This document shows, in pieces, positions 1 through 64,000 of a stretch of 64,000 nt of DNA. A program made the position numbers and the translations under genes. The notes beneath the pieces were generated by a model. The model did not search any database, was not told the DNA's origin, and saw only the letters and a program-made list of their open reading frames with translations. The stretch's first letter is position 1. Every line of letters starts with the position of its first letter. The stretch is from Deltaproteobacteria bacterium. Lineage in GTDB: Bacteria > Desulfobacterota > Syntrophobacteria > Syntrophobacterales > Syntrophobacteraceae. The DNA is taken from positions 42,146 to 106,145 of the forward strand of contig JAJYDE010000005.1 of NCBI GenBank assembly GCA_021777755.1, read 5' to 3'.

Positions 1-264
1 GCCCCGGTTCCCTCCTTCCGGTATGGCAAATTCGCCGTGCAGATTGGCGCTTTTTTAAACGAGGCCAACGCCTACCGCCTGCGGGACACGATGAAAGGTC
101 AATACTGCCGGGTTTCGACCGGTTACAACCCGGAAAGACCCGGTTTGTGGTACAGGGTGCGGGTCGGGGCCTACAAAGACATCGAGGTGGCCAAGTCGGA
201 TGCCAAAAGGTACAGTGCCCGCGGCTATCCGGGCGCTTTTGTAATTGCTGTTGACGGACAATAG
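1..264 (+). CDS. SPOR-domain protein, C-terminal fragment (truncated by window start)
   Basis: Frame open from base 1 (APVPSFRYGKFAVQIGAFLNEANAYRLRDTM...WYRVRVGAY...); FAVQIGAF and YRVRVGAY are SPOR signatures; TAG at 262-264. Confidence 0.8.
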   Translation, partial: APVPSFRYGKFAVQIGAFLNEANAYRLRDTMKGQYCRVSTGYNPERPGLWYRVRVGAYKDIEVAKSDAKRYSARGYPGAFVIAVDGQ

Positions 265-267
265 ACG

Positions 268-1575
268 ATGATCGAGATCCTGGAATACCCCTCCGAGAGG
301 GCGGAAGAAAAAATTTCGCGCATTGCGCTTCGAAGGCCCGGGGCGGACGCGGAACTCGAAGCGAAAGTTATCGAGATACTACGGGCGGTAAAAGCGGAGG
401 GCGACGCCGCGGTAATGCGCTACACACGCCGCTTCGACGCTCCCGAGTTGCAAGACGGGCGCCTTGAGGTCTCCCGGGAAGAAATAGAGGCCGCCTGCGC
501 CAAAGTGGATGCGGATTTCATGTCCATTCTCCGCACCGCCATCCACAATATAGAAGAGTTTCACAAACGGCAGTTGCGCCATTCCCATTTCACGACCGCG
601 CCGGACGGCACCTTCATAGGCCAGGCGGTAAGGCCGGTTCGGGCCGCTGGCGTCTATGCCCCTGGCGGCCTCGGAGGACAAACGCCCCTTATATCCACGG
701 TGCTTATGAACGTCATCCCCGCAAAGCTTGCGGGTGTTGGCGACATCGCCATGATAACGCCTCCGGGAAAAGACGGCGGCGTCAATCCTTTTCTTCTCGC
801 CGCGGCGCGGGAGGTCGGAGTCACCCGGATATACCGTGCGGGCAGCGCCTGGGGCGTTGCGGCCCTGGCATACGGAACCGAATCGATCCCTCCGGTCGAT
901 GTGATAGTCGGTCCGGGCAATATCTACGTGGCCCTTGCAAAAAAACTCCTGGCCGGCGAGGTGGGCATAGATATGATCGCCGGCCCCAGTGAAATCCTGG
1001 TGCTCGCCGATTCCAGCGCCCGGGCCGACTACATTGCCGCCGATCTGCTCAGCCAGGCCGAACACGATGCCATGGCGAGTTCGGTCTGCATTACCACGGA
1101 AGAAAATCTCGCGGCCCAAATCTGCACCGAACTCTCCCGGCAGTTGGCGACCCTTCCCCGGGCCCAAACAGCGGCCGCCTCCCTGGAGCGCTTTGGTGCC
1201 GTTTTCGTGGTCCGGGAAATGGAGACGGCTTTCGAGCTTGCCAACCGCATAGCCCCGGAACATCTCGAACTGCACCTCAAAGAACCTTTCCTGTGGCTTG
1301 GCAAGGTGGAAAACGCCGGCGCGGTCTTTATCGGCGAATATACCCCGGAGCCCGTCGGGGACTATTTCGCGGGCCCCAACCATGTGCTCCCGACAGCCGG
1401 CGCCGCCCGGTTCGCCTCGGCTCTGGGGGTGGACGATTTTCTCAAAAAAACCAGCGTCATCGCTTATTCCCGCACCGCGTTCGAAAGAGACGCCCGCTCG
1501 ATCATCCGCCTCGCCGAACTCGAGGGGTTGAGCGCGCACGCGGCGTCGGTTCGCATTCGTCTGGGAAATAGTTAG
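268..1575 (+). CDS. hisD: Histidinol dehydrogenase
   Basis: 435 aa; motifs VYAPGG, VIVGPGNIYVALAKK, IDMIAGPSEILVLAD, LLSQAEHD, GPNHVLPT. Confidence 0.97.
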   Translation: MIEILEYPSERAEEKISRIALRRPGADAELEAKVIEILRAVKAEGDAAVMRYTRRFDAPELQDGRLEVSREEIEAACAKVDADFMSILRTAIHNIEEFHKRQLRHSHFTTAPDGTFIGQAVRPVRAAGVYAPGGLGGQTPLISTVLMNVIPAKLAGVGDIAMITPPGKDGGVNPFLLAAAREVGVTRIYRAGSAWGVAALAYGTESIPPVDVIVGPGNIYVALAKKLLAGEVGIDMIAGPSEILVLADSSARADYIAADLLSQAEHDAMASSVCITTEENLAAQICTELSRQLATLPRAQTAAASLERFGAVFVVREMETAFELANRIAPEHLELHLKEPFLWLGKVENAGAVFIGEYTPEPVGDYFAGPNHVLPTAGAARFASALGVDDFLKKTSVIAYSRTAFERDARSIIRLAELEGLSAHAASVRIRLGNS

Positions 1576-1622
1576 CGTCCGTCCGGAAACCCGTTCAAGT
1601 CGGAGACCGTGTTTGGCTTTCC

Positions 1623-1656
1623 CCCCTTTGAAAAAGCAACTGTTTTTCTCAAGGGG
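1623..1656. terminator. Candidate hairpin downstream of hisD
   Basis: CCCCTTTGAAAAA gcaactg TTTTTCTCAAGGGG near-perfect inverted repeat after the hisD stop; no clean U-tract. Confidence 0.4.
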
Positions 1657-1804
1657 CGGGGAGGGATGTGCAAATGTATCAACCCGATTTATTTACAAAA
1701 ATACCCAAAATCCCACCTTGCTTCAGGACGTCTCGCGTTCCAAGCACCTTACGAATCCCGAGGTTTCCGGACCGACACTGTTAGCGGATAGCTCTTGAAC
1801 CTTT

Positions 1805-2563
1805 TCAGGCCATTATGCCCCCGTCACATGTCAGATAGCTGCCCGTCATGTAGGAGGAGGCTTGCGAGACCATGAACAGCACCGCTCCGGCCATTTCTTC
1901 CGGGTCGGCATGGCGCCCCAGGGGGATCTGTGTGACAATAGTGTCGTAGATCTGCTTGTTTTTCATCAGCGCCGAGGCAAAGTGCGTATCGGTCAGCCCC
2001 GGTACAAGGGCGTTTACTCTTATGTGAAAGGGGGCCAGTTCCTTGGCGAAAGCCTGTGTCATCGTGATCAGCGCCCCTTTCGAAATGGAATAGATCCCCT
2101 GCAAAAATCCGGGGCGAAGGCCGTTTACCGAGGACACATTGACGATCGCCCCCCCTCCCGCCTTCTTCATTAGAGGGATGACTCCACGGATGAGAAAAAA
2201 GGGGCCCTTGAGATTTACCCCCATTGTTTTATCCCAGGCGGCCTCATCGGAGTCTTCCATCGGTCCGAAGTAGGGGTTGGCCGCCGCGTTGTTGACCAGA
2301 ATGTCCAGCCGCCCGTACTTTTGAGAAACCTCTTCGCACAAGGTCTGAATAGCCGTGATATCGCCCATGTTGCAGGCTAAAGCAGAGGCCTTTGCGCCCT
2401 TGGCGATAATCTCATCGGCCACTTCCCGCAACCCCTCCATTTTCCGGCTGACAAGAACGACCTCGGCGCCGTAAGCGGAAAGGGTTTTGGCAATCGATCG
2501 GCCAATGCCGCGACTGGCTCCGGTTATCAGGGCAACTTTACCATCCAGGGAAAATAATGACAT
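1805..2563 (-). CDS. SDR family oxidoreductase (3-oxoacyl-ACP reductase-like)
   Basis: MSLFSLDGKVALITGASRGIGRSIA (Rossmann GxxxGxG), NNAA, Y-x3-K (YSISK). Internal Met chosen over the ORF start at 2653. Confidence 0.9.
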   Translation of the reverse strand: MSLFSLDGKVALITGASRGIGRSIAKTLSAYGAEVVLVSRKMEGLREVADEIIAKGAKASALACNMGDITAIQTLCEEVSQKYGRLDILVNNAAANPYFGPMEDSDEAAWDKTMGVNLKGPFFLIRGVIPLMKKAGGGAIVNVSSVNGLRPGFLQGIYSISKGALITMTQAFAKELAPFHIRVNALVPGLTDTHFASALMKNKQIYDTIVTQIPLGRHADPEEMAGAVLFMVSQASSYMTGSYLTCDGGIMA

Positions 2564-2603
2564 CGGCTCTTCTCCATTCAGTTGTTTTAAGATGAAGGTG
2601 TTC

Positions 2604-3542
2604 TCAACTCTTTGATCCATCACCGATCGTGGTTTCGGGCCTTGCGGCAACAAAGCCCTTTTGGCTGAAAAGCGGTTCCGGGTACCGGTAGAATCCCTCT
2701 CGGCTTTTTTTGCCCAGTTTCCCCCGGGAGACGAATGTGTTCAGAAAATCCGCGCTTGCCTGGAGTTGCCTGTCATTTGCGCGTCTTGCCCGAAAGTCCA
2801 TAACCTTCCAAACTGTATCCAACCCGATCGAGTCCATGATTCCGAAGGGGCCGAGCGGCGTATGCATTACGCCCATCCAAGCCCGGTCCACATCCTCCAT
2901 GCAAGCCACTTTCCTGCTCACCAGGGAAAGCGCCGTGTCGATCAAAGAACCCAGCATGGCATTGAAGACGTAGCCGGAGCTTTCTTTTTCCACCATGATA
3001 ACGACTTGCCCGAGTTTGCGGGCAAAAGCGTCGACAAGATCGATAGTCTCTTTGGCCGTGCGCGGGTGGGGCATGATGTCCACCACATTGGTGGCCAAAA
3101 TGTCATGGAAGTGAAAGGCCAGAAACTTTTCGGGCCTTCCGGTGGCCTCGGCGAACATGGAGGGGATCAGCGAGGAGGTATTGGTTGTAAACAGCGTTCG
3201 CTCCGGGCAAAGAGAATTGAAGGTGCCAAACACCCGCGCCTTGATCGCCGGGTCTTCAGGAACCGATTCGCTCACCAGGTCGATATCTCTTGCCGCCTCT
3301 TCGGGATCGCTGCAAAAGGATATCCGCCCCACTGTCTCCATTTTCTTGCCCGAACTCAAAAGCCCCTTGCCGATGCATTCATCGGCAAGCCGGTCCAGGC
3401 GCCGTTTGGCCTCATCAAAAATTTCCGGGCATTTGTCATGGATCACGACCTGACAGCCGTGGATCGCGCAAAGAAGACCTATCTGATGTCCCATGGTTCC
3501 GGCGCCAAGCACCAGGACCCTTTTTATGTCGTCGATATTCAA
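2604..3542 (-). CDS. 3-hydroxyacyl-CoA dehydrogenase NAD-binding family protein
   Basis: VLVLGAGTMGHQIG, SESVPEDPAIKARVF, TNTSSLIPS, HFHDI, GPFGIMDSIGLD. Confidence 0.92.
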   Translation of the reverse strand: MNIDDIKRVLVLGAGTMGHQIGLLCAIHGCQVVIHDKCPEIFDEAKRRLDRLADECIGKGLLSSGKKMETVGRISFCSDPEEAARDIDLVSESVPEDPAIKARVFGTFNSLCPERTLFTTNTSSLIPSMFAEATGRPEKFLAFHFHDILATNVVDIMPHPRTAKETIDLVDAFARKLGQVVIMVEKESSGYVFNAMLGSLIDTALSLVSRKVACMEDVDRAWMGVMHTPLGPFGIMDSIGLDTVWKVMDFRARRANDRQLQASADFLNTFVSRGKLGKKSREGFYRYPEPLFSQKGFVAARPETTIGDGSKS

Positions 3543-3578
3543 TGGCCGGTTCCTTCCTCGGGTGGTTTTGCGGGGATA

Positions 3579-4646
3579 TTAGAAAGCTCCCGTTGAGATT
3601 ACTCGAAGACAAATCTTCTCCAGGAGCTTTACCAGGAAACAAAAGCTCTTGAAGCGCTCATCGCGGGTCTGCCCGTGGTAATAGCGGTAGTATATCTGCT
3701 GTACGATTACAGCCAGGCGGAAGACCCCGAAGCAGTAATAGAACTCGAAGCCTTCGATTCGGGAGCCCGAAATCCGCTCGTAAATACGAACCAATTCCTT
3801 TCGACTCGGCATCCCCGGCGCCCGGGTGGGAAGAGTGCGCATGGCCTCCATCTCGACGGGGTCCTCCCGATCGACCCAATAGGCGAGTGAGGCGCCAAGG
3901 TCCATGAGGGGATGTCCCAAAGTGGCCATCTCCCAGTCGACCACTCCGATGATTTCCAAAGGCTTGGCGGGATCCAATATGACGTTGTCAAATTTGAAAT
4001 CGTTATGGATGACTGACGGCCGGAAATCGTCTTGGACTCCGTGTTTTTCGAGCCATGCAATCACCTCTTCCAAATCGGGCACATCCTCTGTTCTTGCATC
4101 GCGATAGCGCTGCGACCAACCGGATATCTGCCGCCTGACATAATTTTCGGGTTTTCCGAAATTACCCAGACCGCACTCATGAACATCCAGGCCGTGGAGT
4201 TCGGCAAAAACGGACATGAGATTTTCGCTCAAACGCCTCGTGCCTTCCTCGCCAGGGGAGAACCCGTCGGGAAAATCCTTCCTCAAGATGATCCCCTTTA
4301 TCCGCTCCATGATATAGAAGGGCGAATCCATCACCTCCGGATCATCACAGTAGGAAAGGGGCTGCGGGACGTAGCGGAAAAAGGGGTGGAGCGCCTCTAG
4401 AATCGTGAATTCACGCTTCATGTCGTGGGCCGTTTTGGCCTTCTTCCCGATCGGCGGGCGCCGCAGTATGAACTCCTCGGGACCATAAGAGATCAGGTAG
4501 GTCAGATTGGAATATCCGCTCGGAAACTGCCTGACCTCCATCCTGCCGTCCAGGCCAGACAAGGCGTCTCGAAAATAGCCGTCAAGCCTTTCGAAATCCA
4601 ATTCCTCCCCGGACCTGATTGCCCTTGGCATATCGATGTGGGACAT
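3579..4646 (-). CDS. APH-type phosphotransferase (ACAD10/11- or LvaA-like kinase family)
   Basis: GYSNLTYLI, LRRPPIGK, VIHNDFKFDNVILD (Brenner-type catalytic loop), IIGVVDWEMATLGHPLMDLG; flanked by acyl-CoA metabolism genes. Confidence 0.9.
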   Translation of the reverse strand: MSHIDMPRAIRSGEELDFERLDGYFRDALSGLDGRMEVRQFPSGYSNLTYLISYGPEEFILRRPPIGKKAKTAHDMKREFTILEALHPFFRYVPQPLSYCDDPEVMDSPFYIMERIKGIILRKDFPDGFSPGEEGTRRLSENLMSVFAELHGLDVHECGLGNFGKPENYVRRQISGWSQRYRDARTEDVPDLEEVIAWLEKHGVQDDFRPSVIHNDFKFDNVILDPAKPLEIIGVVDWEMATLGHPLMDLGASLAYWVDREDPVEMEAMRTLPTRAPGMPSRKELVRIYERISGSRIEGFEFYYCFGVFRLAVIVQQIYYRYYHGQTRDERFKSFCFLVKLLEKICLRVISTGAF

Positions 4647-4668
4647 TAAAATCCTCCTAAACGCATCT

Positions 4669-5391
4669 CTAACGGATTACCGTTTCATCGGCATCGTCGC
4701 GCTTTGAAACGGTGCATCCCAGATAGGCACTGATCCATTCCATCACGTGCTCCGCGTAGTCTTCAACCGAAACACTTCGCCCGGTATATTTCCATCTTTT
4801 CAGATACCAGTCCTGGAGCATGGCCTTGATCAACGAGGCGGCCAAAACGGGATCGGCCACCCTGAAAACCCCTGCTTTACGCCCCTCTTCAAGGAGCCCG
4901 GCAAATATCTCTTCCGATTGAAGCTCGCCCTCGATGGCCGATTTGCGATCCTCCCTGCTAAGAAACCGGGCTTCCATGTAGGAGAAAAAAAACCAGTCGT
5001 GCATCACCTCGCTAAGGAAAAGATGGAGTTTTACGGCGGTTTCGAGTTTGCCGCGGGGTTCACCTTCCTTGGCCATGTGCTTTTCCATAAGCTCCAGGAG
5101 CACCTGCCGGCCGTAGTCCTGAATCACCCGTAGAAGCTCATCCTTACCCTCGAAGTAGGCATAGAGGCCCCCCATGCTGAGGCCCGATTCCTTGGAAAGC
5201 GCTCTGAGGCCCATGGCGTGAAACCCCGTCTTGTTGCTCAGTTTGAGCGCCGTATCGATGATTCTGGTCAGGTTTTTCACCGCGAATTTTTGCTTCTTGA
5301 CCTTGATCGAATCGCCATTTTTCTGGAAGATCTGCTCACAGATCGCTTCCATCGAAAGCAGGTATTCCCTTTTAAAGGATTCGAATTCCAT
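4669..5391 (-). CDS. TetR/AcrR family transcriptional regulator
   Basis: N-terminal HTH: ALKLSNKTGFHAMGLRALSKESGLSMGGLYAYFEGKDELL. Confidence 0.88.
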   Translation of the reverse strand: MEFESFKREYLLSMEAICEQIFQKNGDSIKVKKQKFAVKNLTRIIDTALKLSNKTGFHAMGLRALSKESGLSMGGLYAYFEGKDELLRVIQDYGRQVLLELMEKHMAKEGEPRGKLETAVKLHLFLSEVMHDWFFFSYMEARFLSREDRKSAIEGELQSEEIFAGLLEEGRKAGVFRVADPVLAASLIKAMLQDWYLKRWKYTGRSVSVEDYAEHVMEWISAYLGCTVSKRDDADETVIR

Positions 5392-5450
5392 TGCTCTATT
5401 TCCAGCGTCTGAAAAGAAAATCTCGATTGCCCCGATACAAAATCATGAGG

Positions 5451-6659
5451 CTATTTCACCGCGCGGCCTTCATATCCCTTGAGGATCTGTTTGGCGACCG
5501 AGGTCTTGTGCACTTCATCGGCCCCGTCGTAGATGCGCGCGGCCCGCTCATGGCGGAAAAAGTAGGCAAGCACCGTGTCATCGGTCATCCCCAGGCCGCC
5601 ATGAATTTGCAAAGCGCGGTCCACCACCATTTGAAGCACGTTGGCCACTTTGAATTTAATAAGCGAAATGTCCTGCCTGGCCGCCTTCGCCCCCTCCTTT
5701 TCGATCCGCCAGGCGGCATGGAGCACCATCAGGCGGGCAGCCTGTATTTCGGCGGCACACTCGGCAATCCAGCCCTGCACGATCTGCTTTGAGGCAAGGG
5801 TTTGTCCGTTTGGCGCTATCACCCGGTCGCGGGCACGGGAGCACATGAGATCGAAGGCGCGTCGGCATATACCCAGCCAGCGCATGCAGTGGTGGATTCT
5901 TCCCGGCCCCAGTCTTTCCTGTGCCAGGGCAAACCCTTCGCCTTCCCGCCCCAGAAGGTTTTCCCGACTTACGCGGCAGTTTTGATAATAGATTTCCCCG
6001 TGGCTGAAATAGCCGCTTCCGCCATGACCCATGACGGAGATGTTTCGAACCAGATGAAAGCCCGGAGCATCACAGGGGACAATGATCATACTCGCCTGGT
6101 GATATTGGTCCGCCTCCGGATCCGTCTTGGCCATAACAATTGCGAAGGCCGCCCCGTCGGCCGATGTCGTGTACCATTTGCGGCCGTTTATAACGTAGTC
6201 TTCGCCCTCTTTTATCGCCGTCGTGTCCATCATGACCGGATTGGAACCGGCCAGGCCGACCTCCGTCATGGAAAAGCAACTGCGGATTTTTCCGGCAACC
6301 AGCGGTCGGAGGTACTTTTCCTTTTGCTCCCCGGTCCCGAAATGATGGAGCAGTTCGATGTTTCCAACATCGGGCGCCTGGCACCAGAAGACAAAATGGC
6401 CCAAAGGAGTTCTTCCCAGCACCTCGGAGACAAGCGCGTGCTCCATGAGGCCCAATCCCATCCCCCCGTATTCCACCGGATGGCACGGGCCCCAGAGTTC
6501 CATCTGCTTGACCATCCGCTGCCTTTCTTCGAGTTCTGCGAAGATCTCCGATTCCCGCCCGGCAAGAAATGCACCTTCCAAAGGAATCAGCTCCCGGTCG
6601 ACGAATTCGTTTATCATTCCGAGAATCATCCGCATTTTTTCCGAAACTGCAAAATCCAT
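5451..6659 (-). CDS. Acyl-CoA dehydrogenase
   Basis: 402 aa; SCFSMTEVGLAGSNP, NGRKWYTT, ALQIHGGLGMTDDTVLAYFFRHERAARIYDGADEVHKTSVAKQIL. Confidence 0.95.
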   Translation of the reverse strand: MDFAVSEKMRMILGMINEFVDRELIPLEGAFLAGRESEIFAELEERQRMVKQMELWGPCHPVEYGGMGLGLMEHALVSEVLGRTPLGHFVFWCQAPDVGNIELLHHFGTGEQKEKYLRPLVAGKIRSCFSMTEVGLAGSNPVMMDTTAIKEGEDYVINGRKWYTTSADGAAFAIVMAKTDPEADQYHQASMIIVPCDAPGFHLVRNISVMGHGGSGYFSHGEIYYQNCRVSRENLLGREGEGFALAQERLGPGRIHHCMRWLGICRRAFDLMCSRARDRVIAPNGQTLASKQIVQGWIAECAAEIQAARLMVLHAAWRIEKEGAKAARQDISLIKFKVANVLQMVVDRALQIHGGLGMTDDTVLAYFFRHERAARIYDGADEVHKTSVAKQILKGYEGRAVK

Positions 6660-6694
6660 GGCTTTTTCCTTTGTCTGTGCGGGGTCGGGTCGGA

Positions 6695-7405
6695 CTAGCG
6701 ATAGGTGATGAGTCTATCGGAATAGCCCGGTTCCAAGTGCGTGAAGTCATTAAAACCAAAGAGCGTCATGCGATCCCCGCTATACTTGAAGCGGGTGACC
6801 GAGCTGTTGACGATCTGCCTGACAATACTCAAAGTGCTTTCGTTCGAAAGAGTCAAAGCCTTTTGGACCGCAGCCGAAATCGGGCCGCCCGATGTGAAGA
6901 CCGCAACTCGCCTCCCGGCCCCCTCGCGGGCCATGACCTCGAAAAGCCCCCTTTGCACCCGGGCCGTAAAACTCGCCCAGCTCTCCAGCTGTTGCGTTTC
7001 ATCCCGATGATCGAACCAGCGCAGCAGAACCTTCTCCAGCACCTTTTGAAAAGCGCGGTTGCTGCTCTTCATCTTTTCTACTTCCGCTTCAAAGCCTGGA
7101 TCCTCGCGGATCAAAACGGGCAGAAAGGTCCTGAGAATGGCGCCCGCGTCGTATTCATCGAAAAAGCGACTCTCCTGCGGGGCGGGCGCTTTGATGCCCC
7201 TTCGGGCGCAGTCCGCGAGGTAGGCTTCCAGGGTCTGCTCGTGGCGCCTTTGGCGCCCCCTGTAGACCGCGTCGAATTCAACCCCCGAGCGAGCCAGATG
7301 GGCGGCCAGAAGGCCCGCCTGTTCATGGCCAAGCGGGGATAAGCGGTCGTAGTCGGCCTCTGCGAAAGAGGCCTGTGCGTGGCGGATCATGTAGAGTAGA
7401 CTCAA
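6695..7405 (-). CDS. Histidine phosphatase family protein (phosphoglycerate mutase-like)
   Basis: LLYMIRHAQASFAEADYDRLSPLGHEQAGLLA (RHA/G motif), later FTSGGPISAAV. Confidence 0.85.
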   Translation of the reverse strand: MSLLYMIRHAQASFAEADYDRLSPLGHEQAGLLAAHLARSGVEFDAVYRGRQRRHEQTLEAYLADCARRGIKAPAPQESRFFDEYDAGAILRTFLPVLIREDPGFEAEVEKMKSSNRAFQKVLEKVLLRWFDHRDETQQLESWASFTARVQRGLFEVMAREGAGRRVAVFTSGGPISAAVQKALTLSNESTLSIVRQIVNSSVTRFKYSGDRMTLFGFNDFTHLEPGYSDRLITYR

Positions 7406-7468
7406 GGCTTTTCCTCCTGATTTTGCCTCTTGACGGCCCGAGCATAGCGGGAAGTTCGGAAGGAGGTC

Positions 7469-7501
7469 AATAAAAATCGTGCGAGCGCTCGCTTTTTTAT
7501 T
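7469..7501. promoter_or_regulatory. Candidate TetR-type operator in the divergent 7406-7561 intergenic region
   Basis: Perfect 12-bp palindrome GCGAGCGCTCGC (7481-7492) flanked by AATAAAAA and TTTTTTATT, between the catabolic operon (-) and etfBA (+). Confidence 0.4.
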
Positions 7502-7561
7502 GCAACCCCTCGCCCCTTGAGCTATTGGTCATAACCAGGTCCGCAAAGGAGGCAAAAGACC

Positions 7562-8329
7562 ATGAGAATCCTTGTGTGTATCAAACAGGTGCCCGATCCG
7601 GAAAGCAGGCCGGAACTCGATGAGCGGAAAGGGTGGGTGAAAACCGACCCCTGGCTGAGATTCCGCACCAATCCATGCGATGAGTACGCCCTTGAGGAAG
7701 CGCTTCGCATCAAGGAGTCCTTCGACGGCACGGTTATCGATGCCTTGAGCGTTGGCCCCGAGAGGGTGTGTGAAGTCCTTCGAAAAGCGATCGCCATGGG
7801 GGCTGATCGGGCGGTTCACCTCCATCACCCGCTAGACGGCTTCCTGGCCGCGCAAACAACAGCCAAACTCATTGCCGCCTTTGCCGCCAGTCAGGGCTAC
7901 GATCTGATACTTACCGGCGTGATGGCCGAAGATGACATGCAGGGACTGGTCGGGCCCATGACAGCCGATCTGTTGGGGATTTCCTGCGCGGTTGCGGTCG
8001 TTGAGGCGCGGCCCGACCAGCTGCGAAAAACCATCAGGCTCACCTGCGAACTCGACCGGGGGCGCCGACAGGAAATCCTTCTGCCCATGCCCGCGCTCAT
8101 CGCCGTCCAAAGCGGTATCAACCGACCCCGCTATCCGTCGGTTGGAAACATGCTAAGGTCGAGAACGCAGGAAATCAGGACGGTCGTGGCCGAGGACGGA
8201 CTCGATGATCTTTGCCAGTCGGTCGCTCTTCCCCGGAAATCGGGGAAAACGGAATTCATCGAAGGCTCCCTGGATGAGAAGGCGGAAAAACTCCTGGGGA
8301 TTTTTTCCAAAATGTCATTGCTGCGGTAA
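7562..8329 (+). CDS. etfB: Electron transfer flavoprotein beta subunit
   Basis: MRILVCIKQVPDPESRPELDE; DLILTGVMAEDDMQGLVGPMTADLLGI; pairs with etfA. Confidence 0.93.
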   Translation: MRILVCIKQVPDPESRPELDERKGWVKTDPWLRFRTNPCDEYALEEALRIKESFDGTVIDALSVGPERVCEVLRKAIAMGADRAVHLHHPLDGFLAAQTTAKLIAAFAASQGYDLILTGVMAEDDMQGLVGPMTADLLGISCAVAVVEARPDQLRKTIRLTCELDRGRRQEILLPMPALIAVQSGINRPRYPSVGNMLRSRTQEIRTVVAEDGLDDLCQSVALPRKSGKTEFIEGSLDEKAEKLLGIFSKMSLLR

Positions 8330-8350
8330 AAGCCGGGAAGGAATCATTCG

Positions 8351-9388
8351 ATGGAGACAAATATTTTGCTTTTCGGGGAAATGGAGGCGAACCGCCTTTG
8401 CCCCTCGGCTCTGGACCTTCTGGGGTTTGCAAATTCAGTTCACACGGGACGAGTCGGAAAAATCATCATGGCGCTCCCCACGGCGGGGCCAACTATGAAA
8501 GAAACGGTCGAGGATATGGCGGAGCTGATTTCAGGGGCAAGCTTGCATCCGGTCGATCTGGTCATTTTGGAAAACCCGGCCTTTGAACATCCCCACCCGC
8601 CTCTTCTAGGTGTTGCGCTTAAGTCCCTGGCCCTGGAGAACAAGGCGGAAATGATATGTTTACCCCATTCCATGCTCTACTGCCAGGTGGCGGCTACCGT
8701 TGCCACCGGCCTTGGTGCGACAGTCGTAACGGGTGTGGAGCGTTTGGGGCGGGAGGGCGAGCAGATCACCTTCGAACGATCCCTGATGAACGGAAAATGG
8801 AAGGCGACGGTCAGTCCCCGAAGTGCCCGCCAGGTCGTCACGTTAAATTCGGGCGCCTTTGCCAAAGATGTCCCGGAAAGGAAACGGGGCGCCAAGGTAA
8901 CTGTCATGAAGCGGGACTTTCTCAAAACGGACCGTGGTTACCCGCACTTGGGGATGCGCTGGCCGGAGTCCGGAACTTGCGCCCTGGAAAAGGCCGATGC
9001 GATCGTGGCCGCCGGCAGGGGGATGACCGCCACCCCGCAGGGGCTCGATCTGGTTCGCCGGGCGGTGGGTATTTTTAAAAATGCGGCCCTGGGGAGTTCC
9101 AGGCCTCTTTGCGATGCGCAAATGTTGCCCTTTGCCTGCCAAATCGGAGAAACGGGCCGCCGGGTTGCTCCCGGGCTCTATCTTGCCTGCGGCATTTCCG
9201 GCGCCCCGCAGCATCTTGCCGGAATGAACGGTTCTCGATGCGTCGTTGCGGTCAACACCGACCCGGAGGCGCCCATTTTCAACCGCGCCGATTACGGCGT
9301 TATCGCCGATGCGGGACAGTTTTTGGCGCTGCTCGTAAAAAAATACGATGAACGGATGGAACGCGGCAGGCAGATAAAAGACATCTAA
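8351..9388 (+). CDS. etfA: Electron transfer flavoprotein alpha subunit
   Basis: C-terminal FAD motif: [49 protein letters not shown]. Confidence 0.93.
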
Positions 9389-9699
9389 AATCCGTGATTT
9401 CCGAAGGAACTTCCAAAAGAGACCAGGCCCGGGGCAGAGCCGAACTCTTTTCCCTGTTTCGAGTCGAGTTGGTCCGACTGCCGTTCTTTGGCCGTTATCC
9501 GAATCGCTTCGAGGACTGTCAATCACAACCGGTGCAGGGTGAAAAACAAGCCTGGATACCCGCAAAGCCGGAACAGTACTCGATTGTCCACCCCAATTTA
9601 CACATTTCCCCCACCTGAAAAGAAGGAGTTCTCCAGTGATAATGGGCTTACATCCCAGTCAATCACGACCGGATTTCTCGGTTTAAAAGGAGAGTCGAT

Positions 9700-11562
9700 A
9701 TGACTTCTTGGGGATTTTTTTCACCTGCCGGCCAGCAGCCTGTTCGGAGTCCGAGAAGCTACAGGCGCCCGGGGGGCGTACTCGCAGCCTTGATGGCCGC
9801 TGATCGGGATAAGGATTACCTGTTGGTGAAGAAGGCCTTCGCGGCGAGTCCGATCCGTGTGGATCTGCACCGGGTATTCGACGGGGCCGAAGCCATGGAC
9901 TACCTTTTGGGGAAGGGCAAATTTGAGGTCTCGGAAAGCTTTCCCCGTCCCGATCTCATCCTGCTCAACCTGATTATGCCGCGAAAGGGCGGTCTGGAGA
10001 CGCTACGCCTGATCAAGGGGACAGCAGACCTGCACACAATACCGGTCGTGTTGCTCGTCTCGTCCGAACTTCAGCTCCACGAGGCTTCCGGGCTCAGGCT
10101 TGGGGCTGATTCCTTCATTGTAAAGCCCCAGAGTTTCGATGAACTCGTGAAGATTTTGGGTGATCTTCATCAACACTATTTCGCCATCGTGCGGTTGCCC
10201 GAACCAGGGAAAATCCCGAAATTGCGCCTTGCGCGAAAACAGAAAGTATCCCCGCCGCGATGTGGTTCCTGCGAACCCGAACCGATGGATGGCGAGTGCC
10301 TCAGGCACAATGGTTCATTTGACGGAAGGCCGGAGGAACTCAAACGAGCCCGGAGGGCATGGCGGTTGAATGAATCGCGGCTGGATTCTCTTCTGGCCCT
10401 TGGCCGGATGAGCGGGACCTCGGCGGGCAAGGCGGTCGATTTTGTGCTCGAAGAGCAGGTGAGGCTTACCGGAAGCGAGGCGGGCTGGCTTGGTTTTGTA
10501 AGTGAAGACCAAACCCGTATTACTTTCCACCAACGGGTGGGAGGAAGAAGGGAGCAAAAGGGGGCTGGAGACCAAGGAGTGCATTTTCCCGTGCAATCGG
10601 GGGGGATCCTGGCCGATGCGCTCAAGGAGCGAAAAACACTTGTGGTAAACGACCGCTCGGCAGTCGAGTCGGAGAAGTTGGCATTTCCGGGCGACGGTTT
10701 TGTCTGCCGCCGTCTGCTCGTGACCCCTGTCTTTGAGGCCGACAGGGTAAGAGCTGTGGCGGTGGTTGCAAACAAGCGGGAAAATTACGATTCGAGCGAT
10801 GTAAAATATCATACTTTGCTGCTCGAAAATTTGCGGAAAATAATCGAGCGGGAGGAGGTGCGAAAAAGGCTCTCTCACATGGAGAGCCTCGCCGCAATGG
10901 GCAGTTCCGTATCGTGCTTGGCCCACGATATGAAGACGCCGCTTACGGCCATTGGAGGATTTGCCGGTCTTGTGCACAAAAGGATGGAGGGGGCCAATCC
11001 GGACCGAAGTAAACTCAAAATCGTTATCCACGAAACCCGACGACTTGAAGCCATGCTCGAAAACATTCTCGATTTTTCACGCCCCATACATTTTGAAAAA
11101 TCATTTATGGAAATGGACGAGGTGGTCAGGGGGAGTATCCATTTGCTCGATATGGAGGCAAAAAAACGTGATCTGAGTCTTCGGATTGTTATAGACCCGA
11201 GTCTTCCAAGGGCTCTTATCGATCCGTTTCGCATAGAGCGGGCGCTTCTGAATCTTGCGATCAATGCCATGCACTCATCGCCCCGGGGCGAGACGGTGAT
11301 AATCCACGTCCACGCAAGGCGGGCAGAACTCCTTTTGGATGTCATCGACCACGGCGCCGGAATAGACCCCGAAAAAAGAAAAGATATTTTCACTCCCTTT
11401 TTTACCACCAAGAAAAATGGAACCGGCCTGGGGCTTCCCATCGTTAAAAAGATCGTCGAAGCGCACAATGGCTGGATCAGCATAAGGGATAATCCGGATG
11501 GAGGGCTCACTTTCAGGGTGGGACTCCCGGACTGTTTGGAACAGAGCGAGGCTGAGGTTTGA
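9700..11562 (+). CDS. Receiver-GAF-histidine kinase; receiver lacks the phospho-acceptor Asp
   Basis: N-terminal receiver-like domain (DLILLNLIMPRKGG, FIVKP), GAF-like middle, HisKA H-box CLAHDMKTPLTAIGGF, HATPase NAINAMH/DHGAGI/GTGLGLPIVKKI. Confidence 0.88.
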   Translation: MTSWGFFSPAGQQPVRSPRSYRRPGGVLAALMAADRDKDYLLVKKAFAASPIRVDLHRVFDGAEAMDYLLGKGKFEVSESFPRPDLILLNLIMPRKGGLETLRLIKGTADLHTIPVVLLVSSELQLHEASGLRLGADSFIVKPQSFDELVKILGDLHQHYFAIVRLPEPGKIPKLRLARKQKVSPPRCGSCEPEPMDGECLRHNGSFDGRPEELKRARRAWRLNESRLDSLLALGRMSGTSAGKAVDFVLEEQVRLTGSEAGWLGFVSEDQTRITFHQRVGGRREQKGAGDQGVHFPVQSGGILADALKERKTLVVNDRSAVESEKLAFPGDGFVCRRLLVTPVFEADRVRAVAVVANKRENYDSSDVKYHTLLLENLRKIIEREEVRKRLSHMESLAAMGSSVSCLAHDMKTPLTAIGGFAGLVHKRMEGANPDRSKLKIVIHETRRLEAMLENILDFSRPIHFEKSFMEMDEVVRGSIHLLDMEAKKRDLSLRIVIDPSLPRALIDPFRIERALLNLAINAMHSSPRGETVIIHVHARRAELLLDVIDHGAGIDPEKRKDIFTPFFTTKKNGTGLGLPIVKKIVEAHNGWISIRDNPDGGLTFRVGLPDCLEQSEAEV

Positions 11563-11611
11563 CAGGCCTTCCGGAATTGAACAACAGTTGCGGTTGTTGA
11601 CGTTTGCTCTT

Positions 11612-14224
11612 CTAATTCTGCCCGGAAAAAACCTCCCCGGGGATTTGGACAGGCCAAAGGGCTCTTACCCTGGCACCCTCACCCGGCGCCGATTCCATGA
11701 AGAATTTTCCTCCCGATATCTCGGCCCTTTCCTTCATGCCCAAGAGCCCCAGGCTTTTGGCCGAAGCTGTTTTTAAAACATAGTCAAGCTCCATGCCTTT
11801 CCCGTCGTCGCTGATTTCGAGCTCGATTTTTCCGGCCCCCTCGGTGATGCGAGCATCTATCCATTCCGCGCCGCTGTGTTTGCAGGAGTTATTGAGCGCT
11901 TCCTGGGCAATCCTGAACATGGCGATCTTCAAGCCCTCGGGGATATCCTCCTCCCTTACCCCCATCTCCAACTCGATATGGATTTTGGTATAAACCCCCA
12001 TAAGCTGACGCCGATACCATTCAAGGGCCGCCAGAAATCCGTTGTCGGCAAGGACCGCGGGTTTTAACCCCATGTAGATCGTTCGGGTTTCATCGATGGA
12101 ACGCTGCAGGATTGGAACGAACTGGTCGAGCAGATTCGCCGCCTCTTCGGCTTTTCCATTTCGAACGAGACTTGAAATGTGCTCGATGCGAAATTTCAGG
12201 GCGGCCAGGGTCTGCCCGATGCTGTCGTGGAGTTCCGAAGCAAGCCTTTTGCTCTCGTTTTCCTGGACTTCGATCAGCTTGGAAGGCACAAGGCGCAGTT
12301 GTTCGTTGGCCGCTTCGAGGGAGGCTGTCCGCTCTATGACGCGTCTTTCGAGTTCAACCTCCATCTGTTTATGTTCTGTGATGTCCTGGGCCAGAATGGC
12401 AATATCGCCGCTTCCGGCCATGCGGACCACGGCAACTCGAAACCAGGTGGGTTTCAAGAGATGTTTGCCGTCGAAAAAGTCTTCCAGTACGCAGGTTGCA
12501 CCGGTTCGGACCACTTGCAGGTATGCTGCGAAAAATGACGACTCCCGGTGGTGGGGAAAAACCTCGAGCACTCTTCGCCCCACGACTTCTTTCGGCTCGG
12601 CGCCCCGCATCCGGGCTATCGCCGGATTTTCATAGATCCAGGTGAAATCGACCACGTCGCCGGCCTCGTCACGAACTGGCCTAAGGATGGTAAAGCCGTC
12701 GGGGGAAAGCTCCTGGGCCACCCGGAAGCGTTCTTCGCTCTCACGGAGGGCGTCCTCGGCCAGTTTGCGCTGGGTTATGTCGCTCGCCGCCCCGAACCAT
12801 TCGAAAATGTTGCCGTTTTCGTCCAGGAGCGGAATCGCTCTGGCAAACCTCCAGCCGTAGCCGCCGTCCGGGTTTCGAAACCGATACTCATGCTCGAAGG
12901 TGCTCCTGTTTCGGACGGCTTCCCTGATTTTTGCCGACATGGCCGTCCGATCGTCCGGGTGGATGCAGTTTTGGAGCCAATTTTCGTTAGGGTCGCCCTC
13001 GGCGTCCCGGCCGAAGAGGCGGTGGAGTGCTTCCCAGTTTGGCGCTATCTGATAAATGGCGTCCGAACTGGCCTGCGCCAGCGCGCGGAACCGCTCTTCG
13101 CTCCTCTTTAGCTCCCCGACCATTTGAGCTCGTTCGACAATAGTGGCGGTCTGGCGGGCCAGAATGCCCAGCAGTCGCAGCGTGCGTCCGTCCAGCCGTT
13201 TTTTTGCCCTGTAATAGGTGGAGAACACTCCGATCAGCGTTGCCGTCCGACTCACCAGCGGGGTGCATTGAACAGTTCGGATTCCGGCTTTGCGCATCAG
13301 TTCAAGGGCGGGGGTGCCGGCAAGCATGCGGCTTTCCTCAACCCCTTGGACGATTGTGCGTTTATTGCGGTTTAGTACCGCGCAGCAAGCCCCACGACCT
13401 TTGCAGACCTTGTTCCAGCAATCTGCCCACCATGACGGGAACCCTTGCTGGGAAACAACTCGAAGGTTGGAGCTTCGGCTATCGAGGAGTTGAACGGCGC
13501 CGAAATCAGCCCCTGAAATGGCCACCGCGGCTTCGACGATTTCGTCGAGGACCGGCTCGACGGCACCCTCTTTTGCAAACAGGGAACCGATCTTTTGCAG
13601 TCGCTTCATGGCCTCCAACTCGACCCGCAGGTGATTTTTCAACCCCAGCAGTTTTCCCTCCGCCCGTTTGCGCTCGGTGATATCTACAAAAACCAGCCGC
13701 CATCCGGTCAACTTGCGTTCTGGGTCAAATGCGGCCGCCAGCTCCAACTGAATAAACGATCGAGCTTCATCCTTTCCGACGGTTCTAAGCGTGCAGGTTC
13801 CTTTCCCGTCATCGCCTCTGGCAACACGTCTCATAAGATCGCGGAATTTTTCTCGATCATCGGCGTGGATGAACTGGCTGAATTGAATATTCGAGGGCAG
13901 AGGGGAAAGGATACCCAGTTTTTGCCGCGCGGCAATATTTGCCCGGCTGATAAAACCCTCGGGGCTAATATCGAGGCATCCCACCGGGGCATGCTGATAG
14001 AGATCGGCGTACCTTTTTCCGGATTGCTCCAAAGCGTCTCTGGCGGACCGAAGCTCCTCGTTTTGGAGTTCGAGTTTCACATGGTGGACTTCCAGTTCAT
14101 GGAGCAATCGGATGAGGTCGAATTCCAAAGGGTCCTGGCTGTCGCCATCGCGGCTTTTGAGGGCTTTCTCGGCCCTGCGGCGAAGCTCATCTAACCTGTC
14201 TTTCCAGATATGGGATCGGGCCAT
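11612..14224 (-). CDS. Multi-PAS/GAF sensor histidine kinase (HisKA_3, NarX-like)
   Basis: PAS repeats (YADLYQHAPVGCLDISPEG; FRALAQASSDAIYQIAP; FRVAQELSPDGFTILRP), GAF, H-box LASELHDSIGQTLAALKF, HATPase EALNNSCKHSG. Start set at internal Met (ORF opens at 14293). Confidence 0.88.
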   Translation of the reverse strand: MARSHIWKDRLDELRRRAEKALKSRDGDSQDPLEFDLIRLLHELEVHHVKLELQNEELRSARDALEQSGKRYADLYQHAPVGCLDISPEGFISRANIAARQKLGILSPLPSNIQFSQFIHADDREKFRDLMRRVARGDDGKGTCTLRTVGKDEARSFIQLELAAAFDPERKLTGWRLVFVDITERKRAEGKLLGLKNHLRVELEAMKRLQKIGSLFAKEGAVEPVLDEIVEAAVAISGADFGAVQLLDSRSSNLRVVSQQGFPSWWADCWNKVCKGRGACCAVLNRNKRTIVQGVEESRMLAGTPALELMRKAGIRTVQCTPLVSRTATLIGVFSTYYRAKKRLDGRTLRLLGILARQTATIVERAQMVGELKRSEERFRALAQASSDAIYQIAPNWEALHRLFGRDAEGDPNENWLQNCIHPDDRTAMSAKIREAVRNRSTFEHEYRFRNPDGGYGWRFARAIPLLDENGNIFEWFGAASDITQRKLAEDALRESEERFRVAQELSPDGFTILRPVRDEAGDVVDFTWIYENPAIARMRGAEPKEVVGRRVLEVFPHHRESSFFAAYLQVVRTGATCVLEDFFDGKHLLKPTWFRVAVVRMAGSGDIAILAQDITEHKQMEVELERRVIERTASLEAANEQLRLVPSKLIEVQENESKRLASELHDSIGQTLAALKFRIEHISSLVRNGKAEEAANLLDQFVPILQRSIDETRTIYMGLKPAVLADNGFLAALEWYRRQLMGVYTKIHIELEMGVREEDIPEGLKIAMFRIAQEALNNSCKHSGAEWIDARITEGAGKIELEISDDGKGMELDYVLKTASAKSLGLLGMKERAEISGGKFFMESAPGEGARVRALWPVQIPGEVFSGQN

Positions 14225-14503
14225 TCCGCTGCTCCTTGCCCGTTTTCGGGTGTTCGGGGGAGGTCGTGTGCTGTTTGGACGGCGAACTGACATCTATATA
14301 TTTTATTCGATCAAGGAGAGAAATCAAAGGGGGGCAGGAGGCGCAACATTGTTCCACTGCTAAAAAAAGCCCAAGAGTTTTCATATGTTGGCCGACCGCT
14401 ACTCATCGATCATCATGGGGTTCATTGATCTCCATCCAACAGGCATTGGTCCGCATGAGCTCGGGTTCTATCAAAGTGTTCACCAAAATGGAGCAGTTCG
14501 TCT

Positions 14504-16096
14504 CTAGAACTTTTTTTCCGCAAGGGTGAAAAAAAAGGTCGTCCCGCGCCCGGGCTGAGAAGCGAGCCAAATCTTTCCTCCATGATATTCGATTATCCGC
14601 TTTACTATCGCAAGCCCCACGCCCGTTCCTTCCTGACTTTTCGACGATGGAAGACGTTCGAATACTCGGAAGATTTTTTCAAAAAACATCTCCTCGATTC
14701 CCATTCCGTTATCACGGACGAAAAACACCCATTGATCGTCCTTCTTTTCGGCCCCTATATCGATGCATGGGGCAGGGTTATCCTCACCCATGTACTTGAT
14801 CGCATTATTGAGTAGATTGTAGATCGCCTGGATCATTAGACTCTTTTCACAGCGGAGCGCAGGAAGATTTTCCCCGATATTGATCCTGATAGAGCGACTT
14901 TCAAGGTTGGGCCGAAGCGTTTCGAGCGCCTCCCGGACAATATCGGCGAAAGGAAGTGTGATCATCGAGCCGGGCCGTCGCCCGATTCGTGAAAGCTCGA
15001 GCAAATCATCGATGAGGGCTTCCATTTTTCGACCCGCCCCGCTCATGTAGTCCAGGTAGCTTTCGGCTTCTTCGGAAATGGAGGCGCCGAAGTCTTCCCG
15101 CAGCGCCCCGATGAACCCGCCGATGGTGACGATGGGGGTCTTTAGATCATGAGAAATGGTATAAACAAAGGATTCGAGTTCGGTGTTTTTGGCCGAAAGC
15201 TCGCCGACCAATTCTTCCAGCTCCTTTTCCTTCGCCTGCAAGACAGCCTCGATGCGCTTTCGCCGGGCAATTTCTTCGTGGGCCAGATCCCTTGACCTCC
15301 TGTAGGCGTCCATCCTCAGCAGCAGTTGATAAAAGAGCAGGGAAAGGGCGGCCGAAAGAGTGGTTCCAAAAAACAGGAACAGCAGTGCGTGAGGGGGGCT
15401 GGCGGTATAGAAGCCGCGAGCGGGCGCCATCGTAAGGCGCCATCTCCTCTCGCCCATGGGGATTTCGCGTATTGAGACAAGACCTTTTGCGGCAAGGTTT
15501 TGCGTGCCATACTGAAAGATCGTGCGCCCATGGTCTTTGATATTGACCACAAAGTCACTGATAAATTTACCGGGCATGGCGAAGTTGACCAGATCGGCCA
15601 CCTTGAACTCGCCGCACAGGTAGCCCTGAAGTCTTCCCCGCACCATCAGCGCAATAACGATGCAAAAGCCCTCGGTGCCCGAGGAAAGATCGAAACAGGG
15701 CGAGACCTCTTGGCCGGGAATCCATTGGAGCTTTTTGCCCAGCCTGCCGGCTTGCTCTTTTTTCGGATACACGTAGCCAATGAGGCCTTCGGGGTCGGCC
15801 CAGTATATGCCGGAAAAGCCGGGGAAATCGTTAAAAATGATCCTTGCAAATGAAAGAAAGCGGGCGCGGCCGAAATCATGGTTTTCGTCTTCCACCCACC
15901 TGGAGGCCAGCATTTCCAGGGTTGATTTGCGGCTTTCCATGATTGCACCGATACGGATTCCGGCTATCTGCGCCGAGCTTTCCACATGCCGGAAAACCAA
16001 CTGGCGCAGATGTTGGACTTCCACTCTCCACAGAACAACCGTAATGGAGGCGAAAAGGACAAATATTATTATCGAGGCTGATTTTCTCGATCTCAA
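14504..16096 (-). CDS. Membrane sensor histidine kinase with periplasmic sensor region
   Basis: N-terminal TM, extracytoplasmic domain (FSGIYWADPEGLIGYVYPKKEQAG), second TM (HALLFLFFGTTLSAALSLLFYQLLL), H-box YTISHDLKTPIVTIGGF, HATPase. Confidence 0.88.
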   Translation of the reverse strand: MRSRKSASIIIFVLFASITVVLWRVEVQHLRQLVFRHVESSAQIAGIRIGAIMESRKSTLEMLASRWVEDENHDFGRARFLSFARIIFNDFPGFSGIYWADPEGLIGYVYPKKEQAGRLGKKLQWIPGQEVSPCFDLSSGTEGFCIVIALMVRGRLQGYLCGEFKVADLVNFAMPGKFISDFVVNIKDHGRTIFQYGTQNLAAKGLVSIREIPMGERRWRLTMAPARGFYTASPPHALLFLFFGTTLSAALSLLFYQLLLRMDAYRRSRDLAHEEIARRKRIEAVLQAKEKELEELVGELSAKNTELESFVYTISHDLKTPIVTIGGFIGALREDFGASISEEAESYLDYMSGAGRKMEALIDDLLELSRIGRRPGSMITLPFADIVREALETLRPNLESRSIRINIGENLPALRCEKSLMIQAIYNLLNNAIKYMGEDNPAPCIDIGAEKKDDQWVFFVRDNGMGIEEMFFEKIFRVFERLPSSKSQEGTGVGLAIVKRIIEYHGGKIWLASQPGRGTTFFFTLAEKKF

Positions 16097-16118
16097 AGCC
16101 CTTCCTTCGAGGTTCGCA

Positions 16119-17852
16119 TCACAGCGCCCTGGCGATTGTGATTCGGAATACCACTCCCTTGCCGTGGCCGGACTCGACTTCGACTTTCCCGCCGTGCCTC
16201 TCGGCGATTTCCCTGACTATATTCAGTCCCAGGCCGGTTCCGGGAATGGGCGCCGAACTTTCGGCGCGGTGGAAAGCGCGGAAGATCGAAGCACAGTCCT
16301 CCTTCTTCATGGCCGCCCCGTCATTGCTCACCAGGATGGTGCAGAAGCCGGGAGTTTGCTCGCAGCCGATCTTTATTTCACTCAATGCGTTTCCGCCGTA
16401 CTTTAGAGCATTGTCCACAAGATTGGTAAACAACCTGGTCATGGCCAGCCGGTCGGCCACGATTTCCACATCGGTTTGCGACTGGATCCAGCGAATACTT
16501 CGAGCCCTCAGCCGATCGGAAAATTCTTCCCGCACCGTGTGGATAAGATCGTCAAGCAGCACAGGTTCGACATTTAGCGGGGCCTGTTTGGCGGCTATGT
16601 AATCGTTTATCTCGCCGATAAGCCCCGAACAGTATTCGGATGCTTTCATGATCTGTTGGCAATATTTTCTGCCCCTCTCATCGACTCTGTCGCCATACTG
16701 CTTTTTAAACAGCCTGGTCAGGCCGTAGATGGCGACGGTTGGACTCTTCAGGTCGTGCATGACTGAATAGGCAAAGAGTTTGAGATCTTCGGTGCTTTTG
16801 GCCAGGGCTTGCTGGGCGCGAATGCGCTCTTCGATTTCCTGGCGCAGCTTGTCGTTTGCAAGGGCAAGTTCGGCGGTGCGCCGGCTGACGCGCGCTTCGA
16901 GCTGCTCCTGGGCGCTTCGCAAGTCCTCGACGGCCTTAAGGCGTCTGAGCGCGGCGCCAAGTTCCATGGCAGCCCGCTCCAGCACCTCGATCGAAGCCGG
17001 CGAGAACATATCCGGTTCCCCGTCGGCGATATAGGCCAGCCCAAGATTTAAATCGGCCAGCCTTACCGGAACCAGAGCGACCGATTCGTATTCTGCCAGG
17101 CGACACACCGCGGCCCGGAGCATTCCTTTTGGCGCCCGCACATCTTCGGTGGGCGATGAGGAGCCGCGGTTGGCATAAAGCGAACCCGACCGGGTGGAGA
17201 CGATGGAGCAAAAGCGCTCATCCTCCGTGTTGATTCCCGTAAGAAACTGCTCGCAGGGCGGTCGGCGGGTCGCAGGGACCAACGGCCCCCGTACAAGGAA
17301 CTCACAGCTTTCACAGAGGGTCGAACGGCCTTGCTCGAAAATCCGGACAGCGGCCACCGAGCAGCCCGTAAAACGTTTTACAAGGGCAGTGAAATTATCG
17401 ATCAACTCGGCGAGTTCCACGCTCCTGTTGGCGGCTTCCAAAAAACGGTAGGAAATCTCCAATGAATCTTGCAGCCTGCGTTCGCGCAGGACCTTATCGA
17501 TAGCGCCAGGCAGGAGTCTGAAAAATTCCGGAGTCTTTACCACATAATCGGCGGCCCCCGATTTCAGGGCCCTTACGGCCGTCGTTTCATCCCCCTGCCC
17601 CGTTATCATTATCACGGGAGCCAAGTTGTTTTTTCGCCGCAGCCTTTCGAGAAATTCCAGGCCGTTCAAGCCCGGCAGAAGATAGTCCGAGATTATCAGA
17701 TCGGGCTTCAGCCGCTCTATTGCCTCCAGGCAGGAGGAAGCTTCGGAAAAATGATCGATCACCGCGCACGGCAATTCCTTCAAAACAGCTCTTTTCATCA
17801 ACTGAAGATGGGCTTCTTCATCTTCGAGGATGACCAGATGTAATGTTTTCAT
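16119..17852 (-). CDS. Receiver-GAF-histidine kinase
   Basis: MKTLHLVILEDEEAHLQLMKRA...LIISDYLLPGLNGLEFL (canonical receiver), Cys-containing GAF, H-box YSVMHDLKSPTVAIYGL, HATPase. Start at internal Met (ORF opens 17891). Confidence 0.88.
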   Translation of the reverse strand: MKTLHLVILEDEEAHLQLMKRAVLKELPCAVIDHFSEASSCLEAIERLKPDLIISDYLLPGLNGLEFLERLRRKNNLAPVIMITGQGDETTAVRALKSGAADYVVKTPEFFRLLPGAIDKVLRERRLQDSLEISYRFLEAANRSVELAELIDNFTALVKRFTGCSVAAVRIFEQGRSTLCESCEFLVRGPLVPATRRPPCEQFLTGINTEDERFCSIVSTRSGSLYANRGSSSPTEDVRAPKGMLRAAVCRLAEYESVALVPVRLADLNLGLAYIADGEPDMFSPASIEVLERAAMELGAALRRLKAVEDLRSAQEQLEARVSRRTAELALANDKLRQEIEERIRAQQALAKSTEDLKLFAYSVMHDLKSPTVAIYGLTRLFKKQYGDRVDERGRKYCQQIMKASEYCSGLIGEINDYIAAKQAPLNVEPVLLDDLIHTVREEFSDRLRARSIRWIQSQTDVEIVADRLAMTRLFTNLVDNALKYGGNALSEIKIGCEQTPGFCTILVSNDGAAMKKEDCASIFRAFHRAESSAPIPGTGLGLNIVREIAERHGGKVEVESGHGKGVVFRITIARAL

Positions 17853-18300
17853 GAGACAACATCTCCTGGCCCAAAAGTGAAAGGTCCGCACAGTACCGGA
17901 TGATTGGCGCTCAAAGGACTGGATAATCGGACCGGAAATGCCTTTGATCCATTCGGATAAATCGAGCAGAGCAAGAAGCTCGCCAAACAGATTGTTTTCC
18001 GAATAAGACCACGCTCAGGGCTTCGCTCAGCCCAGATCGAGCAAAGACGGAGCGAACGGGGAGGAGGGGAGACCGAGGGGTTGAGCTCTCTGCAATTGAT
18101 ACACCTGCAACTTATGAATGACACTTTTTCGCTCTTGGAATCAAACGCAAGACAGGCTCCGGGGACGCCGGCTACAAGACTCGGCGCTCCATATATCTGG
18201 CATCATTTTTGATAACGCTATCCTTCAAGAACCGACAAGGCGGCGCTTAGTGTGGACGGGGGCGCCCGAGCCTCAAACGAGAATTAGTCCGAGGGAAGCC

Positions 18301-19050
18301 ATGAAAAGATTCGAGACCAAAGGCAAGGTCTATCTGCTTGACGAGGGCGGGTTTCTCCTCGACAAGGAACAATGGGACGAGGATTTTGCCAAGGGCCTGG
18401 CGCCCGAGGTGGGAATCACGGAGGGTCTTGGCCACGCCCACTGGGAGGTCTTGAGGTTTATCCGCGACACATACGGGCAAACCGGCTTGTGCCCGGTGGT
18501 CTACAAGACCTGCAGGGCCAGGGGGCTAAACATTAAGGACCTTCAAAGGCTTTTTCCCTCCGGCTATCAGCGGGGAGCGTGCAAGCTTGCCGGCCTGTCT
18601 TTCAGGACTGCGGTTTTGAAGCAGGCAGAGCTTGAGTTCCTGCAAGAGGCCAGTAAGCTCAAGGGCCGGTCTTCGCCTGCAAAGGCGGCGACAGCGGTGC
18701 CCCTGGCAAAACCGATTGCTCCGCAAGAACGGATCTACCGGGTAAACGTGCAGGGTTTTCTAATCGATCCGAGCCAGTGGGATGAAGACTTCGCCATCTT
18801 CAAAGCCTGCGAACTCCAGGGGAACTGCCCTCTTGGAAAAAAGCACTGGCGAATCATCCTGCATTTGCGCTCGGAATACGAAAAGACCGGCGAGGTTCCA
18901 ACCGTTTATGCCCTTTGCGAGGCCGTCGGGATCGATGTGGATGAACTCGCCGAACTTTTTCCAACCGGCTATCATCGCGGAGCGGTAAAAATTGCGGGCC
19001 TCAACCTCGGACTAAAAAGGAGCACCGGCGCCGGTGTGGAATCGGTGTGA
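18301..19050 (+). CDS. Tandem two-domain DsrC/TusE-like protein
   Basis: Two DsrC-type units: GKVYLLDEGGFLLDKEQWDEDFAKGLAPEVGI..LGHAHWEVLRFIRDTYGQTGLCPVVYKTC...LFPSGYQRGACKLAGL and YRVNVQGFLIDPSQWDEDFAIFKACELQGN..LGKKHWRIILHLRSEYEKTGEVPTVYALCE...LFPTGYHRGAVKIAGL. ATG at 18301. Confidence 0.88.
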   Translation: MKRFETKGKVYLLDEGGFLLDKEQWDEDFAKGLAPEVGITEGLGHAHWEVLRFIRDTYGQTGLCPVVYKTCRARGLNIKDLQRLFPSGYQRGACKLAGLSFRTAVLKQAELEFLQEASKLKGRSSPAKAATAVPLAKPIAPQERIYRVNVQGFLIDPSQWDEDFAIFKACELQGNCPLGKKHWRIILHLRSEYEKTGEVPTVYALCEAVGIDVDELAELFPTGYHRGAVKIAGLNLGLKRSTGAGVESV

Positions 19051-19086
19051 ATAACGAGGCCGATTCTTGTCTTTGGTCTTGAGCCT

Positions 19087-21231
19087 TCAGCCCTTTTCGA
19101 TGCCCAACCCGTAGGCCATGGGCTCATGGCCGATAATCCACAGGTGGTCGGCGGCGCGAGTGATCACCACATGCAAAAGCATGCGGCTTTCCTGGTCGTC
19201 GCGGTACTGGGCGGCGGAAGGATTTATGACCATGACGGCAGAAAATTCCAGTCCCTTTACCTGGTGGGCGTTTGTCACCACAATGCCCGGCTGAAAAGAA
19301 AAGTCGTCGCGTTCATGGCGGCGCAGTTGCGTTAGCCCCGAGTTCTTCAAAGCTTCAAAGACCCGATCGGCGTCCGATTTGTACCGCAAGACCACGGCTA
19401 CGAGCCCCGCAGGGTGTTTTTCGAGGTGGTCTTGAAGAACTGCCTTAGCCTCGCACAGGGTTTCCCTCGGGCTCCGGGTTGAAAGTATGCGCACCGGGTC
19501 GCCGCCGCGCGGCACCAGCATGGACGGGGATTGGCCCAAGACCCGCCAGGCCAGTTCCATGATTGGCCGTGTTGCCCGAAACCCCACGACCAGGGTGTCC
19601 GACTTCAAAGTCGCCGCCCCGGTTCGCCCTTGGTGGGAGCGGATAAAGCCGGCGAAGCCTTCGCCGGTGTCAAAGGTTGCTTCCCCCTTTATTTTTTGGG
19701 CCATGTCGCCGCAAATTGTGATCGACTGGCGCTCGTCGGCGGCGCTAAGGAGCGTGGCCAGCTCGATTGCACTTAAATCCTGGGCCTCATCGACCATCAC
19801 ATGCGCATAGTCGGGCCGGGCGGCCAATACGCCCTTTCGCTGCAGGAGCCACAGGAAGATACCCGTATCGGAAAAATCCATCAAGTTGCGGCTTCGAAGA
19901 CTTTCCTGCCATCGGGCCAGTTGATCGAATGCCCTCTCCCCGATGTCGCCTTGAGCCCCGAAGATCTCTTCCAAAAGAGCCCGGTCGCTTAGAATGGCCT
20001 GAAGGTCGGCGGCATGGTTGTCAAATCGCGCCAGAAGACGACTCTTTAGCCTCTTTCGAGATTGTGGCTGAGCGCTTTGAGTGAAAATGGCATCTTTCCC
20101 GAGCACCCTGACAAGGTCTTCAAACCGGCTGAGCGATTCCAGTTTCGACCTGATCTCCTCCAATTGGGCCTCGCCACTTTGATCGAGTTGTTCCAGGAGC
20201 CAGCTTCGCGATTTTTGCAGCAAACCATCCAGGTAACGATCAACGAGATCGATAACACGGGGGTGTTTTTTGATGCGCATGGCTTCGGCGGGTATCGGAG
20301 CCGAATCGTAGGAACAATGCAGTCCGGCGGCACGAAGTCTCTTGCCGGCCCAGCCGTGATAGGTTTCCACCTGCACGCCGGCCCCCGCACCAAGCTCGGG
20401 AAGGATTCGGGAGATGTAGTTTTGCAAAGATCGATTGAACATGACAACGAGGATTCGGCCGGGTGTGAAACGCTCCGAGTCCTGGTAGGCAAGATATGCG
20501 ATGCGGTGCAGCCCCACGGTTGTTTTACCGCTTCCCGCGCCTCCCTGGAGCAAGACGGTGCTCGATTCCGGGTGAGTAATCGCCCGGAACTGGTCGGGAC
20601 TTATAAGGGCGGTGATTTCGGGCAGGCGATGATCCGAGGTTTCCTCCTTGCGGGCTGCCGGAGCACCGTTTTCATCGGCCGATCTCCAGGACCCGTCGCG
20701 GCTGCGAATCAAATGGGTCCCTTTTTCCATGATCTTGTGCAGTTCGCCTCCGGCGGTTTCCACCTGCCGTTTGTTACTTAGCGCGCCCGTGCGCTCGCGC
20801 CCGCGGATCTCCTCCTCGTAGAGTTCCCCCGCCTCATATTCGTAGTAGAGCCTGGAAATTGGAGCTTCGCGCCAGTCGATGACGATGGCTTTGCCGCTTC
20901 GGTCGAAAAAGGACTGCCGCCCGAGACAATAGCTCAGTTTTCCCAGATCGTCGTCTTCGAGTTCCAGGACTCCGAAGTAGGGGTTGCTCAAGACCCGGGA
21001 GTTCTGGTAATGGCGCATGGCATAGCGGGCGCGGCAACGCTCGATGACTTCATCGATTTCCCTCTTTTCGCGCCAGCCGACCGCCTCGGTTTTTTGACTT
21101 TTCAGCTCCGCGATCTCCCGATCCTTGTCCTGCCGGTCGAGTTCCTCGGCGGACAGGGTCTCACTCATCTCGGCCACAATTCGGCCGAGCCTTCTTTCTT
21201 CGAAATCGACTAGTTTCCTGAATTGCTCCAT
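19087..21231 (-). CDS. UvrD/Rep-superfamily (HelD-like) helicase
   Basis: Walker A LLQGGAGSGKTTVGLHRIAYL, Walker B MVDEAQDLS, N-terminal coiled region and IDWREAPISRLYYEYEAGE typical of HelD-like proteins. Start uncertain (ORF opens at 21393). Confidence 0.85.
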   Translation of the reverse strand: MEQFRKLVDFEERRLGRIVAEMSETLSAEELDRQDKDREIAELKSQKTEAVGWREKREIDEVIERCRARYAMRHYQNSRVLSNPYFGVLELEDDDLGKLSYCLGRQSFFDRSGKAIVIDWREAPISRLYYEYEAGELYEEEIRGRERTGALSNKRQVETAGGELHKIMEKGTHLIRSRDGSWRSADENGAPAARKEETSDHRLPEITALISPDQFRAITHPESSTVLLQGGAGSGKTTVGLHRIAYLAYQDSERFTPGRILVVMFNRSLQNYISRILPELGAGAGVQVETYHGWAGKRLRAAGLHCSYDSAPIPAEAMRIKKHPRVIDLVDRYLDGLLQKSRSWLLEQLDQSGEAQLEEIRSKLESLSRFEDLVRVLGKDAIFTQSAQPQSRKRLKSRLLARFDNHAADLQAILSDRALLEEIFGAQGDIGERAFDQLARWQESLRSRNLMDFSDTGIFLWLLQRKGVLAARPDYAHVMVDEAQDLSAIELATLLSAADERQSITICGDMAQKIKGEATFDTGEGFAGFIRSHQGRTGAATLKSDTLVVGFRATRPIMELAWRVLGQSPSMLVPRGGDPVRILSTRSPRETLCEAKAVLQDHLEKHPAGLVAVVLRYKSDADRVFEALKNSGLTQLRRHERDDFSFQPGIVVTNAHQVKGLEFSAVMVINPSAAQYRDDQESRMLLHVVITRAADHLWIIGHEPMAYGLGIEKG

Positions 21232-21463
21232 AAGTCCTAAGATCCGCCTCACCAGGGTTTCATCAAGATAGTGGAACCTCTGCCCCGCGAAATCGACACC
21301 CGAAGCCACGAGCCCCCGGGTGATATAGAACAAAAAATTCTGCCGGGCAACTCCGGCGTAAGGAGCGGGAAACGGAAAAAACCCCGTGCGCAAATTTTAT
21401 TGTTGCGCACAAATGGAAAGGAGGCGGCCGTCCGGGCCGCCTCCACGCGCGGGCAATATCGAC

Positions 21464-22225
21464 TCAGGAGTTGTTTTGGGGATCGGGGAAGGAGAAGCTG
21501 GTTTTCAGGCTGCCGCTCTGGAGGATATTTCCATAAAAGCCGCCAAGGCCGGTGCCGGCCGAAGTTGGAGGAAATATGGCCACCAGGTCGGTGAGGATGA
21601 ATTGAACACTCGATGGAACAGAAAACATGGAGGTCGTGGCCGCGCCCGTGCTCGTGAAACTCTGTGTGGCGCTAACGTTCGACACATATTGCTGCCCGGT
21701 AGTCGAATCGTACTGGAGGTAATAGCCGGTTATCAGTAAAGACACGGGCCGATCGCAGTTCATCACCTGGACCTGCACCCGGGAGCCGGCCGTGAAGGGT
21801 ATGCCTGAGGCGAGGTGCAAGCTCTGAAGCGGCTGTGGCGGCGGGGGGCCCTGCGGCCCCCGGGGGCCGGCAACTCCTTGATGTCCCGTTGCCCCCATAG
21901 GTCCGGCCGCGCCCGGCGGTCCTGCGGGGCCCATGGCTCCGGGGGCTCCCGCGGGACCGATGGGGCCGGCAGGCCCTATGGCTCCCATGCTCCCCGAAGC
22001 TCCTGCCGGTCCGGTTGGTTCCTGGGTACCCGCGGGGCCGGTTTCGTTCCAGGTCAGGACCGTGGCGCCTCGGGGACATTTCTGATTGCTTTTGAGCAAA
22101 ATTTGCACGGCTCCCGTCCTGCCAACACAGGCAGTGATAACTCCGCTCGCCGCCTGAGCGCTTCCGCATACCAAACCGGCTCCGAGTCCCAGGACCCACA
22201 GTGTGGCCGCCAACCGACATTTCAT
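21464..22225 (-). CDS. Secreted collagen-like (Gly-X-Y) repeat protein
   Basis: Signal-like [26 protein letters not shown], then [59 protein letters not shown] and a C-terminal domain. Confidence 0.8.
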
Positions 22226-22595
22226 AATCGCCCCTTTTGATTGTTTTTGATCCAACTGGAGCCGCACAAGCCAAAGTCCCGCCAGATGGTTCCGATGCGG
22301 CGGAAGGAAAAGAGGTTTTCGTCTCCCCGCTGCTTTTGCGGGCAACATGAGCTTGGCCCTGTCCTCACAAACCAGTTGGTCCAAATCGCAAAGCAAAAAT
22401 TGTGCTCGCTCGATTTGTTCCATGCTTACATAGAGTTACCCGTGGCGGCGCTCGGCGCTCTTTTCCCGGCACATTCAGCGCAAAAGCGGGGCAGATAGCG
22501 CCCCGCACGATTTCCACAATACTCAAACGGCTTGCGGGGCGGAAAACTTGCCTGCAGGCAAAAGGGACCTTTGCCACGTCAAATTCCGGGGCGCC

Positions 22596-22721
22596 GTCCA
22601 GTTTTTTAGACAAGGGGCGGCAGATGAGTCCAGTTTTTTATACGAAGGCTATTCCAGGCGAAGCCAAAGGTTAACCGGTCTTTGTTCCGGGAGGGGGAAA
22701 ATTGAGTCCAACCTTTTAGAC
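22596..22721 (+). repeat. Three degenerate 16-bp interspersed repeats (GTCCAGTTTTTTAGAC-type)
   Basis: GTCCAGTTTTTTAGAC (22596-22611), GTCCAGTTTTTTATAC (22628-22643), GTCCAACCTTTTAGAC (22706-22721). Confidence 0.7.
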
Positions 22722-22732
22722 TCAAGGGGATT

Positions 22733-22780
22733 GGTGAGGCGGAAGCAATTAAAGGAAAAACTTTTTGTTTCCGCCTCACC
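22733..22780. terminator. Inverted repeat / candidate hairpin downstream of the S41 protease gene
   Basis: GGTGAGGCGGAA (22733-22744) and TTCCGCCTCACC (22769-22780), perfect 12-bp arms. Confidence 0.55.
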
Positions 22781-22792
22781 GGGGGATGAAGT

Positions 22793-24034
22793 CTATTTTT
22801 TTTCCAGCAACTCCACGGCCTTTAGCAGTTGGGTATCGCCTTTGGCCTTGAATTGCGCCACGGACAATTTCTTTTCCTTATCCGGGTAGAGGGGAGTGAT
22901 ATTGGTTGGCAAACTCACCTTGATATCGGGTTTGATCCCTTTGTGCCAAATGACGTGACCCGCGGGAGTGAGCCACTCGGCGATGGCCAGGAGCATGGCC
23001 GAACCGTCCGAGAGACGGAATTCCTGCAAGACGGTTCCCGTGCCGAAGGTTTTCTCCCCGACCAGGGTGGCCCGTTTGGCGTCTTGCAGCGCCCCGGCGA
23101 CTATTTCGGCTCCGCTGGCGGTTCCCTGGTTTATGAGGACCACCATCGGGATGATGGTGGCCAGGCCGCCGGGCTGAACGGAAACAGGTTTGATCATACC
23201 CTTGCTGTTTTTCTGGAGGACCACGGTTCCGCTGCTAAGAAACTGGCTGGCGGTTGTGACCGCCTCGTTGAAAACGCCTCCGGGATTGTCGCGCATGTCC
23301 AGGATGAGCCCTGTGGCCCCACTTTTTTTGATCTCCCTCAGGGCCTTTCGGACTTCTTTTGTGAGGCCGTCGCTAAAACCGGCGATTCGCAGATCGGCCA
23401 GGGTTGTTCCGGGAACACGGGTCCAGGTGACGTTTCGGACGTTGATCTTGGCCCTGACGATCGTGACTTCCCTGGTTTGGCCGGTCTTGGGGGTGAGGAT
23501 GGTCAACTCGACGGTGGTGCCGGCTTTTCCGGCAATACGGGATACGACCTGTTCCAGAGGCAGACCCGTAACATCTTTTCCGTTCACTTTCATAATGATG
23601 TCGCCCGATTTCAGGCCCGCGTGCTGGGCGGGAGAATCGTCGAGCGGGGCGAGGATGACAACATGGCCGTTTTTGATCTGAATCTGGGCGCCGATGCCGC
23701 TGAAGTTGCCTTCCAGGTAATGGGATTCGATGCTGACCATTTCGGGATTGAGAAAGGCACTGTGGCCGGTATCCCCCAGGGCGTTGACCATCCCGGAAAT
23801 GGCTCCGTAAGTGAGCTTGGTGGATTGGATGGCTTTGCGGTCCACGTATTTTTCCACAATCAGATCCCAGGCCTGGCCTATGAGCTTATAGTTCAGTCCC
23901 CGGTCTTGTCGGGCATACACCTCGGCAACCACCGCCCGGTCGAGCAAGGCGCCCGTCACCACGCCGCCCAGGCCGATGAAGGCGCAAACAACAAATCCCA
24001 GGAAGAGCTTTCCCGCGCCGATTCGTTTCATCAA
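22793..24034 (-). CDS. S41 family carboxyl-terminal processing protease
   Basis: PDZ (GIGAQIQIKNGHVVILAPLDDSPAQHAGLKSGDIIMKVNG), LILDMRDNPGG, VLINQGTASGAEIVAGALQD, EKTFGTGTVQ-like. Confidence 0.95.
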   Translation of the reverse strand: MMKRIGAGKLFLGFVVCAFIGLGGVVTGALLDRAVVAEVYARQDRGLNYKLIGQAWDLIVEKYVDRKAIQSTKLTYGAISGMVNALGDTGHSAFLNPEMVSIESHYLEGNFSGIGAQIQIKNGHVVILAPLDDSPAQHAGLKSGDIIMKVNGKDVTGLPLEQVVSRIAGKAGTTVELTILTPKTGQTREVTIVRAKINVRNVTWTRVPGTTLADLRIAGFSDGLTKEVRKALREIKKSGATGLILDMRDNPGGVFNEAVTTASQFLSSGTVVLQKNSKGMIKPVSVQPGGLATIIPMVVLINQGTASGAEIVAGALQDAKRATLVGEKTFGTGTVLQEFRLSDGSAMLLAIAEWLTPAGHVIWHKGIKPDIKVSLPTNITPLYPDKEKKLSVAQFKAKGDTQLLKAVELLEKK

Positions 24035-24182
24035 TTCTCCGATCTCCTGTTAGAGTGCCAATCTTCAATTTGCTCGAACACACCCTGACATAATAAGGTT
24101 AAAAATAGATTTGAACAATCGATCTTGTTACTTTAAGGTGCTCGGGAAGCGCAATTTCATTGCATGAGAAAGGGGAACAGAG

Positions 24183-24572
24183 GTGAGCATTGAGACGATA
24201 CGGACGGAAAAGGCTCCGGCGGCCATCGGCCCTTATTCGCAGGCTGTTCGGGCAAACGGACTGGTATTCGTGAGCGGTCAGATTCCGCTCGATCCCGGGA
24301 GCGGGGAAATCGTCGGAGGCGGTTTTGCAGCCCAGGCGCGGCAGTCTCTGGAAAATCTGAAGCAGATTCTCATTGCTTGCGGCGCGGGTTTGGATAAAGT
24401 TGTTGCGGTCGATGTTTTTGTAACCGATATTAACGAGTTCGGGGCTTTTAACAAGGTCTACGAAGAGTTCTTTTCGGCTCACAAGCCGTCCAGGGCCGTT
24501 GTGGAAGTAAAGGGGCTGCCAAGGGGCGCCATGGTGGAGGTAAAGTGCGTGGCGGTGTCGCCGCCTGCCTGA
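24183..24572 (+). CDS. ridA: RidA family Rid protein (reactive intermediate deaminase)
   Basis: APAAIGPYSQAVRANGLVFVSGQIPLDP...KVVAVDVFVTDINEF...PSRAVVEVKGLPRGAMVEVKCVAV; GTG start. Confidence 0.93.
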   Translation: MSIETIRTEKAPAAIGPYSQAVRANGLVFVSGQIPLDPGSGEIVGGGFAAQARQSLENLKQILIACGAGLDKVVAVDVFVTDINEFGAFNKVYEEFFSAHKPSRAVVEVKGLPRGAMVEVKCVAVSPPA

Positions 24573-24584
24573 GCGGGGTGTTTA

Positions 24585-25439
24585 TTGAAGGAAAATTGGA
24601 CTCGTATCGATATTGGTTGCGGGGCGGAAACGGCCGATGTTCTTGCCTCGGAGTTGGCCGAGGCCTTCGGGGTGAGCGTGGAATTTACCGCCGAAGGGCT
24701 CCGTCTCTATCTGGATGCGCAGCGGTTCGCGGCGCAAGAAGAGCGTTTGCGGCGCCTCGTGGCCGGTGTGGTTGTGCAGCCGGGCGAGGAGCCCGTGGAA
24801 ATTGCCCTTTCCGAGATAGCCGATGAGGACTGGTCGAGGAAGTGGAAGGAGCATTTCAAGCCGCTGCGGGTGGGAAAACGATTCATCGTCTCGCCCACCT
24901 GGGAAGAGGCTCCAAGGGACTCCGGGCGGCTGATCATACGGATCGATCCCGGGCGCGCCTTTGGAACCGGGCACCATGAGACCACGCGGTTGTGCCTCGA
25001 GTGGCTGGAGAGCCTTGCGCGGAGTTCGCCTCCGGGATCGCTGCTAGATATCGGGACGGGTTCGGGAATACTTGCGATCGGCGCAGCCCTTCTCGGGTTC
25101 GAAGAAATTGCGGCGGTCGATAACGATCCGGAAGCCGTGGAAACGGCCAAAGAAAACGTTTTGTTAAACGGGCTTTCCGGTAAAATCGACCTTCGGTGCG
25201 GCACGGCCGAAGAGATCCCAACCCGGTTCGACGCCGTTGTTTCCAATATAGAATCCGGCCCTCTTATCCGGATGGCGCGGGCGATAGCCTCCAGTGTGCG
25301 CGAGGGGGGGCGGCTTGGGCTTAGCGGAATCCTTGCCGAACAGGCGGACGAGGTCCGTGCCGAATATGAAAAAATGGGCTTTGCACCCACCGGGATGAGC
25401 ACGGATGGAGAATGGGTGCTTCTGGCCTTTGCAAAGTGA
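24585..25439 (+). CDS. prmA: Ribosomal protein L11 methyltransferase
   Basis: DPGRAFGTGHHETTRLCLEWLE, LLDIGTGSGILAIGAALLG, AVDNDPEAVETAKEN; TTG start. Confidence 0.92.
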   Translation: MKENWTRIDIGCGAETADVLASELAEAFGVSVEFTAEGLRLYLDAQRFAAQEERLRRLVAGVVVQPGEEPVEIALSEIADEDWSRKWKEHFKPLRVGKRFIVSPTWEEAPRDSGRLIIRIDPGRAFGTGHHETTRLCLEWLESLARSSPPGSLLDIGTGSGILAIGAALLGFEEIAAVDNDPEAVETAKENVLLNGLSGKIDLRCGTAEEIPTRFDAVVSNIESGPLIRMARAIASSVREGGRLGLSGILAEQADEVRAEYEKMGFAPTGMSTDGEWVLLAFAK

Positions 25440-25451
25440 AAGGGAACATGC

Positions 25452-26687
25452 ATGGAACAAACGGGATGCGGTGGCGAGTGGGTGAGCCTGGATTCACGGG
25501 GGGCATTAACCGTTCCGGCAAACCCCAACATCGGTTTTATCGAGGGGGACGGAAGCGGACCCGACATCTGGACGGCGACCCGGCCGGTATTGGACGCCGC
25601 AGTTTTTAAATCCTACGCAGGTAAAAGGAAGATCAACTGGCTCGAGCTTGCGGCCGGTGAGCGGGCCGTGAAGGAAACGGGTGATCCTTTGCCCGAAAAG
25701 ACCATCGAGCTTATCAGAAAGTGCGTTGTGGCCATCAAGGGGCCGCTCACCACTCCGGTGGGAAAAGGCATGAGGAGTCTTAACGTTACCCTCAGGCGAA
25801 TCCTCGACCTTTATGCCTGCATCCGTCCGGTAAGATACTTTCCGGGCATCCCCTCGCCCGTTCGTCATCCCGAAAGAGTCGACATGGTGGTGTTCCGGGA
25901 AAATACCGAGGACGTCTACGCGGGAATCGAGTGGGAATCGGGCTCTTCCGAAGCCGAACTGTTCGCGCGGCTTCTTCGGGATAATTTCAAGGTTTCTCTG
26001 CCCGCCGAAGCGGGCATCGGAATCAAGCCCATCAGTCCGGGGGGAACCAGAAGACTTGTGCGGCGTGCCCTGGCCCATGCCGTGCGGCGAGGCCTTCCTT
26101 CCGTCACCCTGGTCCACAAGGGAAACATCATGAAGTATACGGAGGGGGCTTTTCGCAAATGGGGCTATGAGCTGGCCAGGGAGGAATTTGCGCAGACCGT
26201 TGTTACCGAAGACGAGGTGCGGGAAAAATTCGGTGGAAAAGCGCCCGCGGGCAAGGTGGTGATCAAGGACCGAATCGCCGACTCGATGTTTCAGCAGGTG
26301 TTGCTAAGGCCTGAAGAATACAGCGTTATTGCCACTCCCAACCTGAACGGGGACTATCTCTCGGATGCTCTCGCGGCCCAGGTGGGCGGCCTGGGAATGG
26401 CCCCCGGGGCAAACATCGGCGATCTGGCCGCGGTATTCGAGGCCACCCACGGAACCGCGCCCAAATATGCCGGCCTCGATAAGGTAAACCCGGGTTCGCT
26501 CATTCTTTCCGGCGCCATGATGCTCGATCACCTCGGGTGGGGGGAAGCCGCCAAGCTCATCGAAGAGGCCCTGGAGCGTACGGTCGCAGACCGGATCGTG
26601 ACCTACGATCTGGCCCGGCAAATGAAGGGGGCCAAAGAGGTCGGCTGTTCCTCCTTCGGCGTGGCGATCATAGAACACATGAACTGA
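25452..26687 (+). CDS. icd: Isocitrate dehydrogenase (NADP-type)
   Basis: [96 protein letters not shown]. Confidence 0.96.
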
Positions 26688-26740
26688 CCGGCGTGTCGCC
26701 GAGACGGGCCTGCCGCGGCGGGCCAAAGGGGGGTGTTTCA

Positions 26741-27745
26741 ATGTCTGTGCGATTCGTAAAAAGCTCTGTAACCGCGTATGGCATTGCGCCATCGGATGAA
26801 AACCGCGCTTTGCGTCTGGTCGAGCTGTGCGGAAGAACGGCTTACAAATCCGAGGACAAAATCACCGGGGATTCGGCCAGAAAATTCGTGCTCATGCTGA
26901 AGTCGCACGGGCATCTGTCGGTGCTCGAACACAGCAACATCGTGCTAAGGGTCGAAAATGATTCGGCTGGGCGGGCCGGGGCCCAAGCGTCCCCGCTCAC
27001 CTATGAAAGCATGCTCGAAGCGCTTCGCGAAAGGCTCGGGTTTCACCGCATCCATCCGCTCGCCTCGGGCGGTTTTTTGATTTCGGGCAATTTTCGCGCA
27101 TGGTTCGACACCTTGGACCATTTGAAGCAGCACGATGGCATGCGCAAGTTTTTCCTCGAAAACCTCGGGCGTTTTTTCCCCGCGATCTTCGCGGGTGAGG
27201 GACTGGACGGGCAAACCGGTCCGCCCCCCTGCCGGGTTTCTCTCCTGGGCGAACAGGAACAGCTCGAACTGCTTAAAAGCAGCCCCTCTTTCGATCTTCC
27301 GGTCTTTGTGTTCAAGTTCGTTTGCGATCGCGGCATAACCCACGAAGTGGTGCGCCACCGGGTGTTTTCCTTCACCCAGGAAAGCACGCGCTATGTCAAT
27401 TACGGAAATCGGGGCCTGGAACTCATCCTGCCCGAGGAACTCTACGGATCATACGATGATCAAACGGGCGAGACGGCCTCCGAGGAGCTTCTCGCAGGCG
27501 AGTGGCGAAAGCGGGCCGAACTCATTTTTCACTGGTATGGCGAAGACCTCGCCCGGGGGTTGAGGCCCGAGATTGCACGCGACATTTTGCCCAACCTGCT
27601 CAAAAGCGAGCTTTTTGTGAGTGGCCGCTGGAGCGGCTGGCGCCATTTTATCACCCTTAGAGACGCGGCCCAGGCTCATCCTCGGATACGAACCATCGCC
27701 AAAGAGGTCAGAAAATATTTCGAGGGGCTGGGGCTTGGCTGTTGA
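26741..27745 (+). CDS. thyX: FAD-dependent thymidylate synthase
   Basis: ThyX motif RHRVFSFTQESTRY (RHR-x7-S); HGHLSVLEHSNIVLRV; ATG at 26741. Confidence 0.92.
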   Translation: MSVRFVKSSVTAYGIAPSDENRALRLVELCGRTAYKSEDKITGDSARKFVLMLKSHGHLSVLEHSNIVLRVENDSAGRAGAQASPLTYESMLEALRERLGFHRIHPLASGGFLISGNFRAWFDTLDHLKQHDGMRKFFLENLGRFFPAIFAGEGLDGQTGPPPCRVSLLGEQEQLELLKSSPSFDLPVFVFKFVCDRGITHEVVRHRVFSFTQESTRYVNYGNRGLELILPEELYGSYDDQTGETASEELLAGEWRKRAELIFHWYGEDLARGLRPEIARDILPNLLKSELFVSGRWSGWRHFITLRDAAQAHPRIRTIAKEVRKYFEGLGLGC

Positions 27746-27746
27746 T

Positions 27747-28358
27747 ATGGACGGGAGTGAGCGTAGAGCGATGAGGGAGATATTTTCTCTTCAGCGGGAA
27801 CTCAATGTACACACGCTGGCAAATGCGGGCCGGGATTTCGAAGCCATTATGAACGATCCGGAGCAAAGGGGCGTCTGGATCGAAAACTACCGCAAGGCGC
27901 TTTGCGCCGAGCTGGCCGAATTGATCCGGGAAGTTCGCGAAAACGGCGCGGCGACCCAAAACGGGAAGGTCGAAATTGTCGATATGCTCCATTTTCTGGT
28001 GAGTCTATCCCAGCTCATCGGAGTTGCCCCCGAGGATGTTCCCTCCTTCCACCCGTCTGCCGGCGGGGATTCTTTCGAGTCCTGCGCCATAGATGCCTTT
28101 CTCGGGTTGGACGATCTGCAGGGAAGCCTCAAGTGGAAATGGTGGGCCAAAGGGGGCGGATTTAAACCCGAAAAGGCCAAAGGCGCCATCCTGGAGCTGT
28201 GGAGCGTGCTTTTTCGTATCTGCCTCCTTTTCAGGCTGGATTTCCAGGAGTTCAAGAAGATCTACATCGCCAAAAACAGAATCAACTTCGAGCGGCAGCG
28301 CAAAAATTACAATGAGGACACAAAGACCGAAGATGACAACCGCTCCATCCAGGTGTGA
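27747..28358 (+). CDS. Dimeric (all-alpha) dUTP diphosphatase-like protein
   Basis: All-alpha NTP-PPase-like: LCAELAELIRE...KVEIVDMLHFLVSLSQLIG...KIYIAKNRINFERQRKNYNEDTKTEDDN; sits between thyX and tmk. Confidence 0.8.
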   Translation: MDGSERRAMREIFSLQRELNVHTLANAGRDFEAIMNDPEQRGVWIENYRKALCAELAELIREVRENGAATQNGKVEIVDMLHFLVSLSQLIGVAPEDVPSFHPSAGGDSFESCAIDAFLGLDDLQGSLKWKWWAKGGGFKPEKAKGAILELWSVLFRICLLFRLDFQEFKKIYIAKNRINFERQRKNYNEDTKTEDDNRSIQV

Positions 28359-28361
28359 GCC

Positions 28362-29024
28362 ATGAACGATCCGGGACGCCTCGGGCCTTCAGGCCGGGCA
28401 AAATTCGTAAGTTTCGAAGGCATCGACGGCTGCGGCAAGAGCACCCTCATGGAGCGGTTGGCGGACTGGCTGAGAGGGGCCTCCATCGCCTGCGTCAGGG
28501 TGCGCGAGCCGGGCGGAACGGCGATCGGAGAAAAGGTCCGCCGGATTTTGCTCGATCCGGCTTCCTCCGAAATGGTCGGAAGAGCCGAGGTGCTGCTCTA
28601 TAGCGCCAGCCGGGCCCAACTTATCGAAGAGGTTATCGGGCCGGCGCTGGAAAAGGGGGCCTGGGTCCTTGCGGACCGGTTCATCGACGCCACCTTCGCC
28701 TATCAGGGGTTCGGGCGCGGCTTCGACCTGGAGCATCTGCAAATGATTCAGCACTGGGCCACGGGGGGACTCGTACCGGATAAGACGATTCTTCTCGATT
28801 GCGGGGTCGATCTGGCCACCTCCCGGCTGTGCGCGCGAGACGGTTCGACCAGGGACCGGATCGAGCGGGAGGACCGCGAGTTTCACAGCAGGGTGCGCGA
28901 GGGCTACCTGGCCCTGGCCCGCAAGGACCCGGCGAGATTTTTGGTCCTGGACGCCTCGATGGACCTCGAGGCGGTGGTGGAAGATTTTTATAACCGGTTC
29001 TGGTTGGCGCAAACCGGCAAATAA
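28362..29024 (+). CDS. tmk: Thymidylate kinase
   Basis: FVSFEGIDGCGKSTLMERLADWL, VREPGGTAIGEKVRRILL, LADRFIDATFAYQGFGRG. Confidence 0.95.
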   Translation: MNDPGRLGPSGRAKFVSFEGIDGCGKSTLMERLADWLRGASIACVRVREPGGTAIGEKVRRILLDPASSEMVGRAEVLLYSASRAQLIEEVIGPALEKGAWVLADRFIDATFAYQGFGRGFDLEHLQMIQHWATGGLVPDKTILLDCGVDLATSRLCARDGSTRDRIEREDREFHSRVREGYLALARKDPARFLVLDASMDLEAVVEDFYNRFWLAQTGK

Positions 29025-29059
29025 GAGGCGTCCCGCGCCAATGGGAAATCGTTGTGGAA

Positions 29060-29092
29060 TCGGGTGCCCCGCGGTCGGGGTACCCGATTTTC
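29060..29092 (+). terminator. Rho-independent terminator after tmk
   Basis: TCGGGTGCCCCG cgg TCGGGGTACCCGA TTTTCTT. Confidence 0.75.
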
Positions 29093-29116
29093 TTGCAACA
29101 CCGTTTCCAAGCGGAC

Positions 29117-30733
29117 TTAGTTGACCTTGCGCTCCCGGCCCGCCCACTCTTTGTCACGCAACTTGAATTTTTGGATCTTGCCCGTGGCCGTCTTGGGCAG
29201 TTCTCCGAACTCCACCGATTTGGGCGCCTTGAAGCGAGCAAGATTTTCCTTGCAATAATCGATGATGTCCTTTTCCGCAAGGGTCCTTCCGGGCTTTAAC
29301 ACGACGAAAGCTTTGGGGACTTCACCCCACTTCTCGTCCGGGGTTGACACGACGGCCACTTCCAACACATCGGGGTGTTGGTAGATGCAGTTTTCCACCT
29401 CGACGGTGGAAATATTTTCGCCGCCGCTTATGATGATGTCTTTCTTGCGATCCATGATTTGGACGTAGTTGTCCGGGTGCACGGCGGCAAGATCTCCGCT
29501 GTGAAACCAGCCCCCCGCGAAGGCGATTTCCGTGGCCTTCGGATCCTTGTAATAGCCGAGCATGACGTTATTGCCGCGCATGACGATCTCGCCGATGGTC
29601 TTTCCGTCCCGGGCGACGGGTTCCATGGTAACGGGATCGACCACGTCCATATGGAGAGTGGTGACATAGGGGACGCCCTGGCGCGCCTTTATCTTGGCTT
29701 TTTCTTCGAGCGGAAGGTCGTCCCAGCGGCTCTGCCATTCGCAGATGCTGTGAGGGCCGTAGACTTCCGTCAAACCGTAGACCTGGGTGACGTTTACCCC
29801 CAACTCCTCCATGTTTCTGATAACCGCGGGAGCGGGGGGCGCTCCGGCCGTTATGACCTGGAGTTGCCTGTGAAATTTTACCTCTTTTGCCCCCGGATAA
29901 TTGGCCATCCCGATCAGTACCGTGGGAGCCGCACAAAGATGGGAAATATCTTCTTTTTCAATCAGCCGATAGATCTCTTCGGGAACGACCTTGCGCAGGC
30001 AAACGTGGGTCCCGCCCATCGCGGTCACCGCCCAGGTGTAACACCACCCGTTGCAGTGGAACATGGGCAGGGTCCATAGATAATTGGATTGCGAGGTGAG
30101 GCTGAATTCCACGGCTTCCCCGATGGCGTTTAGAAATGCGCCGCGGTGGTGGTACATCACACCCTTGGGCAATCCGGTGGTGCCGCTGGTATAATTGATG
30201 GTGGCCACCTGGTATTCGTCTTCGACAAGGGGGGCGATGGGCGAATCGGAGCCGGTTTTAAGAAACTCTTCGTATTCCATGCCGTCAAGGGGCCTCTCGG
30301 GGCTCACATCGCAGATATTGACCACCGTTTTGACATTGGTGAGTTCATCCATTACCGGTTTGACCAGATTGGAAAACTCGTTGTCCACGAAGAGAACTTT
30401 TGAGTCCGAATGATTTATTATGTAGGCTATCTCGCGGGAAGAGAGCCGGATATTTACGCTTACAAGGGCCGCGCCGATCATGGGGACCGCGTAGTGGGCT
30501 TCCAGCATGGGCGGGGTGTTGGGACAGATGAAGGCGACCTTGTCGTCTTTGCCCACCCCGAGTTTTTGCAGGGCGGAGGCCAAACGGTTCACCCGGTTGT
30601 GGAACTGCCGGTAGGTAAAGCGCTTTTCCTCGTAGACAACGGCAATTTTGTCCGGATAGGTCGTCTCACTGCGGATGAGAAAACTTACGGGAGTGAGAAC
30701 ATCGAAAAAGACCCTGTTTTTATCTTGAGACAT
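29117..30733 (-). CDS. AMP-dependent acyl-CoA synthetase/ligase
   Basis: NYTSGTTGLPKGVMYHHRG, GLTEVYGP, WFHSGDLAAVHPDNYVQIMDRKKDIIISGGENIS, PKTATGKIQKFKLR. Start at MSQDKNRVFFD. Confidence 0.93.
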   Translation of the reverse strand: MSQDKNRVFFDVLTPVSFLIRSETTYPDKIAVVYEEKRFTYRQFHNRVNRLASALQKLGVGKDDKVAFICPNTPPMLEAHYAVPMIGAALVSVNIRLSSREIAYIINHSDSKVLFVDNEFSNLVKPVMDELTNVKTVVNICDVSPERPLDGMEYEEFLKTGSDSPIAPLVEDEYQVATINYTSGTTGLPKGVMYHHRGAFLNAIGEAVEFSLTSQSNYLWTLPMFHCNGWCYTWAVTAMGGTHVCLRKVVPEEIYRLIEKEDISHLCAAPTVLIGMANYPGAKEVKFHRQLQVITAGAPPAPAVIRNMEELGVNVTQVYGLTEVYGPHSICEWQSRWDDLPLEEKAKIKARQGVPYVTTLHMDVVDPVTMEPVARDGKTIGEIVMRGNNVMLGYYKDPKATEIAFAGGWFHSGDLAAVHPDNYVQIMDRKKDIIISGGENISTVEVENCIYQHPDVLEVAVVSTPDEKWGEVPKAFVVLKPGRTLAEKDIIDYCKENLARFKAPKSVEFGELPKTATGKIQKFKLRDKEWAGRERKVN

Positions 30734-30902
30734 AACGGCTTCTCCCTTCGCCTGGCATCGGCATATTGCAAACGGAATCGGCATGAGTTTTGAAATTGCA
30801 TCTTAAGAAGCGATTTCGAAAGAAAAACACACTTTCATCGCGATTTGCAAGGGATTTTTTCCGCCGTATGGAACTTTTGGCTGTTCTTGCAACCGGCCCG
30901 GT

Positions 30903-31337
30903 TCAACCGATTGCCCGATCCACAGACCACTTTCCGCCTCCGGCGACCATGAGGGCGAGCGCCATGCCCATCACGAGCAGGTGATATTCAAAACCTTCGC
31001 CGTGTTGATTTCCAAACCAGTTCATGAAGAATCCGTTTTGCCAGTGAACCAGGTAAACCGCCCCGATCATGTCGCAAAAAATCCCGAAGGCGCAAAGCCG
31101 GGTGCAAAAGCCCGCGATAAGGCCAAGGGCACCCAAAGATTCCGCGGCAATGACGAGCAGGGTCAAAACAGCCGGGACATGCCACATTTTGGAGAACATG
31201 ACGAGAGTGGCCGCTACGCCATGGCCGCCAAACCAGCCCAAAAGTTTCATGGCGCCGTGGGGGAATATGACCCCGCCCAGAGTCACCCGCACGATCAGAT
31301 TTTGCCAGCAATCATCGGTCTTAAAAAACCAGTTCAT
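30903..31337 (-). CDS. DoxX family membrane protein
   Basis: LIVRVTLGGVIFPHGAMKLLGWFGGHG..., four predicted TM segments, LGALGLIAGFCTRLCAFGI. Confidence 0.87.
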   Translation of the reverse strand: MNWFFKTDDCWQNLIVRVTLGGVIFPHGAMKLLGWFGGHGVAATLVMFSKMWHVPAVLTLLVIAAESLGALGLIAGFCTRLCAFGIFCDMIGAVYLVHWQNGFFMNWFGNQHGEGFEYHLLVMGMALALMVAGGGKWSVDRAIG

Positions 31338-31483
31338 ATTCCACCTCCTTTGATAAGTTCGTCGCCTTTTCCCTTTATCTTTGAAGATATCGTAATATAT
31401 GACCTCACAAGGCCCATGTCTCCGGGCAGGAAAATTTTTAAGGGCTGAAAAATTATTTTTCTCACACCCCGCAGGAGAATTTA

Positions 31484-32146
31484 ATGCAACGAGATGAAAG
31501 GAAATTGCTTTTTGAAAATATCGATATCTATCCGGTTACTTGCAGCAGACTCTCCAACGGAAGGACCGATCTGGAGGTGCTCGAAGCTCTGATCGAAGGC
31601 GGGGCGCGCATCGTTCAACTAAGGGAAAAGGAACTCTGCGAGAGGGATTTTTTCCTCCTGGCCGAAAAATTCAGAGAAATAACGGCCAAAGCCGGCATGC
31701 TGCTCATCATAAATGACCGGGTGGATGTGGCCCTTGCCGTGGGCGCCGACGGGGTCCACCTGGGCCAGGATGATTTACCTTTGCGGGCCGCAAGATCGCT
31801 GGCCCCTGGTCTTCTCCTGGGGGTCTCATCCCACAATGGGCGGGAAGCCTTGCGCGCCCAGGCCGAGGGGGCCGATTACGTCAACATCGGCCCGATCTTC
31901 CCCACCGGGACCAAAGAAGGCCTCACGGGCTTTCTCGGCCCGGAGGCGATTTTGGGAATAGCCCCCCTTCTGCGCATTCCCTGGACCGTAATGGGCGGAA
32001 TAAAGGAGGCCAACCTGGGGCGGCTCCTCGCGGTCGGGGCGAGAAAGGTCGCCGTTGTTACCGCCTTCACACAGGCGCCCCGGATCTCCCTGGCTGTAAG
32101 AGCCTTTCGGGAAATCATGCGCGAGTGGAACGTTAAAAACGAATGA
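31484..32146 (+). CDS. thiE: Thiamine phosphate synthase
   Basis: GARIVQLREKEL, LLIINDRVDVALAVGADGVHLGQDDLP, GVSSHNGREALRAQAEGADYVNIGPIFPTGTKEG. Confidence 0.93.
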   Translation: MQRDERKLLFENIDIYPVTCSRLSNGRTDLEVLEALIEGGARIVQLREKELCERDFFLLAEKFREITAKAGMLLIINDRVDVALAVGADGVHLGQDDLPLRAARSLAPGLLLGVSSHNGREALRAQAEGADYVNIGPIFPTGTKEGLTGFLGPEAILGIAPLLRIPWTVMGGIKEANLGRLLAVGARKVAVVTAFTQAPRISLAVRAFREIMREWNVKNE

Positions 32147-32203
32147 AGAGCGACTTTTGTCCCTATGAAGTTCTTGATTTTTGAGGTTGTCGATTTATAT
32201 TGA

Positions 32204-32230
32204 TTAGCACTCGGTTGAAAAGAGTGCTAC
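32204..32230 (+). promoter_or_regulatory. CIRCE element (HrcA operator) upstream of groESL
   Basis: TTAGCACTC-N9-GAGTGCTAC; one mismatch to consensus TTAGCACTC-N9-GAGTGCTAA; 58 bp upstream of groES. Confidence 0.95.
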
Positions 32231-32288
32231 CATAATACCCGACAGCCCTGCGGGGCAAATCCATCAAAAGTTTAAGGAGTCCAACTAA

Positions 32289-34299
<2,011 letters not shown>

Positions 34300-34330
34300 A
34301 AGCGCGAGTGGCAGGTAGCTAATAGCAAGA

Positions 34331-34388
34331 AGCGGGGAGTGTGGAGCGGGAAGAAAGTACTTCCTGCCGCCTCCCCGCTATTTTTTTG
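34331..34388. terminator. Terminator hairpin between groEL and the convergent GT2 gene
   Basis: AGCGGGGAG ... CTCCCCGCT followed by ATTTTTTT. Confidence 0.75.
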
Positions 34389-35394
34389 GCCAACCGCTTA
34401 TCAACGGCAGCTCATGCCCTTCGGGCCGCGGCGTATCGTCTCCGGGCTCCCTTTGTTTTTCCAGGTCCGTATGCCTCCTGTTCCTTTCACCGGCAAAAGG
34501 GATGCTGCGATCGAAGCGCAACTGCGCGATCTGCTCCGAGACAAGCCCTATTAGAAAAATCAGCACGGCAAAGACCATCAGCATCTGCGAGGTCGGACCG
34601 TAGCGGCCGTGCAGCACGAAAATCTTGAAAAGACCATATCCCAGCCCTGCGAGAAAAGTGAGCGCGCTGGCGGGAAGGAAAATCTTCAGCGGCGAAAACA
34701 ACGTGGTTATTTTGAAAATAATGAGAAGAAAACGGACTCCGTCGCGAAAAAGACGGATATTGCTCCTTGTGCCCTCGACCCGTTGCGGACTTTTTATGGG
34801 CAGGTAGGTCAGGCTGTAGCCCGAGCGCACCGTGGCCAGGGTTATGGTCGTGGGGTAGGAGAAGGTGTTGGGGAGAAGAGAGATGAATTCCTTGGCGACT
34901 CCGGCCCTTATTGCCCGAAAGCCCGAGGTGAGATCGTCGATCTTGCGACCGCACACATAGGAGGCAAAACGGTTGTAAAATCTATTCGCCAGGTTTCGGT
35001 GAAGGCTTGATTCCGAACCCGAGGTCCGAGCGCCAACGGCCATGTGATAGGTTTCCAGTAAATCGAGCAGGGCCGGGATCTCTTCGGGAGGGTGCTGGCC
35101 GTCGGCGTCGAGCATGACGAGCAGCGCGCCCCTGGCATTTCTTATGCCGGTCTTTACGGCCGCGCCGTTTCCAATGTTGTAGGGGTGGCACAAGACGGTC
35201 GCCCCGGCTTTCCAGGCCGTATCGGCTGATCCATCCGTAGAGCCGTCATCGACGACAATGATTTCATGGCTGCGTCCGGTATCCTTCAGCACTTTTCGAA
35301 TCCGGGGCAGTATCGATTGGATCCCCCGGGCCTCGTTTCTGGCGGGTATTATGACGCTGACCTGGGGCTTTTCCGGAGAGGTCCTTTGATGCAC
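34378..35394 (-). CDS. Glycosyltransferase family 2 (polyprenyl-phosphate glycosyltransferase-like) with C-terminal TM helices
   Basis: VSVIIPARNEARGIQSILPRI, VVDDGSTDGSADTA, MLDADGQHPPEEI, RAIRAGVAKEF; GTG start inferred at 35394 (ORF opens 35682). Confidence 0.87.
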   Translation of the reverse strand: MHQRTSPEKPQVSVIIPARNEARGIQSILPRIRKVLKDTGRSHEIIVVDDGSTDGSADTAWKAGATVLCHPYNIGNGAAVKTGIRNARGALLVMLDADGQHPPEEIPALLDLLETYHMAVGARTSGSESSLHRNLANRFYNRFASYVCGRKIDDLTSGFRAIRAGVAKEFISLLPNTFSYPTTITLATVRSGYSLTYLPIKSPQRVEGTRSNIRLFRDGVRFLLIIFKITTLFSPLKIFLPASALTFLAGLGYGLFKIFVLHGRYGPTSQMLMVFAVLIFLIGLVSEQIAQLRFDRSIPFAGERNRRHTDLEKQREPGDDTPRPEGHELPLISGWPKK

Positions 35395-35702
35395 ATTGGC
35401 TCCTTTTCGCCTTATCCTGCCTGAAGGGGGCGGCAATCCTGGGGAAAATGCACTGCTGCGGGGTAGGAAGGAGGCGGCAAAGAGGGTCCTCCGACCACCC
35501 GGCTTGGGTTGTGTGTACTGGCAAGCAGAGCACGATTCATGCCGCCGAAAATATTCGAAGAGAAAAGAAAATGCAAGAAAATGAGCCCGGGGTCGATTCG
35601 GGCGCCTACAGCCCTCCACTGGGTTATTGAAAAGAGGGACGTTACAAATTAAAATAAACGGGTTGCCACGCTTAAATTGCAATCATACAAGGAATACATG
35701 CC

Positions 35703-36239
35703 GTGTCGCTTTTACCCATATGCATTTATCCGGACTCGGTTTTGCGTCGAAAGGCCGAGCGCATCGAAAATATCGACGAGCAGATTCAGTGTCTTATAGA
35801 TGACATGATCGAGACGATGCATGAGGCGCCCGGGATAGGTCTTGCGGCCAACCAGGTGGGGCGGCCCGTGAGGCTGGTGGTCCTCGATGTCGAGCGCCGG
35901 GAACCGGGCCGGGGGCTGCTGGTGCTCATCAATCCCGAGCTTGTCGGCGCGGCGGGCACGACGAAGTCCGAGGAAGGCTGTCTTAGCATACCGGGTTATT
36001 TCGCGGGGGTGGTCCGTCACCAGGAAGTGGTGGTGCGGGCTCTGGACCGGGAGGGCAAAGAGATTGAAATAGCCGCCGACGGTCTCCTTGCGATTTGCCT
36101 CCAGCATGAAATGGATCATCTGGACGGCAAGCTTTTTATCGACCGGATCAGCCGGATTTCCAGGGACATTTTCAAGAGAAAATGGAAAAAGAAGTTGAAG
36201 GAGGAGGAGGGGGTGGAAGCGCAATCGTGCCTGGACTAG
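35703..36239 (+). CDS. def: Peptide deformylase
   Basis: GIGLAANQVG, EEGCLSIPGY, QHEMDHLDGKLFIDR; GTG start. Confidence 0.96.
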   Translation: MSLLPICIYPDSVLRRKAERIENIDEQIQCLIDDMIETMHEAPGIGLAANQVGRPVRLVVLDVERREPGRGLLVLINPELVGAAGTTKSEEGCLSIPGYFAGVVRHQEVVVRALDREGKEIEIAADGLLAICLQHEMDHLDGKLFIDRISRISRDIFKRKWKKKLKEEEGVEAQSCLD

Positions 36240-37165
36240 TATTTTTTGGAACACCCGATTTTGCGGTTCCATCGCTTCGAAAATTGATCGAAAGCGGCGC
36301 GGATATCCGCCTTGTGATCACCCAACCTGACCGGGCAAGCGGCAGGGGTCGAAAAATCCATCAGTCTCCCGTCAAAGTGTTGGCTCTCCAAAAGGGGCTT
36401 CCCGTCTACCAGCCTGAGCGCGTGAGGGGCGAGGAGGTGATCGAAACTATTCGATCCCGCGGGGCTCAGTGCGCCGTGGTGGTAGCTTTCGGCCAGATTC
36501 TTCCCCAAGCGCTTCTGGATATATTTCCGCGCGGAGCTTTGAATGTCCACGGCTCTATTCTGCCCGGGCTGCGCGGGGCGGCGCCCGTTCAGCGGGCCAT
36601 AATGGCGGGGGAAAAAAAGACGGGCATCTCGATAATGCTTCTCGATCCCGGCCTGGATAGCGGTCCGGTGCTTTCGCAGGCGGAAACGGCAATCGGTCCT
36701 GAAGACACTTTCGGCGCTGTTTATTCCAATCTCGCCAGGCAAGGCGCCGAACTGCTCTGGAGCACTCTGGAAGGCTGGGGGGCGGGGCGGATTTCACCTC
36801 TTGCCCAGGACGACCGCCTGGCAACTTACGCTCCCGCCATAAAAAAGGAAGAATTGCGGATTAATTGGCATTCTCCGGCAAAACAGATTATAAATCAAAT
36901 CCGTGCCTTTGATCCTGGGCCCGGGGCGTGGTTTTCCCTGGGTGGAAAAAGGGTCAAGTGTTTCCACGCCGCTCCGATCTCCTGGGCGGCCGCCGGCGGC
37001 GGAGCCGGCGAAGTGATCGGGATGGCCGATTGCGGCCTGATCGTCGCGGGGGGCTGCGGCGGATCTCTTTGCCTGGGAGAGCTTCAAATGGAGGGAATGC
37101 GGCGCATGAGCGCGAGTGAGTTTACTCGCGGCAGGCCTATACCGCAAGGTTCATTGCTGGAATGA
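36227..37165 (+). CDS. fmt: Methionyl-tRNA formyltransferase
   Basis: LVFFGTPDFAVPSLRKLI, VVVAFGQILPQALLDIFPRGALNVHGSILPGLRGAAPVQRAI; overlaps the end of def. ORF open from 36182; GTG at 36227 preferred. Confidence 0.93.
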   Translation: MPGLVFFGTPDFAVPSLRKLIESGADIRLVITQPDRASGRGRKIHQSPVKVLALQKGLPVYQPERVRGEEVIETIRSRGAQCAVVVAFGQILPQALLDIFPRGALNVHGSILPGLRGAAPVQRAIMAGEKKTGISIMLLDPGLDSGPVLSQAETAIGPEDTFGAVYSNLARQGAELLWSTLEGWGAGRISPLAQDDRLATYAPAIKKEELRINWHSPAKQIINQIRAFDPGPGAWFSLGGKRVKCFHAAPISWAAAGGGAGEVIGMADCGLIVAGGCGGSLCLGELQMEGMRRMSASEFTRGRPIPQGSLLE

Positions 37166-38001
37166 TTCAGGTGGAAAAACCGACCGAACTTCTCCGGGAA
37201 GAATCGCTGCCCGAGTCCGGCCCAAAGGCTGCCGGCGCGGACAAGCGGATCATTATCACCCTGGTTGCGCTTTTCGGGCTCATCGCAACGGTGGCGCTGG
37301 TCCTTTTGTACGTGGTGCCCTATTATGGTCTTGGCGCCATTTCGGTCCACCTGCCCCTGGTAATGGGGATTCTGACCGGGCTGGGGGCGGTTGTGCTTCT
37401 GGGCAGCCTGGCGCTTCTGTGCGTCGTTTTCGGCCTTGGCCGGGATATCTACTTTTCCCGAAAACTTCGCAGTGTGGCCATTCGGCTGCTGCTGCCGATC
37501 CTGATCTGTGTCGGACGGCTGGTGGGTTTTCGCCGTGAACAGGTCCAGCATGCGTTCGTAGCGGTCAATAACGAACTGGTTTTGGCCCAGTGCCGAAACG
37601 GCAAGCCTCTCAAATCTGTGCTGCTTCTCATGCCGCATTGTCTGCAGGACAGGGACTGCAAAGTCAAAGTCACTTATAAGGTACAGAACTGCAAGCGCTG
37701 TGGCAAGTGCACCATAAAGAATCTGCTCGAGCTTTCGGAAAAATACGGCGTGCATCTTGCGGTAGCCACCGGGGGCACCATTGCGCGCAGGATCGTGATC
37801 GACACCCGCCCCGACCTTATCATCGCGGTCGCTTGCGAACGAGACCTTACGAGCGGCATCCAAGATACGACTCCCCTGCCGGTTTTCGGAATTTTCAACC
37901 AGAGGCCTTTCGGACCCTGCATCAATACCCTGGTTCCCGTAGAGGAGGTGGAAGCCGTGCTGGAACAGGTTTTTCCGGAGGGGCGAAAGGATTCGCAATA
38001 A
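37162..38001 (+). CDS. DUF116 domain-containing membrane protein
   Basis: Two N-terminal TM segments; CKVKVTYKVQNCKRCGKCTIKNLLELSEKYG..ATGGTIARRIV...ACERDLTSGIQDT...RPFGPCINTLV resembles DUF116; between fmt and rsmB. Confidence 0.82.
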   Translation: MIQVEKPTELLREESLPESGPKAAGADKRIIITLVALFGLIATVALVLLYVVPYYGLGAISVHLPLVMGILTGLGAVVLLGSLALLCVVFGLGRDIYFSRKLRSVAIRLLLPILICVGRLVGFRREQVQHAFVAVNNELVLAQCRNGKPLKSVLLLMPHCLQDRDCKVKVTYKVQNCKRCGKCTIKNLLELSEKYGVHLAVATGGTIARRIVIDTRPDLIIAVACERDLTSGIQDTTPLPVFGIFNQRPFGPCINTLVPVEEVEAVLEQVFPEGRKDSQ

Positions 38002-38032
38002 CTTCTCATCGTTGGTTTAGAGATTTTTCCTG

Positions 38033-39433
38033 ATGGTTACCTCACGAATTCTGGCCTACCAGATCCTGCTGCACCTCGAGCAGAAAGCGCCCCATCTCGA
38101 CCGGCTGATCCGCACCACGTTGGAGCGCCATTCGAGGCTCGGGGAGCGCGACCGGGCGCTTCTAACCGAGCTTGTCTACGGTGTGGAACGCTGGCGGGGT
38201 CGGCTCGACTGGCATATCGACCAGCTAAGCCGCACGCCGCCCGAAAGAATTTCCCCGCAAGTGCGGCTCCTGCTTCGGCTCGCCCTCTACCAGATCCTTT
38301 TTTTGGACCGTATTCCCGATCACGCGGCCGTAAACGATGCGGTGGAGATCGCCAAGAACAGCCAGCCTCCACACGTCATCCGGTTTATCAACGGGCTTTT
38401 GCGTGAGGCGGCGCGAAGAGCCGAGCGGTCGGAAGACCCGGAGGACCGCGGACCCCTTGCATCAACGCCCGCACGCGGCCGGTGGAATTGGCCGGATTGG
38501 CAAAAAGACCCCGCCGCCTGCATTTCCATTATGACTTCCAACCCGCTGTGGCTGGTTCGCAGGCTTGTCGCCGAGATCGGCCCGGAAGAGGCGGCCCGTT
38601 TTTTCGAAGCCGGCAACAAAATCGCCCCGGCGGTCTTTAGAATCAACACCCTCAAGATTTCCCGCGAAGAAGCGTTGGCCTGTCTACACAAAGAAGGTAT
38701 TGCGGCCGAGAGCTCTTCCCGGTTGGAAGGCGCCATTTCCGTAAGAGCGCCAAGACGGGACATGACGGAGACCGAGGCTTTCCAGCGCGGTTTTTTGCAA
38801 CCGCAGGACGAGGCTTCGCAGATCGTTTCCCTGTTGCTTGCTCCAGGGCCGGGCGAGCGGGTTTTGGACCTTTGCTGCGGTCTGGGCGTCAAATCAGCCC
38901 ACCTTGCCATGCTGATGAAAAATGAGGGGGAAGTGCTGGGCGTCGACACGGCCGCCTGGAAGCTCGACGAGGCGCGAAAGAACGCGGAAAGGCAGGCAAT
39001 AACGATTTTTCGCACCCTGGCCGAAGATGGACTGGCGCTCCAGCCTGAATCGACCGGTCTTTTCGACCGGGTGCTGCTCGATGCCCCCTGCACCGGTTTG
39101 GGGGCCGTACGCAGAAAACCGGACATAAAGTGGCGAAGGCACATTAAGGACAGCTACCGGATGTCTCTGATTCAAAGGGAACTTCTCTTGCAGGCGGCTC
39201 GGTTTGTAAAGCCGGGGGGCGTTCTGGTCTACGCGACCTGCACGGTGGTAAGAGAGGAAAATGAGGCGGTGGCCGACTATCTTGGCGATTTTCATCCCGA
39301 GTTCGTCCTGGAGCCGGCTTCTCGGCACCTGTCCCCACTTTGCCGGGACATGGTTTCGGGGCCCTACTACCGCTCCTGGCCTCATAAGCATGAGACCGAC
39401 GGTTTTTTTTCGGCCAGATGGAGACGGGCTTGA
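38033..39433 (+). CDS. rsmB: 16S rRNA (cytosine-C5)-methyltransferase RsmB
   Basis: NusB-like N-terminus; VLDLCCGLGVKSAHLAMLM, DAPCTGLGAVRRKPDIKWRR, YATCTVVREENEAV. Confidence 0.93.
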   Translation: MVTSRILAYQILLHLEQKAPHLDRLIRTTLERHSRLGERDRALLTELVYGVERWRGRLDWHIDQLSRTPPERISPQVRLLLRLALYQILFLDRIPDHAAVNDAVEIAKNSQPPHVIRFINGLLREAARRAERSEDPEDRGPLASTPARGRWNWPDWQKDPAACISIMTSNPLWLVRRLVAEIGPEEAARFFEAGNKIAPAVFRINTLKISREEALACLHKEGIAAESSSRLEGAISVRAPRRDMTETEAFQRGFLQPQDEASQIVSLLLAPGPGERVLDLCCGLGVKSAHLAMLMKNEGEVLGVDTAAWKLDEARKNAERQAITIFRTLAEDGLALQPESTGLFDRVLLDAPCTGLGAVRRKPDIKWRRHIKDSYRMSLIQRELLLQAARFVKPGGVLVYATCTVVREENEAVADYLGDFHPEFVLEPASRHLSPLCRDMVSGPYYRSWPHKHETDGFFSARWRRA

Positions 39434-39575
39434 AAGCCGGTGAACGGGTAAGTCGGAATTGCTTTATCCGAATCTGGTAATTTCCCAAAATACAAATTCG
39501 CAAATTTGTTTTATATATGGCTCTCGCCTTTTGGGCACGCACGATAATCGACCGTAAATCGGTCAGGAGGAGAAA

Positions 39576-40937
39576 ATGGAGCAAAGAAAGATCGTTTTGG
39601 CAGACAGCGAAATCCCCAGGCAGTGGTACAATATACAGGCCGACCTGCCTAAGCCGATGTGTCCGCCTCTTCATCCGGGAACAGGCAAGCCGGTGAATCC
39701 CGAAGACCTGGCCCCGGTTTTTCCGATGAATCTGATAGAGCAGGAAATGTCGACCCAACGCTGGATCGATATCCCGGAACCGGTGCTTGAAAAATATCTT
39801 CTGTGGCGGCCCACGCCCCTTTGCCGGGCGATCAACTTCGAAAAGCTCCTCGACGCCCCCGTAAAGATTTACTACAAGTATGAAGGGGCAAGTCCTCCGG
39901 GGTCTCACAAGCCCAACACCGCGGTGCCGCAGGCCTACTACAACAAGGTCTTCGGCATAAAGCGGCTTTCGACCGAAACCGGGGCCGGTCAGTGGGGAAG
40001 CGCTCTGAGCATGGCCTGCGCGATGTTTGGCCTGGAGTGCAGGATTTTCATGGTAAAAATCAGTTACCAACAAAAGCCTTATCGGCGGCTCATGATGGCA
40101 ACCTGGGGGGGCGAGTGCATCCCCAGTCCGAGCGACCGGACGCAAGCGGGGAGAAACATCCTGGCCGAGGATCCCGACTCTCCCGGCAGCCTGGGGATAG
40201 CCATCAGCGAGGCCATCGAGGACGCGGTGGGAAACAAGGATTCGCGCTACTCGCTTGGCAGTGTTTTGAATCACGTTCTTCTGCATCAAACGGTGATAGG
40301 GCTGGAGGCGCAAAAACAACTCGCGAAGATCGGGGAAAATCCCGACGTCGTGATGGGATGCGCCGGCGGGGGAAGCAATTTCGCGGGAATCGCCCTGCCC
40401 TTTGTGTGCGATAAAATCCACGGCAAGAATATATCCGTGGTGGCCGCGGAACCCACCTCCTGTCCCACCCTGACTCGGGGGCCTTTTGCCTACGACTTCG
40501 GAGACATCGCCATGACTACCCCACTTCTGCCCATGCACACTCTCGGACACGGGTTTGTGCCCGAGCCCATTCACGCGGGGGGATTGCGCTATCACGGCAT
40601 GGCCCCCATCGTGTCCCATCTGGTCAAGGAAGGCATCGTCGAGGCAAGGGCCTACGACCAGATCGAGACCTTTACCGCGGGGGTGAAATGGGCACGCTCC
40701 GAAGGAGTCATTCCCGCGCCCGAGACCAATCACGTTATCGCCGCGGTGGTGCAGGAGGCCGAGCGCGCAAAGCAGGAAGGAAAGGAAAAGACCATACTTT
40801 TCACTTTCAGCGGCCACGGGATAATAGACCTGGCGGCATACGACGCGTTTTTATCCGGAAAGCTCGCTCAGCACCGGCTAAGCGATGAGGAGATAGCGCG
40901 GGCTCTTAAAGGGATCGAGAACCTCCCGAAACCCTAG
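39576..40937 (+). CDS. TrpB-like pyridoxal-phosphate enzyme (tryptophan synthase beta, TrpB2 type)
   Basis: [73 protein letters not shown]. Confidence 0.93.
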
Positions 40938-40940
40938 TGG

Positions 40941-41000
40941 AGAGGGACGCGGGGGCGCCCGGAGACAGGTTCGGCTTCGGACGCCCCGTCCCTTTTCATT
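40941..41000 (+). terminator. Candidate terminator after trpB2
   Basis: AGGGACGCGGGGGCG ... CGCCCCGTCCCTTTTC inverted repeat. Confidence 0.6.
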
Positions 41001-41055
41001 GTGCAATAGACGAGGTTGAACCAGGGTTGTGTTGCAGAAACCGGAGGCGGACGCC

Positions 41056-41316
41056 ATGGACGCAAGCGATCAACTTTGTATAAGATGTCCGCGGCTGGGC
41101 GGGGAAGCGCCCTTCACCTACTGTCTGCGCGAAGGGGGTACTCTGCCGTGCTATCGGATTGTTGCCTGCTGGCAGCCCTACTTTCCCGTGGCAAGCTATT
41201 TGAAAGAGCGCCTTTCGCCGCGGCAATGGCAGGAATTGGAAGGCCGAAGGCCGAAGGAAAAGCTCAGCTCGCTTCTCGAGTTGATCGATGCGGCCAAGGG
41301 AAGCAAAAAAACCTGA
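41056..41316 (+). CDS. Small Cys-rich conserved-looking hypothetical protein
   Basis: MDASDQLCIRCPRLGGEAPFTYCLREGGTLPCYRIVACWQPYFPVASYLKERLSPRQWQEL; five Cys in the first ~40 residues. Confidence 0.65.
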   Translation: MDASDQLCIRCPRLGGEAPFTYCLREGGTLPCYRIVACWQPYFPVASYLKERLSPRQWQELEGRRPKEKLSSLLELIDAAKGSKKT

Positions 41317-41420
41317 GTCTGATAACGATTTGTTCGACATTCTTTCCAAAATGGATGGAAGTTTTAGATTATATTCGGGATGTAAGGTTTCCGGCCTCCA
41401 ACGGATGAAGGGCAGCCAAG

Positions 41421-42083
41421 ATGGTCCGTCCAACAGTCATAACGATCATGCGGGAACTGGGAAGCGGGGGCTCTTACGTGGCCCTGCAGGCGGCAAGGCA
41501 GCTTGGATATGCGTACATCGACCAGCAGATCCTGCGGGAGGCTGCCAAAGAGCTTGGTTGCCACGAGGCGGAGCTGGAAAACAGGGACGGACGCTTGCAG
41601 AGCTTCTGGGAAAAGCTCATAGACGTATTTGCCATGGGCGCTCCCGAGGGGATCTACACCCCCCCGCCACACTGGATTTCCGATGAGCGATTGATCGAGA
41701 CCGAAAACCGCCTCATGCGCGAACTGGCTTCCAAGGGGCCATGCGTGGTCGTCGGGCGGGGGGCCTTCTATATCCTGCGGGGGGAGGAGAAACTGTTCAA
41801 TGTGTTCATCCACGCCCCCCTCAGTTTCCGAATACGAAGGGTGATGGGCATGTACGGCGCCGCAAATGAGAAGGAAGCCGCCGGGATGATCGATCGAAGC
41901 GACCAGGAGCGCAACCGCCACATTCGTTTCTCCACGGGCCTCAATCGTTTGGATGTCCGCAATTACCATCTTTCCATCGACACGGGAATGATCGACTTCG
42001 CATCGGCTGCGGAGATGATCGTCAACAGTGCGCGCAAAGCAACAGAAGAAGGCGACTGGCCTTGGGTCCGGGACCCGGCTTGA
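41421..42083 (+). CDS. Cytidylate kinase-like family protein
   Basis: VITIMRELGSGGSYVALQAARQLGYAYIDQQILREAAKELG; CVVVGRGAFYIL; RFSTGLNRLDVRNYHLSIDTG. Confidence 0.85.
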   Translation: MVRPTVITIMRELGSGGSYVALQAARQLGYAYIDQQILREAAKELGCHEAELENRDGRLQSFWEKLIDVFAMGAPEGIYTPPPHWISDERLIETENRLMRELASKGPCVVVGRGAFYILRGEEKLFNVFIHAPLSFRIRRVMGMYGAANEKEAAGMIDRSDQERNRHIRFSTGLNRLDVRNYHLSIDTGMIDFASAAEMIVNSARKATEEGDWPWVRDPA

Positions 42084-42180
42084 TCATTTCTGCAAGACTG
42101 CTGATGCCCCCGTTCATCTGAAGCGCTTTTCCAGTGTCTTCTCCGGATAATGGCGGCATGATCAAAGGAGATGGAAAGGC

Positions 42181-43773
42181 GTGAGCCCCAAAAGCGTTCC
42201 CCTTGGCGCCATGAATGAATGGCGGCCAAGTTTTAATCCTTGGCTGATTGCCATCTCCGTCATGCTGGCGACTTTTATGGAAGTGCTGGACACCTCCATC
42301 GCCAACGTGGCCCTGCCTCATATTGCCGGAAATCTTTCCGCCACAACCGATGAAGCCACCTGGGTACTGACCAGCTATCTGGTGTCCAACGCCATAGTAC
42401 TGCCCGCTACGGGTTGGTTGGGCATCCGGTTCGGGCGCAAACGCTTTCTCATGGTCTGCATCGCGATGTTTTCGGTGGCCTCGGCCACCTGTGGAGCGGC
42501 CCCAACGCTTGCCTGGCTGATCGTGGCCAGGATCATCCAGGGGGCGGCGGGCGGGGCTCTCCAACCCATTTCACAGTCCATTCTCCTGGAGAGTTTTCCG
42601 CCGGCAAAGCGCGGGGTGGCCATGGCGGCCTTTGCAATGGGCGTGGTGGTGGCACCGATAATCGGTCCCACCCTGGGGGGATGGCTTACCGACAATTACA
42701 GCTGGCGCTGGATCTTCTATATCAACATTCCGGTGGGCGTACTGGCCCTGTATTTGTGTCAGCTGTTCATAGAAGATCCTCCTTATCTTTTGGCCGCAAG
42801 GCGTTCCGCGGGACGAATCGATTACGTGGGATTCTCTTTCATGGCCATCTGGCTGGCCAGCCTGCAGATCATACTGGACAAGGGGGAGCGCGACGACTGG
42901 TTTTCAGCCCCGTGGCTGCGCTGGGCGGCCGCGATCTGTCTTATCGCAATGATTTGCTTCATTATCCGGGAACTTGTGACAGAGGAGCCCATCGTCGATC
43001 TGAGGGCGCTCAAGGAGCGCAACTTTGCGGTGGGAACGGCCCTTGTGACCCTTGTCGGCGTGGTGCTCTACAGCACGATCACTTTGCAGCCGCTAATGGT
43101 GCAAAGCCTCATGGGATATACGGCCTTCTGGAGCGGAGTGGCTCTTACTCCGCGCGGCATCGGGGCAATCATCGCCGTTTTTTTCGTGGGCAGGGTCATC
43201 GGAAGGCTGGACAGCCGAAAACTTATCGTCTGCGGCTTTCTTTTGCTGGCCTATTCCTCCAACATGCTAAGCGGGTTGAACCTGCAAATCTCGATTTTGA
43301 ACATCGCCTTGCCCAATATCCTCATGGGGCTTGCGATGGGCCTCATTTTCGTACCTCTTGCCACGACCACCATGGCCGGCCTGCCAAACGAGAAAATGGG
43401 CAACGCCACCGGGATTTTCAACCTGATGCGGAACATCGGGGGCAGTTTCGGAATCTCGATTGTGACCACCATGCTCGCCCGCGACGCCCAAAGGCACCAG
43501 ACCTACATCGCGGCCCGCATAAGTCCCTACAATCCTATTTTTCAGCAATATTGGGCCAGACTGCAGGCGCTTCTCAGTTTTCGCGGCCCCTCGGATCACA
43601 CGGCACAAAAAGCCTTCTTGTCCATCTACGGCCTGGCGGTGCGGCAGGCCACTCTTCTGGCTTATATGGATGATTTCAGGTTCCTTGCCGTGTGCAGCCT
43701 TCTTTGCGTACCGGCGGCCCTGGCGTTAAAAAAATTAAGCCTTCGCAAGGGCCCGCCGATCGGCGTTCACTAA
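42181..43773 (+). CDS. DHA2-family MFS drug efflux transporter (EmrB/QacA-like)
   Basis: LATFMEVLDTSIANVALPHIAGNL, WVLTSYLVSNAIVLPATGWLGIRFGRKRF, ~14 TM segments. Start may be ATG 42211. Confidence 0.93.
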   Translation: MSPKSVPLGAMNEWRPSFNPWLIAISVMLATFMEVLDTSIANVALPHIAGNLSATTDEATWVLTSYLVSNAIVLPATGWLGIRFGRKRFLMVCIAMFSVASATCGAAPTLAWLIVARIIQGAAGGALQPISQSILLESFPPAKRGVAMAAFAMGVVVAPIIGPTLGGWLTDNYSWRWIFYINIPVGVLALYLCQLFIEDPPYLLAARRSAGRIDYVGFSFMAIWLASLQIILDKGERDDWFSAPWLRWAAAICLIAMICFIIRELVTEEPIVDLRALKERNFAVGTALVTLVGVVLYSTITLQPLMVQSLMGYTAFWSGVALTPRGIGAIIAVFFVGRVIGRLDSRKLIVCGFLLLAYSSNMLSGLNLQISILNIALPNILMGLAMGLIFVPLATTTMAGLPNEKMGNATGIFNLMRNIGGSFGISIVTTMLARDAQRHQTYIAARISPYNPIFQQYWARLQALLSFRGPSDHTAQKAFLSIYGLAVRQATLLAYMDDFRFLAVCSLLCVPAALALKKLSLRKGPPIGVH

Positions 43774-43794
43774 AGGATTGGTGCGAAGGGATTT

Positions 43795-43998
43795 CTAATG
43801 GAAGGCCTCACCCGGTTTGACCCCCAGGGCTGTAAGGAGCTTGGCCATGGGACAAAACCCGGTGAAGGAAGCCTGCACCATGTTTGCACCCACAAAAGCC
43901 GTAAACCACAACCACTTGGGCGACCAGACAAGATAGAGCAGCAGGCTCACAAGTATGAAACTTCCGGCAATGCGCAATACCAGACGGTCGACGTTCAT
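43795..43998 (-). CDS. DUF2892-like small membrane protein
   Basis: [59 protein letters not shown]. Confidence 0.8.
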
Positions 43999-44477
43999 CG
44001 CAATCTCCTTTTTTTGATTTGAACAAGTTAACTGCTGAGAAGCCATCATCAAGCGCTTCGGAATATCCGACCCATGACTCCTGTAGTATACCCCCCGACC
44101 GAATACAGCTCAAGGCCCGCGGCAATTTTATCGGTAGCCGAACACGTGTTCCGATAACCGGAAACTCTCAATTTTTCGGCTTGCGCTCTCAACATGATAT
44201 TGATATGGATGCTCGTTTGGGAGCGTCGAACGTCCAACCCGATTCAGAGCCCTGTTTGCGACGGGGATGAAGCCCTCTTGCGGCTTGCCGCTCCTGTGAA
44301 TATGGATGGGCGCGAACTGCACACTGTTTTCGACTTCAGAAGGCATTTCTTAGCTGCTGCTGTTCCGGAAGTTTCCATTGCGAAGGAGTTCCCGTTTTCG
44401 GAAGACGGGTTCTTTCACGTTGAGCGGATGCTCTGTTACCGATTCTTATGATTACTCGCTACCTGGAGGGGGACACG

Positions 44478-46136
44478 ATGTTGAAATCTCAAAGACGAGC
44501 ACCCGGAGGGGGAAGACAATGGAAGGCAGCCGCCATCCTTAAGGTGCTGTTGTTCGCATTCTTCCTTTCGGGGCCGGGGGTGGCCGCCGCCCAGGAGAGC
44601 GTTGCCGAGCAGCTCCTCGATATTATGAAGGCAAGGCATGAGATAAGCGAAAAGCAATACAACGACTTGAGGAAACAGGCGCAAAGGGAAAAGGCCGCCA
44701 TGCGGGCGGCCATCACCAGACAGGTTGAAAAGGAGTTGGCCGGGCAGAAGGCGGCCATCGCCGATCAGGTGAAAAAGCAGGCGGCGGAACAGAAAAAAAC
44801 GCGGGCCGCCGAAGTAGCGGCGCAGGTAAAGGCGGCGCAGGCCAAAATCGAGAAGGAGGAAAACCCCCACGGGTTCCACACCGTATGGCGAAACGGTATT
44901 GTCACTGAAAGCAAGGACGGGGCTTTCAAACTGCATGTCGGCGGGTACGGAGAAACAGATTTTGGCTCGATGAACGCCGGGGCGGACATGAAGGGGCTGG
45001 CAAAAACGACCGGTACGACCGCAACCGGCCATGGGGCCGAGATAAGAAGGCTGCGGCCCACGATTACCGGAACCCTGTACGGCAATGTCGATTTCGAGTC
45101 CCAAATGGATTTCGGCGACGGAAACGTCAGAGTTACCAATTTATGGGCCAGGCTGAACGACGTTCCTTACATCGGGCATGTGGTGGTCGGCCATCAGAAG
45201 GAGAACTTCTCCCTGGAGGAGCTGACCTCCGATGAATGGACAACATTCATGGAGCGCGCGCTTCCCAATACTTTTGCCGTCGGCAATGTGAACAAGGATT
45301 ACAATACGGGCGTAAAGACCTACGACCAGGAACTGGATGACCGCCTGACCTGGGCACTGGGAGCTTTCATCAACCAGAGCAATCCTTCCGGGAGCTTTTT
45401 CAACGACTATGAAAACACCGATCTTGTGGCGCGGCTAACCGCGCTTCCGTGGTACGAGGACAAGGGTTACTACCTGCTCCACATCGGTTGCGGCTATTCT
45501 TACCGAGCCCGCAAGACAAACCACCCAACCCTGGATTACCAGAGTACGCCCGAGTTTCATCTGACCAACCTCAATACGATAGACACGGGCCTTCTGCCGG
45601 CCACGGCCGCCAACACCGTCAACCCGGAACTGGGGCTTGGAGTCGGCCCTTTCTCGCTTCACGCCGAGTATTTCAACTCCATGGTCAATGCGAACACCAA
45701 ACTGACATACAACACCGTTTCCAATCTGGCTGGAACAAAAATCCTCAATCCCGATTTTGAAGGATACTACGCCGAAGCAGCCTATTTTATCACCGGCGAG
45801 CACAGGCCCTACGACGTGAACGAGGGGATCTTCACCAGAACCGTTCCATTCCGCAATTTCAACACCAAAACCGGGGGGACGGGAGCATGGGAGCTGACCG
45901 CGCGTTTTTCCCACGCGAACCTGACGAGCGGCGGGGTAACCGGCGGAAACGAAAATGACGTGACTTTGGGTGTCAACTGGTACTGGAACCCGAATGTGAA
46001 GTTGGCCCTAAACTATATTTTTGCTCGCGTTTATGATCGGACTTATGTGGCCGGTGTCGGAAACCGCGCCTTTCTGAAAACGATGTCCGACGATGATGCC
46101 AATATAGTGGCCATGCGGATGCTGTTCGACTTCTGA
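44478..46136 (+). CDS. Outer-membrane porin (phosphate-selective porin O/P-like) with N-terminal coiled-coil
   Basis: Signal-like N-terminus, SVAEQLLDIMKARHEISEKQYNDLRKQAQ helical module, beta-barrel-like C-terminal region ending in aromatic F (MRMLFDF). Confidence 0.8.
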   Translation: MLKSQRRAPGGGRQWKAAAILKVLLFAFFLSGPGVAAAQESVAEQLLDIMKARHEISEKQYNDLRKQAQREKAAMRAAITRQVEKELAGQKAAIADQVKKQAAEQKKTRAAEVAAQVKAAQAKIEKEENPHGFHTVWRNGIVTESKDGAFKLHVGGYGETDFGSMNAGADMKGLAKTTGTTATGHGAEIRRLRPTITGTLYGNVDFESQMDFGDGNVRVTNLWARLNDVPYIGHVVVGHQKENFSLEELTSDEWTTFMERALPNTFAVGNVNKDYNTGVKTYDQELDDRLTWALGAFINQSNPSGSFFNDYENTDLVARLTALPWYEDKGYYLLHIGCGYSYRARKTNHPTLDYQSTPEFHLTNLNTIDTGLLPATAANTVNPELGLGVGPFSLHAEYFNSMVNANTKLTYNTVSNLAGTKILNPDFEGYYAEAAYFITGEHRPYDVNEGIFTRTVPFRNFNTKTGGTGAWELTARFSHANLTSGGVTGGNENDVTLGVNWYWNPNVKLALNYIFARVYDRTYVAGVGNRAFLKTMSDDDANIVAMRMLFDF

Positions 46137-46189
46137 TCGGCAAGTGGACCGGCCTGCCTGCAACAACCCGCCTTGTAAGTATTTCCCCC

Positions 46190-46219
46190 CCGGACGGACC
46201 CGAGCTGTCCGGTTTTTTT
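46190..46219 (+). terminator. Rho-independent terminator after the first porin gene
   Basis: CCGGAC ggacccgagct GTCCGG TTTTTTT. Confidence 0.8.
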
Positions 46220-46605
46220 ATCAATTCTTCGGACCAAATCCGACGGTGGGCTATCGTTTCGAGTCCGTTATCGGGGGTATCAACTGCAAGTTTAGGTCCC
46301 CTTTCGTAACGCAATTGACATAAATGTGAACCTCTGCTGTAACACTTCTTCTGTACAACCAATCGCGTAACTCGAAAAGAAGCGGGGAACCGGCAGCCTG
46401 AAAAATCACGTTCTGAATCTTTTCACGATTCAATCAGAAAAGAGACTGGAGGCGTTCGCCGCCGGCCGGGCCGGGGCCGAGCGGGTGAATGGCTGTTTTT
46501 GCGCGTGGAAGGGGGTGAAGATTAGCCTTTTTGGTATTAAACATCGACAGGGGCCGACTTGGAAAGAACTTGGCAGGAATTCTTGAGGAGAAAAGAGGAG
46601 ATTTT

Positions 46606-48351
46606 ATGAGCACCTTGGGAGGAAACTGGAGGAGGATCGCATCGTTTGCGCTCGTTCTCTTCTTTATTTTTTCCATCGCCCGACAGACCCGGGCCGTTGC
46701 CGGCCAATCGTTGGCCGAGCAGCTTCTGGAGATCATGAGGGCCAATCACCAGATAAGCGAAGCGCAATATAAGAAATTGAAAAAGCAGGCGCAAGCGCAA
46801 AGGGCCGCCCAGCTCAGAACGGAAAAAGAGTACAAGCAACTGAAAAGACAGGTCAGGGAACAAAGGGCCGCGACTGAGGACCGGCAAATCAAGACCGAAT
46901 CCCAGGTTCAGCAATTGAAGCAGCAGAGTGCCGCAACGCAAGCCGCCGTTGCCAAAGCGAGCCTGATCACTCCCGGTGGCAAGAACATTTCCACTAACGA
47001 CCAGTTGCGTCAAACGGGCACCGGAAACGGCGGCGGGGGTGTCAACTTCAACATGAAGGGCGTTAACGTAAACATAGGGGGTTTTATAGAAGCCGCCGGC
47101 TTCTACCGCAACAGATGGCTTGGCGCCGATGTGGATGCGCCGTTTCAAAACCTTCCTCTGGGCTATTCACCTCACGCTTTCCAGGACGAAACAAGGTTTT
47201 CGGCTCGTCAGAGCAGGATCTCGATTCGTGCCCAGGGAGATGTTTCCCCCACCGTGCACGTTGGCGGCTACTACGAGATGGACTTTTTGGGCGCCGCGCC
47301 GAGTGCGAACTCCAACGAGTCCAATTCTTACAATTTGCGCATCAGGCATCTTTTCACAACGGCCGACTGGGACACCTTCGGCCTGCACCTGTTAGGCGGT
47401 CAAACCTGGTCGCTTATCACAATGAACAGTAAGGGAATAGAACCTTTCACAGTGGACAACCCCCTCACTATCGACGCACAGTACGTACCGGGCTTCAACT
47501 GGACGCGCCAGCCCCAGTTCCGTCTCGTAAAAGATTGGGACAAAACCTATTGGCTTGGCATTTCGGTTGAAAGCCCGTCCACAGCTGTCGGAGGGGTGGC
47601 GCCGGGAACAACCAATTACGCCGTAAACCAGCCGCCGCTCTCGGGTCTTTTCGCAAGCAACCTGTCGGTCAACGATATGCCCGATGTGGTGGAAAAGGCG
47701 GCCTGGGACGCTCCATTCGGCCATCTCGAGCTTTTCAACCTCACTCGTCAATTCCAATCGAATCTGATAGTGGGCACCGGCGCATCAAAGAACCTCAACG
47801 ATCAAAGCATCGTTGGCGATGCCGTGGGCGGGGCCGCCATCATACCGATTCCTTTTGTTCAGGGATTGCATGCCGAGGCAAGCGCCATGTACGGCCAAGG
47901 TATAGGACGCTATGGTTCCGGCCAGCTGCCCGACGCCACGTGGGATTCAACCGGGGCGATCAAGCCCATCACCGCGCTCCATCTTCTGGGCAACCTGACC
48001 TGGAGTCCATGCAAGGAATGGACCTTCTATGCCTATTACGGCCTTGAGCAGGCACAAAGAAGCTACTCCGGCTCAAGTTTCGGATATGGCAATCCCGATA
48101 TCAACGTCACTGTCCCATACCTCGACCCCACCTACAAATTCCAGGGCGCGGTAAAAAAAGTTGCACAGTTCACTCTCGGTGAGTGGTGGAATTTCTACCA
48201 CGGCGATTTCGGAAATATGGTGTGGGGCCTGCAATATTCCTATACCACGGACACATTTTTCAGCGGCACGAACGGCGCCGGCTCCGCGCTCTCGGGACCG
48301 CAGTCAAACGATAACATGTTTTATACAAGCCTGCGTTACTACTGGAACTGA
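46606..48351 (+). CDS. Outer-membrane porin (DcaP-like) with N-terminal coiled-coil
   Basis: Signal-like N-terminus, SLAEQLLEIMRANHQISEAQYKKLKKQAQ, DcaP-type region (VNIGGFIEAAGFYRNRW, FSARQSRISIRAQG), C-term ...YTSLRYYWN. Confidence 0.8.
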   Translation: MSTLGGNWRRIASFALVLFFIFSIARQTRAVAGQSLAEQLLEIMRANHQISEAQYKKLKKQAQAQRAAQLRTEKEYKQLKRQVREQRAATEDRQIKTESQVQQLKQQSAATQAAVAKASLITPGGKNISTNDQLRQTGTGNGGGGVNFNMKGVNVNIGGFIEAAGFYRNRWLGADVDAPFQNLPLGYSPHAFQDETRFSARQSRISIRAQGDVSPTVHVGGYYEMDFLGAAPSANSNESNSYNLRIRHLFTTADWDTFGLHLLGGQTWSLITMNSKGIEPFTVDNPLTIDAQYVPGFNWTRQPQFRLVKDWDKTYWLGISVESPSTAVGGVAPGTTNYAVNQPPLSGLFASNLSVNDMPDVVEKAAWDAPFGHLELFNLTRQFQSNLIVGTGASKNLNDQSIVGDAVGGAAIIPIPFVQGLHAEASAMYGQGIGRYGSGQLPDATWDSTGAIKPITALHLLGNLTWSPCKEWTFYAYYGLEQAQRSYSGSSFGYGNPDINVTVPYLDPTYKFQGAVKKVAQFTLGEWWNFYHGDFGNMVWGLQYSYTTDTFFSGTNGAGSALSGPQSNDNMFYTSLRYYWN

Positions 48352-48405
48352 CCGGTTTGCGCGAGGCCGCCCCCATGGGGCCTAGCGCGCCTTTGATTTT
48401 CCGCC

Positions 48406-48435
48406 CCGGACGGATGATCTCCGTCCGGTTTTTTT
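48406..48435 (+). terminator. Rho-independent terminator after the second porin gene
   Basis: CCGGACGGA tgatc TCCGTCCGG TTTTTTT; perfect 9-bp stem. Confidence 0.92.
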
Positions 48436-49106
48436 ATCGGCAAAGCAAGAAAGAAAGCTTTTCTCATTTCCCCATATCTGCTATGTAATCACCCTGTGGT
48501 GGTGTAAAGTCGATTTTGCAACATTTGCCAGGCTGGAAAACTGGTGCTTGCCTTCATGTCAAGGATTGCGAGGGCCGATTCAGCAAACGGAAGCGCCGGG
48601 AGAAATCGAGTCTTACTCGAAAGAGCGCGAAAAACCCGCCTTCGTGAAACAAGCCGCTAAGCCTTGGCTGTTTCACTCAAAATCAATTGACACTGCCTGT
48701 TTATCATTTGGCTATGGAAGCTATTACCGGGGGGAGAGCAACGGTTTCCGGCCACCCGAAGCCGTCTCGGGCCAAGTTGCGTTTTTTGCGCCAACTTGAT
48801 GGTCGGGGCGGTGACTTCTCTCTTGTTGTTCTTCTCGAAAATGTCGGGGTCCGGCTGATAGATTGCCGGAGTGTGCAGCGGGCGCAGCCCCGAGGTTTTG
48901 CCGTGCCTTGAGCCGGGGCTTGGGATGATGGACCCGGGCAGGCAGGCTTTTGGAAGCTCACCTCCGGGGGCGGTCCCCATTTGCCGTTCCGAGGCAATCG
49001 GGGGATGCAGCCTTGAGTGCTTCCCCCGGTTCATTCGACGCGGTGTGCGGCGGCACGGTCACAGTCTGATTTCCAGTCACGGAGAAGGGGTCGCGGACAG
49101 ATTATC

Positions 49107-50207
49107 ATGGGATGGAAAAAGAATACACTCGCTGTTGGTACGATACTTTTGTGCGGTGCGGCCTTCATAGTTTTAACGGTTGCCAGGCATCCCGGCAAAC
49201 CGGCGGAGGCCGAGGCACAGACGGCGCCTAAAACCGTGGCGGTCGTCAAGGTGGAACGTACAAATTTGGCGCGAACCGTTATGCTTGAAGCCGAAATGCG
49301 CCCGTGGGAACAGATCAACGTTCACGCCAAGGTGTCGGGCTACCTCAAGACGATCAACGTCGATATCGGCGACAAGGTGAAAAAGGGCGAGGTCCTGGCA
49401 ACGCTCGAAGTCCCGGAACAACAACAGGACCAGGCGAAGGCCCAGGCCGATTACACGGTGGCAAAACTCAATTTCGAGCGGATCGAAGCAGTCATAAAGC
49501 AACATCCCGGTCTTTTGGCCCAACAGGAAGTCGATGACGCGCAGGGAAAATGCGAGCAGGCCAAGGCCGCTTACGAACGTACCAAGATATTGTCCGACTA
49601 CGCCAACATCATTGCGCCTTTCGACGGGGTCATAACGAAGCGCTCGGTTGATCCGGGGGCACTCGTGCAGGCCGGAACGGCCTCCGAGACCCAGAGCCTT
49701 CCCATCGTTCATCTGGCCGATATTTACAAACTGCGACTCGATTTTCCGGCCCCGGAGCAGATCGTGCGGCAGATGTACGTGGGCATGCCGGTCGATGTGG
49801 TCATTCATGCGGCTAAGGAAACGGTGCACAGCCAGGTGGCGCGCATGTCGGATGCGGTCGATCCCTCCACACGCACCATGATCGTCGAGGTCGATCTGGA
49901 CAACAAGGAGCTGAAGCTCAAGCCCGGCATGTATGCGGACGCAACCGTTCCCCTGGCGGCGAAAAAGGATGCCCTGGCCGCGCCCATGCAAGCCGTTATC
50001 ATGGGCAAACACCCGGAGGTATGGGTGGTCGACAAGCAAAACATGGTCCACAAACGGACCGTCACCCTGGGCATTCGTACCCCGAACAAGGTCGAAATCA
50101 CAAAAGGGGTGTCCGAGGGCGACCTGCTGATATTCGGAGAACATGAAAACATCATCGACGGTATGACGGTTACGCCAAAACTTATGCCCCACAACGGATT
50201 AGAATAA
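49107..50207 (+). CDS. RND efflux periplasmic adaptor subunit (MFP family)
   Basis: VHAKVSGYLKTINVDIGDKVKKGEVLATLEVPE...IIAPFDGVITKRSVDPGALVQAG. Confidence 0.93.
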   Translation: MGWKKNTLAVGTILLCGAAFIVLTVARHPGKPAEAEAQTAPKTVAVVKVERTNLARTVMLEAEMRPWEQINVHAKVSGYLKTINVDIGDKVKKGEVLATLEVPEQQQDQAKAQADYTVAKLNFERIEAVIKQHPGLLAQQEVDDAQGKCEQAKAAYERTKILSDYANIIAPFDGVITKRSVDPGALVQAGTASETQSLPIVHLADIYKLRLDFPAPEQIVRQMYVGMPVDVVIHAAKETVHSQVARMSDAVDPSTRTMIVEVDLDNKELKLKPGMYADATVPLAAKKDALAAPMQAVIMGKHPEVWVVDKQNMVHKRTVTLGIRTPNKVEITKGVSEGDLLIFGEHENIIDGMTVTPKLMPHNGLE

Positions 50208-50209
50208 TT

Positions 50210-53200
50210 ATGTCTCGCTTTGCGCTGAAATTTCCCTACCTGATTATCGTCTGCTCCCTTATCGTGTGCGTCGTGGGCTTGAGCAGCCTTTTGCGCATGC
50301 CCGTCGATCTGTTCCCGGAGATCAAAATTCCCGTCGTTGTGGTTGCGACCTTCTATAACGGCATGCCGGCCGAAGAGATAGAAAACGACATAACGGGTCG
50401 CTTCGAGCGCTTCTTCACCCTTGGCAGCGGCATCGATCATATCGAATCGACTTCGCTTCCGAGCACCAGCCTCATAAAGATCTATTTTCAGCCGGGGACC
50501 TCGGCCGATTCGGCTGTTACGGAAATCTCCAACCTTGCCATGGCGGATCTGCGGCGCCTTCCGCCCGGAACCCTTCCGCCGGTGGTGTTGAAATTCGACG
50601 CATCGAGCCTTCCCGTATGTCTTATCACCCTCAAGGCCAAGGGGATGAACGAGGCCGAACTGCGCGACATGGGCCAGTACAACGTCCGAAACCAGGTCGC
50701 CAATATTCCCGGGGCCTCGGTGCCCATGCCCTTTGGCGGCAAATACCGGCAGATCATGGTTTATGTGGACCCGGCAAGGCTTCAGGCCTACAAGCTTAGC
50801 GCCATGGACGTCGTGCGTGCCGTAAACAAGGCCAACCTGATCCTGCCTGCGGGCGACGTCAAGATCGGCCCCTTCGACTACAACCTGTTCACCAACAGCC
50901 AGATTGACGACCCCAAGGACATCAACCATGTGCCGCTCAAGACCATCGGCAACAAATCCGTTATGGTCGGTGATATCGGGCAGGCCATTGACGCGGCCGA
51001 AATCCAGTTGAACACGGTGCTGATCGACGGGCAGCCTTCGGTGTATCTGCCCATCATGAAGCAGGGCGGGGACTCCAACACGATCTCGATCGTAAACGAC
51101 GTGAAAAAAACCGTCGCCCACTTGATGGACGTTCCAAAGAACCTGGTTGCCAAGGTCGTTTTCGATCAATCGGTTTTCGTCAAGAACGCCATCGACAATC
51201 TTGTTCATGAAGGCTTGATGGGTCTTGTTTTGACCGGCCTCATGATCCTGGTGTTTCTGGGAAGCCTCAGCGCCACGGCGGGCGTGTTTCTTTCCATCCC
51301 GCTTTCGGCCCTGGCCACATTCATCGTTTTGGGCATGGGTGGCAGCACGGTCAACGCCATGATCCTTGGCGGACTGGCACTGGTGTTTTCGCGCCTCATC
51401 GACAACTCGGTGGTGGTTCTCGAAAACATCTTCCGCCACATCGAAGAAGGCGAAAATCCCCAAAAGGCCTCGGCGGTCGGAGGTACCGAGGTGGCCCTGC
51501 CCGTTTTGGCCGCCACTCTTACTTCGGCCATAGTTTTTTTCCCTGTGACATTTCTATACGGCGTGAGCCGATTTTTGTTTTCCGCTCTTGCCCTGGCCGT
51601 CGTTTTGGCCCTGTTCGCTTCTTACGTCGTGGCCATGACGGTCATGCCGCTTTTTTGCTCGAAGTTTTTGAAGGGCATGGAGCATCACGGCGAAGGCGCG
51701 GAGGACGCGGGCAAGAAAATCTCCTTTGGCGCACGCTTCAACAAATGGTTCAATGGTCATTTTGAAAGACTTTTGGGCCTCTACGACCGTTGGGTGGCCA
51801 AGGTCCTGGCTCGCCCGGCCATGTCTCTTGTCATACTTTCGGCCATGTGCGGGGCGCTGCTTCTGTCGGCTCATTTCATGGACGTTTCCTATTTTCCGCG
51901 CACAGACCCCGGTCAGTTCGTAATCAACATCAAGGCTCCGACCGGCACCCGCCTTGAAAGGACAACCCAAAACGTCCGGAAGGTCATAAAGATCGTTCGC
52001 GGCGTGGTAAAACCCTCCGACCTCGACGTCATCGTTGCAAACGTGGGTGTCCAGCCCGGTTTTTCCTCGATTTACACGAGCAACACGGGATCGCACACCG
52101 CCTTCGTGCTCGTAAGCCTCAAGGAAGCACACAAGATCGGCAGCTACGCCTACATGGACAGGGTGAGAAAAGCCGTAAGCGAGAAGTTGCCGCATTTGAG
52201 GACCTATTTCCAATCGGGAGGCCTTGTCGACGCGGTACTCAACATGGGGCTGCCCGCGCCCATCGACATCCAGGTCGAGGGCTCGAACATGGATAAATCC
52301 TATGAGACCGCGGTTGGCCTGGCGCGGCAAATCCGCACACTGCCGGGGGTGAGCGACGTGTTCATCCCCCAGGACATCAACGCCCCCTCGCTTCGCATCG
52401 ACGTCGACCGCGAGCACGCAAGCGATATGGGACTCTCACAAAAAGAAGTCGTGGACAATATCATCACGACGCTCACCTCCAACCAGATGATCGCACCGAG
52501 CTACTGGGTCGATCCCAAGAGCGGAAACGACTACATGCTGACCGTGCAGTACCCGGAAAACGCGGTCAAAACGCTCGACGATCTGCGCAATATTCCCATC
52601 CGCGCCTCATCGCAGCATGAAACGACCCCGCTCGACACATTGGCGGACATAACGCAAACCTACGCCCCTTCGGTGGTAAACCATTATCAGTTGAAGCGCG
52701 TGATCGACATCTATGTTGCCCCCAAGGGCGAAAACCTGGGCGCGGTTGCCTCACAGGTTAAGGATATTATCGCCAAGGCCAAAATCTCCAAAAATCTCAG
52801 GGTGAGGCTGCGCGGTTCGGTTCAAGCCATGAGGCAGTCCTTTTACAGTTTCGGCACAGGTCTTCTGCTGGCCGTTTTGCTGATTTACCTGGTGCTGGTG
52901 GCGCAGTTCAAATCGTTTGTCGATCCCTTTATCATCCTTCTGGCCGTCCCGCCGGGGATTGCGGGGGCGGTGGCGATACTGGCCGGCACGGGCACCACGC
53001 TCAACATCATGTCCCTCATGGGCATCGTTATGCTGGTGGGTATGACGGTCTCCAATTCTATTTTGATCGTCGAATACGCCCATCGACTTCGCGAAGAAGA
53101 AGCCCTGAGCGTCGCGGACGCCATCGCGCGTTCCTGCCGCGTGCGTCTGCGCCCGATTTTGATGACCTCTCTTGCGACCGTGATCGGTCTAATCCCCATG

Positions 53201-53380
53201 GCGCTTGCGCTCAATACGGGAAGCGAGGCTTACGCGTCTCTTGCCCGCGTGATAATCGGGGGTTTGACCTTGTCGGTCCTGCTCACAGTCTTCTTTGTTC
53301 CCGCTGCCTTCCTGCTGGTGTATCGAAACAAGCCCCGCCAATCCAAGGAAGAGCCGCATCATGTAATGGGTGACGTATGA
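50210..53380 (+). CDS. RND efflux transporter permease subunit
   Basis: 1056 aa RND permease: MPVDLFPEIKIPVVVV, LIDNSVVVLENIFRHIEEG, QFKSFVDPFIILLAVPPGIAGA; ~12 TM segments. Confidence 0.95.
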   Translation: MSRFALKFPYLIIVCSLIVCVVGLSSLLRMPVDLFPEIKIPVVVVATFYNGMPAEEIENDITGRFERFFTLGSGIDHIESTSLPSTSLIKIYFQPGTSADSAVTEISNLAMADLRRLPPGTLPPVVLKFDASSLPVCLITLKAKGMNEAELRDMGQYNVRNQVANIPGASVPMPFGGKYRQIMVYVDPARLQAYKLSAMDVVRAVNKANLILPAGDVKIGPFDYNLFTNSQIDDPKDINHVPLKTIGNKSVMVGDIGQAIDAAEIQLNTVLIDGQPSVYLPIMKQGGDSNTISIVNDVKKTVAHLMDVPKNLVAKVVFDQSVFVKNAIDNLVHEGLMGLVLTGLMILVFLGSLSATAGVFLSIPLSALATFIVLGMGGSTVNAMILGGLALVFSRLIDNSVVVLENIFRHIEEGENPQKASAVGGTEVALPVLAATLTSAIVFFPVTFLYGVSRFLFSALALAVVLALFASYVVAMTVMPLFCSKFLKGMEHHGEGAEDAGKKISFGARFNKWFNGHFERLLGLYDRWVAKVLARPAMSLVILSAMCGALLLSAHFMDVSYFPRTDPGQFVINIKAPTGTRLERTTQNVRKVIKIVRGVVKPSDLDVIVANVGVQPGFSSIYTSNTGSHTAFVLVSLKEAHKIGSYAYMDRVRKAVSEKLPHLRTYFQSGGLVDAVLNMGLPAPIDIQVEGSNMDKSYETAVGLARQIRTLPGVSDVFIPQDINAPSLRIDVDREHASDMGLSQKEVVDNIITTLTSNQMIAPSYWVDPKSGNDYMLTVQYPENAVKTLDDLRNIPIRASSQHETTPLDTLADITQTYAPSVVNHYQLKRVIDIYVAPKGENLGAVASQVKDIIAKAKISKNLRVRLRGSVQAMRQSFYSFGTGLLLAVLLIYLVLVAQFKSFVDPFIILLAVPPGIAGAVAILAGTGTTLNIMSLMGIVMLVGMTVSNSILIVEYAHRLREEEALSVADAIARSCRVRLRPILMTSLATVIGLIPMALALNTGSEAYASLARVIIGGLTLSVLLTVFFVPAAFLLVYRNKPRQSKEEPHHVMGDV

Positions 53381-54696
53381 AAAAGCTCTATCTCGTTGCA
53401 CTTGTATTGGCGCTTTTCCCGCTTCGCGCCTCCGGCGCGCAGCGTCCGATCGAACATCTCACTTTGGCCCGGGCCCAGCGCATCGCGCTGGCCAATCATC
53501 CCGCCGCCAAGGTGAGCACCTATGAAACGATCGCCGCGGGGGAAGATGTGGCGATTATTCGCTCCATTTTGTTTCCGCAGGTTCAAGGGGCCGCCATAGG
53601 CGCTCTGGCCGACAATTATGACTCGCGCCTTGCCGCCATTGGCGGCATTAACAACCCCACCGTGCTTCAACGCGGTTCCGGGGGGGTGGCCATAAGCCAG
53701 CTCGTCACGGACTTCGGCCGCACCAACGCGATGATCCAGGCGGCCCGTGCCTCCCTCAAGGCTCAGCGCGAAAGGGGCAACTTGACCACCGAGCAGATCC
53801 TTCTTGGCGTAACGCGGGCCTACTATGATCTGCTGCGAGCCCATGCCCTGATGCAAGTGGCCGATCGTACGATGAAAACGCGCCAGACCGTGCTCGACCA
53901 GATCTCGGCCCTGTCGAAAGCCCAACTCAGATCCGACCTCGATGTCGACATGGCCAAGGCCAACGTCGACGATGCCGATCTTTTGATGCTGGAGGCGATA
54001 AACGGTTTGGACAACGCGCGGGCGGAGTTATCCGAGGCCCTGGGGTATGAGAAAACCTACACTTTCATTCTGGACGATAACCCCGAAATCAAGCCGGTCG
54101 CCCGTACGCTCGAGACGGCGGTCAACCAGGCTTTTTGCCAGAATCCGATGTTAAAGGCGCTCCAAGCCGAGTCGGGTGCCGCCCACAAGGTCGCAACGGC
54201 GGCCAAAAGGGAATTTTTCCCCACCATCGTCGCTTTAGGAGCCGCGGGCGGTTCGCCCTACCGCACCTCGGATCTGGACCGCACCTATGGCGCCGCCGCC
54301 CTCAATCTGACCGTGCCCATTTTCACCGGCGGCCGTATTTCGGCCGATGTCCAGAAAGCGGCCGCGAAGGCCGAGGCGGCCTCCATGCGCGTAGCAGTCC
54401 AAAAAGACGAACTGGTTCGCGATGTGCATATGGCTTATCACAATATGCGCAAAGCCTACAAAAGAATCTCCGTAACTCATTCGATGCACAAACATTCGCG
54501 CGAGGCGCTTACCCTTATACAGGCGCGCTATGATATCGGGAAAAGCTCGATCGTGGATCTGAGCATGGCCCAACTTGCAGACACGAAGGCGGCTGTCGCC
54601 GAAACCGATGCCGCCTACGGATATTTTATCAACCGCGCGGTTCTGGACTTTACTATCGGGGACCTTGCTTGTTCCAGCGCGAACACGGCCGAGTGA
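53377..54696 (+). CDS. TolC family outer-membrane efflux protein
   Basis: Signal peptide, LTLARAQRIALANHPAAKVSTYETIAA, repeated helical TolC organisation, LTVPIFTGGRISADVQKAAAKAEAA; 4-bp overlap with the permease. Confidence 0.93.
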   Translation: MKKLYLVALVLALFPLRASGAQRPIEHLTLARAQRIALANHPAAKVSTYETIAAGEDVAIIRSILFPQVQGAAIGALADNYDSRLAAIGGINNPTVLQRGSGGVAISQLVTDFGRTNAMIQAARASLKAQRERGNLTTEQILLGVTRAYYDLLRAHALMQVADRTMKTRQTVLDQISALSKAQLRSDLDVDMAKANVDDADLLMLEAINGLDNARAELSEALGYEKTYTFILDDNPEIKPVARTLETAVNQAFCQNPMLKALQAESGAAHKVATAAKREFFPTIVALGAAGGSPYRTSDLDRTYGAAALNLTVPIFTGGRISADVQKAAAKAEAASMRVAVQKDELVRDVHMAYHNMRKAYKRISVTHSMHKHSREALTLIQARYDIGKSSIVDLSMAQLADTKAAVAETDAAYGYFINRAVLDFTIGDLACSSANTAE

Positions 54697-54727
54697 ACCT
54701 CCCGGCCTGAAAATTGTGCATCCGTGT

Positions 54728-55726
54728 TTATTTGCCGTCAAAACCGGTTTTGACCGCGTTCATGATTTCTTCGTCCTCAAAATCGGGTTTATCCGAAGGA
54801 GTCCATCGCAGCACGTCTTCTTCCTTCCAATTCCTTCGAAGGGCGACTGTGCGGCTTCCGCGGGGCGCCCAGACAGCCGGGTCGCTGGGGCCGAAAATGG
54901 TGATCGTAGGAACTCCCACAGCCCCGGCCAGGTGGCTCACTCCCGAATCACTTCCGATATAGAGTCCGCAAAGCGACAGAAGCCCCGAGAGCCCGAGGGG
55001 CGTGAGACCATGGATCAGCGGGACGCCTGATTTTTGCATAAATCCTGAAAACTCCAACAAATACTCATCTGCCGGACCGACGGAGAGCACGACCGGGGCG
55101 TCCGCTTCCCGTCTGATCCGGTCGATAAGACCGTGCCAGTTGGCAAGAGGCCAAACTTTGCGCAGGCCGCCGCTTCCCGGGTGGACTAAAACCGGTGTTG
55201 AATCGACTCCCAGTTGATGAAGCAACTGCCGGGCGGCCCGCCTTTCGGGGGCCGGGGGAGATAGTGCAAGGGGCTTTCCGCTGATGGGCAGGGCAAGCGC
55301 TCCGAATTGTGCGCGTAAAAAGTCGCAAACGTGCTCGGGGGAGGCGTGGGGTGGCGGGAAGGACTGAAGCCAGTTTACGGCGGCCGCAAGGCGCTCCGAG
55401 AGCCTTTCGGCCATGAGGCGGCTTCCCGACTGGCCGAAGATGAAGATGCGGTCCGCATTGAGCAAAAAATCGGGCAGCTTCGCCCTTCGCCATAAAGTCT
55501 CATGGAGGAGTCGGGACGCCAGGGGGGAGTCGCAGGGCAGGCATTGCCCCATATAGGGTTTTGCGCTGAGAAGAGACACATGCGGCACCTTGGACCAGAA
55601 ATCGACTCGGGTAAAGCCCTGCGATCGCGCAACCTCATCGATCGCCGCGGCGGCAAGAATAAAATCTCCGAGCGCTCCCTGGTGAAAGAAGACGGCTTTT
55701 TGCCCCAATCCATCCATACGGGTCAC
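54728..55726 (-). CDS. Glycosyltransferase family 9 protein (LPS heptosyltransferase-like)
   Basis: VLVHPGSGGLRKVWPLANWHGLIDRI, GSDSGVSHLAGAVGVPTITIFGPSDPAVWAP. Confidence 0.9.
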   Translation of the reverse strand: MTRMDGLGQKAVFFHQGALGDFILAAAAIDEVARSQGFTRVDFWSKVPHVSLLSAKPYMGQCLPCDSPLASRLLHETLWRRAKLPDFLLNADRIFIFGQSGSRLMAERLSERLAAAVNWLQSFPPPHASPEHVCDFLRAQFGALALPISGKPLALSPPAPERRAARQLLHQLGVDSTPVLVHPGSGGLRKVWPLANWHGLIDRIRREADAPVVLSVGPADEYLLEFSGFMQKSGVPLIHGLTPLGLSGLLSLCGLYIGSDSGVSHLAGAVGVPTITIFGPSDPAVWAPRGSRTVALRRNWKEEDVLRWTPSDKPDFEDEEIMNAVKTGFDGK

Positions 55727-55809
55727 TTTCTATGTTAATGGAACACTTTATCTTTGACATAACAGGGGAAATGGGCAAGGTAAATTACTCGAAGGGGGGT
55801 AAGAATTTT

Positions 55810-56529
55810 ATGGGGCCAAAAAACATTGTGCTGGATGAAAGAATCATTTTCGCTCTGGACGTGGAGTCCGCCGAGCAGGCAAAAAAACTTGTGGAGAGGC
55901 TCGAAAGTCACATTCATTTTTTCAAGGTCGGGCTTCAACTCTTTTTGGGGGCCGGGTTTTCGATCGTGGAGTGGATAGCCGGGCGTGGCCACAAGGTGAT
56001 GCTGGATCTGAAATTCTACGATATTCCGCAGACCGTGAGGCTGGCCGTGGAGCAACTGCGGGGCAAGGGCGTCACCTTTGCAACGGTGCACGGTAACGGG
56101 CCGATCGTTGGGGCGGCGGTCGAGGCGAGCCGAGGGGAGATGAAAATCCTTGCGGTAACCGTGCTCACCAGTTTCAGCAGTGAAGACATGGGGAAATTTT
56201 TCGGCCGTGCGGGCGGGGTGGAAGAGCTTGTGCTGGACAGGGCGCGAATTGCCATTGAGTCGGGTGCGGCCGGAATAGTCGCATCGGGGGCTGAGGCCGC
56301 TTTGCTAAGAAGCGAGTTGGGGGGCGGCTGCCTGATTGTGACCCCCGGCATTCGCCCGGCGGGGGCGCGGGTGGGAGATCAAAAACGGGTGGTAACCGCC
56401 GGTCTGGCAATCGGGGGAGGCGCCGACCACGTGGTTGTGGGGCGTCCGGTGCGCGATGCCGGCGACCCTTTGGCGGTCGTAGAATCGATGAAAAGCGAGA
56501 TTGCATCGGCTCTATCCGGATTACAGTAA
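55810..56529 (+). CDS. pyrF: Orotidine 5'-phosphate decarboxylase
   Basis: IIFALDVESAEQAKKLVERLE, FFKVGLQLFL, VMLDLKFYDIPQTV, VTPGIRPAGARVGDQKRVVTAG, VVGRPVRDAGDP. Confidence 0.95.
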   Translation: MGPKNIVLDERIIFALDVESAEQAKKLVERLESHIHFFKVGLQLFLGAGFSIVEWIAGRGHKVMLDLKFYDIPQTVRLAVEQLRGKGVTFATVHGNGPIVGAAVEASRGEMKILAVTVLTSFSSEDMGKFFGRAGGVEELVLDRARIAIESGAAGIVASGAEAALLRSELGGGCLIVTPGIRPAGARVGDQKRVVTAGLAIGGGADHVVVGRPVRDAGDPLAVVESMKSEIASALSGLQ

Positions 56530-56612
56530 AGTTTTCAACCCCGGATTCCGATGTAAAGCTTTGTTGACTGCGAAAATGCATGTTTTTCCAATGAGCTGAG
56601 AGGACTTCCCGG

Positions 56613-58550
56613 GTGGATGACCAAAAGGCGATGAGAACAGCGCAGACGCCAATTATTGCCAAAGATATCGACAGGGCTTCGGAGAGGGCGGAGCAGGCCG
56701 GAGTAATCTACGAGATGCTCATCAGCAAAGGATACCTCGATGAGCAAAAGTTAAATTACGCCAAAAGGGTCCACTCCAAGCTCGGGGACAACTCCACCCT
56801 TACCAGGGTCTTGCAGGACCTCAAATACATAACGGCCGAACAGCTCCGCGACACGCTTTCGGCCAGCAAGGTCAACCTCAAGCTGGGTGCTCTTCTCATC
56901 GAACTCGGCCTCATCACGGACCACGATCTCACGACCGCCTTCGGTCTTCAGAAAAAGTCCGCCGTCAGGAAAACAATCGGCGAGGTGCTGGTGGAAAGCG
57001 GCATGCTCGACGAGAAAAGCCTGCTGGAAGTTCTTTCCTTCCAATTGGGCCTTCCCTATCATGAACTCGAAATCAGTCGCATGGATGCCCGCCTGTTGCG
57101 AAAAGTTCCCACAACATGGTACTCGCTCCATCAGTTTTTGCCCGTGGAGCGCACTGATGGGCAAGTGACGGTGGCCTTCGTCGATCCGCTCAATCGTGAG
57201 AGCCAGGATGCGGCGGAAAAAATCTTTGGCGATATCAGGCAGGTTTTGTGTTCGAAATCGCAGTTCAGCGACGTGTTAGGTGCGCTGGAAAATGAAGCCG
57301 TCCTGTTGAAGGCGGGGCCGATCGATGAAAAATCGGCCGTGGGTATTGTCAATGCCATGCTCGATGAAGCCTGGAACATCGGCGCAAGCGATATCCACAT
57401 AGAACCCATGAAAGACAGGATCCGCGTGCGCTTTCGTCTCGACGGGGTTCTGGTGCACCACAAGGATCTTCCGTTGCAGATAGGACCGGCGATTACCAGC
57501 CGGCTCAAAATCATGGCAAAGGCCGATATCGCCGAGAAAAGGCGCCACCAGGACGGCAGGATTCAGTTCGACGATCCGCGCACCGGCAACACGCTCGACA
57601 TGAGGGTTTCCTTTTATGTGACCGTTTGGGGCGAGAAAACAGTTCTGCGGCTTCTTGGGAGAAAAGGGCTGCTTCTCGGGCTCAGTGAAATCGGAATGTA
57701 TCCGAAGATGTTGGAAAGATACAAATTCGACGTGCTCGACATTCCTTTCGGCGTCATCCTGGTCACCGGGCCGACGGGGTCGGGAAAAACAACCACCCTG
57801 TATAGTTCCATAAGCTATCTCGAGGGCATGGATACCAGCATCGTAACCGTCGAGGACCCGGTTGAATACCTGATGGACGGGATCGCCCAATGTTCGATAG
57901 ACCCCAAGATCAATCTCACTTTCGAAGAAAGCCTCAAGCATGTTGTCCGCCAGGACCCCGATATCATAGTGATTGGAGAAATACGCGACAAGTTTTCCGC
58001 CGAAACCTGCATCCAGGCCTCTCTTACCGGCCACAAGGTGATAAGCACCTTTCATACCGAGGACAGCATAGGGGGATTGATCCGCCTTCTCAATATGAAC
58101 ATCGAAGCTTTTCTGATCTCCTCAACGGTGGTGAGCGTCCTTGCCCAGAGGCTTCTTCGGAAAGTGTGCCCGAAGTGTAGCGAGGACTACATCCCCCAGC
58201 CTTTGGATATTCGCCGGCTGGGCTACGGGGCCAATGACGCCAAGGGGCTAAGGTTCAAGCTGGGGCGCGGGTGCTCCGAATGCCGTTTTACCGGCTACAA
58301 GGGCCGGGTGGGTGTCTATGAACTGCTTGTTTTGAACGAGCCCGTCAAGGACGCCATTTTAAACAAAAAAACATCCTACGAAATCAGGCGCATCAGCACG
58401 GAGACCTCGGGCCTGGTGACTCTTCTGGAGGATGGAATCCTAAAGGCGGCAAACGGGTTGACCTCGGTTCAGGAGATTTTCAGGTCTTTGCCGCGCGTGA
58501 CAAAACCCAGGCCGGTCCACGAACTTAGACGCCTGTTGGGATCGGAGTAA
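56613..58550 (+). CDS. GspE/PilB-family secretion/pilus assembly ATPase
   Basis: MshEN-like N-terminus (GSPII_E), Walker A VTGPTGSGKTTTLYSSISYL, VEDPVEYLMDGIAQ, LRHDPD-like VRQDPDIIVIGEIRD, Zn motif CPKCSEDY...CSECRFTGYKGR. Confidence 0.93.
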   Translation: MDDQKAMRTAQTPIIAKDIDRASERAEQAGVIYEMLISKGYLDEQKLNYAKRVHSKLGDNSTLTRVLQDLKYITAEQLRDTLSASKVNLKLGALLIELGLITDHDLTTAFGLQKKSAVRKTIGEVLVESGMLDEKSLLEVLSFQLGLPYHELEISRMDARLLRKVPTTWYSLHQFLPVERTDGQVTVAFVDPLNRESQDAAEKIFGDIRQVLCSKSQFSDVLGALENEAVLLKAGPIDEKSAVGIVNAMLDEAWNIGASDIHIEPMKDRIRVRFRLDGVLVHHKDLPLQIGPAITSRLKIMAKADIAEKRRHQDGRIQFDDPRTGNTLDMRVSFYVTVWGEKTVLRLLGRKGLLLGLSEIGMYPKMLERYKFDVLDIPFGVILVTGPTGSGKTTTLYSSISYLEGMDTSIVTVEDPVEYLMDGIAQCSIDPKINLTFEESLKHVVRQDPDIIVIGEIRDKFSAETCIQASLTGHKVISTFHTEDSIGGLIRLLNMNIEAFLISSTVVSVLAQRLLRKVCPKCSEDYIPQPLDIRRLGYGANDAKGLRFKLGRGCSECRFTGYKGRVGVYELLVLNEPVKDAILNKKTSYEIRRISTETSGLVTLLEDGILKAANGLTSVQEIFRSLPRVTKPRPVHELRRLLGSE

Positions 58551-58555
58551 TCAAG

Positions 58556-59398
58556 ATGGAGCAAAAGAGCGGATCACTATTGGAGCTGGTGGCGCAATAC
58601 TCGGGTTCGGAGAGCCTCAATCTTCCTATCTTTCCCGGAGTGGCCCGGGAGTTGTACGCCAAGATATCCGATGAAAAAGTTTCCATTAATGATATAGCGG
58701 CAGTCATCGCCAAGGACCAGGCAATGGCGGCCCAGATGCTCAAGCTTGCCAACTCGTCGTTTTTTGCCGGTTTAAACAAGGTGCGAACCATTCGAGAGTC
58801 GATTATGCGCCTTGGCGTCAAGCAGGTTTACAACTGCCTGGTGGCCGGGGCACAGAAGGATTTGTACTCCTCGCGCGATCCCTTTATCGCCAAGTACCTG
58901 CGGGTCCTTTGGCAACATGCTCTTACGACCGCCAAAGCAACCGAGTGGCTGCTGCGCAAAACCGGATACGGGGAGGCGGCCGATGCAGGCTTTCTCGCCG
59001 GCCTTTTCCACGATATTGGAAAATTGCTCCTGCTCAAGGTCTTTGAGACGATACGGGCAGACAGAAAAGATGTGGCTATCTCGGATTCGTTCATAGTCGA
59101 AGTGCTCGATGCCATGCACGTGGAGCAGGGCGGCAGACTTATGGGCGTGTGGAACATCCCCGAGGTCTACTGCGAGGTGGCCAGCCATCACCACGACGAA
59201 GATATCGAGGGTGCCGACGCCCTTTTGCTGGCCGTGCGCATCGTCGATCAGGTCTGCTCCAAAACGGGCCCCAGCCTGCACCCCGACTCCACCATCAACC
59301 CGGCGACCCTGTCGGAAGTCATGGCCCTGTCTATCAAAGAGATCGTGCTGGCCGAACTCGAAGTGCTGATCGAAGACATTCAGGACCAGGAAATGTAG
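58556..59398 (+). CDS. HDOD domain-containing protein
   Basis: LPIFPGVARELYAKISDEKVSINDIAAVIAKDQAMAAQMLKLANSSFF...AGLFHDIGKLLL...VASHHHDEDIEGADALLLAVRIVD. Confidence 0.9.
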   Translation: MEQKSGSLLELVAQYSGSESLNLPIFPGVARELYAKISDEKVSINDIAAVIAKDQAMAAQMLKLANSSFFAGLNKVRTIRESIMRLGVKQVYNCLVAGAQKDLYSSRDPFIAKYLRVLWQHALTTAKATEWLLRKTGYGEAADAGFLAGLFHDIGKLLLLKVFETIRADRKDVAISDSFIVEVLDAMHVEQGGRLMGVWNIPEVYCEVASHHHDEDIEGADALLLAVRIVDQVCSKTGPSLHPDSTINPATLSEVMALSIKEIVLAELEVLIEDIQDQEM

Positions 59399-59410
59399 TT
59401 TCGGATTCTT

Positions 59411-60658
59411 TCAGCTCTTTTTCGCGCGCACCTGAGCGCGCGGCTTTCCCTGTGCTGTTTTATCCGCAAGCCGATATTGGCTCCGCGGTGCGGAAGGTAA
59501 ATCCGCGGCCGTTTTTGCCCCCGTCGGCCGGGATTGTTTCAGCTCCCCTCTTTGTTCTTCGCTCCGAGATCGGCTTTGCGGCAAAACCTCTCTTGCCTTC
59601 AGCCACTGCACAATTTTGGGCGTGAACTGTTGCTGGGATTTGGAGCTTACGTAGATCCCTATGTGACCGGTATCGATGCAAAGGTCCTCGGTATCGGACG
59701 AGGCGACCTTGCTCGTCAGCAAATCGCAGGCCCCGGGCGGGACAAGGTGGTCGTGGCGGGCATAGATGTTTAACAGGGGCATGGTGATACGGCTCAAATC
59801 GACTCGTTTGCCCCCCACCTCCATTTTGCTCTGAATCAACAGGTTCTTCTGATAGCAATCTTCTATGAACTGGCGGATTGTTTCCCCGGGGACATCCGGG
59901 CTGTCAAATATCCACTTTTCCATGCGGACGAAGTTTTCCAGGAAAACCTTGTCGTTCAGGTTTTCGAGGAAACCTATGTACTTGTCGATCACCAACCGGG
60001 CCGGATTGAGAAGCAGAAAACAAAGATTCAACAGGTCGCCCGGCATATTGCCGTATGCATCGATTATTCCGCCGAGGTCGACTTCCCTGGTCCACAGGTG
60101 CAGAAGCCCCTGGTCGGTTTCAAAGTTGCTTGGCGCGACGGTAGTGACCAGGTTTTTGACCTTTCCCGGATGCAGGGCCGAGTAGATGATGGAAAAGGTT
60201 CCACCCATGCAGATGCCCATCAGGTTGATTCGGGGGATGGCGTGGCGCCGGCGTATGAAATCCACCGCATTATCCATATAGCCGTTGACGTGGTCGTCGA
60301 TGGTAAGGTAGCGGTCTTTGCGGGTGGGATATCCCCAGTCGATCATATAGACATCGACGCCCATGTTCAGAAAGTTTTCCACCACACTTCTTCCCGGTTG
60401 CAGATCGAGCATGGTCTCGCGGTTGATCAGGGCGTAGACCACCAGAAGAGGCGTTTGGAGCTGCTTGGATACTGCTGGCCGGTAGTGCTTGAGCTTTACT
60501 CGATCCTCGGTGTGGACCACCTCGAAGGGAGTTTTGGCTATCTCGGTATCAAGCGGGCCGAGCAGCACCTCTTTGGATTCCATCAGTTCGCGGGATTTTT
60601 CCCACCCTTTCAACCACTTCGATATGATATCTTCGCCTGGAAGAGCAAATCCTTTCAT
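59411..60658 (-). CDS. phaC: Class III poly(R)-hydroxyalkanoate synthase subunit PhaC
   Basis: LLVVYALINRETMLDLQPGRSVVENFLNMGVDVYMIDWGYP, lipase-like box NLMGICMGGTFSIIYS, ARHDHLVPP, DTGHIGIYVS. Confidence 0.93.
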   Translation of the reverse strand: MKGFALPGEDIISKWLKGWEKSRELMESKEVLLGPLDTEIAKTPFEVVHTEDRVKLKHYRPAVSKQLQTPLLVVYALINRETMLDLQPGRSVVENFLNMGVDVYMIDWGYPTRKDRYLTIDDHVNGYMDNAVDFIRRRHAIPRINLMGICMGGTFSIIYSALHPGKVKNLVTTVAPSNFETDQGLLHLWTREVDLGGIIDAYGNMPGDLLNLCFLLLNPARLVIDKYIGFLENLNDKVFLENFVRMEKWIFDSPDVPGETIRQFIEDCYQKNLLIQSKMEVGGKRVDLSRITMPLLNIYARHDHLVPPGACDLLTSKVASSDTEDLCIDTGHIGIYVSSKSQQQFTPKIVQWLKAREVLPQSRSRSEEQRGELKQSRPTGAKTAADLPSAPRSQYRLADKTAQGKPRAQVRAKKS

Positions 60659-61536
60659 CGTCGATCCCCTTCATAAACATTTGCGTTCGTCGAGGCCACA
60701 GCCCTTCCGGCAAGGGACCCCTGGAGATTGCGGATCATCTTTGCGCTTTCCCTGACCGTCTTTTTGATCGTGTAAATCTCCTTGTAGAGATCATCCATCT
60801 CTTTATTGGTCGGGATGGGAAGAAACTGCAGAAAATCGGTCAAGACCCCGTTTGCCGATATCCTGAAAGCCGCCGTTTCGTCCAGCAGACGGGAAAGCGA
60901 AGCCCGGTAGTCTTCAGACCTGAAAAGCTTCATGTAATGGCCCTCGAGCCCCTTTATCCAGTCTTTGTAATCGTCATCGGCCGTGAGCCTTCCGGCGTCT
61001 TTCCCCTCCTTTTCTTTTCCCATGTCGGCAAATGCTTTGTCGATGGGACCGCGGAGCAGCATCTGGAATTGCGACAGGGTCCTTTGATAGGAATGGAATT
61101 TATCGACCAGTTGAGCGATCTTTTCCTGGAAAACGCGGGTGAGCCCCACAGCAGGCATTCTTAGCAGGGGTTTCACAGCCCTTTCGTAAAAGTCGGTCCA
61201 ACCACCCGGAGCATCCATGGGAACGGCCGGTTTATTGTTCCAAAAAAGGGTGGAAAGTTCCCGGCTCATTCGACCTTGCCCCATCACCCGCAAGAAGGTC
61301 TCCAATAAAGGAGCGCTCCCGTTTGCGCCAGCCCCGGAGACCTCCCCGGCCGGCCACGAGGGGACAAAAGCTTTCCATATCCACATTTGTGCCTGGAAAT
61401 GGTTTTCGGACAAAACCAGGTCGGAGAGCGACAATGCCATTTCCTGCCAATCCCGAGCGGCCGAGAACCACAGGTTGGCTGTGGATTCCATCATTTCGGA
61501 GCCCGGAAAACTTTTCCAGTTCTCGCTTTGATTCAT
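60655..61536 (-). CDS. phaE: Class III PHA synthase subunit PhaE
   Basis: Alpha-helical PhaE-like protein immediately upstream of phaC with ATGA overlap; RNLQG C-terminal region, IPTNKEMDDLYKEIYTIKKTVRE. Confidence 0.85.
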   Translation of the reverse strand: MNQSENWKSFPGSEMMESTANLWFSAARDWQEMALSLSDLVLSENHFQAQMWIWKAFVPSWPAGEVSGAGANGSAPLLETFLRVMGQGRMSRELSTLFWNNKPAVPMDAPGGWTDFYERAVKPLLRMPAVGLTRVFQEKIAQLVDKFHSYQRTLSQFQMLLRGPIDKAFADMGKEKEGKDAGRLTADDDYKDWIKGLEGHYMKLFRSEDYRASLSRLLDETAAFRISANGVLTDFLQFLPIPTNKEMDDLYKEIYTIKKTVRESAKMIRNLQGSLAGRAVASTNANVYEGDRR

Positions 61537-62269
61537 GATAACAACCTCTGTTAAGCGCCTGTTGAAAAGGTTGGACAAAAAAGAGAGGAACAGCTTCGAA
61601 CCAGGATGAGCGAATTTATATCGCGCCGGGTGGCGATGCGATGGGGTATGTGCCGTATTTCGAAGGGGCGGGGAGTGGTAGTCGGCGAGCAGGTGGAGCA
61701 GTGTGTTGGTGCCCCGTGTCCCAATTGCGGCAGGGCCGACATTCCTGGAGTATTTGAGGGGGATCTTCCGCTCCGACCTTCACATGGACGCCCTCGGCCA
61801 AAATCTGCTTCCTCTCGCTCTGTCAGTTTTCTCGCGGTGAGCATTTTGCCCCATCTATTGCCTCTTCTCTTTTCCGCATCCATTGCCGTTTCTGTTTGCC
61901 GTTTGGCGCACGGGTGCCGGATGATGTATGTACTAGCCGCAAAGCTGGGCAGAAAAGGCGCGCTGTCGGGGCAAGGGGGGAGGCAATTACCGGGATTGTC
62001 ACCGAATTCGGAGATGCAACTTCGCCTCGTTCCGGATCAAAGAAAAGGAAGGAAAGGATCAGCTCAAATACCGGTTATGAACCGGTTCTTCAGGCAATGC
62101 CCGAAGGAAAGCTTTCCCCACGCAGAGCCAGGCAAGCCCGGCGGATTTTGGGTAGTAGGTCAATTTGAAGTGTCGCCTAAAAATTTCATCTTGTTTCGGG
62201 CAGCTGTTTCCGGTAGCACCCTATTGCGTCTCCGCTTTGAATCGTTATTCTTTAAGGAGAAATCGCCTT

Positions 62270-62530
62270 TTGTCCGAGTGTCTTCCAAGTTGGTCTACCG
62301 TCAAGGACTACGTCATTGCGTTCGGGTGGGTCAAGGGCGTTTTCACCATTTTTTTCTTTTTGGCTCACGCATGGATTTATTCGCTATATAGAGGAAGGCT
62401 TAAAGACAGGCAAAAGGAAATTGACCGGCTGGCCGAAGATAATCATGAATACCGAGAACGATTTTTGCGCCTGCTCGATATTCATCTCGGGAAAGGAAGA
62501 ACTCCTGCATCGAGGAGCGGGGAAAAATAG
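62270..62530 (+). CDS. Small single-TM hypothetical protein
   Basis: AGGAGA RBS then TTG start at 62270: LSECLPSWSTVKDYVIAFGWVKGVFTIFFFLAHAWIYSLYRGRLKDRQKEIDRLAEDNHEYRERFLRLLD; TM plus amphipathic helix. Confidence 0.6.
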   Translation: MSECLPSWSTVKDYVIAFGWVKGVFTIFFFLAHAWIYSLYRGRLKDRQKEIDRLAEDNHEYRERFLRLLDIHLGKGRTPASRSGEK

Positions 62531-62556
62531 CATCTTCCCATGCCTGGAGGACTAAA

Positions 62557-63114
62557 GTGATATTTTACGCCTTGATTGGTCCCGTCTTAATTTTGTCGTT
62601 GGTTATGCTGGTATATCTGCGTCGCCTAAAAAAACATGATGAAGTTCTCTATGCATTCTGCGAAATAAGGCGGGAAATAATGGCCATCCTACGCCGCGAT
62701 TTGTTTGAAATACAGAGGGAGAAATATGTAGGACTCAAGCATCTGCTTGATGCAACCGGTAACGCTATCCATTATTACAACGACAACAAAGCAACAATGT
62801 TCAACTATCGCAGATTTGCTCAATGGCTGAGAGATTCAAGGGCGTCAGCCGAAACCGTGCAGAGGCTGAATCTTCCTAATGATCCTGAAATTCTAAAAAT
62901 CCGAGAGCATTTTGGTGTGGCGATGGTTTCCGCCTTTTGCGCTTATACCCCATTATTCCGGTCTGAACTATTAATCAGAGTCTCGTTGCTCCTTTTGAGA
63001 ACCGCGGTGAATGCCGGTTGGCAACAAGCTGAAGGTATTTTCCAATTCGCAGATTGGTTTAGAAATTTCAGTTCAACAACAAGGGGAGGGCACAGCGCCT
63101 TGTGCCATCGCTAA
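62557..63114 (+). CDS. Hypothetical membrane-anchored protein
   Basis: GTG start after GGAGG; N-terminal TM IFYALIGPVLILSLVMLVYL then helical cytosolic region; 185 aa; no family recognised. Confidence 0.6.
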   Translation: MIFYALIGPVLILSLVMLVYLRRLKKHDEVLYAFCEIRREIMAILRRDLFEIQREKYVGLKHLLDATGNAIHYYNDNKATMFNYRRFAQWLRDSRASAETVQRLNLPNDPEILKIREHFGVAMVSAFCAYTPLFRSELLIRVSLLLLRTAVNAGWQQAEGIFQFADWFRNFSSTTRGGHSALCHR

Positions 63115-63209
63115 TTGGCCAGTTTTGCAATATTCTCAATAGTCCAACGCCTATCCGTAGCTCCTGCTTCCATCGCAGGGGTTACGAGCAAGCTCTGATG
63201 AGCCTTGGC

Positions 63210-63362
63210 TCATGAAATGGCATTCCGCGCCTTGCCAAGCGCTTCATCGGCAGGAATTCCGACAACCGCTCCCTGCTCCATCTCATCAAGGCGCCGCCCT
63301 GCCTCTTCAACCCAGAGATCTTCAATCTTAGTGTAACATTGAACGGAAGAATGATTCGCAAA
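63210..63362 (-). pseudogene. Remnant of an addiction-module antitoxin-like gene
   Basis: Minus-strand reading ...VNPQFANHSSVQCYTKIEDLWVEEAGRRLDEMEQGAVVGIPADEALGKARNAIS* resembles the C-terminal half of the 'addiction module component' (TIGR02574-like) family; no intact N-terminus or ATG start. Confidence 0.5.
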
Positions 63363-63370
63363 TTGAGGAT

Positions 63371-63685
63371 TCACTTCGAGGGCTTTGCGCCCGGTTGAGC
63401 CGCGGGAGGAAAATAAGGGATGTACAAAGGCATGTTTTGCAACATTTTCCAGGAATTATTCTCTTTTTCCTCTTCCTGCCGCTCTTCCTTCTTCATGGCC
63501 CGGTCCAAACCCGGATCGGTCGTGTAAGTGATGGAGTCCTTGGTTTCAATGCGGTCGGCAAGCAGGGTCCGCCCGGTTTCCGGGTTTTGGAGGATTTCAA
63601 CTTTCCGGGGCGCCGAAAAGGCCGTAGGATTGAGCCCAATCAGGCCCACTAGCAGAGCGATCAGCAGACAGACGGCTGTTTTCAT
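63371..63685 (-). CDS. Small exported hypothetical protein
   Basis: MKTAVCLLIALLVGLIGLNPTAFSAPRKVEILQNPETGRTLLADRIETKDSITYTTDPGLDRAMKKEERQEEEKENNSWKMLQNMPLYIPYFPP; signal peptide. Confidence 0.65.
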   Translation of the reverse strand: MKTAVCLLIALLVGLIGLNPTAFSAPRKVEILQNPETGRTLLADRIETKDSITYTTDPGLDRAMKKEERQEEEKENNSWKMLQNMPLYIPYFPPAAQPGAKPSK

Positions 63686-63702
63686 CGTTTTCCACCTAGA
63701 AA

Positions 63703-64000
63703 CTATAAATAGTCACCCCGCTTCCATTTAAGCGATTCCATGTATGCGGCGACCTTGGTTTCTTCGGCCAGGTCCCTCAACTTGGAGTTGGCGGGAAGGC
63801 CGCTCATCTTGTCGTCCAGCCCGGCAGCCTGCTGATTTATCTGTTCGATTAGCGAGTTGATATCCTTGGGGGACTTGACACCCTGAAGGGCGCTCTGCAG
63901 GGAATCCAGGGTCTCCTTGCTCGCGATCCCGTCGGCCGCCAGCGCCTGCCCGCGCGTCAGGTCCCGCTGGGCCAGGCCGGCGGCGAGACACGCCTGGCGG
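63703..64000 (-). CDS. C-terminal part of a helical protein (truncated by window end)
   Basis: Open minus-strand frame to the window end: ...RQACLAAGLAQRDLTRGQALAADGIASKETLDSLQSALQGVKSPKDINSLIEQINQQAAGLDDKMSGLPANSKLRDLAEETKVAAYMESLKWKRGDYL*. Not in the ORF track for lack of a start. Confidence 0.6.
   Translation of the reverse strand, partial: RQACLAAGLAQRDLTRGQALAADGIASKETLDSLQSALQGVKSPKDINSLIEQINQQAAGLDDKMSGLPANSKLRDLAEETKVAAYMESLKWKRGDYL

Follow-up and report, generated by a model that had tools for sequence, protein, structure and literature searches.

DsrC is the central carrier of sulfur and electrons in dissimilatory sulfate reduction. The sulfur-carrying protein forms a trisulfide with DsrAB that is reduced by DsrMK(JOP), and canonical sequences contain two relevant cysteines, with CysB located ~11 residues upstream of the penultimate CysA. 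In A. vinosum, sulfur is bound exclusively at the penultimate cysteine of DsrC and CysB is irrelevant; strict conservation of CysA among DsrC sequences has been described, and TusE-type proteins retain CysA without CysB (PMC3397948). DsrC of D. vulgaris interacts with Flx-Hdr (PMC10504309), and Tmc has been hypothesised to act as an electron donor to DsrC (PMC5539420).

Architecture and distribution of the tandem protein

The initial annotation described two complete DsrC-like units in one polypeptide within the window (the whole 64,000-nucleotide stretch analysed here) and named two findings that would overturn this description: a half that does not match the DsrC family or structure prediction, and a stop or frameshift separating two ordinary dsrC genes. 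The gene consisted of a single ORF of 249 amino acids with an ATG start and no internal stop (Table 1), and each half matched the family separately: against PF04358 (cut-off, 24.9 bits), unit 1 scored 76.5 bits and unit 2 scored 64.4 bits. With TIGR03342 (cut-off, 53.5), unit 1 was above the threshold at 59.6 bits and unit 2 was below it at 45.9 bits. The protein scored 62.8 bits with the TusE equivalog model NF008562 (NCBIfam), far under the cut-off of 191, and a Pfam search detected DsrC domains only, with no receiver or kinase domain. The two units were 42% identical to each other, and units 1 and 2 were 35% and 27% identical, respectively, to the genome's own canonical DsrC.

A full-length model was generated with AlphaFold2 from an alignment of 18 window and locus sequences. 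This model (pLDDT, 82.9) exhibited two confident domains and a disordered linker, with pLDDT values of mostly 85 to 97 in unit 1 and low values at residues 104-111 and 123-137 of the linker, the length of which differed among relatives in the tandem alignment. The pTM was 0.51, indicating that the orientation of one unit relative to the other is not fixed by the model. The top PDB match of the whole model was DsrC (2xsj_C; TM of 0.89 by target), and unit 2 modelled alone (pLDDT, 87.5; pTM, 0.80) matched D. vulgaris DsrC (2v4j_C; TM of 0.79-0.82). By profile and fold, the tandem protein is a member of the DsrC/TusE superfamily (PF04358), bearing out the first description of its two units.

Table 1. 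Features of the tandem gene and its surroundings, with positions given within the window
Feature	Position	Strand	Evidence or remarks
Receiver-GAF histidine kinase	9793..11562	+	HATPase_c
PAS/GAF histidine kinase	11612..14224	-	HATPase_c
Sensor histidine kinase	14504..16096	-	HisKA, HATPase_c; 67-73% identical neighbour in L042, L043 and L044
Receiver and histidine kinase	16119..17852	-	Response_reg, HATPase_c; divergent from tandem gene; 73% identical neighbour in L042 and L043
Sigma-54-like promoter site, TGGCATCATTTTTGA	18198..18212	+	~90 bp upstream of start codon; consensus only, -12 GC is GA
Tandem DsrC-like protein	18301..19050	+	249 aa, monocistronic in window; two Pfam DsrC stretches, E 4.2e-40
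Unit 1, DsrC domain, residues 6-100	18316..18600	+	PF04358, TIGR03342, model pLDDT
Cys64 codon	18490..18492	+	Conserved in 26/28 tandems
Cys71 codon	18511..18513	+	Conserved in 23/28 tandems
Cys94 codon, CysB of unit 1	18580..18582	+	25/25 type-1 and 0/3 type-2 tandems
Linker, residues 101-141, where the CysA-bearing C-terminal arm of unit 1 would be	18601..18723	+	Low pLDDT, variable length
Unit 2, DsrC domain, residues 142-236	18724..19008	+	PF04358; structure predicted alone
Cys206 codon, unit 2, equivalent to Cys71	18916..18918	+	28/28 tandems
Val229 codon, in place of unit 2 CysB	18985..18987	+	No aligned unit 2 has Cys here

A survey was performed on 26 genomes of the family to which the window belongs and on 395 genomes drawn from the phylum. 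Tandem DsrC was detected in 11 of the 26 family genomes and, outside the family, in five of the 395, belonging to three other families (G376, G106, G326, G136 and G064). In total, 28 proteins had this architecture, and the 16 genomes encoding them were assembled independently. Orthologues of the window tandem were present in five congeners (65-71% identity), and a second tandem gene of the same genome, on contig C6 and designated type 2, was 42% identical to the window tandem. A scan of genome contigs with the window tandem as query, which depends on exact peptide words, yielded no genes other than the single-domain TusE-like L039-L041.

The genome around the window is a 103-contig draft, a feature compatible with the tandem being an assembly artefact. 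Recurrence of the same architecture in this many proteins and independent assemblies, however, excludes chance and artefact. In codon comparisons, dN/dS was ~0.15-0.23 for unit 1, ~0.09-0.20 for unit 2 and 0.27-0.51 for the linker. These values indicate that the two units are under similar purifying selection and that unit 2, although poor in cysteines, is not degenerating, so that an artefact or a decaying duplication has a negligible probability. The proposal of an "active/inactive" pseudo-dimer was likewise not upheld, as selection on both halves is similar and unit 2 has an invariant cysteine of its own, Cys206.

A maximum-likelihood tree was constructed from 93 domains and 106 columns, an alignment short enough that many of its forks are unsure. 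All tandem halves formed one clade (100/100), separate from canonical DsrC and from two single-domain paralogue families, and all second halves formed one clade (100/99) to which the first halves were paraphyletic. This pattern of nested clades points to one early fusion origin and fits a single early duplication-fusion, after which unit 2 lost CysB.

The genome containing the window has dsrA, dsrB, aprA and canonical dsrC, the last as one copy on contig C69 directly behind dsrA and dsrB. All tandem-bearing hosts except G005 contained dsrA, which was split across two contigs in G021. G005 lacked both dsrA and canonical dsrC, which might have signalled independence from sulfate reduction. This reading was rejected, as aprA is present in this genome, so that one lost contig suffices and is the likely cause.

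Cysteine pattern of the two units

CysA and CysB were both present in all 21 aligned canonical DsrC sequences. The window tandem contains six cysteines, at residues 64, 71, 94, 170, 176 and 206. The codons of CysB in unit 1 and of the valine replacing it in unit 2 were read as in the initial annotation, and the reported lack of the terminal cysteine (CysA) from both units applied to the window protein and extended to all 28 tandems in the alignment. The cysteine asymmetry is a family-wide rule among type-1 tandems (25/25), with CysB always present in unit 1 and never in unit 2. The claim that only the upstream cysteine is kept was true for the two canonical DsrC positions but not for the protein overall, in which Cys64 and Cys206 belong to the conserved set. 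The position of Cys71 is also a cysteine in 9 of the 21 canonical sequences, making this residue less specific to the tandem family. The three type-2 tandems, from three genomes, lacked Cys94 and kept Cys64, Cys71 and Cys206, indicating that CysB chemistry is not the common denominator of the tandems.

The tandem fails the defining feature of sulfur-carrying DsrC, namely, CysA on a flexible C-terminal arm. A conserved, fused paralogue in which the fold is kept and the sulfur-carrying cysteine is gone suggests that the DsrC fold has a second role other than carrying sulfur, and profile-based counts of 'dsrC' genes would overestimate the number of sulfur carriers. Our preferred interpretation, with a probability of roughly 45%, is that ancient tandem DsrC paralogues ceased to carry sulfur and serve as thiol-redox partner proteins or sensors; the tandem probably reads or relays redox state rather than carrying sulfur. 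The DsrC-type surfaces would let it dock on the partners of DsrC, and a protein without CysA could not present sulfur at the siroheme of sulfite reductase. Cys94, perhaps with Cys206 or Cys64, could form a mixed disulfide or undergo transient persulfidation, its state following the thiol/persulfide state of the sulfite-reduction pathway. For type 1, including the window tandem, this thiol state would be handed to the adjacent kinases, and for type 2 it would be exchanged with an HdrD-like complex.

Genomic neighbourhoods and candidate functions

Four sensor kinases beside the tandem gene had been taken as a hint of redox/sulfur signalling. All four contained HATPase_c and were located upstream of the tandem gene, which is transcribed away from them and shares no operon with them. 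At least one homologous kinase (67-73% identity) was kept beside the tandem gene at orthologue loci L042, L043 and L044, whereas at L045 the gene lay beside other kinases or a fragment of one. A further sensor kinase was found on the opposite side of the gene in L042, L044 and L045, and a truncated one in L043. Independently placed signalling contexts were detected at L049, with the tandem gene in a regulator/kinase cluster; at L102, from another family, with the tandem as the last gene of a co-directional kinase/regulator cluster; and at L052, with a multi-PAS kinase directly downstream. An immediate signalling neighbour was present in 4 of ~13-15 independent tandem contexts versus a baseline of 4/124 genes, giving a binomial p of ~6e-4 with this small measured baseline and of ~0.02, by hand arithmetic, with a doubled baseline. 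Many tandem loci, such as L047, L048, L050, L053 and L104-L107, had no signalling neighbour.

The signalling neighbourhood was borne out: it is partly kept within the genus and arose independently at three further loci, but the window gene is divergent from its kinases and the statistic is modest. Kinase adjacency suggests a statistically modest link of the tandem to signalling. A more specific possibility, which we regard as doubtful, is that the tandem represents a new class of sulfur/redox signal adaptor that docks at DsrC sites, senses DsrC persulfide or trisulfide via one conserved cysteine and feeds two-component kinases, in which case sulfate reducers would measure sulfite-reduction flux at the protein level. 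Coupling of the sulfite-reduction state to kinases or to Hdr/Tmc by the tandem would provide a testable answer to the question of respiratory-flux sensing in these organisms. At L102, the gene located 3 bp upstream of the tandem (L102:5075-6352, minus strand) encoded a fusion of a response-regulator receiver and a formate/nitrite-transporter (FNT) domain.

The sigma-54-like consensus matched once in the window, ahead of the tandem gene, versus 0.02 matches expected, and similar sites were present upstream of orthologues L042, L044 and L045. No clear operator was detected in the divergent intergenic region, which had one short motif and the sigma-54-like site in three of the four orthologues. 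These shared elements could be read in favour of a DNA-binding regulator that uses the helix-turn-helix-like segment within the DsrC fold and places its two units on a two-fold site, as could very weak fold matches to the DNA-binding domains of LexA and Rex. With E values of ~0.5 or worse, however, the fold matches were not significant, and we consider this function very unlikely.

Other tandems were associated with electron-transfer genes. The type-2 tandem of the same genome was the last gene of an operon with TmcC/HmcE-, TmcB/HmcF- and TmcA-like genes (L007:4856-8004), and this Tmc/Hmc-like operon with a type-2 tandem recurred in L055 and L056. An HdrD-like gene was next in line after the tandem at L046, with HdrA nearby, while the tandems of L101 were located in a cluster of complex-I-type hydrogenase and formate dehydrogenase genes. 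Together with the DsrC-Flx-Hdr interaction of D. vulgaris (PMC10504309), these contexts would suit a pure thiol-disulfide electron shuttle for HdrD/DsrK/TmcB-type CCG proteins, the kinases of type 1 being incidental or merely regulating the tandem. Such a shuttle is possible and on balance improbable, as type 2 is without Cys94, leaving only Cys64, Cys71 and Cys206 in common to both types, and as kinase adjacency repeats at unrelated loci. The recurrent neighbours as a whole, comprising kinases/regulators and HdrD-like, Tmc-like and hydrogenase/formate dehydrogenase genes, fit the thiol-redox partner or sensor that we prefer.

A small gene was observed behind two consecutive tandem-DsrC genes at L103 (10220-10534, plus strand) and L104 (8733-9048, minus strand). 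Codon 70 of this gene was an in-frame TGA in both genomes, and the stretch behind it, identical in the two, contained a short hairpin (z, -1.0 to -1.3). Pfam DsrE was detected with an E of 0.083 in one copy and not in the other, and the gene possibly encodes a DsrE-like selenoprotein.

The tandem had also been proposed to be a one-thiol persulfide carrier, acting via Cys94. Its membership of the TusE/DsrC sulfur-relay family and the location of the L103/L104 tandems ahead of the possible DsrE-like gene would be in keeping with this role, but the DsrE identification is weak. Moreover, the residue that binds sulfur in A. vinosum is CysA and not CysB (PMC3397948), and CysA is missing from all 28 tandems, making a carrier function unlikely.

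Comparison with known DsrC and TusE proteins

In the literature searched, which took in few subscription papers and not the main DsrC review, no description was found of a tandem DsrC family or of DsrC beside kinases, nor was any paper treating DsrC, TusE and RspA together. From the sequence comparisons, the tandem appears to be a real, conserved variant of the known DsrC family that is apparently undescribed, an earlier published mention being possible.

The tandem resembles canonical DsrC (PF04358, TIGR03342) in the fold of each half, in the LFPxG..(K/R)GAC motif of unit 1 and in the presence of dsrAB in the host. It differs in having two units per chain, no CysA, a C-terminal arm that is replaced by the linker or truncated, a unit 2 without CysB, the extra cysteines C64 and C206, and a change from GPxKGAC to GYxRGAC (P to Y). 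TusE, which functions in the E. coli sulfur relay to MnmA, belongs to the same superfamily, but the TusE-type pattern of CysA without CysB is the inverse of that of the tandem.

Single-domain paralogues from the same genus (L063-L067) share with the tandem the presence of CysB without CysA; unlike the tandem, they have one unit, an FPDP..ACKIAGIPKLxTGY ending, a clade of their own and other neighbours. This single-domain family is conserved in the genus, with L068 lacking CysB as well. A further set of single-domain DsrC/TusE-like genes (L057-L062 and L069) has CysA only and adjoins genes named, by sequence reading, as cysteine desulfurase-like and molybdenum hydroxylase-like; these paralogues may supply sulfur or selenium to the molybdenum enzyme. 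A carrier makes sense in that setting within the same genus, which favours a non-carrier role for the tandem. The nearest relative in architecture is the type-2 tandem (G000 contig C6, L007), which shares the fused arrangement, the clade and C64, C71 and C206 with the window tandem but differs from it in having no Cys94 and in being located in the operon of a Tmc/Hmc-like membrane complex.
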